Of a DNA stretch of 45,632 bases, positions 1 to 45,632 are shown in pieces. The translations under genes and the position numbers were made by a program. This stretch comes from Campylobacterota bacterium (lineage in GTDB: Bacteria > Campylobacterota > Campylobacteria > Campylobacterales > JAADDX01). The stretch is from NCBI GenBank assembly GCA_013153685.1, contig JAADDX010000083.1, positions 1-45,632 on the forward strand, written 5' to 3'. The notes under the pieces are model-generated. The model saw only the letters and a list, made by a program, of their open reading frames with translations. It ran no database searches and was not told where the DNA came from. Every line of letters begins with the position of its first letter. Positions within the stretch are counted from its first letter, which is position 1.

Positions 1-1630
1 AATCTCTTAATACATTTCCTGTAACTGAAATTGTATTTAATCCTCTTCTTGTTCTTTTTAGAGTATATCTCATAGCTAATTTTGGTGCCATGATGTGGTA
101 TTCGATCTCTTTTTTAGCTAAATATTCTGGTAAGTAAGTTACTACTTTTTTGATCATATTAGCATCGTGAGCTCTATTGCTATCAAGCCAAAATACGATA
201 GGATCACCAGTAATACTTCCTCTCTCGTGAGCTAATCTAATCCAATCTTTAATAGCTACATCTTTTGCTCTATAAAGTCTCCAAATATCACCTTTTTCAA
301 CTTTATGGCTCATTAAAACTTTTCCATCTTCATCTTTTACTTCCATTAACCCATCTTCACTTACTCTAAAAGTAGTTGGATGAGAACCATATTCTTCTGC
401 TTTTTTAGCCATTAATCCCACATTTGATACATGTCCCATAGTTGCTACATCAAATTGCCCATTTCTTTTTGCATCTTCAAGGATTTCATTATACATTAGA
501 GCATAACTTCTATCTGGAATTACTGCAAGAGTTTCTTGTAACTCTCCATCTTTATTCCACATTTTTCCACCTTCTCTAATAACCGGTGGCATAGAAGCAT
601 CGATGATGATATCGTTTGAGAAGTGTAGGTTTGTAATTAGATTATCGCTATCTACCATTGCGATATCTGGATTACCTGCTTTGATAATTCTTTCGATATC
701 AGCTTTGATTTCATCTTTTTTATCTGATTTTTCGATTTTTTTAAGTAAATCACCAATTCCTAAATCCGGATTAACTCCAATTTTTTCAAATTCATCAGCA
801 TATTTTTCAAATAATTCTTTAAAGAATTCTTTTACGGCAATACCAAACATGATAGGATCTGATACTTTCATCATAGTAGCTTTTAAGTGGATTGACCATA
901 AAAGCCCTTTTTCTTTTGCTTCTTCGATAGTTTTTGCTAAAAAGCTTGCTAATTTTTTTGCACTCATAAATGATGATGATACAACTTCACCTGCTTCAAC
1001 ATCAGTAAGTTCTTTTAATACTTTCCCATTAAGCTCAATAGTAAGTTTTGTTGGTTTTTCAATAATTACTGATTGTTCGTTTTCATAGAAATCACCCTCA
1101 TCCATATAAGCAACTTTTGCTTGGCAATTTTCATCGAATGGTTTTAATCTATGAGGATTTTTTTGTGCGTATTTTTTTACTACGTCTGCAGCTCTTCTAT
1201 CAGAGTTTCCTTCTCTTAATACTGGATTAACCGCACTTCCTAGGCAAGTAGCATATCTTGCTGCGATCTCTTTTTCTTCGTCTGTTTTTGGCTCTTCTGG
1301 ATAATCTGGTAATGGATATCCTTTTGATTGTAATTCTGCGATAGTCTCTTTAAGCTGTGGAACTGATGCTGAAATATTTGGTAATTTGATGATATTACCT
1401 TCTGGTTTTTTAACTAATTCACCAAGATAAGCTAATTCATCCGCTATTCTTAATTCTTCTGGTAACATGTCGCTAAAAGCTGCGATAACTCTTCCTGATA
1501 ATGAAATATCTCTCTCCTCTACATTCACACCTACTTTATCTGCAAATTTTTGCACAATAGGTAATAATGAATATGTAGCTAAAGCTGGAGCTTCGTCAAT
1601 TTTTGTCCATACGATAGTTGCTTTACTCAT
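1..1630 (-). CDS. icd: Monomeric NADP-dependent isocitrate dehydrogenase, 3' end outside window
   Basis: I translated the minus strand by hand because the ORF track shows only plus-strand shadows here; the gene runs off the left edge without a stop. About 543 codons of a family usually near 740 residues are present. The N-terminus [22 protein letters not shown] and segments such as [19 protein letters not shown] and [18 protein letters not shown] are typical of the single-chain NADP-IDH family. It oxidatively decarboxylates isocitrate to 2-oxoglutarate in the cytoplasm; in rTCA-cycle Campylobacterota it runs in the carboxylating direction (established for that group, inferred here). The start is ATG at 1630 with AAAGGA eight bases upstream; a closer ATG lies only one base from that site and was not chosen. 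Confidence 0.93.
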
Positions 1631-1734
1631 CGTTCATGTCCTTTATTATAATTTTTTGTCACCGAATTGTAACAATTAATTTATTTTTTTGGTTTTTATT
1701 TGGCAAAAACAGCAAAAAATTAATTAAAAATGTT

Positions 1735-2616
1735 TCATTTTTTCACATTTTTTAGATGTTGTTTGTAAGTAGTGCTAAATACATGTTTATTACCTACTTT
1801 TACGAAGTATAAATAATTGGTTTTAGCTGGAAATATAGCTGCCAAAATAGCATCCAAACTCGCAACGCAAATAGGCTTTGGAGGTAAGCCAAAATATTTA
1901 TAAGTATTAAAATGTGACGTATCGTGCTTAATCATATAAGGTGTGACTTTGGTGTGTGAAAATTGACCATAATTAAGCGTCCCATCCATCTGCAATCGCA
2001 TGTGGCGTTTGAGTCTATTGTAAATAACGCTACTAATCAACTTCATATCGTATTTATTTTTGGCTTCTTTTTGGATAATTGAAGCTATAATTAAATAATG
2101 ATAATACTTATCAAAATTCCACATTCCAAAAATCTTATTGGAGATTGCTTTGTGTCTTTTAAGAGAGATGTTATATAAGTAACTACACAATCTTTGTTTG
2201 CTAAATCCATACGGGATATAATACGTATCGGCATATAAAAACCCAGTAGGAATAGCACACGTTAAATCTCTAAAATGCATTGTTTTAGCAATCTTTTTGT
2301 AGATGAAATAATCAGTCTCCCCAGGGATAATCGTAATTTTTTTAAGAGCGGCTTTTGAGTGAGTAAGCTTGTATAGAAGATCCAATTTTGTCAGTGTGGT
2401 AGATTTGAGATCTATCCAGCCACTTTGGACATTTCCGAGTATGTAAAGGATATATTTATCTAGATTCACAATATCCACGTTTTGATGTTGAAGTGATGTA
2501 ATTACTTGAGTGAGATTGACCTTTGGAATATATACGATCCTCCTTACATGCACCGGCTGTGCCAAATAAAAGGTGATAAATATTGCAAAAACCAAAATAA
2601 CACTTATAATCCTCAC
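1735..2616 (-). CDS. mltG: Endolytic murein transglycosylase MltG (YceG-like)
   Basis: This 293-residue protein has one N-terminal membrane segment (about residues 3-20) and a periplasmic YceG domain. Family motifs are visible: ASIIQKEA at 178-185, whose Glu184 matches the conserved catalytic glutamate; MRLQMDGTLNYG near 206-217; and NTYKYFGLPPKPIC followed by AIFPAKTNYLYFV near 237-271. MltG cleaves nascent glycan strands and so ends peptidoglycan polymerisation. The start is GTG, with AGGGG six bases upstream. It lies 27 bases after slyD on the same strand, so the two are probably cotranscribed. The protein is somewhat shorter than the enterobacterial version, mainly in the N-terminal region. 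Confidence 0.9.
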   Translation of the reverse strand: MRIISVILVFAIFITFYLAQPVHVRRIVYIPKVNLTQVITSLQHQNVDIVNLDKYILYILGNVQSGWIDLKSTTLTKLDLLYKLTHSKAALKKITIIPGETDYFIYKKIAKTMHFRDLTCAIPTGFLYADTYYIPYGFSKQRLCSYLYNISLKRHKAISNKIFGMWNFDKYYHYLIIASIIQKEAKNKYDMKLISSVIYNRLKRHMRLQMDGTLNYGQFSHTKVTPYMIKHDTSHFNTYKYFGLPPKPICVASLDAILAAIFPAKTNYLYFVKVGNKHVFSTTYKQHLKNVKK

Positions 2617-2643
2617 TACAAACCCCTAAAAGGAAAGAACCTT

Positions 2644-3138
2644 TTAGTGATGACATCCACAACTATTGCAGCTACCGTCGTTGCATCCACCGCCAACAGT
2701 CCCGCTTAATACTTCATCAGCTGTTGCTTCTCTTTTGTTGAGTAATTTAATATCAAATACCAAATCTTCCCCAGCTAATGGATGATTATAATCGATTGTA
2801 ACTTCTTTATCGTTAAAGTCTTTTACCGTTACTGCAATTGTCTGACCATCTGGTCCTTGACCATAAAGAGTCATCCCTTTTTGCAATTCAATTCCTTCGA
2901 ATTGTTCAATAGGTAATGTTTGTAATAAATCTTCTCTATATTCCCCATAAGCATCTTTGCTTGCTACTTCTACTGTCTTTTCTTCACCTACTTCCATCTC
3001 TTCTACCGCTTTTTCAAAAGCTGGAATCATCTGTTCTTTATTGCTGATAAATTCCAAAGGAGCTTGTCCTACATTACTATCTAAAACTTCTCCATCTTTA
3101 TTTTTTACGGTGTATTCCACGCTATATACATTGTTCAT
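2644..3138 (-). CDS. slyD: SlyD-like FKBP-type peptidyl-prolyl cis-trans isomerase
   Basis: This 164-residue cytosolic protein has an FKBP core with an inserted chaperone flap, as in SlyD: VEYTVKNKDGEVLDSN at the N-terminus, EKAVEEMEVGEEKTV, then DYNHPLAGEDLVFDIKLL near 126-143. The tail GGGCNDGSCNSCGCHH is rich in Cys and His, resembling the SlyD metal-binding tail that supplies nickel to hydrogenase or urease maturation; metal use here is inferred. Start ATG at 3138 has AAGGA six bases upstream. It is divergent from the flagellar-like gene and upstream of mltG. Confidence 0.93.
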   Translation of the reverse strand: MNNVYSVEYTVKNKDGEVLDSNVGQAPLEFISNKEQMIPAFEKAVEEMEVGEEKTVEVASKDAYGEYREDLLQTLPIEQFEGIELQKGMTLYGQGPDGQTIAVTVKDFNDKEVTIDYNHPLAGEDLVFDIKLLNKREATADEVLSGTVGGGCNDGSCNSCGCHH

Positions 3139-3384
3139 GTTGTATCCTTTTTGTTGTGTATCTTAACCAACTAGAATGATATCAAAATATTAAATTTTTA
3201 GCAAATAAAAACCAAAATAAAAAGATATCAAACCATACGGCCTAAAAAAGAGTAATTAAACTTTACCAAAATCAATTAGGACATAGTAAAGCTTGTGCAG
3301 TTCTTAGATTAGCAAGATATAAAACTTGCAAAAGAGTTAAAAATGATATATAATATAACTTACAAAACACTAAAGGAGTGTCGT
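3139..3384. other. Divergent intergenic region, slyD / rod-like gene
   Basis: About 245 bases of very AT-rich DNA. The right half carries the plus-strand promoter listed separately. Toward slyD there is no consensus promoter, only TATCAT-like sequences. I found no RNA gene or strong hairpin. Confidence 0.6.
3326..3354 (+). promoter_or_regulatory. Sigma-70-type promoter for the rod-like gene and gmhB
   Basis: TTGCAA, a 17-base spacer, then TATAAT, ending about 30 bases before the start codon at 3385. No sigma-54 (GG-N10-GC) element is apparent, although the first gene looks flagellar. Confidence 0.6.
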
Positions 3385-3660
3385 ATGATGACTACTAATA
3401 TAAATTCTATGCAAGCACATCAAACATTAATGAACATTAACGCCAACAACATCGCCAATGTTAATACTCAAGATTTTAACGCTAGTCAAGGAAATATAAA
3501 CGATAATTTAGAAGTATCAAGTACTAATACCAACAATCCAACATCACTTACTAAAGAGATTCCTAATCAAATCGTAATAGAAGACGGATTTGAAGCACAA
3601 ACAGTTGCTATTAAAACACAAGATGAGATGGATGGGAGCGTATTGGATCTAAAGGCATGA
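3385..3660 (+). CDS. Minimal flagellar rod/hook-like protein (D0 termini only)
   Basis: The track ORF starts at 3343, but AAGGAG precedes the ATGATG at 3385, giving 91 residues. The N-terminal half has the rod/hook/filament family signature MNINANNIANVNTQDF (INANNIANVNT motif). The C-terminal half, EAQTVAIKTQDEMDGSVLDLKA, resembles the C-terminal helix of FlgB/FlgC/FlgE proteins. These two parts normally flank large central domains; here only a short linker of Asn, Ser and Thr joins them. It may be an axial component, a secreted adaptor or a reduced paralogue. It overlaps gmhB by four bases (ATGA). I cannot name the gene. Confidence 0.7.
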   Translation: MMTTNINSMQAHQTLMNINANNIANVNTQDFNASQGNINDNLEVSSTNTNNPTSLTKEIPNQIVIEDGFEAQTVAIKTQDEMDGSVLDLKA

Positions 3661-4127
3661 ATAAAGCTGTCTTTTTAGATAGGGATGGAGTAATTAACGA
3701 AGATTTCGGATATGTGTATAAAAAAGAAGACTTCGTATTTAAAGAGGGGATTTTTGAATTGCTTCGACATTTCCAAAGCCAAGGTTATAAACTCTTTATT
3801 ATCACCAATCAATCAGGCATAGCACGAGGCTATTATACTACTGAGGATTTTTGGGAACTTATGGAGTGGGTAAAAGATAAATTTAGCAAAGAAGGTATTA
3901 CAATAGATGATATAGCGTTTTGCCCATGTCATCCCGAGTTTACATCCACATGCGAATGTCGCAAACCAAATCCCAAGATGATTTTGGATCTGGCAAGGAA
4001 ATATGATATCAACTTGAGCCAATCTATCTTGATTGGGGATAAACAAAGCGATATACAAGCCGCCAAAAACGCTGGAATTACCAAGACTTACTTAATCAAA
4101 GACAAATTGGACGGGATTATAAAATAA
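3657..4127 (+). CDS. gmhB: D-glycero-beta-D-manno-heptose 1,7-bisphosphate 7-phosphatase
   Basis: This 156-residue HAD-family phosphatase has motif I FLDRDGVIN (residues 7-15, nucleophile Asp9), motif II FIITNQSGIARGYY, the zinc-binding loop CPCHPEFTSTCECRKPNP, and motif IV LIGDKQSDIQAAKNAG. The Cys/His loop separates GmhB from histidinol phosphatase-type relatives. It removes the 7-phosphate in ADP-heptose synthesis for LPS core. No other heptose gene lies next to it, so the pathway is dispersed. The ATG overlaps the preceding stop. Confidence 0.9.
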   Translation: MNKAVFLDRDGVINEDFGYVYKKEDFVFKEGIFELLRHFQSQGYKLFIITNQSGIARGYYTTEDFWELMEWVKDKFSKEGITIDDIAFCPCHPEFTSTCECRKPNPKMILDLARKYDINLSQSILIGDKQSDIQAAKNAGITKTYLIKDKLDGIIK

Positions 4128-4148
4128 CTACTATTTTTGGATAATTTT

Positions 4149-4157
4149 TGATATAAT
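4149..4157 (+). promoter_or_regulatory. Extended -10 promoter for yidC
   Basis: TGATATAAT (TGn plus TATAAT) lies in the 68-base gap between gmhB and yidC, about 38 bases before the start codon. I see no clear -35 box. Confidence 0.5.
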
Positions 4158-4195
4158 GCTACTTTTGATTCACAACCTCACACAAAAGGACAACA

Positions 4196-5755
4196 ATGCA
4201 AGACACACAGATGAGTAGAAGGATTTTTATTGCTACGTTTATATCATTTTTGGTATTTATGGCATATGATTATTTAGTAGTCCAACCACAACTAGCCAAA
4301 CAAGCATCCACAAATACCACCATCCATACCAAACAAACTACCACCGATACGACATCTCAAACTACCGATATAAAAAGTGTTGATTCATTGCAAAATAAAG
4401 TCATAACCACGATAGAATCGGATGCGTTTAAGATACAAATAGATAATTTAGGTAGAATATCAGATTACATTTTAGAAAAAAACATCTTTAACGATTCTAA
4501 GGGTAAAAAACTACATATCTTAAGCAAAGAATTACCAAAAGTTCTAGAGATTAGATTCAAAAACGAAGCTCTAAATAAAGAAGCGTTTAATACGCCAGTA
4601 AGTGCTGATAAAACGTCAATCATCATCAAAGACAAACCACAAACTCTCACACTTACCCAACATCTAAAAACCCTAACTATCACCAAAGTAATCACATTTT
4701 ACCCAGACGGGCACTACGATCTCAAACTCAACTTATCAAAACCGGCTAAATATTTCCTCGCAGTAGGGAGAGTAAATGCCAATGTTAACATGTATGCTTT
4801 TCATGGTGCACTACTTGTAAATGACGATGATAGCTTGGAGATGATAGATGATGGAGAAGGTGAAGTAAAAACATTTACCAACATCAAAATAGCCGCAAAC
4901 GTAGATCAATATTATACTACGTTTTTATACAACCTCAAAAACAAAATGACAGTATATGAAACCATAGATAATCTCAAAAATCAAAATCCTTTATTATTCA
5001 TACAAGGAGACCAAAACCTAGACCTACACGGATATATAGGTCCAAAATACGTAAAAGTACTAGAAAATATCAATCCTACCTTAACCAAAGTAGTAGAATA
5101 TGGTATCATGACATTTATGGCTAAGCCAATGTTTTATGTATTAAATAGATTTTATGAGATGACTGGCAATTGGGGTGTGGCGATTATTTTATTTGTTGTG
5201 CTTGTGAGAATCTTGTTATTTCCATTAACATACAGAGGAATGGTGAGTATGTATAAGATGAAACTCATCGCTCCAAAACTACAAGAGCTCAAAGTCAAAT
5301 ATGCCAAAGATCCTAAAAAATTCCAAATCAAAACAATGGAACTTTACAGACGAGAAAATGTCAATCCACTTGGTGGATGCTTGCCGTTGCTAATCCAAAT
5401 CCCTATCTTCTTCTCTATTTATAGGGTATTGGTAAATGCGATCGAGCTTAAGGGAGCATCGTTTTTATGGATTCATGACCTAAGTAGCATGGATCCTTAT
5501 TTTATCTTACCTGTTTTGATGGGTGTGACTATGTATGCTCATCAGATGATTACACCAAACAACTTTACAGACCCTATGCAAGAGAAAATATTCAAATTCT
5601 TACCGGTGATTTTCACATTTTTCATGGCAACGTTCTCAGCTGGACTTGTGTTGTATTGGACTGTAAACAACATCTTATCTTTCATCCAACAATACATCAT
5701 AAACAAAAGCATGGAAGCAAAAGGACTAATGGATAAAAACCACAAGAGAAAATAG
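4196..5755 (+). CDS. yidC: Membrane protein insertase YidC
   Basis: This 519-residue Oxa1/YidC/Alb3 protein has an N-terminal membrane segment (about 8-25), a large periplasmic domain to about residue 310, then the insertase core. Conserved core blocks are MYKMKLIAPKLQELKVKY, ENVNPLGGCLPLLIQIPIFFSIYRVL, LWIHDLSSMDPYFILPVLMGVTM and FSAGLVLYWTVNNILSFIQQYII. It folds and inserts inner-membrane proteins with or without SecYEG. ACAAAAGGACAAC gives the ribosome site. Neighbours do not include rpmH, rnpA or jag, which often accompany yidC in other bacteria. Confidence 0.96.
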   Translation: MQDTQMSRRIFIATFISFLVFMAYDYLVVQPQLAKQASTNTTIHTKQTTTDTTSQTTDIKSVDSLQNKVITTIESDAFKIQIDNLGRISDYILEKNIFNDSKGKKLHILSKELPKVLEIRFKNEALNKEAFNTPVSADKTSIIIKDKPQTLTLTQHLKTLTITKVITFYPDGHYDLKLNLSKPAKYFLAVGRVNANVNMYAFHGALLVNDDDSLEMIDDGEGEVKTFTNIKIAANVDQYYTTFLYNLKNKMTVYETIDNLKNQNPLLFIQGDQNLDLHGYIGPKYVKVLENINPTLTKVVEYGIMTFMAKPMFYVLNRFYEMTGNWGVAIILFVVLVRILLFPLTYRGMVSMYKMKLIAPKLQELKVKYAKDPKKFQIKTMELYRRENVNPLGGCLPLLIQIPIFFSIYRVLVNAIELKGASFLWIHDLSSMDPYFILPVLMGVTMYAHQMITPNNFTDPMQEKIFKFLPVIFTFFMATFSAGLVLYWTVNNILSFIQQYIINKSMEAKGLMDKNHKRK

Positions 5756-6715
5756 ATGCTTGGCAGTTTTAGATTCTTATTGGCATGGATAGTGATGCTA
5801 TCACATCTGCCATTTGCTCCTTTTAGCAAAGCATTCAATCCCGCAGTTAGCGGGGTGGTGATGTTTTATTTTATTAGTGGATTTTTAATGTATCATAGTT
5901 TCAATAGTGCCAAATCTATCCTTAAATTCTACAAAAAAAGATTTTTTCGTTTGTATCCTGTGTATTTTATCGTATTAACACTTACCATATTGGCAATAAC
6001 CTTATGGCACAATCCTACCATACCTCTTCTTAATCAACACCTAGATATTACTAAGCTTATACTAAATTACCTCTTAGTATTTAACAATTACGTATTTGCA
6101 CCATTTACGATACATACGTTATTGCCTCATCCACTAATCCCTCCTACATGGTCGTTATCTACTGAGATTCATTTTTATATTTTGGTGCCGTTTTTGTTTG
6201 GGTTGCTACAGAGCAGATCTAGACTGTTTTATGTTATCTTTTTAGGTTCTATGATTTTTGAGTTTGTTGCGTTTGCATATACAAAACCTACATTTAATTC
6301 CGATATATTTGGATATAGATATATCTTTGGGGTATTGTGGATTTTTATGTTTGGATTTTTGTTTGGGCATGATAGGCACTCTAAGTTTATCAAGTTTGTA
6401 TATGTTTGTATTGTTGTATATTTTATGTTTGTTGGATTTTATTTTACCAATCACGCTTATGTGAAGGAAATTTTATTAGCATTGCTATTTTTACCATTGA
6501 TACTTGTAATAAAAGATATGAATTTCAAATACGATAAATTACTAGGAAGCTTGTCATACCCTATTTTCATATCGCATTTTTTTGTATTTTATGTGGTATC
6601 TTACTTTACGCACAATAAAATATTGTTTTTTGCAGGAGTGTTTATAGGAGTCTTGGGTATATCTATAATACTTGCAAAAATACAAAATACAATATACCAA
6701 AAAGGAAAACAATGA
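5756..6715 (+). CDS. Membrane acyltransferase family 3 (OafA/YrhL-like)
   Basis: This 319-residue polytopic protein has roughly ten hydrophobic segments and the acyltransferase-3 pattern: VSGVVMFYFISGFLMYHSF, FYKKRFFRLYPVYF, and WSLSTEIHFYILVPFLF near 131-147. Such proteins O-acylate surface sugars at the inner membrane; the substrate cannot be told. The ATG follows the yidC stop with no gap, so expression is probably coupled to yidC, an unusual pairing. It overlaps nadC by ATGA. The family is variable and often found in surface-glycan loci, but no glycosyltransferases are nearby. Confidence 0.85.
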   Translation: MLGSFRFLLAWIVMLSHLPFAPFSKAFNPAVSGVVMFYFISGFLMYHSFNSAKSILKFYKKRFFRLYPVYFIVLTLTILAITLWHNPTIPLLNQHLDITKLILNYLLVFNNYVFAPFTIHTLLPHPLIPPTWSLSTEIHFYILVPFLFGLLQSRSRLFYVIFLGSMIFEFVAFAYTKPTFNSDIFGYRYIFGVLWIFMFGFLFGHDRHSKFIKFVYVCIVVYFMFVGFYFTNHAYVKEILLALLFLPLILVIKDMNFKYDKLLGSLSYPIFISHFFVFYVVSYFTHNKILFFAGVFIGVLGISIILAKIQNTIYQKGKQ

Positions 6716-7536
6716 AATTTCAAAAAATTGAATTCTTAAAACAAGCATTAAAAGAGGATATAGGACGAGGTGATTTAGCAAGAGATGTATTACCATCAAC
6801 CAAAGCTACAGCACACATTATAGCCAAAGATAACGGTATTTTAAGCGGTGTAGAATATCTAAGATATATCGATGAACTAGCTGAGCTTAAGATAGAGTGG
6901 TTCAAACAAGATAGAGATAAAATCTCAAATCAAGACATAATCTGTAGCATTAGCGGAAATAGTAAGGATTTGTTGAGTTGTGAGAGAGTGATATTAAATA
7001 TCTTACAACACTCAAGCGGTATTGCGACTAACGCACACAAATTCGCCAAACTAGCAAAAGGCAAAATCCACATCCTAGATACACGCAAAACACGACCGCT
7101 ACTTAGGACATTTGAGAAATATTCCGCAAAAGTCGGAGGTATCACCAACCATAGATTGGGGCTTGATGATTGTCTGATGCTAAAAGATACTCACTTAGCA
7201 CTCTTTAAGAGTATATCACAAGCCATCGCACATGCAAGAGCAGAAATCCCATGGACTACCAAAATCGAAGTCGAATGTGAAACGTTTGAGATGGCAAAAG
7301 AAGCTATGAAGTGTGGTGTGGAGATAGTGATGTGTGATAATATGACACATAAAGAAATCAAAAAAGTTGTCAAATATAGAAACGAACACTACCCACAAAC
7401 ACTAATAGAAGTAAGCGGAAATATTACATTAGAAAACATCCAAAAATACATATCACTAGGAATCGATGCAATTAGTAGCGGTAGTATCATCCATCAAGCG
7501 GTGTTCCTAGACTTCTCAATGAAAATCAAAACATAA
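6712..7536 (+). CDS. nadC: Nicotinate-nucleotide pyrophosphorylase (quinolinate phosphoribosyltransferase)
   Basis: This 274-residue enzyme converts quinolinate and PRPP to nicotinate mononucleotide in de novo NAD synthesis. Motifs seen are EDIGRGDLARDVLP (15-28), ILQHSSGIATNAHKFA, ILDTRKTRPLLRTFEKYSAKVGGITNHRLGLDDCLMLKDTH, EVECETFEMA and IEVSGNITLENI, all in family order. AAGGA precedes the ATG, which overlaps the acyltransferase stop. nadA and nadB are not in the window. It ends convergently with the potassium channel gene, 21 bases away. Confidence 0.95.
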   Translation: MKFQKIEFLKQALKEDIGRGDLARDVLPSTKATAHIIAKDNGILSGVEYLRYIDELAELKIEWFKQDRDKISNQDIICSISGNSKDLLSCERVILNILQHSSGIATNAHKFAKLAKGKIHILDTRKTRPLLRTFEKYSAKVGGITNHRLGLDDCLMLKDTHLALFKSISQAIAHARAEIPWTTKIEVECETFEMAKEAMKCGVEIVMCDNMTHKEIKKVVKYRNEHYPQTLIEVSGNITLENIQKYISLGIDAISSGSIIHQAVFLDFSMKIKT

Positions 7537-7574
7537 CCGCAAAACATAGCAACAAGCTTATGCCGGTTGCGGTT
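7535..7574. terminator. Candidate bidirectional terminator between nadC and K+ channel
   Basis: AACCGCAA (7535-7542) and TTGCGGTT (7567-7574) form an eight-base inverted repeat around a 24-base loop that covers both convergent stop codons. The plus-strand right arm is followed by TTGG only, so a classical U-tract is lacking. Assignment is tentative. Confidence 0.35.
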
Positions 7575-9237
7575 TTGGCAAAGATGTAATTTCCGGTCTA
7601 TCTAATACGTATTCTAATTCATAGATGTTATTAAGGATGTATTCAAAGTCCTCGATCTCCTCTGTGTTAGCCGCGATCAACAATCTATCGCCAATTTGAA
7701 TTTCCGTATCATTAGATGGAATCAATACTTTATTTCTATCTCTCTCTAACAACAAGTATACTATTTTGAGCGTATCTTTTCTGTTGGCTCTTGAGCGTTT
7801 TAATTCACCTAGCGTAATACTCTCACCACTTTGCAATCTTCTATGCAACGCATACGCATGATTTTTATCTATCGTTGTCTCATAATATAGTGGATTATCA
7901 CCGATAATTGTTAGCAACTTAGCTACGATAACTTGTCCTAAATGGTCATTTCTTCTATCTTTTACAGTATTTAAGAAATCATTTACCACCGGTCTTGATA
8001 TGATATTGATAGTATAATCAGACAATACTTTCTCTAAAATATAGATCCTATCCATATGTGCCGCTTCAAAAATCGCCGCATCATCTAGTGAATTTTCTCT
8101 TGCGATAGCATAAATATTTGGATTAATCTCTTTGGCTTTATTTAGCAAAGTTAGATTTAGCATATCATCACTTGTAGCAGCAATAATAGCTTCAAAAGTC
8201 TCTAGCTGGAACTGTTGCAATATTTTCTGATCTTCTTCATCACCAAATACCATACTACCCTTCTCTTCTAAATAATCCTTAGGGTCGATATTATATATCT
8301 CATACTCAATATTCGCTTTTGCTAAAGCATCAGCAATAGCACTTCCCATTCTTCCATGACCGCAAATTAAATATTTCCCTTTTGGCAAGAAATCATGATC
8401 ATCAAAAAACAAACTTTGCCCATACACCCATCTCTCTAGTATATATACATAAGGTGTGACGATGTTGTTGTATATTTGACTTGCTACGATTGTAAATGGG
8501 TTGAGAATATGTTCAATCCCAATTGAGTTGTAATAATTGATGTGATTTTTTGATGTAGCTTTTACTATAATGTCTATATCGTGATTTAACAATCTAGCTA
8601 CGGTGATAGCTTGCATGTTTTTCGCATCTTTGTCAAATAATGAAATAATCCCTTTACAATTTGGCAAATCAATCCCCGCTAACGTTAGTATATTCTCACT
8701 AGTAGGATTTCCTACTATAGATGGCACATAAGGGTAGAAATCTTCTAGATTGAGCTCTTCTATATGCAATGGATTTTCATCTATTACTACAAATCTACTA
8801 TACCCATTGGCTTCTTCGATAATATTTTTGGTTACTTTTGTATATTCAAGTATGATATAAAAGTCCTCTTTGAGATTTTTTACTTGTTTTCTAAAACGGT
8901 TGATTTTGATTGCTTTTTGTAACGCTTCATCTTGGATTAGAGATATAATAGCCCCAATAGCATAAAACCATCCTACAACAGACAAATAAATAGCCACACT
9001 CACCCATAATCTTTGAGCATAAGTAAATGTATAAGGAGTCTCACCAAATCCAATAGTAGTAGCCATATAACTAACAAAATAAAACGCATCAAAAAAATTC
9101 AAATGATATACATGTCCATGATTATCAACCCCAGGGACCATAATCATCCCTATGATAGAGATTGAAAAGGTGATGAGTATTACTAAAAACGGAACCCGAA
9201 GTTTTTTTAGAACAATCCAGACTAATTGGTCATTCAT
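7558..9237 (-). CDS. Two-TM potassium channel with tandem RCK/TrkA domains
   Basis: This 559-residue protein has TM1 (about 14-35), a pore loop with filter MATTIGFGETPYT (59-71), TM2 (about 78-101), then cytoplasmic regulatory domains. A degenerate TrkA-N region spans about 125-255. A second one has the nucleotide-binding motif YLICGHGRMGSAIADAL (289-305). A TrkA-C domain lies at about 465-545. The filter TIGFGE departs from the common TVGYGD but keeps the GFG form seen in some bacterial channels. It is probably a ligand-gated K+ channel for potassium homeostasis. The preceding membrane protein stops three bases upstream, so the pair is one unit. The H. pylori channel HP0490 is a likely relative. 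Confidence 0.88.
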   Translation of the reverse strand: MNDQLVWIVLKKLRVPFLVILITFSISIIGMIMVPGVDNHGHVYHLNFFDAFYFVSYMATTIGFGETPYTFTYAQRLWVSVAIYLSVVGWFYAIGAIISLIQDEALQKAIKINRFRKQVKNLKEDFYIILEYTKVTKNIIEEANGYSRFVVIDENPLHIEELNLEDFYPYVPSIVGNPTSENILTLAGIDLPNCKGIISLFDKDAKNMQAITVARLLNHDIDIIVKATSKNHINYYNSIGIEHILNPFTIVASQIYNNIVTPYVYILERWVYGQSLFFDDHDFLPKGKYLICGHGRMGSAIADALAKANIEYEIYNIDPKDYLEEKGSMVFGDEEDQKILQQFQLETFEAIIAATSDDMLNLTLLNKAKEINPNIYAIARENSLDDAAIFEAAHMDRIYILEKVLSDYTINIISRPVVNDFLNTVKDRRNDHLGQVIVAKLLTIIGDNPLYYETTIDKNHAYALHRRLQSGESITLGELKRSRANRKDTLKIVYLLLERDRNKVLIPSNDTEIQIGDRLLIAANTEEIEDFEYILNNIYELEYVLDRPEITSLPKPQPA

Positions 9238-9240
9238 TGC

Positions 9241-9621
9241 TTATCTTTTTGATTTGATAGTATCAGCTATAAACAAGATCACAGATACCATATTCGCAAG
9301 CAATGCTCCACCAGATAAGGAAATAATAGTAGCCGCAGTTGTGACATTAAAATCACTCACACCATACAAAGCAACTCCCCATACCACAGCCGCACTTAAA
9401 AGTTGCAAATCAGCTACCAAACTTGTAGATAATAACACTGCTCCTAGCTGAGTCTTATCACCGAGCTTCAAAGAAGTCGCGATTAAATTGACAATAATTG
9501 CAGCAAACAATTCATATTGGCTATGCTGTTGGATATTGGTCAAATCTCCATAAAAAAATCCAAAATTCAACGTCATAGCCAAAATGAAAAAAAATCCACT
9601 AACGATTTTATACACGTTCAT
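9241..9621 (-). CDS. Small four-TM membrane protein cotranscribed with K+ channel
   Basis: This 126-residue protein has four predicted membrane segments (about 5-25, 35-53, 63-85 and 95-118) and short loops; the last loop before the C-terminus is basic (TIKSKR). I recognise no catalytic motif. It has a good ribosome site (AAGGGG) and its own extended -10 promoter, and the channel gene starts three bases after it. That placement suggests an accessory subunit or partner of the channel, which is inference. It resembles conserved hypothetical proteins of Campylobacterota. Confidence 0.75.
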   Translation of the reverse strand: MNVYKIVSGFFFILAMTLNFGFFYGDLTNIQQHSQYELFAAIIVNLIATSLKLGDKTQLGAVLLSTSLVADLQLLSAAVVWGVALYGVSDFNVTTAATIISLSGGALLANMVSVILFIADTIKSKR

Positions 9622-9649
9622 ATTTACGCCCCTTAATTTGATTTAGAGA

Positions 9650-9658
9650 ATTATATCA
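9650..9658 (-). promoter_or_regulatory. Extended -10 promoter for the membrane protein / K+ channel pair
   Basis: On the minus strand the sequence reads TGATATAAT, about 28 bases before the start at 9621. No good -35 is visible, in keeping with an extended -10 promoter. Confidence 0.5.
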
Positions 9659-9730
9659 CGAAACAATTTCCCCAAATCCAAAAAAATATAAAATTTCAAA
9701 TAATTTTTTACAAAGTGTTACAAATTTTCA

Positions 9731-10375
9731 CTATCGAAAAAGTGCACTCCCTATACGCACCATATTACTACCACACTTAATAGCTAATTCAAAATCATTA
9801 CTCATCCCCATAGAACACACCTTAGCACCATGAGGGCGTAATTGTTCAAAAATCTTATAAGTAAGCTCAAATGATTTGATAATTTCTTTTTGATTATCAG
9901 TATGAGCACCGATAGTCATTACCCCTTGTAGACGGATATTTGGACATTCTTGTAGTATTTGATGATATACATCTACCGCCTCTTGTGCCATAACGCCATG
10001 CTTGCTTACTTCGTTTGCGGAATTAATCTCTAATAGACATCTCATAGGCTTAGTAGTTCTTTTATCGATTGCTTTGGCAAGGTCTACAGAATTGATAGAT
10101 TGTATCATAAAAGGCTCTAGGCTTAATAATTTGTTGATTTTATTTTTTTGTAAATTTCCTATAAAATGCCATTCAATAGGCAAATCACTTAATTGTTGTG
10201 CTTTACTGTACATATCTTGGACTTTGTTCTCACCAAATGCTCTTTGTCCTTGATTGTATAGTTGCTCAATAGCACTCGCATCCACATATTTGCTAACTGC
10301 TATCAATTTTACTATTAGATGTTCATTAACAGACAATCTTGCTTTTTCGATTCTTTGTATAATTTCCTCTAACAT
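9731..10375 (-). CDS. yggS: YggS/PLPBP-family pyridoxal-phosphate-binding protein
   Basis: PLP homeostasis protein of the alanine-racemase-fold group. Visible motifs are LIAVSKYVDASAIEQLYNQGQRAFGENKVQD (PLP-binding Lys in AVSK), EWHFIGNLQKNKI, SMGMSNDFELAIKCGSNMVRIGSALF at the C-terminus. The family buffers pyridoxal phosphate and has no known catalysis. The track starts at a TTG at 10387. GGAGG is only two bases from the ATG at 10378 but five from the ATG at 10375, so I chose 10375, which overlaps the ribF stop by one base (TGATG). It is the last gene of a T2SF-ribF-yggS run. Confidence 0.9.
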   Translation of the reverse strand: MLEEIIQRIEKARLSVNEHLIVKLIAVSKYVDASAIEQLYNQGQRAFGENKVQDMYSKAQQLSDLPIEWHFIGNLQKNKINKLLSLEPFMIQSINSVDLAKAIDKRTTKPMRCLLEINSANEVSKHGVMAQEAVDVYHQILQECPNIRLQGVMTIGAHTDNQKEIIKSFELTYKIFEQLRPHGAKVCSMGMSNDFELAIKCGSNMVRIGSALFR

Positions 10376-11127
10376 CATCTCCTCCAATACTCAATAGCTC
10401 TTTTTTTGTCTGAAATTATAGCTTGTTTTAACTCATTTAAACTATTAAATTTCCTATTTTCTCTTAGAAATTCGAAAAACTCTATTGTTATTGTTTCATT
10501 GTGAGAGCGATATTGCAATATGTGCGTCTCAATAGCAAACTTAGCGTCTGTAGATCTTGTGCCTATGAATGTGATTGATGGTTGATTGTCAGTACGAGTG
10601 ATATACACTCCATCTTTTGGCAAAGTATAATCACACTCAAGCTTAAGATTAATAGTAGGGAGCAATTGTGCACCAAGCCCTTGCCCTACAATCTGCCTAC
10701 CTTTAATGCGATAAGGATGATTTAGAAGCTTATTAGCCATGGTTATATTGGCATCTTTAATAAATTGCCGGATCACATTTGCATGAATACTTATACCATC
10801 TAGCTTAATTTCATCTATTACCTTGACATTGAAAAATTTCCTCAACAATGCTATATCACCTGCTCTATCTTTACCGAATCTAAAATCATACCCAACAACA
10901 ATCAACGAAGGATTATAATTTTTTAGTATATGTACAAACTGCAAAGCCGTGAGGTGTTTAATCTCATCAAGCAGATAAAAATGGCACGGCTTATCGATAT
11001 ATTCGCACATCTCTTTACAAGGAGTGAGGGTTGGGTGCTTTTGGATAATAATCACCTCATCCGAATATTTTAACAACTCTTGGTGAGCCAAATGCACACC
11101 ATCAAATCCCCCAATTGCCAATCTCAT
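10375..11127 (-). CDS. ribF: Bifunctional riboflavin kinase / FAD synthetase
   Basis: The N-terminal FAD synthetase domain has the nucleotidyltransferase motif RLAIGGFDGVHLAHQELL and VVGYDFRFGKDRAGD. The C-terminal riboflavin kinase domain has GRQIVGQGLGAQLLPTINLKL followed by PKDGVYITR. Together they convert riboflavin to FMN and FAD. The protein is about 250 residues, short for the family (often near 310), as is common in Campylobacterota. The track start at 11157 adds ten residues; the ATG at 11127 fits the family N-terminus (MRLAIGGFDGVH) and overlaps the upstream stop as TAATG. Confidence 0.9.
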   Translation of the reverse strand: MRLAIGGFDGVHLAHQELLKYSDEVIIIQKHPTLTPCKEMCEYIDKPCHFYLLDEIKHLTALQFVHILKNYNPSLIVVGYDFRFGKDRAGDIALLRKFFNVKVIDEIKLDGISIHANVIRQFIKDANITMANKLLNHPYRIKGRQIVGQGLGAQLLPTINLKLECDYTLPKDGVYITRTDNQPSITFIGTRSTDAKFAIETHILQYRSHNETITIEFFEFLRENRKFNSLNELKQAIISDKKRAIEYWRR

Positions 11128-12356
11128 TATATTTTTACCGCTGAAGCTAGATTCCACATAGGCAAAAAGATCCCAAGAGCCAAAAGCAACACAAATCCAC
11201 CAATTACCACTACCATAATAGGCTCTATTTTAGCCGATAATCCATCAATTACTCTATCAAACAAACTCTTATAATACCCACTAGCATTCTCCAACATCAC
11301 ATCCAAACTCCCCGATTCTTCACCCGCCATAATCATCTGAAGTGCGATATTATCCAACAATCCGACCTCTTTTAGAGACGTTGAAAAAGCCTTTCCTTTG
11401 GAGATATTTATCTTAACTTGCTCTACTTTTTCTTTTAATACTTCATTTTCTAATATTTCTTGGGCTATATCTAGCGAATCTACAAGTGAAATTCCAGCAG
11501 CCGTTAGCTCTTTTAGCACAAGCAAAAATTTATAAAAAGACGATTGCAAAATAATATCGCTAAAAATAGGCATTTGCAATAATATCTTATCCACTTTATA
11601 GCGGTATTTATAGCTATGATCATAATAATATCTATGCAAGAAAAAAAGCACAACTATTGCAAGCAGTATAAAAATCCCAAATGATTTTAATATACTCTCC
11701 AATCCGAGCAATATCTGAGTTGGCAAAGGTAAATTCGCCCCAAATCTTTTAAATACGGATTCAAATTGCGGCACTACAAAATAGATTAATATCGTAAATG
11801 CAACCGCAAGAGCTGTCATTGTCATCATAGGATAACGCATCGCTTTTTTGAATCTACGTTTATTTTCTTCAATCTCTTCATAAATTTCCGCCAGCGTCTC
11901 CAAGCTCTCACCAAGCCTACCAGTCTTCTCTCCAAGTTTTACCATCGCAATAGCCAAAATCCCTACTTGAGATTTGTATTTCTCAAATGTGCTTGAGAGA
12001 TTAAGCCCACTATCTATCGCGTTTAGAGCATCCTTAAAAAACTCACTAATCAAAGGATCAGCACTATTCTCAGCAATATTTTCTATCGCTTCTTTGATAG
12101 GAATTTGTGCTTGTATAAGAGTAGCTAGTTGCTTAATAGCACTTACAAACTCATCAACATCAAATGACTTTTGAAAAAACGACAAAACCATGTTTTTTAG
12201 CCGTGCAATTTTAATCTCCAATGGAGCATCAATCTCAACTACGCTAATAATCTTACCATCTATAAATCTAAAAATATTTTTGCTATCGCTTAATTCTTTG
12301 ATAACGGTATGTTTTTTACCTTTTGAGATATAGGTAATTTTGTAATATTGTCCCAA
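11127..12356 (-). CDS. Type II secretion/type IV pilus inner-membrane protein (GspF/PilC-like)
   Basis: Two T2SF domains are present, each a cytoplasmic helical bundle followed by membrane segments. Family motifs include LATLIQAQIPIKEAIENIAEN and KLGEKTGRLGESLETLAEIYEEIEENKRRFKKAMRYPMMT in the first copy, and LKELTAAGISLVDSLDIA and MIMAGEESGSLDVMLENASGYY in the second. The C-terminus is hydrophobic. It is the platform protein of a pseudopilus or pilus machine. The prepilin peptidase at 24551 may serve the same machine. The track start at 12473 overlaps the frr promoter and includes a minus-strand -10 box, so I set the start at TTG 12356, six bases after AAGGA; GTG at 12359 is the alternative. 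Confidence 0.85.
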   Translation of the reverse strand: MGQYYKITYISKGKKHTVIKELSDSKNIFRFIDGKIISVVEIDAPLEIKIARLKNMVLSFFQKSFDVDEFVSAIKQLATLIQAQIPIKEAIENIAENSADPLISEFFKDALNAIDSGLNLSSTFEKYKSQVGILAIAMVKLGEKTGRLGESLETLAEIYEEIEENKRRFKKAMRYPMMTMTALAVAFTILIYFVVPQFESVFKRFGANLPLPTQILLGLESILKSFGIFILLAIVVLFFLHRYYYDHSYKYRYKVDKILLQMPIFSDIILQSSFYKFLLVLKELTAAGISLVDSLDIAQEILENEVLKEKVEQVKINISKGKAFSTSLKEVGLLDNIALQMIMAGEESGSLDVMLENASGYYKSLFDRVIDGLSAKIEPIMVVVIGGFVLLLALGIFLPMWNLASAVKI

Positions 12357-12384
12357 CACATATCCTTCAAAAGAGTTTTTTGCA

Positions 12385-12393
12385 ATTATACCA
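12385..12393 (-). promoter_or_regulatory. Extended -10 promoter for the T2SF-ribF-yggS operon
   Basis: The minus strand reads TGGTATAAT about 29 bases before the proposed start at 12356. It lies inside the over-extended track ORF, which supports the shorter gene. Confidence 0.55.
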
Positions 12394-12448
12394 TATTTAA
12401 ATAACGAAATTTCAACGAAACACGTTAAAGGGGTATTTAAACTTTTTA

Positions 12449-12457
12449 TGGTATAAT
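12449..12457 (+). promoter_or_regulatory. Extended -10 promoter for the frr operon
   Basis: TGGTATAAT about 27 bases before the frr start. It is the mirror image of the T2SF promoter 55 bases to the left; both are preceded by TA (TATGGTATAAT). Confidence 0.6.
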
Positions 12458-12483
12458 ACACAAAAATTTTCAAGGAGAATGTG

Positions 12484-13041
12484 ATGTTAAATGAAATCTA
12501 TGAAAATACCAAAAAACACATGGATAAATCTATCGAAGTATTAAAACACGATTTAAATACTCTAAGGACTGGGAAAGTATCGACTGCTATTATTGAAAAT
12601 ATCAAAGTAGATTATTACGGGACACCAACACCTCTAAATCAAGTAGGATCGGTATTAGCAATCGATGCTACAACTATCCAAATCAATCCATGGGAGAAAA
12701 ATTTACTCAAAGATATCGAAAAAGTAATCCAAGAAGCAAATATCGGAGTAAACCCGAACAATGATGGTGATTCAATCAAACTATTTTTCCCTCCTATGAC
12801 AGAAGAAGAGAGAAAAAAACAATCAAAAAAAGCCAAAGAATTCGCTGAAAAAGCAAAAATCGCTATTAGAAACGTAAGAAGAGATAGTAACGACAAGGTA
12901 AAAAAACTACTAAAAGATAAAGAAATTACAGAAGATGAATCTAAAAGTGCACTCGACGAAATCCAAAAAATCACCGACAACTACGTAGCCAAAGTAGATG
13001 AGATAGTTGCTAAAAAAACAGACGAGATTATGAAGGTATAA
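12484..13041 (+). CDS. frr: Ribosome recycling factor
   Basis: This 185-residue protein splits post-termination ribosomes together with EF-G. Family blocks are [30 protein letters not shown] at the start, [33 protein letters not shown], and [33 protein letters not shown]. Length is as expected. The track begins at a GTG at 12481, but AGGAG is six bases from the ATG at 12484, the better start. pyrE follows after one base, and the operon continues to the COG3400 gene. Confidence 0.97.
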
Positions 13042-13042
13042 A

Positions 13043-13651
13043 ATGAATTTAAAAAAAATTTACGAAGAAAACAATGCCCTATTGACAGGGCATTTCAAAT
13101 TAAGTAGCGGAAAGCATAGTCCCAATTATCTCCAAAGTGCAAGAGTCTTAGAAAATCCAAAAGTAGCACAAGAGCTATTATCCGCTTTAGCTAAACAAAT
13201 CCAAGAGTATGGACTAAAAGTCGATGTGGTATGCTCACCAGCAATCGGTGGACTTTTGGCTGGATATGAACTAGCAAGAGCTCTTGGGGTGAGATTTATC
13301 TTTACTGAGAGAGTTAATGGAGTGATGACTTTGCGTAGAGGATTTGAAGTAAGAGAGGGTGAGAGAGTCTTGATTTGCGAAGATATCATCACCACAGGTA
13401 AAAGTGCACTTGAAGCGGCAAAAGAGGTCGAGAAATTTGGTGCTAAAATAGTAGGATTTGCGGCTATTGCAAATAGAGGACTTTGTAAAAGAGTAGGAAG
13501 TGATCTTGAAGCAAAATCGGAGTGTAAATTACCAAGTGACGTACCGTTTTTTGCACTTGATGATTTTATTTTTGAGACATACGAAGCAGATAAATGCCCT
13601 ATGTGTAAAGAAGGTAGCCAAGCTATCAAACCAGGAAGTAGAGGCAATTAA
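13043..13651 (+). CDS. pyrE: Orotate phosphoribosyltransferase
   Basis: This 202-residue enzyme makes OMP from orotate and PRPP in pyrimidine synthesis. It shows [22 protein letters not shown] near residues 14-35, the PRPP-binding motif [17 protein letters not shown] near 109-125, and [34 protein letters not shown]-terminal extension [18 protein letters not shown] has a CxxC pair of unknown role. It is the second gene of the frr operon; pyrH lies further downstream, giving two nucleotide genes in one unit. Confidence 0.95.
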
Positions 13652-13660
13652 GGATTAATA

Positions 13661-15809
<2,149 letters not shown>

Positions 15810-15818
15810 GGATTTGTA

Positions 15819-17234
15819 TTGAAAAAAGTTTTATTATTAATTCAAGGGAATGAAGCAAAACGCTTCATTCAAAGCATTATCAAAGATTATATAAATGTAG
15901 CGGAGTTTGATATCGTATATCAAAACGACGACGATATCAAAGAGGATTTCAAAGTTGATGGTATTAGCTTTTATAAAATTCCATTTAGTGATTTTACCAA
16001 GTTATCATACTTCAAAGATAAAGATTATTCCAAGGTTATCATCGTAATCAAAAACAAATTTTTCGCACTAAATGCACTAAAAGCTGTAGAGTTTTTTATC
16101 AGCAAAAATATACTCATTGAGCTGGTGAAGTTTTGGGATATCGAAATCCAAAGCAAAAATATCAACGTCATCACAATCCCGAATATTATCAATTCTACAC
16201 TCATTGATCTTTTGCCAAACGTGCCGGTGTTTGCCAGAAATATAGGGCTTGGTAAAGAGGAAATTATGGAAGTAGAGGTGCCAGCAAGTAGTGTGTTTGT
16301 ATATAGGAATGTAGAACTTTTAAACAATGAAAACAAACAAAAATGGCGAATAGTAGCTATTTATAGAAATGATAAATTGATTTTACCCAACAAAATGACT
16401 ACTATTCATCATTACGATAAATTAGTAATCATCGGGCAAGCCAATATCCTCAAAGACGTCTACAAAAGTATCAAAAAAGACGTTGGATTATTTCCAGCCC
16501 CTTATGGAAATAATATCTACTTGCTAATTGATAGAAAAACCATGAATAGATTGCAAGTAAGTAAGCTTCTAAAATCCGCAATTTATTTACATAGAAAATT
16601 AAAATCCAAAAAACTTATCATCAAAATTATCAATCCAAATCTCCATCGATTCAAAAAACTAGACAATATAGAGGGTATTGAGGTATATGTGGATTATCAC
16701 GCTACTGATATGTATGAAGTCATTATGCAAGATATACTCAAATTCAGCATCGGTATGTTTATTATCGATAACAAATTTTATTACAAAAACATAAATTTCC
16801 TCCTCAAACTCAAAAAACCATTTCTCAAAATCGGAGATGAAGAGAGTATCAAAAAATGCACTCAAAGTGCTTTGATTTTGGAAGATAGTGATGCTATTAC
16901 GGAAATATCGCCGTTGGTATTTGATATCTCAAGCCAACTAGAATATAAAATCAAATTTTTAGACATCGATCCAGAAAATGTCAAACTCACCAAAAAAGAT
17001 ATCACCATCTACTACGAAAATATCTCAAAAATGTACTATTACAAAAACGTAGAATTCATAGTCAAAAACAGCAATCCGTATTTTGAGATTCAAAAAATGC
17101 ATAATGTTTGCTTTTTTATGCCATTTAACAACAAAATCCCAAAAAACAAATTACTCTCATACTTGTTACCAAACAACACCAATATCCAACTACTACTTGA
17201 TAAATACAATCAATTCATGATACCGACAAAATGA
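15819..17234 (+). CDS. COG3400-like protein with TrkA-C (RCK-C) domain
   Basis: This 471-residue soluble protein has an N-terminal region with Rossmann-like beta-alpha pattern (KKVLLLIQGNEAKRFIQSII), then a likely TrkA-C domain at about 140-220 (EEIMEVEVPASSVFVYRNVELL through HHYDKLVIIGQ). A second alpha/beta region covers 225-345. No membrane segment is seen. TrkA-C domains bind small ligands, often cyclic nucleotides or ions, so a role in ion homeostasis is plausible but unproved. The start is TTG with AAGGA six bases upstream. Codons 10-18 carry a perfect nine-base hairpin, listed separately. Confidence 0.75.
   Translation: MKKVLLLIQGNEAKRFIQSIIKDYINVAEFDIVYQNDDDIKEDFKVDGISFYKIPFSDFTKLSYFKDKDYSKVIIVIKNKFFALNALKAVEFFISKNILIELVKFWDIEIQSKNINVITIPNIINSTLIDLLPNVPVFARNIGLGKEEIMEVEVPASSVFVYRNVELLNNENKQKWRIVAIYRNDKLILPNKMTTIHHYDKLVIIGQANILKDVYKSIKKDVGLFPAPYGNNIYLLIDRKTMNRLQVSKLLKSAIYLHRKLKSKKLIIKIINPNLHRFKKLDNIEGIEVYVDYHATDMYEVIMQDILKFSIGMFIIDNKFYYKNINFLLKLKKPFLKIGDEESIKKCTQSALILEDSDAITEISPLVFDISSQLEYKIKFLDIDPENVKLTKKDITIYYENISKMYYYKNVEFIVKNSNPYFEIQKMHNVCFFMPFNNKIPKNKLLSYLLPNNTNIQLLLDKYNQFMIPTK
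15848..15870 (+). promoter_or_regulatory. Hairpin at the 5' end of the COG3400-like coding sequence
   Basis: GAATGAAGC and GCTTCATTC pair perfectly over nine bases around loop AAAAC, beginning about 30 bases into the coding sequence. The position suits control of early elongation or mRNA processing between pyrH and this gene; function is inferred. Confidence 0.4.
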
Positions 17235-17236
17235 TA

Positions 17237-17265
17237 TTGATTTTTAAGATGAAATTCATTATAAT
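17237..17265 (+). promoter_or_regulatory. Sigma-70-type promoter of the repeat protein / kinase / MscS operon
   Basis: TTGATT, 17-base spacer, TATAAT. It ends 26 bases before the ATG at 17292, which has a strong AAGGGGAG ribosome site. No other clear promoter lies before 23338, so it likely drives the whole run. Confidence 0.65.
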
Positions 17266-17291
17266 TTGATAGTAGATTTGAAAGGGGAGAT

Positions 17292-19091
17292 ATGCGAAGA
17301 TTATTAATACTTTTAATTAGCTTAAATATTTTATTTGCTTACAAGGTAAAAACACCAAGCGATGTATTTTCATACGCAATGCTCTTGAAAAAAAAGGTAG
17401 AATACCTCAGAGCACAATCACATATCACTTCTCCATTCCCTAAAGTTCCGCCACAACACAACAAATATCCACGACACGTAATCCAAAAGGCACTAGAGAT
17501 TTTAAGCAAAATCAACTTATATAGAATCTCTAAAGGGTATGGAGCTATTTTTATCCCTCCGTATCCGGCACGGGAAATTACGCCAAGTGACGTATACGAG
17601 ATGGTAAAACGACTAGATGCGGAAGTGACGCCATTTATTAAAGATAGACAATTTCTAGAACACTTAACTCTTGTAAAATATCACAACAAAACCCCAAACG
17701 ACGTATATCAGCTATTGTGGTCTATCTCTTTGGCATTTGATAGCTTACTCGGTATTCATGGTTATACACCAACAGACGTATATGCTCTCTCACAAAAACT
17801 AGTAGAGACGGTAAAATTCATCAGAGAGACACAAAATATGTATAACATGCCATCAAAACCCAAAAAAATCCCAAATCTTCACCCAAATCATGCCTTATAC
17901 GCAAGCTATGATTTCCTCAGCAAAGTAAGAACTAGTGAGAAACACTTGTGGATAGATCCTACGGAAGTGCCTAAAAAACCACATAGAGTGATCACACCAA
18001 CAGACGTATATGATTCACTCCAATACAACATTGCAGAATTACAAAGGATCAAATACAGACTCGGTGTGGAGCGATACTTCAAGCTCAAACCGGTAAAAGG
18101 GAGTAAGACTCCAAGTGATGTAGTGCAAAATATCAAATACGCAAGAAGACTAATGCCGATTTTTTCTTTTGATAAGGAATTAATCCAATATCCTATCTCA
18201 TCACTACAAAAAACTCCTAACAACGTATATGCCGTAACAGAGGAAATACTCAAAAAAATCGATATTCTCAAAAACATCAAAGGGATAGCACAAAAAGCCA
18301 AAAATCCTCCATATATAGCGGGACTCAGACCAATCCATGCTTTCCAAAAAGCGATAGAAGCCACCGAAAAAGCGATTAGATTAAAAGTGCAAATGGGATT
18401 TTACCCTTCGGAAGTACCAACAGAACCGCTAAGGGAAATTACACCAAATGAAGTATATGAAATGGTAATTAGGCTAGATGGAATTATTACGATTTTACTA
18501 CACAAAGCCGGATACCACAAAACAGAAGAATACATCTACAAACCAAACAAAGAAATCCCATCATCAAAAACACCAAGCGATGTGTATCATAATTTGTGGT
18601 ATATCTCAAACAACCTAGACGTATTACTCGCAAGCGAATACACACCAAATGAAACATTCGCTATCTCAAATAGAATCAAAATCAAAATTTTATCTTTATT
18701 GCACAAAATGAAAATCAAAAAAAGTGCTATTGATGAGATTTTACACAAAAATATCATCCTAACCGAATCCAAAACACCAAAAGATGTATTTAATCTCACC
18801 CTTAGATTATATCACCAAATCAAACATATCCAAAAAAGAATGAATATGAGTGAGACAAGTATCATCATCCCAAAAGAGAGAATCATTACGCCAAATACCG
18901 TATATAACGCATTGCGAATCATTAATGCTAGTATCAACGAAATCCTTATTTACAAAGATATTGATGAATCTGATATCATATATCCTATGGTATTGCCAAA
19001 AGATAAGACACCAAGTGACGTATACAAAAACGTAACTAAGCTAAGAGAGTTGTTAGGATTATTATATCAAGAGAGTGATTATGAAGATTAA
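17292..19091 (+). CDS. Secreted repeat protein, 16 TPxDVY modules
   Basis: I do not recognise this 599-residue protein. A signal peptide (MRRLLILLISLNILFA, likely cut after residue 16) sends it to the periplasm. The mature part is an array of 16 modules with heads at residues 21, 59, 97, 134, 159, 197, 235, 273, 308, 346, 384, 427, 451, 495, 533 and 573. The usual step is 38 residues, with short steps of 24-25 after modules 4 and 12. Consensus is [KIY]TPxDVYxxxxxLxxxLxxL, a capped helix, then a Pro-rich linker; modules 2, 6 and 10 vary (YPRHV, HPNHA, RPIHA). There is no cysteine and no lipobox. It overlaps the kinase by 11 bases and may be its ligand-binding partner; this is inference. Confidence 0.8.
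   Translation: MRRLLILLISLNILFAYKVKTPSDVFSYAMLLKKKVEYLRAQSHITSPFPKVPPQHNKYPRHVIQKALEILSKINLYRISKGYGAIFIPPYPAREITPSDVYEMVKRLDAEVTPFIKDRQFLEHLTLVKYHNKTPNDVYQLLWSISLAFDSLLGIHGYTPTDVYALSQKLVETVKFIRETQNMYNMPSKPKKIPNLHPNHALYASYDFLSKVRTSEKHLWIDPTEVPKKPHRVITPTDVYDSLQYNIAELQRIKYRLGVERYFKLKPVKGSKTPSDVVQNIKYARRLMPIFSFDKELIQYPISSLQKTPNNVYAVTEEILKKIDILKNIKGIAQKAKNPPYIAGLRPIHAFQKAIEATEKAIRLKVQMGFYPSEVPTEPLREITPNEVYEMVIRLDGIITILLHKAGYHKTEEYIYKPNKEIPSSKTPSDVYHNLWYISNNLDVLLASEYTPNETFAISNRIKIKILSLLHKMKIKKSAIDEILHKNIILTESKTPKDVFNLTLRLYHQIKHIQKRMNMSETSIIIPKERIITPNTVYNALRIINASINEILIYKDIDESDIIYPMVLPKDKTPSDVYKNVTKLRELLGLLYQESDYED
17349..19070 (+). repeat. Coding tandem repeat, 16 modules with 8-module duplication
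   Basis: Modules 3-4-5 (ITPSDVYEMVKRLD, KTPNDVYQLLWSIS, YTPTDVYALSQKL) match modules 11-12-13 (ITPNEVYEMVIRLD, KTPSDVYHNLWYIS, YTPNETFAISNRI) in order and spacing, 287 residues apart. Module 2 likewise matches module 10. DNA identity is mostly eroded, but the 19-mer ACACCAACAGACGTATATG recurs near 17766 and 17994. Confidence 0.8.
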
Positions 19092-21126
19092 AAAAATATC
19101 TCTATCAATCAAAATTGCATTGTTAGTAATGATAGTATCGTTTTTTGGGATTGCGACATTGGCGTATATCTCGTATGACCAATCCAAAAAAATCTTTACG
19201 GATCATACAGCCCAAATCTTGGCTAAAAATATCGATCAATATACCAATTTTATACGGGAAAATATCCAGAAACTAAGATACAATATCACAATTTTCTCAT
19301 ACAATCCATCGGTAAAAGGTTTTATGAGAAGTTATTTTAACAAATACAAATATGACGAAAAAACAAACAAAACATTTAGTCAATACAAAAAAGATATCAT
19401 CGCTATGATGCTATTTACAATGAAACAAAATCCAGCATATTTTCAGATGAGAATTATTGATGCGACAAATGGAGAGGAAATTGTTAAGCTAATTAGAAAC
19501 AACAATCAAATCCAAATCGCCAAACCTCATCTCCTACAAAACAAATGGAATAGAAATTATGTGCAACAAACACTAAAAAAACGTAAAGGTTGTTATATAT
19601 CACATATTAATCTCAACAAAGAATTTCACACTATAGAATACCCAATCAAGCCAACTATTAGGATAGCAAAAGTAATCTATGCCAACGGCAAAAAAGCCGG
19701 AATTGCAGTAATTAACGCGGATATCAAGAAATTGTTTGATTTTGATAAATTGATTAAAGCCAATGATTCTACGACTTTTATCGCCAATGAGGAGGGGTAT
19801 TATCTATTCAATCCGATTCATCCAGAGAGAGAATTTGGGTTTGAATTTGGTAGAGAATACAAAATCTTCTCGCGATATCCAGAATTAAAAGAATTTTTCA
19901 CCTCAAAAGACACCACGTTTTCTTATATTTGTTACAAAAACGACAAAATCCTAGAAGCAAGGAAAGTATTTATCTATCCGGATAGATTTATAGTAGTGTT
20001 AAAAACAACGACTTCATCAGTATTCCAAAACAAAGCCAAAGCCTATACCAAAAACCTCATCATCTCCATCATACTAATTACGCTTATTATTACGCTAATT
20101 ACGACTATTTTGGTAAGAATACTTACAAGTCCTATTAGGAAATTGACCGCTATTGCCAATAAAATAGCCAGAAACAAAGGTGCAGAACACTACAATATCG
20201 ATATTAACACCAATGATGAAATCGGAGAATTGGCACATTCGTTTGATGTGATGTTAAGTGCGATAGAAGAGAGTAAAAAAGAACTAGAAAAATTTGCTGA
20301 AAAACTAGAAGAGGAAGTGGAGAAAAAGACAAAACAACTCCAAGAAGTAAACAAAAACCTACAAAAGATAGTAGAAGAAAAAGTAAAAGAATTACGACAA
20401 AAAGACCAAGCCTTAGTACAACAATCAAAAATGGCAGCCATGGGAGAGATGATAGGTGCTATTGCTCATCAATGGAGACAACCTCTTAATTCACTAGCTA
20501 TTAATATCCAAATGTTGGAAGATATGGCTGATAATGACGAACTCACTCCTGAAGTATTGCATGATTTTATAGACAAAAATATGCAAACAATTGAATTTAT
20601 GAGTAATACGATTGATGATTTTAGAAATTTCTTTAGAAAAGATAAAGAAGCTGTGCGATTTAATGTAAAAGAAGCGATTGAAAAGACGATAAACTTACAA
20701 AGAGCACAACTAAGCAATCACAACATTGAAGTGATAACCGATTTACAAGATGGTTATACTAAAGGATTCAAAAACGAATTTATGCAAGTTATACTCAACT
20801 TAATATCAAATGCAAAAGACGCTATTGAGGAATATAGAGCCAAAACTAATAACAATTTCAAAGGCAAAATCTATATACAAACAAAACCTAAGGACGATAA
20901 AATACTCATTATCATGAGAGATAATGGAGGCGGTATTGAGCCAGAAGTAGCAAATAGAATCTTTGAGCCGTATTTTACAACCAAGGATGAAGGAAAGGGG
21001 ACTGGAATGGGATTGTATATGGTAAGAGAGATTATTAATAGAATGAATGGTTCAATTAAAGTCTCTAATGCACAAGATGGAGCGGAATTTATCATAGAAT
21101 TACCAAAGGATGACGATGAGAACTGA
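19081..21126 (+). CDS. Sensor histidine kinase, dCache-HAMP-HisKA
   Basis: This 681-residue inner-membrane kinase has TM1 (10-31), a periplasmic double-Cache-like domain (about 35-320), TM2 (325-347), HAMP (348-400), a long charged coiled coil (395-445), the dimerisation domain with IAHQWRQPLNSL (phospho-acceptor His463) and a catalytic domain with NLISNAKDAI (N box), RDNGGGIEP (G1), FEPYFTTKDEGKGTGMGLYM (F and G2). The HQWRQPLN H-box is common among Campylobacterota kinases. The track starts at GTG 19075; ATG 19081 is preferred. It overlaps the repeat protein by 11 bases and the regulator by 11 bases, so the three are translationally coupled. The periplasmic domain is free to contact the repeat protein. 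Confidence 0.9.
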   Translation: MKIKKISLSIKIALLVMIVSFFGIATLAYISYDQSKKIFTDHTAQILAKNIDQYTNFIRENIQKLRYNITIFSYNPSVKGFMRSYFNKYKYDEKTNKTFSQYKKDIIAMMLFTMKQNPAYFQMRIIDATNGEEIVKLIRNNNQIQIAKPHLLQNKWNRNYVQQTLKKRKGCYISHINLNKEFHTIEYPIKPTIRIAKVIYANGKKAGIAVINADIKKLFDFDKLIKANDSTTFIANEEGYYLFNPIHPEREFGFEFGREYKIFSRYPELKEFFTSKDTTFSYICYKNDKILEARKVFIYPDRFIVVLKTTTSSVFQNKAKAYTKNLIISIILITLIITLITTILVRILTSPIRKLTAIANKIARNKGAEHYNIDINTNDEIGELAHSFDVMLSAIEESKKELEKFAEKLEEEVEKKTKQLQEVNKNLQKIVEEKVKELRQKDQALVQQSKMAAMGEMIGAIAHQWRQPLNSLAINIQMLEDMADNDELTPEVLHDFIDKNMQTIEFMSNTIDDFRNFFRKDKEAVRFNVKEAIEKTINLQRAQLSNHNIEVITDLQDGYTKGFKNEFMQVILNLISNAKDAIEEYRAKTNNNFKGKIYIQTKPKDDKILIIMRDNGGGIEPEVANRIFEPYFTTKDEGKGTGMGLYMVREIINRMNGSIKVSNAQDGAEFIIELPKDDDEN

Positions 21127-21793
21127 TGCACACCCTTATTTAAAACAACTAAAATGCCTCTATGTAGAAGATGAGGAAATGATTAGAGGCTCTTTTAGCA
21201 AACTATTACAAAAACACTTCAAAGAAGTAATCGTAGCTACAAACGGACAAGAAGGGATCCAGAAATATACCAACGATATCGATATCGTAATTACCGATAT
21301 TAGAATGCCCCAAATCAGCGGTATTGAGATGGTCAAACAAATCAAAGCCAAAAATCCTTTTGTTTTTGTGATTTTTGTAACTGTGCTAGATGATATGAAA
21401 TACCTCAAAGAAGCGATTAATCTAGGGGTTGAGGGATATATTAGCAAGCCGGTGGAATTTAATAAACTCATAGACAAGCTCAATCAACTTGCAGAAATAT
21501 TAGAACAAAAACATAACACCAAAAAACTCTTAACACTCCTTCAAGAGATTTTTGATACACAACCAACACCGATGATTTTATTACAAAATCAACAAATCAA
21601 GCTTGCAAATCAAGCTTTTAGCAAATTATTTAGCGATGTAAAAACGATAGAAGATTTGAATGAATATTTCCATATTGACTATACCAAACAAAGCCAAAGC
21701 ATCACAATCTATTACGAAAACAAAGAGATGTTGTTGAATATCTTTATTAGAAAGATTGATGATACGTTTTGTTTGATTTCGTTTAAAATCTAA
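21116..21793 (+). CDS. Response regulator, REC domain plus PAS-like output
   Basis: Residues 10-125 form a receiver domain with acidic pocket YVEDEE (Glu18, Asp19), phospho-acceptor Asp61 in ITDIRMP, Thr89 and Lys111 (SKP). The C-terminal part, about 140-225, looks PAS-like (IFDTQPTPMILLQNQQIKLANQAFSKLF). There is no helix-turn-helix, GGDEF, EAL or HD domain, so output is likely by protein contact. AAGGA is five bases before the ATG at 21116, which gives an 11-base overlap with the kinase. A direct action on the downstream channel is possible but unproved. Confidence 0.85.
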   Translation: MRTDAHPYLKQLKCLYVEDEEMIRGSFSKLLQKHFKEVIVATNGQEGIQKYTNDIDIVITDIRMPQISGIEMVKQIKAKNPFVFVIFVTVLDDMKYLKEAINLGVEGYISKPVEFNKLIDKLNQLAEILEQKHNTKKLLTLLQEIFDTQPTPMILLQNQQIKLANQAFSKLFSDVKTIEDLNEYFHIDYTKQSQSITIYYENKEMLLNIFIRKIDDTFCLISFKI

Positions 21794-21802
21794 AGGATTC
21801 GT

Positions 21803-23338
21803 GTGAGAGTATTGTGGTTATTGATGTGGGTGGTATTTTTATTTGGTGCAGATAATAACACCACAATTGAACAACTAACACACAACCTACAATCAATCGA
21901 TAAAAAACTCTATGAGATGGATTTTTATGTAAAGTATGAAAATTACCAAAAATTACTTCAATTACAACAAGCCTTGGAGCTTATCCAAAAAGAGATTATC
22001 AAGCTCAAAAGACACAGACAAACATACAAAATCAAAAAACAACTCGACACTCTCAAACTCAAACAAATCGCTTACAAAAAGCAACTCGAGATAATGAGTG
22101 GCGGTAAAGACAATTTATTTGACGCACTAATTTCCATCTCACCACTACCAAAACCGTTTAGTATAACCAATCCATTTGCGATTTTCAGTGCTATTACCTA
22201 TATCAAAAACATCCACGAAACTATCAAAAAATACGAAGAAAAATACAAAGAACTAGATACGATTATCGAACTACTAAATCAAAAAATGGCTTTATACAAA
22301 AGCCTACATAAAAATTACGCCGATATCTACCAAACTATCCAAGATTTTACTCTCGCTAAGAGTATCTATTACTCAAAGCTTATGCAGCTCAAAACAGAAG
22401 CCAAGCTGTATATCCAAACGATGAAAAATGAAGAAAAAGCACAAATACAAAAGCTTATCACATTAATTATCACCATTTTTATTTCGGTGTTTGTATTTAC
22501 ATTGGTAAAGATGGCTTTTAGGAAATATGCTAACAATCTAGAAAATATCTATCTTATCAACAAAGTGATAAATTTCCTCAATTTCTCCGTAATTGTGTTG
22601 ATTGTGGCGTTTTTTTATATCGATAACGCTACTTATTTGATCACTATCTTGGGGTTTGCATCAGCAGGGATTGCAATTGCAATGAAAGATTGGTTTATGA
22701 ATATTTTTGGTTGGTTTGTAATATTAATTACCGGAAATTTCAAAGTAGGAGATAGAATCAAAATCATACTACAAAATGGGCAAGTAGAAGTGATAGGAGA
22801 TATTATAGATATTACCGCATCAAGGATAGTTATCCACGAAGATGTCACGCTTACAACATTTATCAAAAATAGAAGAGCTGGTAGAATCATATTCGTACCA
22901 AACAATGTCATTTTCACCAATCCAATCTTCAACTACACCCACAATGGTCTAAAAGCTGTGTGGGATGGAATCGATATTACAATCACATTCGACTCTGATT
23001 ACAAAAGAGCGGAATATCTAGCTAGGGAAATTACCAAAAAATATTCCAAAGGATATACAGACATTACTAGAAAACAGCTCAACAAATTAAGAAATGTCTA
23101 CAATATCAAAAATACCCAAGTAGAACCACGAATCTACACCTTCATAGGGGAGTATGGGATTGTGATTAGTTGTTGGTATCTAAACAACTACGCCACACTC
23201 AATCTACGCAGTAAAATTAGTGCGGAAATATTAGAAGCATTTAGAAACGAGAAAAATATCAAAATCGCATACAATACCATCGATATCAAGGTCAAAGATG
23301 AACAACCTTCTCAAACTAAAACATTTATACAACCTTAA
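21803..23338 (+). CDS. MscS-family mechanosensitive channel with long N-terminal extension
   Basis: This 511-residue protein has a signal peptide (about 1-16, VVFLFGA), a periplasmic, largely coiled-coil region (about 20-210), then membrane segments at about 215-240, 252-275 and the pore helix region. The MscS core reads GFASAGIAIAMKDWFMNIFGWFVILITGNFKVGDRIKI, followed by the beta domain (GDIIDITASRIVIHED, RIIFVPNNVIFTNPIFNYT). Such channels release solutes on membrane tension. The GTG start has AAAGGA five bases upstream. Its place nine bases after the regulator, in the operon of a periplasmic repeat protein and a sensor, suggests envelope or osmotic sensing. Confidence 0.9.
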   Translation: MRVLWLLMWVVFLFGADNNTTIEQLTHNLQSIDKKLYEMDFYVKYENYQKLLQLQQALELIQKEIIKLKRHRQTYKIKKQLDTLKLKQIAYKKQLEIMSGGKDNLFDALISISPLPKPFSITNPFAIFSAITYIKNIHETIKKYEEKYKELDTIIELLNQKMALYKSLHKNYADIYQTIQDFTLAKSIYYSKLMQLKTEAKLYIQTMKNEEKAQIQKLITLIITIFISVFVFTLVKMAFRKYANNLENIYLINKVINFLNFSVIVLIVAFFYIDNATYLITILGFASAGIAIAMKDWFMNIFGWFVILITGNFKVGDRIKIILQNGQVEVIGDIIDITASRIVIHEDVTLTTFIKNRRAGRIIFVPNNVIFTNPIFNYTHNGLKAVWDGIDITITFDSDYKRAEYLAREITKKYSKGYTDITRKQLNKLRNVYNIKNTQVEPRIYTFIGEYGIVISCWYLNNYATLNLRSKISAEILEAFRNEKNIKIAYNTIDIKVKDEQPSQTKTFIQP

Positions 23339-23939
23339 ATTTCTTAATGAGGAATACTTCGAAGGGTTTGAGATACAAAACGAGATACAAATCCCAAATG
23401 ATTATGAAGAATTAAAACAACTCGTCTCAAATTGCCGCCTATGTCCTCTATCACATCAACGCACTAACGTCGTATTTGGAGAAGGCAATCTCAAAGCTCA
23501 ACTTATGCTAATAGGAGAAGCTCCTGGTAGAGAGGAAGATTTGCAAGGTAGACCGTTTGTAGGGCGAAGCGGAGAGATGCTTACTAAAATGCTCAAAAAT
23601 GTCTTGGCATTGGATAGAAGTGAGGTGTATATCGCAAATATTATCAAATGCAGACCACCATTTAATCGAGATCCAAATATGGAGGAAATTGAAAATTGCA
23701 AACATTATCTTATCAAACAAATAGAAATTATCCAACCCAAACTCATAGTTACCCTAGGAAGAGTTGCGTTTAGTGCACTTTTAAATGATACGACACCTAT
23801 TACAAAGGCTAGAGGAAAGGTGTATAGTTTTATGGGAATCAAAGTCATCCCCACATTTCACCCTAGTTATTTATTGCGAAATCCATCCAAAAAGCGGGAT
23901 GCTTTGGAGGATCTAAACTTCATCAAAAGATTTTTATAA
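23298..23939 (+). CDS. Uracil-DNA glycosylase, [4Fe-4S] family 4/5 type
   Basis: This 213-residue repair enzyme removes uracil from DNA. It has four cluster cysteines (NCRLCPL, IKCRPP, EIENCKHYL), motif 1 LIGEAPGREEDLQGRPFVGRSG and motif 3 FHPSYLLRNP. The ATG at 23298 lies inside the MscS gene (41-base overlap), with AAGG six bases before it; a later start would have to lie in the poorly conserved first 40 residues. Position after the channel operon is probably coincidental coupling. Confidence 0.92.
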   Translation: MNNLLKLKHLYNLKFLNEEYFEGFEIQNEIQIPNDYEELKQLVSNCRLCPLSHQRTNVVFGEGNLKAQLMLIGEAPGREEDLQGRPFVGRSGEMLTKMLKNVLALDRSEVYIANIIKCRPPFNRDPNMEEIENCKHYLIKQIEIIQPKLIVTLGRVAFSALLNDTTPITKARGKVYSFMGIKVIPTFHPSYLLRNPSKKRDALEDLNFIKRFL

Positions 23940-23948
23940 AGATTGCTT

Positions 23949-24569
23949 ATGAGGTTTGATAGATGCAAAAGACTATTTGACAACTTTGATGAACTACAGC
24001 AATTACAAATCCTAATATGCGGTCTTGGTGGAGTTGGAGGATATGCACTAGATTGCCTATATAAAAGTGGTATTTGCAATATTACCGCTATTGATTATGA
24101 TATATTTGAGATACACAATCAAAACAGACAAATCGGTAGTGAATACGTGCATGAGAAGAAGACTGCCGTATTTCAAAAGCTATACCCAAATATACACACC
24201 ATAGATGTCAAAATCACTCCACAATGGCTAGAGGAATTTGATATAGGACAGTTTGATATAGTAATTGATGCAATTGATGATATTCCAGCTAAAATCGCTC
24301 TTATTAAAAAAGCATATCCCAATATAATCTCATCGATGGGAGCGGCAAAAAGGATTGATCCTACCAAAATCGAAATTACCACACTTAATAAAACTTATAA
24401 TGACCCTTTTGCAAAAGTAATCAGACAAAAACTCAAAAATTACAAAAAATTACAAGTCGTCTTCTCATCAGAAATACCGCGTTGCAAAGAGATGGGAAGC
24501 TTTATAGGGGTTACTGCTAGCTTTGGAATGGCACTTTGTAGCAGAGTGATTCAACTATATGGTAAATAA
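23949..24569 (+). CDS. tcdA: tRNA threonylcarbamoyladenosine dehydratase (TcdA/CsdL-like, ThiF family)
   Basis: E1-like adenylating enzyme that cyclises t6A37 in tRNA to ct6A. The N-terminus MRFDRCKRLFDNFDELQQLQI, the nucleotide-binding loop ICGLGGVGGYALDCLYKSGI, and DYDIFEIHNQNRQIGS match the TcdA group, as does SSEIPR followed by GSFIGVTASFGM. At 206 residues it is shorter than E. coli TcdA (about 268), lacking C-terminal residues. The track start is TTG 23943; ATG 23949 fits the family, though the ribosome site (AAAGA) is weak. It ends convergently with, and overlaps by 19 bases, the prepilin peptidase gene. Confidence 0.85.
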   Translation: MRFDRCKRLFDNFDELQQLQILICGLGGVGGYALDCLYKSGICNITAIDYDIFEIHNQNRQIGSEYVHEKKTAVFQKLYPNIHTIDVKITPQWLEEFDIGQFDIVIDAIDDIPAKIALIKKAYPNIISSMGAAKRIDPTKIEITTLNKTYNDPFAKVIRQKLKNYKKLQVVFSSEIPRCKEMGSFIGVTASFGMALCSRVIQLYGK

Positions 24570-25270
24570 CCTCCTTGCCAAATATATACCAACATCCCCC
24601 CAAGTGTCAAAAACGGAATAAAAGGCAATTCATATTCCTTCTTTTTGTAGATATAATAAACTGCGGGCAAAATAGCTAATATAGCAGATAAAAATATAGC
24701 ATACAAAGCTGAGTGTATCCCAAGCAGTGCGGCTAATGTTGCAAATATCAAAATATCGCCCTCACCCATCGCCTCTTTTTGTAAAATCGCACTTAAATAA
24801 TCCCGCAAAAACACGGCACCTCCCGCAAATAATAAAGCATTTTTGATAGTAGTTATCACATCAACATGACTAAATAATGCAAACGTCAAAGGCACTACAT
24901 TCATCACATAACTAATCGCTTTGTATCTCAAGTCGATAAAACTTGCCACAATCAAACTATAAAAACTCAAAAGAGTGCACAAAGCATACCAACTAATCCC
25001 CTCTTTGTAATACACGCAAACAGTAATAACGGCGGATATTATCTCAACTACAATATATTGGTAGGAAATTGGCATTTTACAATACGCACACTTTCCTCTT
25101 AGTAAGATAAATGATAAAATAGGGATATTATGATACCACTTAAGGGGGGTATTGCATTTGGGGCAGTGACTATTTGGATATACGACACTCTTACCTTGTG
25201 GATATCTAATAATCACTACATTCAAAAAACTCCCGATTATCGCACCAAATAAAAAAACCAAAAAACCCAT
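24551..25270 (-). CDS. Prepilin peptidase (type IV leader peptidase / methyltransferase)
   Basis: This 239-residue polytopic protein cleaves and N-methylates type IV prepilins and pseudopilins. It begins MGFLVFLFGAIIGSFLNVVIIRYP, has the zinc-binding CPKC and CAYC pairs, and both catalytic aspartates: FIDLRYK and GEGDI. The track start at 25393 reads 41 extra residues through uppS; ATG 25270 has GGAGG six bases upstream and overlaps the uppS stop as TGATG. It is the last gene of the seven-gene operon. It may serve the machine of the T2SF protein at 11127. Confidence 0.93.
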   Translation of the reverse strand: MGFLVFLFGAIIGSFLNVVIIRYPQGKSVVYPNSHCPKCNTPLKWYHNIPILSFILLRGKCAYCKMPISYQYIVVEIISAVITVCVYYKEGISWYALCTLLSFYSLIVASFIDLRYKAISYVMNVVPLTFALFSHVDVITTIKNALLFAGGAVFLRDYLSAILQKEAMGEGDILIFATLAALLGIHSALYAIFLSAILAILPAVYYIYKKKEYELPFIPFLTLGGMLVYIWQGGYLPYS

Positions 25271-25938
25271 CAAATACCTCCAAACCTTCGTTCTCTTTTT
25301 TTGTATTGGTTGATGATATCCTCCAACTCCTCTGGAGTAAAATCGGGCCACAAAGTAGATGTAAAATGCATCTCGGCATATGCTATTTGCCATAAGAGGA
25401 AATTACTAACTCGCACTTCTCCACTAGTGCGAATTAGCAAATCTACATCCGGTATATTTGCAGTATCCAAACACTGCACGAAATTCTCCTCACTCACCTC
25501 CAATCCCAAACGACACAGTTTCTTAATAGCACGCAAAATCTCATCTTGTGAGCCGTAATTTAGGGCTAAAATTTGAGTTAATTTAGTAAAGTGCTTAGTC
25601 TTTTCTTTGGTTGTTTGGATCCGTTTTTGGAGTTTGGGGCTAAATTTGGAAATATCGCCTATAACATCGAATTTTACTTCGTTTTTGATATATGTCTCAA
25701 GTTCTTTTTTGAGCCAATTATCCAACAACTTCATCAAAAATTCCACTTCCATCTTCGGTCTTTTCCAATTTTCTGTCGAAAAAGCATACAAAGTTAAATA
25801 TTGAATATCTGGATGATTAGCGGCATATGTAGTGATTTGTTTGACTACATCAGCACCTTTTTTGTGTCCTTCGATTCGTGGTTTGTTTTGTTTTTGTGCC
25901 CAACGACCATTTCCATCCATAATAATTGCTACATGCAT
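25270..25938 (-). CDS. uppS: Undecaprenyl diphosphate synthase
   Basis: This 222-residue cis-prenyltransferase makes the C55 carrier for peptidoglycan and LPS. Motifs are VAIIMDGNGRWAQKQNKPRIEGHKKGAD at the N-terminus (catalytic Asp in MDGNGRW), YAFSTENWKRP, DLLIRTSGEVRVSNFLLWQIAYAEMHF and the terminal LWPDF. AAAGGT precedes the ATG. It sits between a conserved hypothetical gene and the prepilin peptidase, an order I recall from Campylobacter. Confidence 0.96.
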   Translation of the reverse strand: MHVAIIMDGNGRWAQKQNKPRIEGHKKGADVVKQITTYAANHPDIQYLTLYAFSTENWKRPKMEVEFLMKLLDNWLKKELETYIKNEVKFDVIGDISKFSPKLQKRIQTTKEKTKHFTKLTQILALNYGSQDEILRAIKKLCRLGLEVSEENFVQCLDTANIPDVDLLIRTSGEVRVSNFLLWQIAYAEMHFTSTLWPDFTPEELEDIINQYKKRERRFGGI

Positions 25939-25940
25939 TG

Positions 25941-26663
25941 TTATACCTTTAGATTGAGTAATGAATTTGTCTGTGTGACTTCAAATAATGGTGGAGGAGT
26001 ATCTTGCTTGAGAGTTACATTCATATGCAATTGCTCAATGTGTTTTTGGAGGAAATTTAACGAATTTAAAAACTCCACTATCAAAGTCAAATACAATTCA
26101 TCAGCCAAATAAATCTCCCCTCCTATTGCACCTAGATGTTCAAAATACCCCCAAAATGACAATTTTTGTTTTTTAGTAGGCTTCATTTGAATGATAGCTT
26201 TTGTTTTATCTTTGATAAACAGATGTTTGATGTTTTGATTAAATGCCAAGAACAATTGCGAATAAAACAAAAACTCCTCTTTATTGTTAGCATTTGCTAG
26301 GTGATGCATTAGAAATTGTTTGTATTTTTCGTTGCTTTGTAATGGGTCATCTTCTAATAGATCATCCACACTATAAGTGATACTATCGGGAAATTTCATA
26401 AAAATATTTGGGATTTTATGCAAATTTTTAATCTCTATCTTATCTCCGTGTTGCGTTACTATAGCTTTGTATTGTCTACCTACTTCAAGTGGTGTATATG
26501 AACGTGTCTCTAGCTCTTTATTTCCAAGCTTAAGCAAATATCTGATAGGATTGAGCTGTTTTTTAACCGTGATATTAAGAGGTAAAGTAGCATTAAACTC
26601 CGCTGGCATATTCAAGCGATTGGCTGCTTTTAGAATCTTACCTACTTGCGAGATATCAAACAT
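25941..26663 (-). CDS. Conserved hypothetical protein between coaBC and uppS
   Basis: I cannot assign this 240-residue soluble protein. It has no signal peptide or membrane segment. The segment YLLKLGNKELETRSYTPLEVGRQYKAIV (about 42-69) looks like a small beta-barrel. The C-terminal LSFWGYFEHLGAIGGEIYLADELYLTLIVEFLNSLNF recalls the C-terminal domain of FliK-type hook-length proteins, a weak resemblance. It overlaps the coaBC stop by eight bases. The same neighbours occur in Campylobacter (recalled, not checked), so it is vertically inherited rather than accessory. Confidence 0.7.
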   Translation of the reverse strand: MFDISQVGKILKAANRLNMPAEFNATLPLNITVKKQLNPIRYLLKLGNKELETRSYTPLEVGRQYKAIVTQHGDKIEIKNLHKIPNIFMKFPDSITYSVDDLLEDDPLQSNEKYKQFLMHHLANANNKEEFLFYSQLFLAFNQNIKHLFIKDKTKAIIQMKPTKKQKLSFWGYFEHLGAIGGEIYLADELYLTLIVEFLNSLNFLQKHIEQLHMNVTLKQDTPPPLFEVTQTNSLLNLKV

Positions 26664-27792
26664 CCAAACTCTCTTTGATAATCTGATTGGCGATAGTAAA
26701 TTTGTCGTTTTGTGATAATATCACCTCTTTATCTTTGCTAATAAAAATCACTTCATTCGTATCACTCCCAAAGTCATTTTTAGTTAGCAAATTCAAACAA
26801 ATAGCATCACATTGTTTTTGGACTAAAGCTTTTTTGGCATACATAAGGGCATTCTCTTCATCCCTCTCAGCCTTAAATCCTATTTTCTTAATTCCATGTA
26901 TGCTTGCTAAAATATCTGGATTTTGAGTCAAATGAAGTGTTAGAGGCTGATTTGTCTTTTTAATCTTTCCGCGAACATATTGTGGTGCATAATCACTCAC
27001 AGCAGCAGCCATAAACAAATACTCACATCGACTCACAAGCTCATCTAAAATTGCCTTAAGTGAAGCTGCGGATGTGTATTTTACAACCTCGATATCCTTT
27101 GGCAAAGATGTATCTTTAGAGGTAACTAAAATAACATTAGCACCTTGTATATACAAAGCCAAAGCCAGAGCATTAGCCATTTTACCAGTAGAGAAGTTAG
27201 AGATATATCTTACATCATCAATCTTTTCTATACTTCCTCCTCCAGTAACAATAACATTCACCCCTTTATATAATCCCGCTGATGTAAGACGCAAAGCTTT
27301 GTAGAAAATATCCTTTACATCCGCCATCTTACCAACCCCCTCATCTTGGCATGCCAGCAAGCCCTCTTGAGCATGAATCACGTTTGGTAGATGTTGCAAT
27401 GCCTTTTGGGTAGTGGGATGTAGATACATATTGGTATTTGCAGCTGGGGCTATTAATACTGGTTTATTACACGCTAGATATACCTGCAATAATAAATTAT
27501 CCGCAATTCCACAATAAAGCTTATTTACGGTATTAGCCGTAGCCGGTGCGATAATAAAAATATCCGCCCATTTTGCGATATCTATGTGATTGTACTCATC
27601 CGCCCAACTCTCGCTTTGTGAAGTGAGGACTTTATTATGTGTGAGAGATTCAAAAGTCAAGGGCGTAATAAAACGACTCGCAGCCTCGCTCATCACCACC
27701 CTCACCTCATCACCGTTTTTGATAAACAATCTAATCAATTCCAACGTTTTATAAATAGCGATACTACCGCTTACTCCAATTAACACATTCAT
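26656..27792 (-). CDS. coaBC: Phosphopantothenoylcysteine decarboxylase / phosphopantothenate-cysteine ligase
   Basis: This 378-residue bifunctional enzyme carries out two steps of coenzyme A synthesis. The N-terminal CoaC flavoprotein has GVSGSIAIYKTLELIR, the active-site His region EYNHIDIAKWADIFIIAPATANT and PAANTNMYLHP. The C-terminal CoaB domain has VIVTGGGSIEKIDDVRYISNFSTGKMANALALALY and, late, KIGFKAERD. Its ATG overlaps the modB stop by four bases (ATGA). Confidence 0.95.
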   Translation of the reverse strand: MNVLIGVSGSIAIYKTLELIRLFIKNGDEVRVVMSEAASRFITPLTFESLTHNKVLTSQSESWADEYNHIDIAKWADIFIIAPATANTVNKLYCGIADNLLLQVYLACNKPVLIAPAANTNMYLHPTTQKALQHLPNVIHAQEGLLACQDEGVGKMADVKDIFYKALRLTSAGLYKGVNVIVTGGGSIEKIDDVRYISNFSTGKMANALALALYIQGANVILVTSKDTSLPKDIEVVKYTSAASLKAILDELVSRCEYLFMAAAVSDYAPQYVRGKIKKTNQPLTLHLTQNPDILASIHGIKKIGFKAERDEENALMYAKKALVQKQCDAICLNLLTKNDFGSDTNEVIFISKDKEVILSQNDKFTIANQIIKESLDV

Positions 27793-28418
27793 CTCATATC
27801 CTTGCTTAAACGTTTGTTTATGAGGTTGACACTCAATAAAATGATAAAACTAAAAATCAACATTATGATACTATAAACATTTGCCAAATGATAATCCAGC
27901 GTCTCCGTACACTCATAAATCGCTATACTAGCTACTTTCGTCACGCCATCAATATTTCCACCCACCATCAACACCACTCCAAATTCGCCCATAGTATGAC
28001 CAAAAGCAATCACACTCGCACTAAACAAAACCGGCTTGATATTTGGGATAATTACTCTAATTAATGTTTGAATTTTGGTTTTTTTAAGACTATAGCTTGC
28101 CTCTATCAAACTTCTATCAAAATGCTCAATGGCCGCCAAAATTGGATTAAACATAAATGGAAATGAATAAATAACAGATGCTATCAAAATCCCAACAAAA
28201 CTAAACGCCAAATTCGCCCATCCAAGCGTAATTAACAAATAATACCCAAGTACCGTCGGAGGCAATACAATCGGCAATGAAAAAACACTCTCTATAATCG
28301 TCTTAAACTTTCCTTGATAATTTGCCATCACAAATGCCAAAGGCACTGATATAACAAGCAAAATTACAGTAGTTAAAAAAGACAACTTAAAAGAAACAAC
28401 AAACGGAGTAAAATCCAT
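27789..28418 (-). CDS. modB: Molybdate-type ABC transporter permease (ModB-like), orphan
   Basis: This 209-residue permease has five to six membrane segments. It carries PIVLPPTVLGYYLL, typical of ModB/CysW permeases, the ATPase-coupling EAA loop EASYSLKKTKIQTLIRVIIP, and GEFGVVLMVGGNIDG. No binding protein (modA) or ATPase (modC) lies next to it; its neighbours are a DUF2628-like protein and coaBC. Molybdate or tungstate are the likely substrates; sulfate cannot be excluded. The ATG overlaps the upstream stop (TAATG). Confidence 0.85.
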   Translation of the reverse strand: MDFTPFVVSFKLSFLTTVILLVISVPLAFVMANYQGKFKTIIESVFSLPIVLPPTVLGYYLLITLGWANLAFSFVGILIASVIYSFPFMFNPILAAIEHFDRSLIEASYSLKKTKIQTLIRVIIPNIKPVLFSASVIAFGHTMGEFGVVLMVGGNIDGVTKVASIAIYECTETLDYHLANVYSIIMLIFSFIILLSVNLINKRLSKDMR

Positions 28419-28918
28419 TAGTGTAAAGCTTTTTCTACTTTATTGATATATTGATCTTGTTTGGTAGTCACATCTTGATGAGTTATTTTGGCATATATCA
28501 CAGGCCAAAACAAAAATATCACCATAAATACACCAAACAAAGCAGCCGCTATACTATTTCCACCCCTTTTAGCTAAGCATTGTTTATCTATTGGTTGGTT
28601 GCAGTGTTCTATATCTCTATCAATCTTATTGGCTAACATAAAGTAAAAATAAAATCCAACTAATAAATTTGGGGTAATTAATCCCAACAACAAAAACAGA
28701 TAACTATGCAAAATAAACCCGATTTGCACTAGCAACAAGGAAATAATAATCACCGCTAGGCTTTCTAAATATGCCTTTTTATACAATAAATAAAACCATC
28801 CAAACAAAAATCCATATAGATTAAAAATCGCTTTTAGTTTATTATCCTTCATAAACATCTGCACATACTTAACCTCTTCATCACTCAAAGATGGACTGTG
28901 TATCTTAATGTAATCCAT
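28418..28918 (-). CDS. DUF2628-like membrane protein
   Basis: This 166-residue protein has a cytoplasmic N-terminus and about four membrane segments (50-70, 72-95, 98-112 and 125-148). FNLYGFLFGWFYLLYKKAYLESL resembles the start of DUF2628 proteins, where a helix is followed by a conserved FxFGxFWxLYR pattern. No function is established. It overlaps the SHOCT gene by 14 bases and modB by one, so it belongs to this operon. Confidence 0.65.
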   Translation of the reverse strand: MDYIKIHSPSLSDEEVKYVQMFMKDNKLKAIFNLYGFLFGWFYLLYKKAYLESLAVIIISLLLVQIGFILHSYLFLLLGLITPNLLVGFYFYFMLANKIDRDIEHCNQPIDKQCLAKRGGNSIAAALFGVFMVIFLFWPVIYAKITHQDVTTKQDQYINKVEKALH

Positions 28919-29288
28919 AAAGACTCCTTTTTATATTTTCAACATCATCTTGATTTAATACGCCATTTTGCACCAACGGAGTGATTTTGGCTAAAAATTC
29001 CTCCTTATGTGGAGTTCTGATCTTGGCTATTAAGACGTTTTTTTGATATTCATACTCCTCTTGTGAAATCATACCATTTTTATATAGCTTATGCAAATCC
29101 AACATTTTTCTCGAAAAGCTCTCAGGTGTGGTATTTATCACGTATTCTAACAACAACAAAAACAGCAATGTAAACAAAGGTGAAAAGAAAAAAGCCGCAA
29201 ATGACCAAATCCAAAAACTTCTATTGAACTTTTTATATGCAATTAAACCAACAAACATACATATAATACCAAATGCAATCCACACCAT
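28905..29288 (-). CDS. Two-TM membrane protein with SHOCT-like tail
   Basis: This 127-residue protein has two membrane segments (about 3-18 and 26-50), then a cytoplasmic tail with two SHOCT-like short motifs: LHKLYKNGMISQEEYEYQKNVLIAKI and ITPLVQNGVLNQDDVENIKRSL. SHOCT domains are thought to mediate oligomerisation. It is the first gene of the seven-gene operon that contains modB, coaBC, uppS and the prepilin peptidase. Function is unknown. Confidence 0.7.
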   Translation of the reverse strand: MVWIAFGIICMFVGLIAYKKFNRSFWIWSFAAFFFSPLFTLLFLLLLEYVINTTPESFSRKMLDLHKLYKNGMISQEEYEYQKNVLIAKIRTPHKEEFLAKITPLVQNGVLNQDDVENIKRSLYGLH

Positions 29289-29306
29289 ATCGCCTTTTTT
29301 AGTGTA

Positions 29307-29335
29307 ATTATATCCAAAATCAACAAATAACTCAA
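29307..29335 (-). promoter_or_regulatory. Sigma-70-type promoter of the SHOCT-modB-coaBC-uppS operon
   Basis: On the minus strand: TTGAGT, 17-base spacer, TATAAT, ending about 18 bases before the start at 29288. Its -35 is one arm of an inverted repeat shared with the divergent promoter. Confidence 0.7.
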
Positions 29336-29362
29336 CAAACTAGCCTTTAGGATTTGAGTTAT
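29327..29362. promoter_or_regulatory. Nine-base inverted repeat spanning both divergent -35 boxes
   Basis: ATAACTCAA (29327-29335) and TTGAGTTAT (29354-29362) are perfect inverted copies 18 bases apart. Each arm contains one -35 hexamer. The symmetry may be a regulator-binding site or may reflect two similar promoters back to back. Confidence 0.45.
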
Positions 29363-29382
29363 CTTTACAAATAGAGTATAAT
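29354..29382 (+). promoter_or_regulatory. Sigma-70-type promoter of the NifX/NafY-like gene
   Basis: TTGAGT, 17-base spacer, TATAAT, ending 22 bases before the ATG at 29405, with AAAAGGAG as ribosome site. Confidence 0.7.
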
Positions 29383-29404
29383 TCTATCAAAAAAGGAGAA
29401 ACAA

Positions 29405-29767
29405 ATGAGAATCGTAATCCCTACTCACGATAACAACGGTTTGGATTCGAAAATGGGTGCTCATTTTGGAAAAGCCAATTATTATACTATCGTAGATGTG
29501 CAAGATGATACTATATCAGATATCCAAAGCGTAGAAAACAAAGGGCATAGTGGCGGATGTTCAAATGCTGTTGCTAATATCTTATCTTTACAACCGGATG
29601 TGCTTATTGTAGTAGGTATAGGACCCAATCCGGCTATGGGATTTTACAAAGCTAATTTGCCGGTATTTGTAGACCAACAAAGCACTAACGTAAAACAAAG
29701 CATAGAAAAGTTACTAAACAACCAACTTCCTCGCGTTATGATGCAAGGCACATGCAAAAGCAAATAA
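29405..29767 (+). CDS. NifX/NafY-like dinitrogenase iron-molybdenum cofactor family protein
   Basis: This 120-residue soluble protein has a ribonuclease-H-like NifX/NafY fold. It starts MRIVIPTHDNNGLDSKMGAHFGKANYYTIVDV and has GGCSNAVANILSLQPDVLIVVGIGPNPAMGFY, typical of the free-standing family also found in non-diazotrophs. These proteins bind Fe-S or Mo-Fe cofactor precursors in nitrogen fixers; elsewhere the role is unknown. The C-terminus has MMQGTCKSK, with Cys residues that may bind metal. It is divergent from the operon holding modB, a possible molybdenum link. Confidence 0.85.
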   Translation: MRIVIPTHDNNGLDSKMGAHFGKANYYTIVDVQDDTISDIQSVENKGHSGGCSNAVANILSLQPDVLIVVGIGPNPAMGFYKANLPVFVDQQSTNVKQSIEKLLNNQLPRVMMQGTCKSK

Positions 29768-29770
29768 ATT

Positions 29771-29779
29771 TGCTATAAT
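29771..29779 (+). promoter_or_regulatory. Extended -10 promoter for folD
   Basis: TGCTATAAT just after the NifX-like stop and about 25 bases before the folD ATG. Confidence 0.55.
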
Positions 29780-29804
29780 ACAAAAAAATTTCAAAGGAAT
29801 ATTA

Positions 29805-30650
29805 ATGACTATACTTGATGGTAAGAAATTGTCCGATAAAATCAAAACTCAAATCAAACATGAAACGCAGCTTCTCAAACAACAAGGCATCACCCCTGGA
29901 TTAGCCGTAATTTTAGTGGGTGAAGATGAAGCGAGTAAAGTTTATGTAGGGATGAAAGAAAAAGCATGTCAAGCAAGCGGTATTTACAGTAAAGTATACA
30001 AATTTCCACAAACCATCTCTCAAGATGAGCTTCTAAATACAATTAATCAAATCAACAACGACGATACTATTGATGGATTATTAGTGCAATTACCTCTACC
30101 TCCGCACATCAATACCACAGAAATATTACAAGCCATAGACCCTAGCAAAGACGTAGACGGATTTCATCCATACAATGTAGGAAGGTTAGTAGCCGGACTT
30201 GATAGCTTTGCTCCTTGTACGCCTCTTGGAGTGATGGAATTATTCAAAGAATACGGTATCGATGTCAAAGGGCAAGACGCATGCGTAGTAGGTGCTAGCA
30301 ACATCGTAGGAAAGCCGATGCAAGCGTTGTTATTGAATGAATTTGCGACTGTTGATATCTGCCATATCTACACTAAAAACTTAGCAGAACACACCAAAAG
30401 AGCGGATATTGTTATAGTAGGAGTCGGTAAAATCAATCTAATTACGGCAGATATGGTAAAAGACGGTGCAATTGTAGTAGATATAGGTATCAACAAAACA
30501 AAAGACGGTAAGCTTGTAGGTGATGTAGATTTCAAAAACGTAAGCAAAAAAGCAAGCTTTATTACACCAGTACCAGGAGGTGTAGGACCTATGACTATTG
30601 CTATGTTGCTCAAAAATACTATCAAAGCCGCTAAATTACACCTTAAATAA
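29805..30650 (+). CDS. folD: Bifunctional methylenetetrahydrofolate dehydrogenase / cyclohydrolase
   Basis: This 281-residue enzyme interconverts methylene-, methenyl- and formyl-tetrahydrofolate. It shows PGLAVILVGEDEASKVYVGMKEKACQ (catalytic Tyr and Lys region), DGLLVQLPLPPHI, DPSKDVDGFHPYNVGRL, CTPLGVMEL, VVGASNIVGKPM in the NADP site and TPVPGGVGPMTIAML near the end. AAAGGA precedes the ATG. It has its own promoter and no partner in the same unit. Confidence 0.97.
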   Translation: MTILDGKKLSDKIKTQIKHETQLLKQQGITPGLAVILVGEDEASKVYVGMKEKACQASGIYSKVYKFPQTISQDELLNTINQINNDDTIDGLLVQLPLPPHINTTEILQAIDPSKDVDGFHPYNVGRLVAGLDSFAPCTPLGVMELFKEYGIDVKGQDACVVGASNIVGKPMQALLLNEFATVDICHIYTKNLAEHTKRADIVIVGVGKINLITADMVKDGAIVVDIGINKTKDGKLVGDVDFKNVSKKASFITPVPGGVGPMTIAMLLKNTIKAAKLHLK

Positions 30651-30863
30651 ACCTTCTAAGCCTTTTGGCTTGCCAATCATAAGTTTAATAATCATATTTC
30701 CATGTGTTTTGGTAAATTGGATTCCAAAATGTAACATCTATCGATAATTTTAACCTTTTTTTCATACAAATTCCCAAATAGATGATAATTATTTGTTATA
30801 ATACCCTAAAAATAGCTTTTAGCTTACTACCTTTGGCTTTTAGCTGAAACAAAAGGAGTATAA
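30651..30863 (+). promoter_or_regulatory. folD-sdhA intergenic region: promoter and 10-bp direct repeat
   Basis: An extended -10, TGTTATAAT, lies at 30794-30802. Just downstream, GCTTTTAGCT occurs twice, at 30815-30824 and 30836-30845, exactly 21 bases apart, so in the probable 5' leader of sdhA. After folD there is a small hairpin AAGCC-TTTT-GGCTT without a U-tract, a weak terminator at best. AAAAGGAG precedes the sdhA ATG. Confidence 0.5.
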
Positions 30864-32564
30864 ATGAAATTTGATGTTTTAATAGTAGGTGCCGGTGGAG
30901 CTGGGCTTTATGCGGCACTTGAAGCGGCAAAAAACGCAAAAGATTTAAAAGTAGGAGTGCTAACCAAAGTATATCCTACAAGAAGTCATACCGGTGCGGC
31001 ACAAGGTGGAATCAATGCGGCACTTGCAAATATTGATCCGATGGATACACCAGAGGCTCATGCTTTTGATACAATCAAAGGGAGTGATTATTTAGCAGAC
31101 CAAAAAGCAAGTGAATTTCTATGCCAAAAAGCTCCAGAAATTATCAGAGAGCTTGAACACATGGGAACGCCATTTTCAAGACTTAATAACGGAAAGATTG
31201 CTCAAAGACCTTTTGGTGGAGCAAGTCACGATAGGACTTGTTTTAGTGCGGATAAAATGGGGCATGTAATGCTTCATACTTTGTTTGAACAATGCCTAAG
31301 ATATGATGTGGAGTTTTTAAACGAATGGTTTATGCTAAATTTAGTGCATAACGGTGAAAAAATGCAAGGTGTAACCGCTTATGATATCAAAACCGGTAAA
31401 ACAGAGTTTATCGGGGCAAAAAGCGTGATCTTAGCTACAGGTGGACATGCTAGAATTTACTGGGGTTATACGTCAAACGCTCTTGGTTGTACGGGTGATG
31501 GAACCGCTGCGGCATTAAGAGCTGGAGTACCTCTAAAAGATATGGAGTTTTTACAATTTCACCCAACAGGACTTAGAAGAAGCGGTGTGTTAGTAACAGA
31601 AGGTGCAAGAGGAGAAGGTGGATATCTCTTAAATAACAAAGGTGAGAGATTTATGAGCAAATATGCTCCTAGTAAGATGGAACTTGGACCAAGAGATTTG
31701 GTAAGTAGAAGTATTATCACTGAAATTAGAGAAGGTAGAGGTTGGGTTGATAGTGAAGGTAGAGGATATGTTCATTTAGACTTAACACACCTTGGTGAGA
31801 AAAAAATCAAAGAAAAATTACCACAAATTAGAGAATTGGCAATCGATTTTGAGGGAATTGACCCAATTAAAGAACCAATCCCTATCAAACCAACAGCACA
31901 CTACGCGATGGGTGGGATAGATACCAACGTAAAATGTGAAACCGTAATCAAAGGTCTTTATGCAGCAGGTGAAGCACAATGTGTGAGTGTGCATGGTGCT
32001 AATAGACTTGGTGGAAATAGTTTACTTGATATTGTAGTATTTGGTAGAGTTGCCGGTGAAGAAGCGATTAAATACGCAAGAGAAAATGAATTTGTAAGCG
32101 GTGGTGAAGCACAGCTTGCGGAAGATAACGCATATTTAGCAAATCTATTTGAAAAAGACAACAAAGAAAGCTTAGCCGATATTAGAGATGAATTAGGGCA
32201 CATTATGTATAACTACTTTGGTGTATTTAAAGATGAAGAAGGGATGACAAAAGGTTATGAGAAATTTTTAGAGCTCAAAGCCAGAGCGAAAGATTTGGGA
32301 GTAACGGACAAATCAAAAATATTTAATACGGATCTAATCTCTTTACTCGAATTTCACAATATCATGGAACTTGCCGAAGTTTTAATCGTAGCATCTCTTG
32401 ATAGAAAAGAAAGTAGAGGAAGCTTTAGTAGAGATGATTATCCAACAAGAGACGATGCGAATTATTTATATCACTCAATGATAGTGCAAGAAAAAGGTGA
32501 ACTAAAATTAACAAAAAGCGAGGTTGATATTAGTTTATATGAACCGGCTGAGAGAAAATATTAA
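30864..32564 (+). CDS. sdhA: Type E succinate dehydrogenase / fumarate reductase, flavoprotein subunit
   Basis: This 566-residue subunit binds FAD and interconverts succinate and fumarate. Motifs are DVLIVGAGGAGLYAALEAA at the N-terminus, TRSHTGAAQGGINAAL with the His that normally carries covalent FAD, QFHPTGLRRSGVLVTEGARGEGG, TAHYAMGGI and GANRLGGNSLLDIVVFGR. No twin-arginine signal is present, unlike the periplasmic MfrA of Wolinella and Campylobacter, so the active site should face the cytoplasm. With sdhB and sdhE it forms a type E (SdhABE) complex that lacks haem-bearing membrane subunits. In an rTCA organism it would reduce fumarate. Confidence 0.93.
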   Translation: MKFDVLIVGAGGAGLYAALEAAKNAKDLKVGVLTKVYPTRSHTGAAQGGINAALANIDPMDTPEAHAFDTIKGSDYLADQKASEFLCQKAPEIIRELEHMGTPFSRLNNGKIAQRPFGGASHDRTCFSADKMGHVMLHTLFEQCLRYDVEFLNEWFMLNLVHNGEKMQGVTAYDIKTGKTEFIGAKSVILATGGHARIYWGYTSNALGCTGDGTAAALRAGVPLKDMEFLQFHPTGLRRSGVLVTEGARGEGGYLLNNKGERFMSKYAPSKMELGPRDLVSRSIITEIREGRGWVDSEGRGYVHLDLTHLGEKKIKEKLPQIRELAIDFEGIDPIKEPIPIKPTAHYAMGGIDTNVKCETVIKGLYAAGEAQCVSVHGANRLGGNSLLDIVVFGRVAGEEAIKYARENEFVSGGEAQLAEDNAYLANLFEKDNKESLADIRDELGHIMYNYFGVFKDEEGMTKGYEKFLELKARAKDLGVTDKSKIFNTDLISLLEFHNIMELAEVLIVASLDRKESRGSFSRDDYPTRDDANYLYHSMIVQEKGELKLTKSEVDISLYEPAERKY

Positions 32565-32574
32565 GGGGTAGAAT

Positions 32575-33531
32575 ATGGCAAATATTTTAATACAAATTCA
32601 AAGATTTAATCCAGAAACTGATGATAAACCGTATATGCAGGATTATGAAGTTAGCAAAGATATATTAACAGGTATGACTATCTTTGATGCATTAGCGTAT
32701 ATCAAAGACAAATTAGACCCTACCTTAACGTATAGAGCATTTTGTAGAAGTGCTATTTGTGGTAGTTGTGCTATGAAAATCAACAACCGTGCTAAGCTTG
32801 CGTGTAAAGAACAGATTCTTTTTCATGTAAAAAACGGCAAAGTTGTCATCAAACCTCTTGAAAATGCAAAAATTATAAGAGACTTGGCAGTAGATGTGGA
32901 TGAAGCACTTGATAAACTCAAACAACTCAAACCATGGCTTGAAGAAGATCCTAAAAAAGTGCCAGATAGCACTAAAAGTGAGAGTTTGGTATTACCTCAA
33001 GAATTTGCACAATACGATAAGCTTACTGATTGTATTTTATGTATGGCTTGTTATGGTAGTTGTAGTGCTAAGAGTGTAAGTGATAATTATGCAGGTCCGT
33101 TTCAATTTACCAAAGCATTAAGATTTATCAAAGATAGTAGAGATGGTGTGGATATAGATGAGAGAATCGAATTGTGTTTGGATAATGGATTGTGGGATTG
33201 TGTGCAATGCCAAATGTGTCTAGCGGCATGTCCAAAAGGACTAACTTCAGCTGATGATATCCAAGAGCTAAGAAGATACGCTATTGCTTGTGGAGATGAG
33301 AGCACAGGTGCTAAGAGAGCTGTTACGTGGTTTAGGGACGTATTTGCAACCGGACAAATTGATAAATACAACTTACCAGTAAACGCAAAAGGCGATATAG
33401 CAAAAAGAGAAGAGTTAGCAAAAGAGTTCGCAAATAGAGGTATCTCACCGGACAAATTCGCACCGCAACCGTTCGAGAAAATTGATGAATTTAGAAAATT
33501 CATCAGAAAAGTAGAAGAGGAGGTAAAATAA
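32575..33531 (+). CDS. sdhB: Type E succinate dehydrogenase / fumarate reductase, iron-sulfur subunit
   Basis: This 318-residue electron-transfer subunit has an N-terminal plant-type ferredoxin domain with CRSAICGSCAMKINNRAKLAC for a [2Fe-2S] cluster. The C-terminal domain has CILCMACYGSC and CVQCQMCLAACPKG. All eight of these positions are Cys, which fits two [4Fe-4S]-type binding motifs rather than the [3Fe-4S] of classical SdhB. It lies ten bases after sdhA and just before sdhE. The length exceeds classical SdhB (about 240), as is usual for type E subunits. Confidence 0.93.
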   Translation: MANILIQIQRFNPETDDKPYMQDYEVSKDILTGMTIFDALAYIKDKLDPTLTYRAFCRSAICGSCAMKINNRAKLACKEQILFHVKNGKVVIKPLENAKIIRDLAVDVDEALDKLKQLKPWLEEDPKKVPDSTKSESLVLPQEFAQYDKLTDCILCMACYGSCSAKSVSDNYAGPFQFTKALRFIKDSRDGVDIDERIELCLDNGLWDCVQCQMCLAACPKGLTSADDIQELRRYAIACGDESTGAKRAVTWFRDVFATGQIDKYNLPVNAKGDIAKREELAKEFANRGISPDKFAPQPFEKIDEFRKFIRKVEEEVK

Positions 33532-33532
33532 T

Positions 33533-34378
33533 ATGGCATACGACAAAAAAGTAGGAATTTATCCGGGATGTTGTTTTCAAGGTGCTGATGAGCATAATTA
33601 TGATTTGATAATAGACTTTTTAGATAAAATGGAAGTAGAAGGGATTTTGCTTGATAGAGCCGCATGTTGTGGTGGTGGAGTAATTGATGAGACCAACAAA
33701 ATCGTCACTTACGCATTAAACGCAAGAAATATAGCATTTGCCGAACAAGCGGGTGTGGATTTGTATACACCTTGTAATACTTGCTATATGGTGATTGCAA
33801 AAAGTAAAATTGCACTTGATAACAATCCGGAAATGAAAGAGAAAGTAAATAAAATTTTAGCTGAAGAAGGGCTTGAATACAAAGGTGAAGCAAAGATATA
33901 TCATACACTAAATTTGATAGAAGATTTAATCGGGCTTGATAATTACAAAAGTAAACTTACTAGAAAACTAGAAGGATTGAAAGTAGCTCCATACTACGGA
34001 TGCCATGTATTATCTCCGGATGAAATTAGTCTTGATGATCCAGAAAATCCTACATTGCTTAAGGAAATATTAGAACCTTGTGGGGTGGAAATTATTGAGG
34101 GATATCAAGATGAGCTGACTTGTTGTGGGCACCATAGTGAATATACCAATCCAGAAGTTAGAAAAAAACTAGCAAATAAACCGCTTGATGGTGCACATGA
34201 TGCTGGAGCAGATGTATTGGTAACTCCTTGCCCATTGTGCCACAAAACCATGGATGCAGTAGGAGAAAATGAACCGGTCCTCCAACTTATTCAAATTATT
34301 AATGTTGCATGTGGACTAAGCAGCGACAAATCACACTGGAATATCAACAAAAACAAAGTAAGAATGACCTTTTCTTAA
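33533..34378 (+). CDS. sdhE: Type E membrane-anchor-like subunit SdhE (heterodisulfide reductase B-like)
   Basis: This 281-residue protein has two CCG domains: YPGCCFQG with RAACCGGGVID plus TPCNTCY in the first; YGCHV, LTCCGHHSEY and TPCPLCH in the second. These resemble HdrB, which holds unusual [4Fe-4S] clusters and disulfide chemistry. In MfrABE and archaeal SdhABEF complexes it links the enzyme to the quinone pool peripherally. It is not the assembly factor also called SdhE. It begins one base after the sdhB stop; a terminator-like hairpin follows it. Confidence 0.92.
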   Translation: MAYDKKVGIYPGCCFQGADEHNYDLIIDFLDKMEVEGILLDRAACCGGGVIDETNKIVTYALNARNIAFAEQAGVDLYTPCNTCYMVIAKSKIALDNNPEMKEKVNKILAEEGLEYKGEAKIYHTLNLIEDLIGLDNYKSKLTRKLEGLKVAPYYGCHVLSPDEISLDDPENPTLLKEILEPCGVEIIEGYQDELTCCGHHSEYTNPEVRKKLANKPLDGAHDAGADVLVTPCPLCHKTMDAVGENEPVLQLIQIINVACGLSSDKSHWNINKNKVRMTFS

Positions 34379-34382
34379 GCAT

Positions 34383-34400
34383 CCGCCAAGGTTTTGGCGG
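34383..34400 (+). terminator. Hairpin after sdhE
   Basis: CCGCCAA and TTGGCGG pair over seven bases around GGTT, five bases after the stop codon. It is GC-rich against an AT-rich background. No run of T follows directly, so termination may be inefficient or the hairpin may protect the 3' end. Confidence 0.55.
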
Positions 34401-34464
34401 GTATGTAAAATCGTAACATAATCTACATTTTTCAGCTCTATTTGACTTCTTCTTCGTGATTTTG

Positions 34465-34473
34465 TGTTATAAT
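34465..34473 (+). promoter_or_regulatory. Extended -10 promoter for the chemoreceptor gene
   Basis: TGTTATAAT, 31 bases before the ATG at 34505. A TTGACT at 34442 is 20 bases from the -10, too far to be a good -35. Confidence 0.5.
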
Positions 34474-34504
34474 TTTATTTCCAAAATTATTAGAAGGGGT
34501 AAAG

Positions 34505-36634
34505 ATGAGTATCAAAACCAAATTACTATCTATCATCACAGCTAGTGTTGTCGTAACAGTATTTTTTATGAGTTTGGTTCTAACCATAAACTTAAATAAA
34601 TTAGAAGACGACTTAATAGCAGATGCCAAACAAGAGATGATGTCGCAAGTTAAGAATCATATTATGAGTAATGTGAATTTAGCCGTAAGTGCAGCACAAA
34701 GTATTATTAAACAAGCTATGAGTGCAAAGGAAATTCTCAAATCAAATACTCAAACTCTAATGTTTCTTTTGAATAATTACTACAACCAAAACAAAAACAA
34801 ATTATCACAAGAACAATTAGCACAAAATATCAAAGCTATTATCCAAAATTTCAGATACAAAATCATTCCTACAAGCAACAAAGCAAACGGTTATTTCTTT
34901 GTATTGGACTTCAAAGGAAATATCATAATGCACCCGCTAAAACCACAACTAAACGGTAAAAACCTTATTAATTTCACAGATAAAAAAGGTAATAAGCTAT
35001 TTTATGACATGATTCAAGTGTGCAAACAAAAAGGTTCTGGCTTTGTGCATTATATGTGGACTAATCCAAGAACGGGTAAACTAGAAGAGAAAACCACATA
35101 CGTTACCGTATTTAAACCATTTAATTGGATCATAGGAACCGGAATTTACGCATCTGATATTCATAAATTAGTAGAAGATAAAGTAATCCAAACATTGAGT
35201 TCTATGAGATATGGAACAAATAAAAACGGATATTTCTTTGCGTATAAATGGGATAAAAAAGGGAATTATTATTTTGCATTCCATGGAGTAAAAAGCAGAC
35301 TTAACAACAAAAAAACAAACATTTTCAAACCAGACGTAAAAGGGAAAGTATTTAGAGCTAAACTAATCGAAGCAGGTAAAGCCGGTGGTGGATTTGTATC
35401 ATATCATTACAAAAAACCATCAACAGGAACTATAGAACCAAAACTTGCTTATGCTAAGCTAATCCCTGGATTAAACTGGGTAGTAGTAACTGGAACATAC
35501 ATTGATGGTATCCAGAAAAAAATGGATATGATGTCACAAAAAATATCAACTAAAATCACTAAAATTATCGTATATGATATCATAGTATCTCTCATTATCC
35601 TAGCTTTAGTGTTGATTGTAACTATGATGGTAATTCAAAAATCTATCGTAGCCCCTATTAAACAACTAGAACAAACAATCTCAAAAATCGTAAAAACAAA
35701 AGATTTCTCAAGCAGAGTGGATATTCACCAAAATGATGAAATTGGCGAAATTGCAAATAGCGTAAATACTCTAATAGATACGGCAGATGAGCTATTAAAA
35801 GATACATCTAAGATAGTAGAGATTAATTACCAAAATACCTCAAAAGTAAATGAAGCTTCAAGAGAGCTTAAAAAATCTTTTGATGATGAAAAACACTATA
35901 TCGTAGAAGTAAAAGACAACTACTCGGTAGTAAAAAAAGAGATCGTTAACACCATAGACAAAACATCTCAATCATCAACACAAATCCAACAAACAACAGA
36001 CTCTCTAGCAAGCATCAAAGAAAAAATCGATAATCTCAATCATGTAATTGAAGAGAGTGTATCAAAAGAGATAGAAATAGCAACCAAAATGAATGAACTA
36101 ACCAACAACATCACAGATATCAAAAATATCTTAAACATCATCAACGATATCGCAGATCAAACCAACCTACTTGCACTCAACGCAGCCATTGAAGCAGCAA
36201 GAGCGGGTGAGCACGGTAGAGGATTTGCTGTAGTTGCAGATGAGGTAAGACAGCTTGCGGAAAAAACACAAAAATCACTCAATGAAATTAATTCAACAGT
36301 AAATATCGTTGTGCAAGAGATCAATACGTCAAATGAGGAAATCGGTAAGACAGCTAACGAATCAAAACATTTAATTGACATCTCAAAAGAGGTTGAGATG
36401 GAGATTGATAACATCAATCAAACAATGCAAGATAGCGTAACTACTATCGTAGAAGTGACACAACAAGCACAAACAAATATAGAAAAAATCAATCAATTAA
36501 ACGAAATCATGGACAAACTAGATAATCAATCTAAAAATAACGAACAAAAAGTAGACTTGATTATCAACAATATCAATGAACTTACATCAACCATGACGAC
36601 TCTTGAAGAGAAAATTAAAGAATTCAAAGCATAA
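34505..36634 (+). CDS. Methyl-accepting chemotaxis protein with double Cache sensor
   Basis: This 709-residue receptor has TM1 (about 8-30) and a periplasmic region with two related Cache units: [19 protein letters not shown] near 128 and [20 protein letters not shown] near 241. Each is followed by a G-F-V-x-Y and NWIIGTGIY or [11 protein letters not shown] strand. TM2 spans about 352-375, then comes a HAMP domain, and the MA domain has the hairpin [39 protein letters not shown] near 547-585. There is no CheR-binding pentapeptide. Ligand is unknown; small organic acids are common for such sensors. Its stop overlaps the HIT gene by one base. Confidence 0.93.
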
Positions 36635-37119
36635 TGGATAGATTATATGCACCATGGAGACGCGAATATCATTTGACAAAACGCACGGGTTGTGTGTTTT
36701 GTGATATCGCTCAAAGTGCAAATGATGATGAAAATTATGTCTTTTACAAGGATGAGATCTGCTTTTTTGTCATGAACAAATTTCCATACAATCCAGGACA
36801 CTTCATGATAATCCCCAATACACATACCCCCAATCTAGAAGACTTAACCCAAGCACAAATAACCCACTTATCTCTTATGGCTCAAAAAGCGGTAATTATT
36901 CTTAAAAAATGGGGTGCTGATGGGATTAATATCGGATTTAATTTGGGATTTGATGGTGGAGCGGGTATCCCAGAACATATTCATATGCAAGTAGTCCCAC
37001 GATTTAGAAGAGATGTGAATTTCATGACTACTATTGCAAATACACGTGTATTTAGTGCTGATTTTGATGAAGTGTATCAGCAAATCAAAAAAATAGCAAA
37101 AGATATTTTAGGAGAATAG
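36634..37119 (+). CDS. HIT-family hydrolase/transferase (Ap4A phosphorylase-like)
   Basis: This 161-residue nucleotide-binding protein has the N-terminal YAPWRREYHLTKRTGCVFCDI with a CxxC pair, the PYNPGHFMIIPNTHTPNLEDL core, and the active-site run EHIHMQVVPRFRRDVNFM. The triad reads HxHxQ rather than HxHxH, as in Ap4A phosphorylase and GalT-type members, so phosphorolysis or nucleotidyl transfer is possible. It directly follows the chemoreceptor and precedes the S4 gene with no gap. Confidence 0.88.
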   Translation: MDRLYAPWRREYHLTKRTGCVFCDIAQSANDDENYVFYKDEICFFVMNKFPYNPGHFMIIPNTHTPNLEDLTQAQITHLSLMAQKAVIILKKWGADGINIGFNLGFDGGAGIPEHIHMQVVPRFRRDVNFMTTIANTRVFSADFDEVYQQIKKIAKDILGE

Positions 37120-37365
37120 ATGAGAGTAGATAAATTTCTCAATACGGTAAACATCACAAAACGACGCTCAATTGCGGAAGATATGTGCAAAAGTGGTGTG
37201 GTAAAAGTAAATTCCAAAGTTGCTAAAGGCTCAAAAGATGTCAAAGTAGGCGATGTTATCGAGATAGAATATCTCTCAACTACCAAAAAATTTCAAGTAT
37301 TACAAATCCCCACTACAAAAACCATCCCAAAAAGTGCAAAAGAAGAATATGTAAAAGAGATTTGA
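37120..37365 (+). CDS. Small S4-domain RNA-binding protein (RqcP/Hsp15-like)
   Basis: This 81-residue protein is almost only an S4 domain: MRVDKFLNTVNITKRRSIAEDMCKSGVVKVNSKVAKGSKDVKVGDVIEIEY. The single-domain layout matches Hsp15 (HslR) and RqcP, which bind 50S-peptidyl-tRNA complexes in ribosome rescue; which one it is cannot be told. The ATG follows the HIT stop without a gap. Confidence 0.85.
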   Translation: MRVDKFLNTVNITKRRSIAEDMCKSGVVKVNSKVAKGSKDVKVGDVIEIEYLSTTKKFQVLQIPTTKTIPKSAKEEYVKEI

Positions 37366-37370
37366 TAATT

Positions 37371-37390
37371 TTTTGGTATAATTACCAAAA
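37371..37390 (+). promoter_or_regulatory. Promoter of mobB within a perfect 8+8 palindrome
   Basis: TTTTGGTA-TAAT-TACCAAAA. The extended -10 TGGTATAAT (37374-37382) sits inside the palindrome. This could be an operator that blocks the promoter, or a weak terminator for the upstream gene. The mobB ATG is 21 bases downstream. Confidence 0.5.
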
Positions 37391-37410
37391 GTTTTATATA
37401 AAGGTGTTAG

Positions 37411-37896
37411 ATGAAAAGAGCTGTTGCATTTACAGGTCCGAGCAATTCCGGAAAGACTACTTTGATTGAAAAAATAGCCTCTAGATTGATTTCCACATAC
37501 AAAATAGCTATCATTAAAAATGACCCATCCAACAAAGCACAATTCGATAAAGAAGGTAAAGATAGTTACAAATTCTACCAAACCGGTGCCGAGGTGGTAG
37601 TCACTTCTCCCACAAGAACGACATACTTCTCTCACAGACAAAAAAATCTAGATGAAATTATTCATATGCTAGGGGAATTTGATTATCTATTTGTAGAAGG
37701 ATTAAAATACCTACCACTACCGCGTATTGGGGTATTTAGAAATGAGATAGATAATAGTTATTTTGATTATATCAAAGCTGTAGCTATCGATGATACCATA
37801 GATAAAAATACTATACCAAGCACAATAGACATTTTGGATTTGAATAATATCGACCAAATAATTAGTTGGATATTAAAAAACGCAAAGGAGATATGA
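37411..37896 (+). CDS. mobB: Molybdopterin-guanine dinucleotide biosynthesis protein MobB
   Basis: This 161-residue GTP-binding protein has P-loop [17 protein letters not shown] at residues 7-23 and [21 protein letters not shown], the conserved MobB VEG motif. It aids MobA in attaching GMP to molybdopterin for enzymes such as formate dehydrogenase and nitrate reductase. No mobA or moe genes are nearby. Its promoter lies in a palindrome. It overlaps fbp by one base when fbp starts at 37896. Confidence 0.9.
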
Positions 37897-38744
37897 TGAC
37901 AGAGATTATTAACGCTATCAAAAAAGCGGCAATAAAAATAAACGAAGCTATAAAATATGAAGATACTTCAAAAATCAACTCTACAAATAGTAGCGGAGAT
38001 GAACAAGTCAAATTGGATGTAATTAGCGATGAGATTATTGAAAAAGAATTTTCAACAGTAAGTAGTATTTGTGAAATTATTAGCGAAGAAAAAGACAGTA
38101 TTGTAAAGATCAATCCAGCTGGAAAGTATCTAGTAGCATATGATCCGCTAGATGGAAGTAGTTTGATTGATGTAAATCTAAGTGTAGGAAGTATTTTTGG
38201 TATATACAAAAACAGCTTTGATGGCGAAAATATCGTAGCAAGCGTATATGTGGTATATGGACCAAGAGTGGAGATGGTGATTGCTAGGGATAATGTGGAA
38301 TTATTCAAGCTTGATGAAAAAACCGGCGAATTCACATACCAAAAAGAACTACGCCTCAAAGAAAAAGGGAAAGTATTAGCACCAGGTGGAACGCAAAAAG
38401 AGTGGCTTGCACATCATAAAAATCTAATTGAGAGCTTATTTAAAGAAGGATATAGATTGCGTTATAGCGGAGGAATGGTACCAGATCTTCACCAGATTTT
38501 ACTAAAAGGTGGAGGATTGTTTGCATATCCAGCTACACATGACAAACAAAAAGGAAAGTTAAGAATGTTATTTGAAGTATTTCCGTTTGCTTATACATAC
38601 AAACTAGCTGGTGGACTTGCAATCGATGGGCATAATGACCTCTTGGCATTAAGACCAGATTTCCTACACGATACGACACCTTGCTTTTTTGGAAGCGATT
38701 ATGAGATTAAAAAAGTTTTACAAGCATATCACAACAAAGGGTAA
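37896..38744 (+). CDS. fbp: Class I fructose-1,6-bisphosphatase
   Basis: This 282-residue gluconeogenic enzyme has the metal-site motif [80 protein letters not shown] near the C-terminus. The track start at 37866 is an upstream TTG. AGGAG lies five bases before the ATG at 37896 and only two before 37893, so 37896 is chosen. It is the second gene after mobB. Confidence 0.95.
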
Positions 38745-38746
38745 CG

Positions 38747-40336
38747 ATGGTAAAAGTGCAAAATTTAAAAAAAGCTTATGGAAGTAAAGTTTTATTTGAA
38801 GATGTAAATTTAAGTCTTGATAAAGGTAAAAGATACGGGCTTATTGGGGCTAACGGTGCTGGTAAATCGACATTTCTTAAGATTTTAGCCAAACAAGAAG
38901 AAGCCACAGAAGGAGAAGTAATAATCCCAAGTGACTTAAAGGTAGGAGTGTTGGGGCAAAATCAATACGCCTTTGAGGATTTTACACTTTTTGATGCAGT
39001 TTTATATGGAAATAAGAGATTATATGATGCTATTAAAGAACAAGAAAAACTATACATGAGTGAAGAATTCACAGATGAGATTAACAACAGAATCGGTGAA
39101 CTTGAGATGATCAAAGTAGAAGAGGATCCTACTTACGAATATGATGTTAGAATCACGAAAATTTTAGAGGATTTAGGATTTAGCAAAGATGATCATTATA
39201 AGCTTATGAGTGAAATCCCAAATGCGGACAAATTCAAAATCCTCCTAGCACAAGTGTTATTCCCAAAACCGGACGTATTATTCCTTGATGAGCCTACCAA
39301 TAACCTCGATATGGAGACGATTTCATGGCTTGAGAATCAACTTCAAAGACATGAAGGGACAATGGTAGTAATCTCGCATGATAGACATTTTCTAAATGCA
39401 GTAGTAACACACATACTTGATGTAGATTTTAAGAAAATTAGAGAATTTACCGGTAATTATGATGATTGGTATATGGCATCTACAATCCTCCAAAAACAAG
39501 CTCAAGCCGAAAGAGAAAAAAAAGAAGCTCAAAAAAAACAACTCGAAGAATTTATTAGAAGATTTAGTGCTAACGCATCTAAAGCAAAACAAGCTACCAG
39601 CAGACAAAAACAACTAGAGAAATTGGATATTAAGCCTATTGAGATATCAAGCAGAAGAGAGCCGAGTATTGTTTTTAAACAAGCTAGGGAAATTGGAAAA
39701 GAGATCCTTTTTGTAAAAGATATTCACAAAAGTTTTGATGAGAAAAAAGTATTAAATGGTATAACATTCACTATGAATAAAGGTGATAAAATCGCACTCA
39801 TTGGACCAAATGGTGTAGGTAAAACGACATTATGCGAAATTCTAGTAGGTAATCTCAAACCGGATAAAGGTGAAGTAGTATGGGGAGCAAAAGCGGATGT
39901 AGGATATTTCCCGCAAAATACCACAGATATCATTACTGGTGATGAAAAATTGTATGATTGGCTAAGAAGCTTCAAAAAAGATGCGGAAATTAGCGATATT
40001 AGAAACGCTCTTGGTAGAATGCTTTTTAGCGGAGAAGAGCAAGAAAAATCTATCCAAAATTGCAGCGGAGGAGAAAAGCATAGAATGATGCTCTCTAAGC
40101 TTATGCTTTTGGGTCCTAATGTATTGATTTTGGATGAACCAACAAACCATTTGGATTTGGAGGCAATTATCGCTTTGGGTGAGGCTTTGTATAATTATGA
40201 CGGGCAAGCTATTGTAGTATCGCACGATAGAGAGTTTATCGATTCGTTTGCTAATAGGATTATTGAATTACATCCGGATGGAAGTTATACCGACTTTATG
40301 GGAACGTATGAAGAATATTTAGAGAGCAAGCAATGA
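38747..40336 (+). CDS. ABC-F family ATPase, YbiT-like
   Basis: This 529-residue soluble protein has two ABC cassettes and no membrane domain. Walker A is GANGAGKST in the first and GPNGVGKTT in the second. The second signature is CSGGEKHRMMLSKLMLLGPNVLILDEPTNHLD. The first signature is degenerate, LMSEIPNADKFKILLAQVLF, which resembles YbiT rather than EttA or Uup. The linker is rich in Lys, Glu and Gln (KQAQAEREKKEAQKKQLEEF). ABC-F proteins act at the ribosomal E site to ease stalled or difficult translation. It is two bases after fbp and overlaps kdsB by ATGA. Confidence 0.92.
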   Translation: MVKVQNLKKAYGSKVLFEDVNLSLDKGKRYGLIGANGAGKSTFLKILAKQEEATEGEVIIPSDLKVGVLGQNQYAFEDFTLFDAVLYGNKRLYDAIKEQEKLYMSEEFTDEINNRIGELEMIKVEEDPTYEYDVRITKILEDLGFSKDDHYKLMSEIPNADKFKILLAQVLFPKPDVLFLDEPTNNLDMETISWLENQLQRHEGTMVVISHDRHFLNAVVTHILDVDFKKIREFTGNYDDWYMASTILQKQAQAEREKKEAQKKQLEEFIRRFSANASKAKQATSRQKQLEKLDIKPIEISSRREPSIVFKQAREIGKEILFVKDIHKSFDEKKVLNGITFTMNKGDKIALIGPNGVGKTTLCEILVGNLKPDKGEVVWGAKADVGYFPQNTTDIITGDEKLYDWLRSFKKDAEISDIRNALGRMLFSGEEQEKSIQNCSGGEKHRMMLSKLMLLGPNVLILDEPTNHLDLEAIIALGEALYNYDGQAIVVSHDREFIDSFANRIIELHPDGSYTDFMGTYEEYLESKQ

Positions 40337-41052
40337 TTATCATCCCAGCAAGACTCGCTTCTAGTAGATTACCTAAAAAGGTGCTAGTGGAAATTGATGG
40401 TATACCTATGGTAATAAGGACTGCTTTGATAGCAAAGGATGTGGATGATGTAGTCATCGCTACTGATTCACAAGAAGTAATGCAAATAGCTAAAAAATAT
40501 TCAATAGACGCTGTCATGACTAGTCCTCATCACAAATCCGGAACTGATAGGATAAAACAAGCAAGCGATATCTTACAGCTCAAAGCCGACGATTTTATTA
40601 TCAACCTACAAGCGGATGAACCGTTTATTGAAGGGCAGATACTGCTAGATATTAAGCGTAGTTTGATGGAAATTAGACAAAGAGATTTTGTAATGGTAAG
40701 TTGTTATAAACTAATAGATGAATTAAGTGCAGAAGAAGCCAATCTCGTAAAAGTAATCCTCGATAAAAATAGCGATGCTATATATTTCTCACGCAGCAAA
40801 ATCCCTTATAATAGGGATAATAGTGTTCATCAATACAAAGGGCATATCGGAATTTACGGATTTGATAAAAGAAGCTTAGATATATTTTGTCAACTCACAG
40901 CACCAATTGAGGATATTGAGAAATTAGAACAATTGCGAGTCATTTACAACGGTTACAAGATCAAAATGATAGAAGTAAAGACCAATTCTTTTGGAATAGA
41001 TACGATTGAAGATCTAAATAAGGCACAAATATATGCAAGAAGTCGCAATTAG
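40333..41052 (+). CDS. kdsB: 3-deoxy-manno-octulosonate cytidylyltransferase (CMP-KDO synthetase)
   Basis: This 239-residue enzyme activates KDO for LPS assembly. It has MIIIPARLASSRLPKKVLVEIDGIPMVIRTA at the N-terminus, VVIATDSQEVMQIAKKY, MTSPHHKSGTDRIKQA, FIINLQADEPFI and YFSRSKIPYNRD, followed by YKGHIGIYGF. It overlaps the ABC-F stop by four bases and pdxA by 20 bases. Confidence 0.95.
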   Translation: MIIIPARLASSRLPKKVLVEIDGIPMVIRTALIAKDVDDVVIATDSQEVMQIAKKYSIDAVMTSPHHKSGTDRIKQASDILQLKADDFIINLQADEPFIEGQILLDIKRSLMEIRQRDFVMVSCYKLIDELSAEEANLVKVILDKNSDAIYFSRSKIPYNRDNSVHQYKGHIGIYGFDKRSLDIFCQLTAPIEDIEKLEQLRVIYNGYKIKMIEVKTNSFGIDTIEDLNKAQIYARSRN

Positions 41053-41929
41053 TATCGGAGATCCCAATGGTATAGGGATAGAAATAGCACTCAAAGCTCA
41101 TTCTATAATTACACAACTAGTAAAGCCTATCTATTGTATCAACGAACATATCCTCCAACAAGCCTCACATCTCCTAAATATCCCAATTCCTAGGGATTTT
41201 GAAATATACCCGACCAAAGGCACTCTTTGTATACAGCCTGGTAAAGTAGATAAGTTAGCTGGCCAGTATAGTTATGATTCGTTTATGGATGCTATTAATA
41301 TCGCTAAGACTACCAAAGCACTATGCACTTTGCCTATCAACAAAGAAAGCTGGGCTAAAGCAAATATCAAATACAAAGGGCATACGGAAGTGTTGCGAGA
41401 CGTATTTCAACAACACGCTATTATGATGCTTGGATGTGAGGAGTTGTATGTGGCCTTGTTTACCGAACATATTCCTATTAGTCAAGTTGCACAAAACATC
41501 AAACAAGAAAAATTAGTCAAATTTTTTCTTGACTTTTATCATGACAGCAAATTTGATAAAATCGGTGTGTTGGGACTCAATCCTCATGCCGGAGATTGTG
41601 GCGTAATAGGACAAGAGGAAATTACACAAATCATACCCGCTATTAATCAAGCCAATCAAATACTCAAACAAGATATTTTCTATGGACCATTGGTAGCAGA
41701 TGTGGCGTTTTTGTCCAATCGCGTATTAATTGCTATGTATCACGACCAAGGACTTGGTCCACTCAAAACACTATACTTTGATAAAAGTATCAACGTGAGT
41801 CTAAATCTACCTATTCTAAGAACATCTGTAGATCACGGCACAGCATTTGATATCGCCTACCAAAACAAAGCCAAAATCACAAGCTACATAGAAGCTATCA
41901 AGTTTATCGATAAAAATTTCAAAAAGTAA
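41033..41929 (+). CDS. pdxA: 4-hydroxythreonine-4-phosphate dehydrogenase
   Basis: This 298-residue enzyme serves the DXP-dependent route to pyridoxal phosphate. Motifs are VAISIGDPNGIGIEIALKA at the start, KGHTEVLRDVF with a metal-binding His, LGLNPHAGDCGVIGQEE, and YHDQGLGPLKTLYFDKSINVSLNLPILRTSVDHGTAFDIA. It starts inside kdsB. pdxJ, its usual partner in Campylobacter, is not present here. The window also carries the PLP-handling yggS. Confidence 0.95.
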   Translation: MQEVAISIGDPNGIGIEIALKAHSIITQLVKPIYCINEHILQQASHLLNIPIPRDFEIYPTKGTLCIQPGKVDKLAGQYSYDSFMDAINIAKTTKALCTLPINKESWAKANIKYKGHTEVLRDVFQQHAIMMLGCEELYVALFTEHIPISQVAQNIKQEKLVKFFLDFYHDSKFDKIGVLGLNPHAGDCGVIGQEEITQIIPAINQANQILKQDIFYGPLVADVAFLSNRVLIAMYHDQGLGPLKTLYFDKSINVSLNLPILRTSVDHGTAFDIAYQNKAKITSYIEAIKFIDKNFKK

Positions 41930-41950
41930 TTTACAATTTATCAATATTAC

Positions 41951-41979
41951 TTGACTTATTTCAATTAAAATTGTAGAAT
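41951..41979 (+). promoter_or_regulatory. Sigma-70-type promoter of the rpsP-rplS operon
   Basis: TTGACT, 17-base spacer, TAGAAT, ending 32 bases before the rpsP ATG; AAAAGGATAAG is the ribosome site. This is one of the best matches to a two-box promoter in the window. Confidence 0.7.
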
Positions 41980-42011
41980 TTCATACAAAAAAATAGATTA
42001 AAAGGATAAGA

Positions 42012-42239
42012 ATGACAACAATTAGATTAACAAGAATGGGTAGAAAAAAAAGACCTTTTTATAGAATAGTAGTAACAGACAGCAGAAAAAGAAGAGATAG
42101 CGGTTGGATCGAAAGTATTGGATATTACAATCCTATGACTGAGCCAGCAACGCTTAAAATCGATGAAGATAGATTAAATTATTGGTTAAGCGTTGGTGCA
42201 CAAATGAGTGCTAAAGTAAAAAAACTTGCAGGTAAGTAA
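42012..42239 (+). CDS. rpsP: 30S ribosomal protein S16
   Basis: This 75-residue protein has the S16 start [40 protein letters not shown] and ends in [17 protein letters not shown]. It heads the common rpsP-khpA-rimM-trmD-rplS operon. Its stop overlaps the khpA ATG by one base. Confidence 0.98.
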
Positions 42240-42478
42240 TGATAGAATTTGTTGAAAAGTATGCTAAATTATTAGCTTTTTATCCTAATGAAGTAAGTGT
42301 AAAAGTGGGTGAGAAGAAGGATGACTTCATAGAAATTCTCATCTACGCCAATAAAATAGATGCGGGACGTATCATAGGTAAAAACGGTAGCATGATAAAA
42401 GCTATCAAAACAGTATTGAGTGGTTGCAAAGCAAAAGAAAATATTTCATACAAAATATCAGTTCATACCAATGAATAA
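42239..42478 (+). CDS. khpA: KhpA, KH-domain RNA-binding protein
   Basis: This 79-residue protein is a single KH domain with the GxxG loop in GRIIGKNGSMIKAIKTVLSG near residues 42-59. KhpA binds RNA, often with KhpB/Jag, and affects envelope and division genes in other bacteria. It sits between rpsP and rimM, its usual place. It overlaps rimM by eight bases. Confidence 0.93.
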   Translation: MIEFVEKYAKLLAFYPNEVSVKVGEKKDDFIEILIYANKIDAGRIIGKNGSMIKAIKTVLSGCKAKENISYKISVHTNE

Positions 42479-42983
42479 AATCCCTATTATCAAAATCGGC
42501 AAAGCCCATGGTGTTAGAGGATGGAACAAGTTTCATCTCCTAACAGACTTTCCTCAACAACTCAAAGAGGGTCGCACATTCAAAAGCGATAAGATATCAC
42601 TCACTATCCAAAACATTGATCGCAAAAACAATCTTATTAAATTCCAAGGTTACGACACGCCAGAGATGGCCAAAAAACTCACCAATCGACATCTATACAC
42701 CACACAAGAAGAATCAAGAAAAAATATCAAGCTCAAGCCGGATGAGTGGTTTTGGTTCGATATTATCGGCTCAAAGGTTATCGAAAATGACCAAACCTTA
42801 GGAGAAGTAATCGACATTAATAGAATCAACGACATCGATTATGTCGTAGTACAAATAAATCCACAATTAGGATATAAACAAAAAAGATATCTATTTGATT
42901 TCAAACGACACATCGTAGATGTAGATACTGATAATCAAGTTATTATAGTTAAAGATACTCTACCTATCCTAGAAGCAAGCTAA
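42471..42983 (+). CDS. rimM: Ribosome maturation factor RimM
   Basis: This 170-residue protein assists 30S head assembly with S19. The N-terminal domain starts IPIIKIGKAHGVRGWNKFHLLTDFPQQL; the PRC-barrel half has DEWFWFDIIGSKVIENDQTLGEVIDI. The track start at 42420 lies deep in khpA; ATG 42471 fits the family N-terminus. No clear Shine-Dalgarno sequence precedes it, so translation probably depends on coupling to khpA. Confidence 0.92.
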   Translation: MNKIPIIKIGKAHGVRGWNKFHLLTDFPQQLKEGRTFKSDKISLTIQNIDRKNNLIKFQGYDTPEMAKKLTNRHLYTTQEESRKNIKLKPDEWFWFDIIGSKVIENDQTLGEVIDINRINDIDYVVVQINPQLGYKQKRYLFDFKRHIVDVDTDNQVIIVKDTLPILEAS

Positions 42984-43693
42984 TGAAATTTGTATTTGTC
43001 ACCCTATTTCCACATCTTATTCAACCGTATTTTGAAGATGGAATACTAAAAAGAGCTATTGATAAGCAGCTTTTTGATGTGGAGTTTGTAAATTTTAGGG
43101 ATTATAGCACTAACAAACACAAGAAAATAGACGCACCGGCAGTAGGCGGTGGGGCTGGGATGGTAATCGAAGTAGATGCATTACACACAGCCCTTACCCA
43201 TCTTAAAGACAAATACCCATCAAGCAAAATCATCTTTACTACCCCTCAAGCCAAAGTGTTTCACCAACAAGATGCCAAACGTCTCTCTCATGAGGAAGTA
43301 ATCGTGCTAGTAAGCGGGCGATACGAGGGTTTTGATGAACGATTAATTGAAGAATTTGCAGATGAAGTGCTGAGCATAGGGGATTTTATATTAAGTGGCG
43401 GCGAACTTGCGAGTATGGTCATAGCAGATAGCATAGCACGTAATATTCCAATGGTGCTTGGCAACCAACAAAGCCTAGAGACGGAAAGCTTTGAGGGTGA
43501 ATTGCTCGAAGCCCCTACCTTTACCAAAAAAACTTCAAAAACTCTTACACATAATCATATTATTTCAGAATTTTTTAAGGGAAATCATGGTATAATATCG
43601 TCTCTTAAAACTGAATTAGCAATTGCTAAAACAAAATATCATCGTCCTGATATTTTCAAAAAATACAAAACAAGGAAAAAGTATGAGAAATAG
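42983..43693 (+). CDS. trmD: tRNA (guanine37-N1)-methyltransferase
   Basis: This 236-residue SPOUT methyltransferase makes m1G37 to prevent frameshifting. Motifs are [77 protein letters not shown] and LLEAPTFTK. It overlaps rimM by one base (TAATG) and rplS by 11 bases. Confidence 0.96.
43588..43596 (+). promoter_or_regulatory. Internal extended -10 promoter candidate upstream of rplS
   Basis: TGGTATAAT inside the 3' end of trmD, about 86 bases before the rplS start. It could give extra expression of rplS and rpsT. As it is coding sequence, the match may be chance. Confidence 0.35.
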
Positions 43694-44039
43694 ATACATT
43701 GAAGCTTTTGAAGCCTCTCAAATTGCAGACAAACAGTTACCGGAATTTAGAGCTGGAGATACAGTAAGAGTCGCTGTGGAAATCGCAGAAGGTGACAAAA
43801 AAAGAATCCAAAATTTTGAAGGTGTGTGTATCTCTATTAGAGGAGAAGGAACCGGTAAAACTTTTACAGTGAGAAAAATCGGTGCAAACAACATCGGTGT
43901 TGAGAGAATATTTCCACTTTACAGTGAATCAATCAAGGGTATTGAAGTAGTAAGAAGAGGAAAAGTAAGAAGAGCTAAGCTATATTACCTAAGAGGAAGA
44001 AAAGGTAAAGCAGCAAGAATCAAAGAACTTAGAAAATAA
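43683..44039 (+). CDS. rplS: 50S ribosomal protein L19
   Basis: This 118-residue protein carries [92 protein letters not shown], the L19 hallmark sequence. The track start at 43623 lies in trmD; ATG 43683 has AAGGA six bases upstream. It is followed by rpsT after 22 bases. Confidence 0.97.
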
Positions 44040-44061
44040 ATCTCAATAAAGGAAATATATA

Positions 44062-44331
44062 ATGGCTAATCATAAATCGGCTAAAAAAAGAATCAAACAA
44101 ACAATCAAAAGAACAGAAAGAAATAGATTTTACAGAACAAGAATCAAAAATATCACAAAAGCTGTAAAAGAAGCGGTAGAAGCTGGTGATTTACAAAAAG
44201 CTCAAGAAGCTTTTAAATTGGCAAATAAAAAATTACACTCTTATGTAAGTAAAGGTGTATTAAAGAAAAATACGGCAGCAAGAAAAGTAAGTAGATTAAA
44301 CAAACTTGTAAAAGGGTTGGCGACAGCTTAA
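44062..44331 (+). CDS. rpsT: 30S ribosomal protein S20
   Basis: This 89-residue, highly basic, helical protein starts [33 protein letters not shown] and ends [26 protein letters not shown] precedes the ATG. It follows rplS closely, so the ribosomal-protein run probably continues through it. Confidence 0.97.
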
Positions 44332-44348
44332 TCCTTTTGGGGTTTGAT

Positions 44349-44774
44349 ATGAACTTTTTATACAACAAAGACTACAGAACGCTCGTCAACAAACAATCAA
44401 AACAACAACTTTTGTATCTTATTAAGCATTCTATTGACTTTAGTGTGGTTGTCAATATGGATGAAGGTATTACGTTTTCACCTCAATTACCGGATGAAAT
44501 TATGTCTGGATTCAAAGATATCGTGATATTTGCAATTGCGGGATACACTCTAGGTAGTGCATTTGTGGAAAACGATATTTTGGTATTCGAAGCGGGATTT
44601 GGTAGAGATAATTTCGGCTCTATTGTCAAAGTGGATATTGATCGTATTATGCAAATACTTGTGCAAGATAATCCAATTTTTATCAACCTCACAGCAACTC
44701 TGCCTAAACAAACTTCCAAAGATAGCTTGGATGTATTCATCAAAAACCCAAAAAACAAGAAATTTTTCAAATAA
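44349..44774 (+). CDS. SspB-like protein (candidate ClpXP adaptor)
   Basis: The protein is 141 residues from ATG 44349; the track start at 44337 is TTG. The central part, FSVVVNMDEGITFSPQLPDEIMSGFKDIVIFAIAGYTLGSAFVENDILVFEAGFGRDNFGSIVKVDIDRIMQILVQ, follows the SspB fold order: a strand, a Val-Pro-like loop, the I-V-L-N-I-like strand, hydrophobic helix/turn, a F-x-A-x-F-G strand and the strand that ends in V-P-L-x-A-I. The C-terminal tail is basic and short (KNPKNKKFFK). In proteobacteria SspB delivers ssrA-tagged proteins to ClpXP. The similarity is my pattern reading and needs a profile search. Confidence 0.55.
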   Translation: MNFLYNKDYRTLVNKQSKQQLLYLIKHSIDFSVVVNMDEGITFSPQLPDEIMSGFKDIVIFAIAGYTLGSAFVENDILVFEAGFGRDNFGSIVKVDIDRIMQILVQDNPIFINLTATLPKQTSKDSLDVFIKNPKNKKFFK

Positions 44775-44800
44775 AACTCCCGAGTCTTACAAGCAATTTA

Positions 44801-44809
44801 TGTTATAAT
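44801..44809 (+). promoter_or_regulatory. Extended -10 promoter for cysE
   Basis: TGTTATAAT, 19 bases before the ATG at 44829, in the 54-base gap after the SspB-like gene. Confidence 0.5.
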
Positions 44810-44828
44810 TAGTGCTAAAGGAGTCGTG

Positions 44829-45518
44829 ATGTTTGATCTTATAAAAGAAGACTTTTTAGTGGTATATCAAAAAGACCCTGCAATTAAATCAAAAATAGAA
44901 TTGTTTTTTAATTATCCAGGGGTATGGGCGATATTTTGGTATCGTATTGCTAACAAATTATACAAAAACAACTTCAAAATCCTAGCAAGAAGCATTATGG
45001 GAATTACACAAATCTTTACAAACATTGATATTCACCCAGCAGCAACAATAGGTCGAAGAGTGTTTATTGATCATGGTGTAGGTGTAGTGATAGGGCAAAC
45101 GGCAATCGTTGGAGATGATGTGACTATCTACCAAGGAGTTACGCTAGGAGGTGTAAGCCTTCATGCTACCAAAAGACACCCCACTATCGAAAATAACGTC
45201 ACAATAGGAGCCGGTGCTAAAATTTTGGGAAATATTACCATCGGTGCCAAAAGTAAAATAGGAGCAAATTCAGTAGTGGTAAAAGATGTGCCACCTCATT
45301 CAACAGTAGTAGGCATACCCGGTAAAATCATCCATAGGAAAGATAACGAACCTCTTAGTCACAACAAATTACCGGATATCGATAAAGAATTGTTCGTATA
45401 TCTATTTGAACGCATCAAAACACTAGAAGATGCACTCAAACAGCACGATATAGACATCCAAACCAACCAAGAATTACGACAAAAATATGCCGAATACATC
45501 AATAGTATTAAGAAATAA
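44829..45518 (+). CDS. cysE: Serine O-acetyltransferase
   Basis: This 229-residue enzyme forms O-acetylserine for cysteine synthesis. The N-terminal helical part has [28 protein letters not shown]; the C-terminal left-handed beta-helix has GIDIHP-like [46 protein letters not shown], then [53 protein letters not shown] is five bases before the ATG at 44829, so this is preferred over the GTG at 44826. No cysK is adjacent. Confidence 0.95.
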
Positions 45519-45587
45519 ATATATTTTGGTTGATATATTTAACAAGCTTCAAAGTTTGATGGATTATACAGTTTAAAAGGATAGTAA

Positions 45588-45632
45588 ATGAAAAAAATAC
45601 CATACGGAATAAGCAATTATAAACTAATAAAA
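45588..45632 (+). CDS. N-terminus of a probable AAA-ATPase-like/DUF1703 protein, truncated by window end
   Basis: Only 15 codons are present: MKKIPYGISNYKLIK. This opening is the usual N-terminus of AAA-ATPase-like proteins with a C-terminal PD-(D/E)XK nuclease domain (DUF1703; typical start is K-x-P-x-G-I-S-x-F-x-x-L-x-x-E). AAAGG precedes the ATG. The 69 bases before it contain no clear promoter. The family is often multicopy and mobile-like. The call depends on a very short match. Confidence 0.5.
   Translation, partial: MKKIPYGISNYKLIK

Follow-up and report, generated by a model that had tools for sequence, protein, structure and literature searches.

An exported, all-helical repeat protein encoded in the genome of a Campylobacterota bacterium probably serves modular receptors as their periplasmic co-sensor, and the MscS-family channel gene found downstream in the same gene run is an unrelated housekeeping bystander. 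This reading comes from sequence comparison of a stretch of 45,632 nt (contig JAADDX010000083.1 of assembly GCA_013153685.1; the whole stretch is hereafter called the window) with homologous loci in other bacteria.

Four open reading frames lie one after another on the + strand of the window, at 17292–19091 (repeat protein), 19081–21126 (sensor histidine kinase), 21116–21793 (response regulator) and 21803–23338 (channel). The 11-nt overlaps described in an earlier, sequence-only reading of this DNA are exact at both the repeat gene/kinase (19081–19091) and the kinase/regulator (21116–21126) junctions, and the third junction is indeed 9 nt long, as the regulator ends at 21793 and MscS starts at 21803. 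An 11-nt overlap between the repeat gene and the kinase gene is also found in the orthologous loci L014, L042, L043, L067 and L070, and such coding overlaps imply that the repeat gene and its partner are coupled. The promoter proposed upstream (TTGATT-17-TATAAT, 17237–17265, + strand) is present and well placed; however, since the sequence scan returned 41 such sites against 45 expected by chance from shuffles, it can be regarded as suggestive only. Likewise, the four genes are arranged as described, but their run does not stop at MscS and continues into an ORF for a uracil-DNA glycosylase (UDG).

A duplicated helical repeat protein

The 599-aa product of the first gene has a signal-peptide-like N-terminus and the sixteen helical modules given in the earlier reading, each opening with a TPxDVY-like helix cap. 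Strict TPxx[VT][YFV] motifs occur 13 times in it, whereas 2,000 shuffles gave 0.03 on average and never more than 2. The number of modules is right, but they are really organised as two homologous halves of eight: an N-terminal unit that includes the signal peptide (17292–18206, + strand) and a C-terminal unit (18201–19088, + strand), which share 28% identity and are homologous along their length (E = 3e-30). The repeat unit consists of 8 helices (~290 aa), and many relatives have just one unit, with a length of about 300 aa. When the units are placed in a tree, the N-halves are monophyletic (support 1.0) and so are the C-halves (support 0.995), which indicates that a single tandem duplication produced the long form.

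No match over cut-off to the repeat protein was obtained in Pfam or NCBIfam, none was obtained in PHROGs, and the PDB holds no sequence relative. The Pfam match to PexRD54_WY (E = 8e-4) lies below that family's cut-off, covers 14 residues and was taken as chance. AlphaFold2 models of the long protein (pLDDT 87, pTM 0.84) and of a short single-unit relative (pLDDT 89, pTM 0.86) are both all-helical, with one helix of ~20 residues per module, and Foldseek found no fold match for either in the PDB at E ≤ 0.001 (the best hits had E values of 0.27 with the short form and 0.56 with the long one). A metal- or redox-based role of cysteines was also set aside, as 55 of 83 proteins have none in the repeat region. 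A text search of the literature for the TPSDVY motif found no occurrence, and targeted literature searches returned no description of the family. Judged from these comparisons, the repeat protein represents a new family, absent by name from the libraries searched, that would serve a known kind of role.

Association with membrane receptors

Searches with the repeat protein or with profiles, after rereading of the loci with domain profiles and removal of duplicates, yielded 78 distinct homologues in Campylobacterota, Gammaproteobacteria, Magnetococcia, Zetaproteobacteria, Nitrospinota and one Aquificota bin. Most of these loci come from metagenome bins, and Nitrospinota and others were added by scanning one conserved peptide against 84,980 species genomes. 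The repeat protein is present in 7 of 120 relatives in the order (the window's own genome counted), 11 of 397 sampled genomes of the phylum, 21 of 369 in the class of the Thiotrichaceae genome G440, 22 of 48 in the class of the Magnetococcales genome G444, 4 of 78 in the class of the Mariprofundus genome G445 and 1 of 136 in the phylum of the Persephonella bin. This patchy presence suggests that loss and transfer shaped the distribution; the single Aquificota case may reflect either transfer or a binning error. A check for plasmid carriage gave no match. A gammaproteobacterial symbiont of Taylorina (G438; loci L119, L126, L131 and L132) has three repeat genes, one of which is double-length (four unit matches).

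The homologues were gathered by sequence alone, and 73 of the 78 have an adjacent membrane receptor gene on the same strand, versus 19 of 203 control genes located >5 kb away. To count as adjacent, a receptor-type gene had to lie on the same strand at a distance of no more than 250 nt; 71 homologues pass directly, and the count is completed by L195, next to a chemoreceptor, and L219, next to a chemoreceptor split over two ORFs. The spacing between the two genes usually ranges from a 26-nt overlap to a 20-nt gap. The remaining five homologues comprise L186, at a contig edge, and four orphans without an adjacent receptor (L017, L018, L203 and L210), the first of which also lacks a signal peptide. 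The association thus defined is near-obligate. The partners are histidine kinases, hybrid kinases with GAF and REC domains, chemoreceptors, GGDEF or GGDEF-EAL proteins and a SpoIIE phosphatase. The sensor domain PF21623 scored over its cut-off in 9 of 9 scanned kinase or SpoIIE-type partners, the scan of the window kinase included, and among the partner chemoreceptors some carry a 4HB domain and others an extracytoplasmic region of no recognised family, so that a docking surface cannot be specific to dCache domains.

Several loci have features of their own. In the Magnetococcia loci L192, L193, L194 and L196, the repeat gene is 11–14 nt downstream of the chemoreceptor gene, not upstream. The partner chemoreceptor of L195 (4492–7473) carries a C-terminal hemerythrin domain, a possible oxygen-related link. 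At L059 (12434–14101) and its relatives, a cassette of short repeat protein and hybrid kinase is followed by a CheB-CheR fusion protein and a REC-GGDEF protein; this arrangement suggests a tie to chemotaxis-like adaptation. The SpoIIE-output cassette of L046 is preceded by a 183-aa protein (8532–9083), which we take to resemble SiaB-type regulators, and a small REC-like protein (125 aa) is encoded 10–12 nt upstream of the diverged repeat genes of L214 and L217. An apparent repeat-receptor fusion in G827 (open frame of 1716 aa) turned out to be two genes 12 nt apart (L183), and no fusion was found.

The window kinase (19081–21126, + strand, ATG start) exceeds the curated Pfam cut-offs for HATPase_c (78.6 bits), HAMP (43.8 bits), HisKA (33 bits) and the extracytoplasmic sensor PF21623 (HK_sensor_dom, dCache type; 39.1 bits), the last of which matches the Vibrio double-Cache structures 3LID and 2P7J (E = 2e-7). 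The sensors of this kinase and of most partner kinases belong with this PF21623/VP0354 double-Cache group, for which the literature searched held no description of a periplasmic partner protein.

Across 51 pairs, distances between repeat units correlate with those between sensor domains at 0.83 and with those between kinase cores at 0.65, the latter being also the value for sensor and kinase core, which share one polypeptide. The partial correlations are 0.70 for repeat protein and sensor versus 0.26 for repeat protein and kinase core (bootstrap difference 0.03–0.31), although the correlation of the kinase core can be lowered by its slower evolution relative to the sensor. The long or short type of the repeat protein, a label taken from the protein itself and not from the trees (the shortened repeat protein of L215 was left out), changes once on the sensor tree, with a clade support of 100; the tree of kinase cores needs three changes, and there the AU test rejects monophyly (p = 3.9e-5). 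For instance, in L016 both the repeat protein and the sensor are of the long type, yet the hybrid kinase core is of the short-type group, and L046, with its SpoIIE output, clusters with the hybrid-kinase systems L058/L061 in both the repeat and the sensor trees. As the repeat protein tracks the sensor over the kinase core, the pair is inherited as one input unit whose outputs are exchangeable. The link that the sequence-only reading drew between the repeat protein and the Cache kinase is supported both by the receptor pairing and by this co-evolution; the outcome that it named as a refutation, homologues mostly found apart from the kinase and channel, does not hold for the kinase, as a receptor recurs among the neighbours recorded here.

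Alternatively, the repeat protein could be an independent envelope or surface protein (adhesin or scaffold), merely co-expressed with a receptor that responds to the same condition. The four orphan copies and the repeat architecture would be compatible with this explanation, and adjacency and co-inheritance would also be expected if both proteins sensed one signal without contact. However, we consider it unlikely, given that the repeat protein follows the sensor domain rather than the kinase core and is paired with receptors of five output classes.

The truncated regulator and the neighbouring channel

The window regulator (21116–21793, + strand, ATG start) consists of a REC domain and a weak PAS domain (Pfam). 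It was first described as a regulator without a DNA-binding domain, and this holds for the REC-PAS protein encoded here, but its orthologues are REC-(PAS)-GGDEF proteins of 380–425 aa (the GGDEF domain is present in L042, L014, L015 and L074) and this domain has been lost in the window. Unlike REC-GGDEF response regulators of the WspR/PleD kind, the window regulator thus has no GGDEF after REC, and the orthologue alignment ends with the PAS domain. The genome contains 14 GGDEF matches, and the nearest relative of the window regulator is a full-length, unlinked REC-PAS-GGDEF paralogue on contig C68 (26694–27863, equivalent to L236:8695–9864), which is 49% identical to it and its sister at 0.87 in a small tree. 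We also ruled out that the lost domain is a GGDEF frame of 168 aa standing by itself on contig C80, as the C68 protein is far closer. Considering the REC-GGDEF orthologues and the GGDEF-bearing paralogue, the ancestral output of the cassette was most likely c-di-GMP, and in this genome the output has probably been passed to the C68 protein.

It is also conceivable, though we would not put it on an even footing, that the REC-PAS protein of the operon is active with a new output of its own, as a phosphate sink or through protein-protein contacts, and that this lineage has been rewired from c-di-GMP. No break interrupts the reading frame before the PAS domain is complete, the protein has retained its receiver region, and its identity to the full-length paralogue of the same genome is 49%; against this, its branch is longer than that of the paralogue (0.58 vs 0.37), as would fit relaxed constraint or decay, and the case comes from one genome only.

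The fourth gene (21803–23338, + strand, GTG start) encodes an MscS-family channel with a long N-terminal extension; its MscS beta-domain (PF00924) scores 39.6 bits (cut-off 20.2). The sequence-only reading offered, as a possible model, that this channel is the target of the kinase and regulator, with the four genes forming one module that gates or regulates it under an osmotic or peptidoglycan cue. The nine-base spacing to the regulator and the common strand would agree with such a module. However, no MscS gene was found beside the cassette at any homologous locus examined, and an MscS-like gene, mostly a long orthologue of ~500 aa, is present in 78 of 80 relatives in the order whether or not they have the repeat protein. 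In G074, the cassette and MscS are both present, on separate contigs. Furthermore, the usual gene order is TrkA-like, aroB, MscS, UDG (five relatives; aroB precedes MscS in two more), whereas in the window the cassette is placed between a TrkA_C-domain gene, on the side of 15819–17291, and MscS, in the usual place of aroB, and aroB itself is on contig C6 (L223). The nine-base spacing thus reflects the site of insertion, and the loss of GGDEF at this very junction may be its scar. We consequently regard a four-gene module as very improbable, and find no support for osmotic or peptidoglycan sensing or for adjustment of the channel by the kinase and regulator; MscS is nearly universal in the order, belongs to another gene group and is a bystander here. 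The MscS-UDG pair is conserved among order relatives, and in the window the MscS ORF overlaps the ORF of the family-4 UDG (23298–23939) by 41 nt.

The repeat protein as a putative periplasmic co-sensor

In the mechanism that we favour, the repeat protein would be exported and dock on the extracytoplasmic domain of the adjacently encoded receptor (here the dCache histidine kinase), whose signalling state it would set through ligand binding or a conformational change. In the long-form family, the kinase would phosphorylate the REC-PAS-GGDEF regulator, the maker of c-di-GMP, while elsewhere the same input unit would drive hybrid kinases, chemoreceptors, GGDEF/EAL enzymes or the SpoIIE phosphatase. 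In this genome, the C68 paralogue would probably carry the output, and the regulator copy of the operon could modulate it or compete for phosphoryl groups. Physical binding, the direction of control and the signal are what we infer.

Known systems offer parallels to this layout. LuxP-LuxQ is a receptor of the periplasmic binding protein type. In NspS-MbaA, too, a separate periplasmic protein acts with a membrane receptor (PMC8967002). Both resemble the present system in this respect and in their c-di-GMP or phosphorelay output, but rely on solute-binding-protein folds, and neither such a fold nor such a Pfam family was found in the all-helical repeat protein. In Sinorhizobium, periplasmic ExoR, reported to have a superhelical fold, physically associates with and controls the membrane histidine kinase ExoS (PMC10659215). 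The combination of a periplasmic protein and a membrane histidine kinase is common to ExoR-ExoS-ChvI and the window; the repeat protein differs in that Sel1/TPR-type repeats of the ExoR kind gave neither a Pfam match at E ≤ 0.1 nor a fold match, in that its gene adjoins the receptor gene, and in its five output classes. In the YfiR-YfiN-YfiB system of Pseudomonas, the membrane enzyme for c-di-GMP is under the control of a periplasmic protein that responds to periplasmic signals (PMC4655355), again a similar layout; the repeat protein has no match to the YfiR Pfam family, and the partners of its own family range from kinases and chemoreceptors to cyclases and a phosphatase.

The layouts of ExoR-ExoS and YfiR-YfiN (PMC10659215, PMC4655355), together with the lack of a recognisable ligand-binding fold, would also be consistent with a periplasmic inhibitor that holds the receptor in the off state and is itself relieved by titration, degradation or modification. 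This would be a sub-case of the co-sensor, differing only in sign; we deem it somewhat doubtful, as no partner protease, lipoprotein or titrator recurs in the cassettes. The broader form of the co-sensor reading is tentative: a family with a new fold would provide an exchangeable input unit for all major output classes (kinase, chemotaxis, c-di-GMP and phosphatase) in several phyla, and its double-length form, by conjecture, would be a covalent dimer that fits both sensors in a dimer of the kinase.

The signals of most bacterial receptors are unknown. Given its adjacency to receptor genes and its inheritance with their outer sensing part, the repeat protein is probably part of the sensing machinery, and probably a missing piece of how many unrelated bacteria of water and sediment sense their surroundings. 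The comparisons also show that an input unit, made up of a receptor's sensor and its partner, has been moved from one output module to another. If the co-sensor reading is true, many receptors of sulfur-oxidising, iron-oxidising, magnetotactic and vent bacteria do not work as sensors by themselves. Each receptor would then come with a small soluble protein, an immediate handle for finding its signal.
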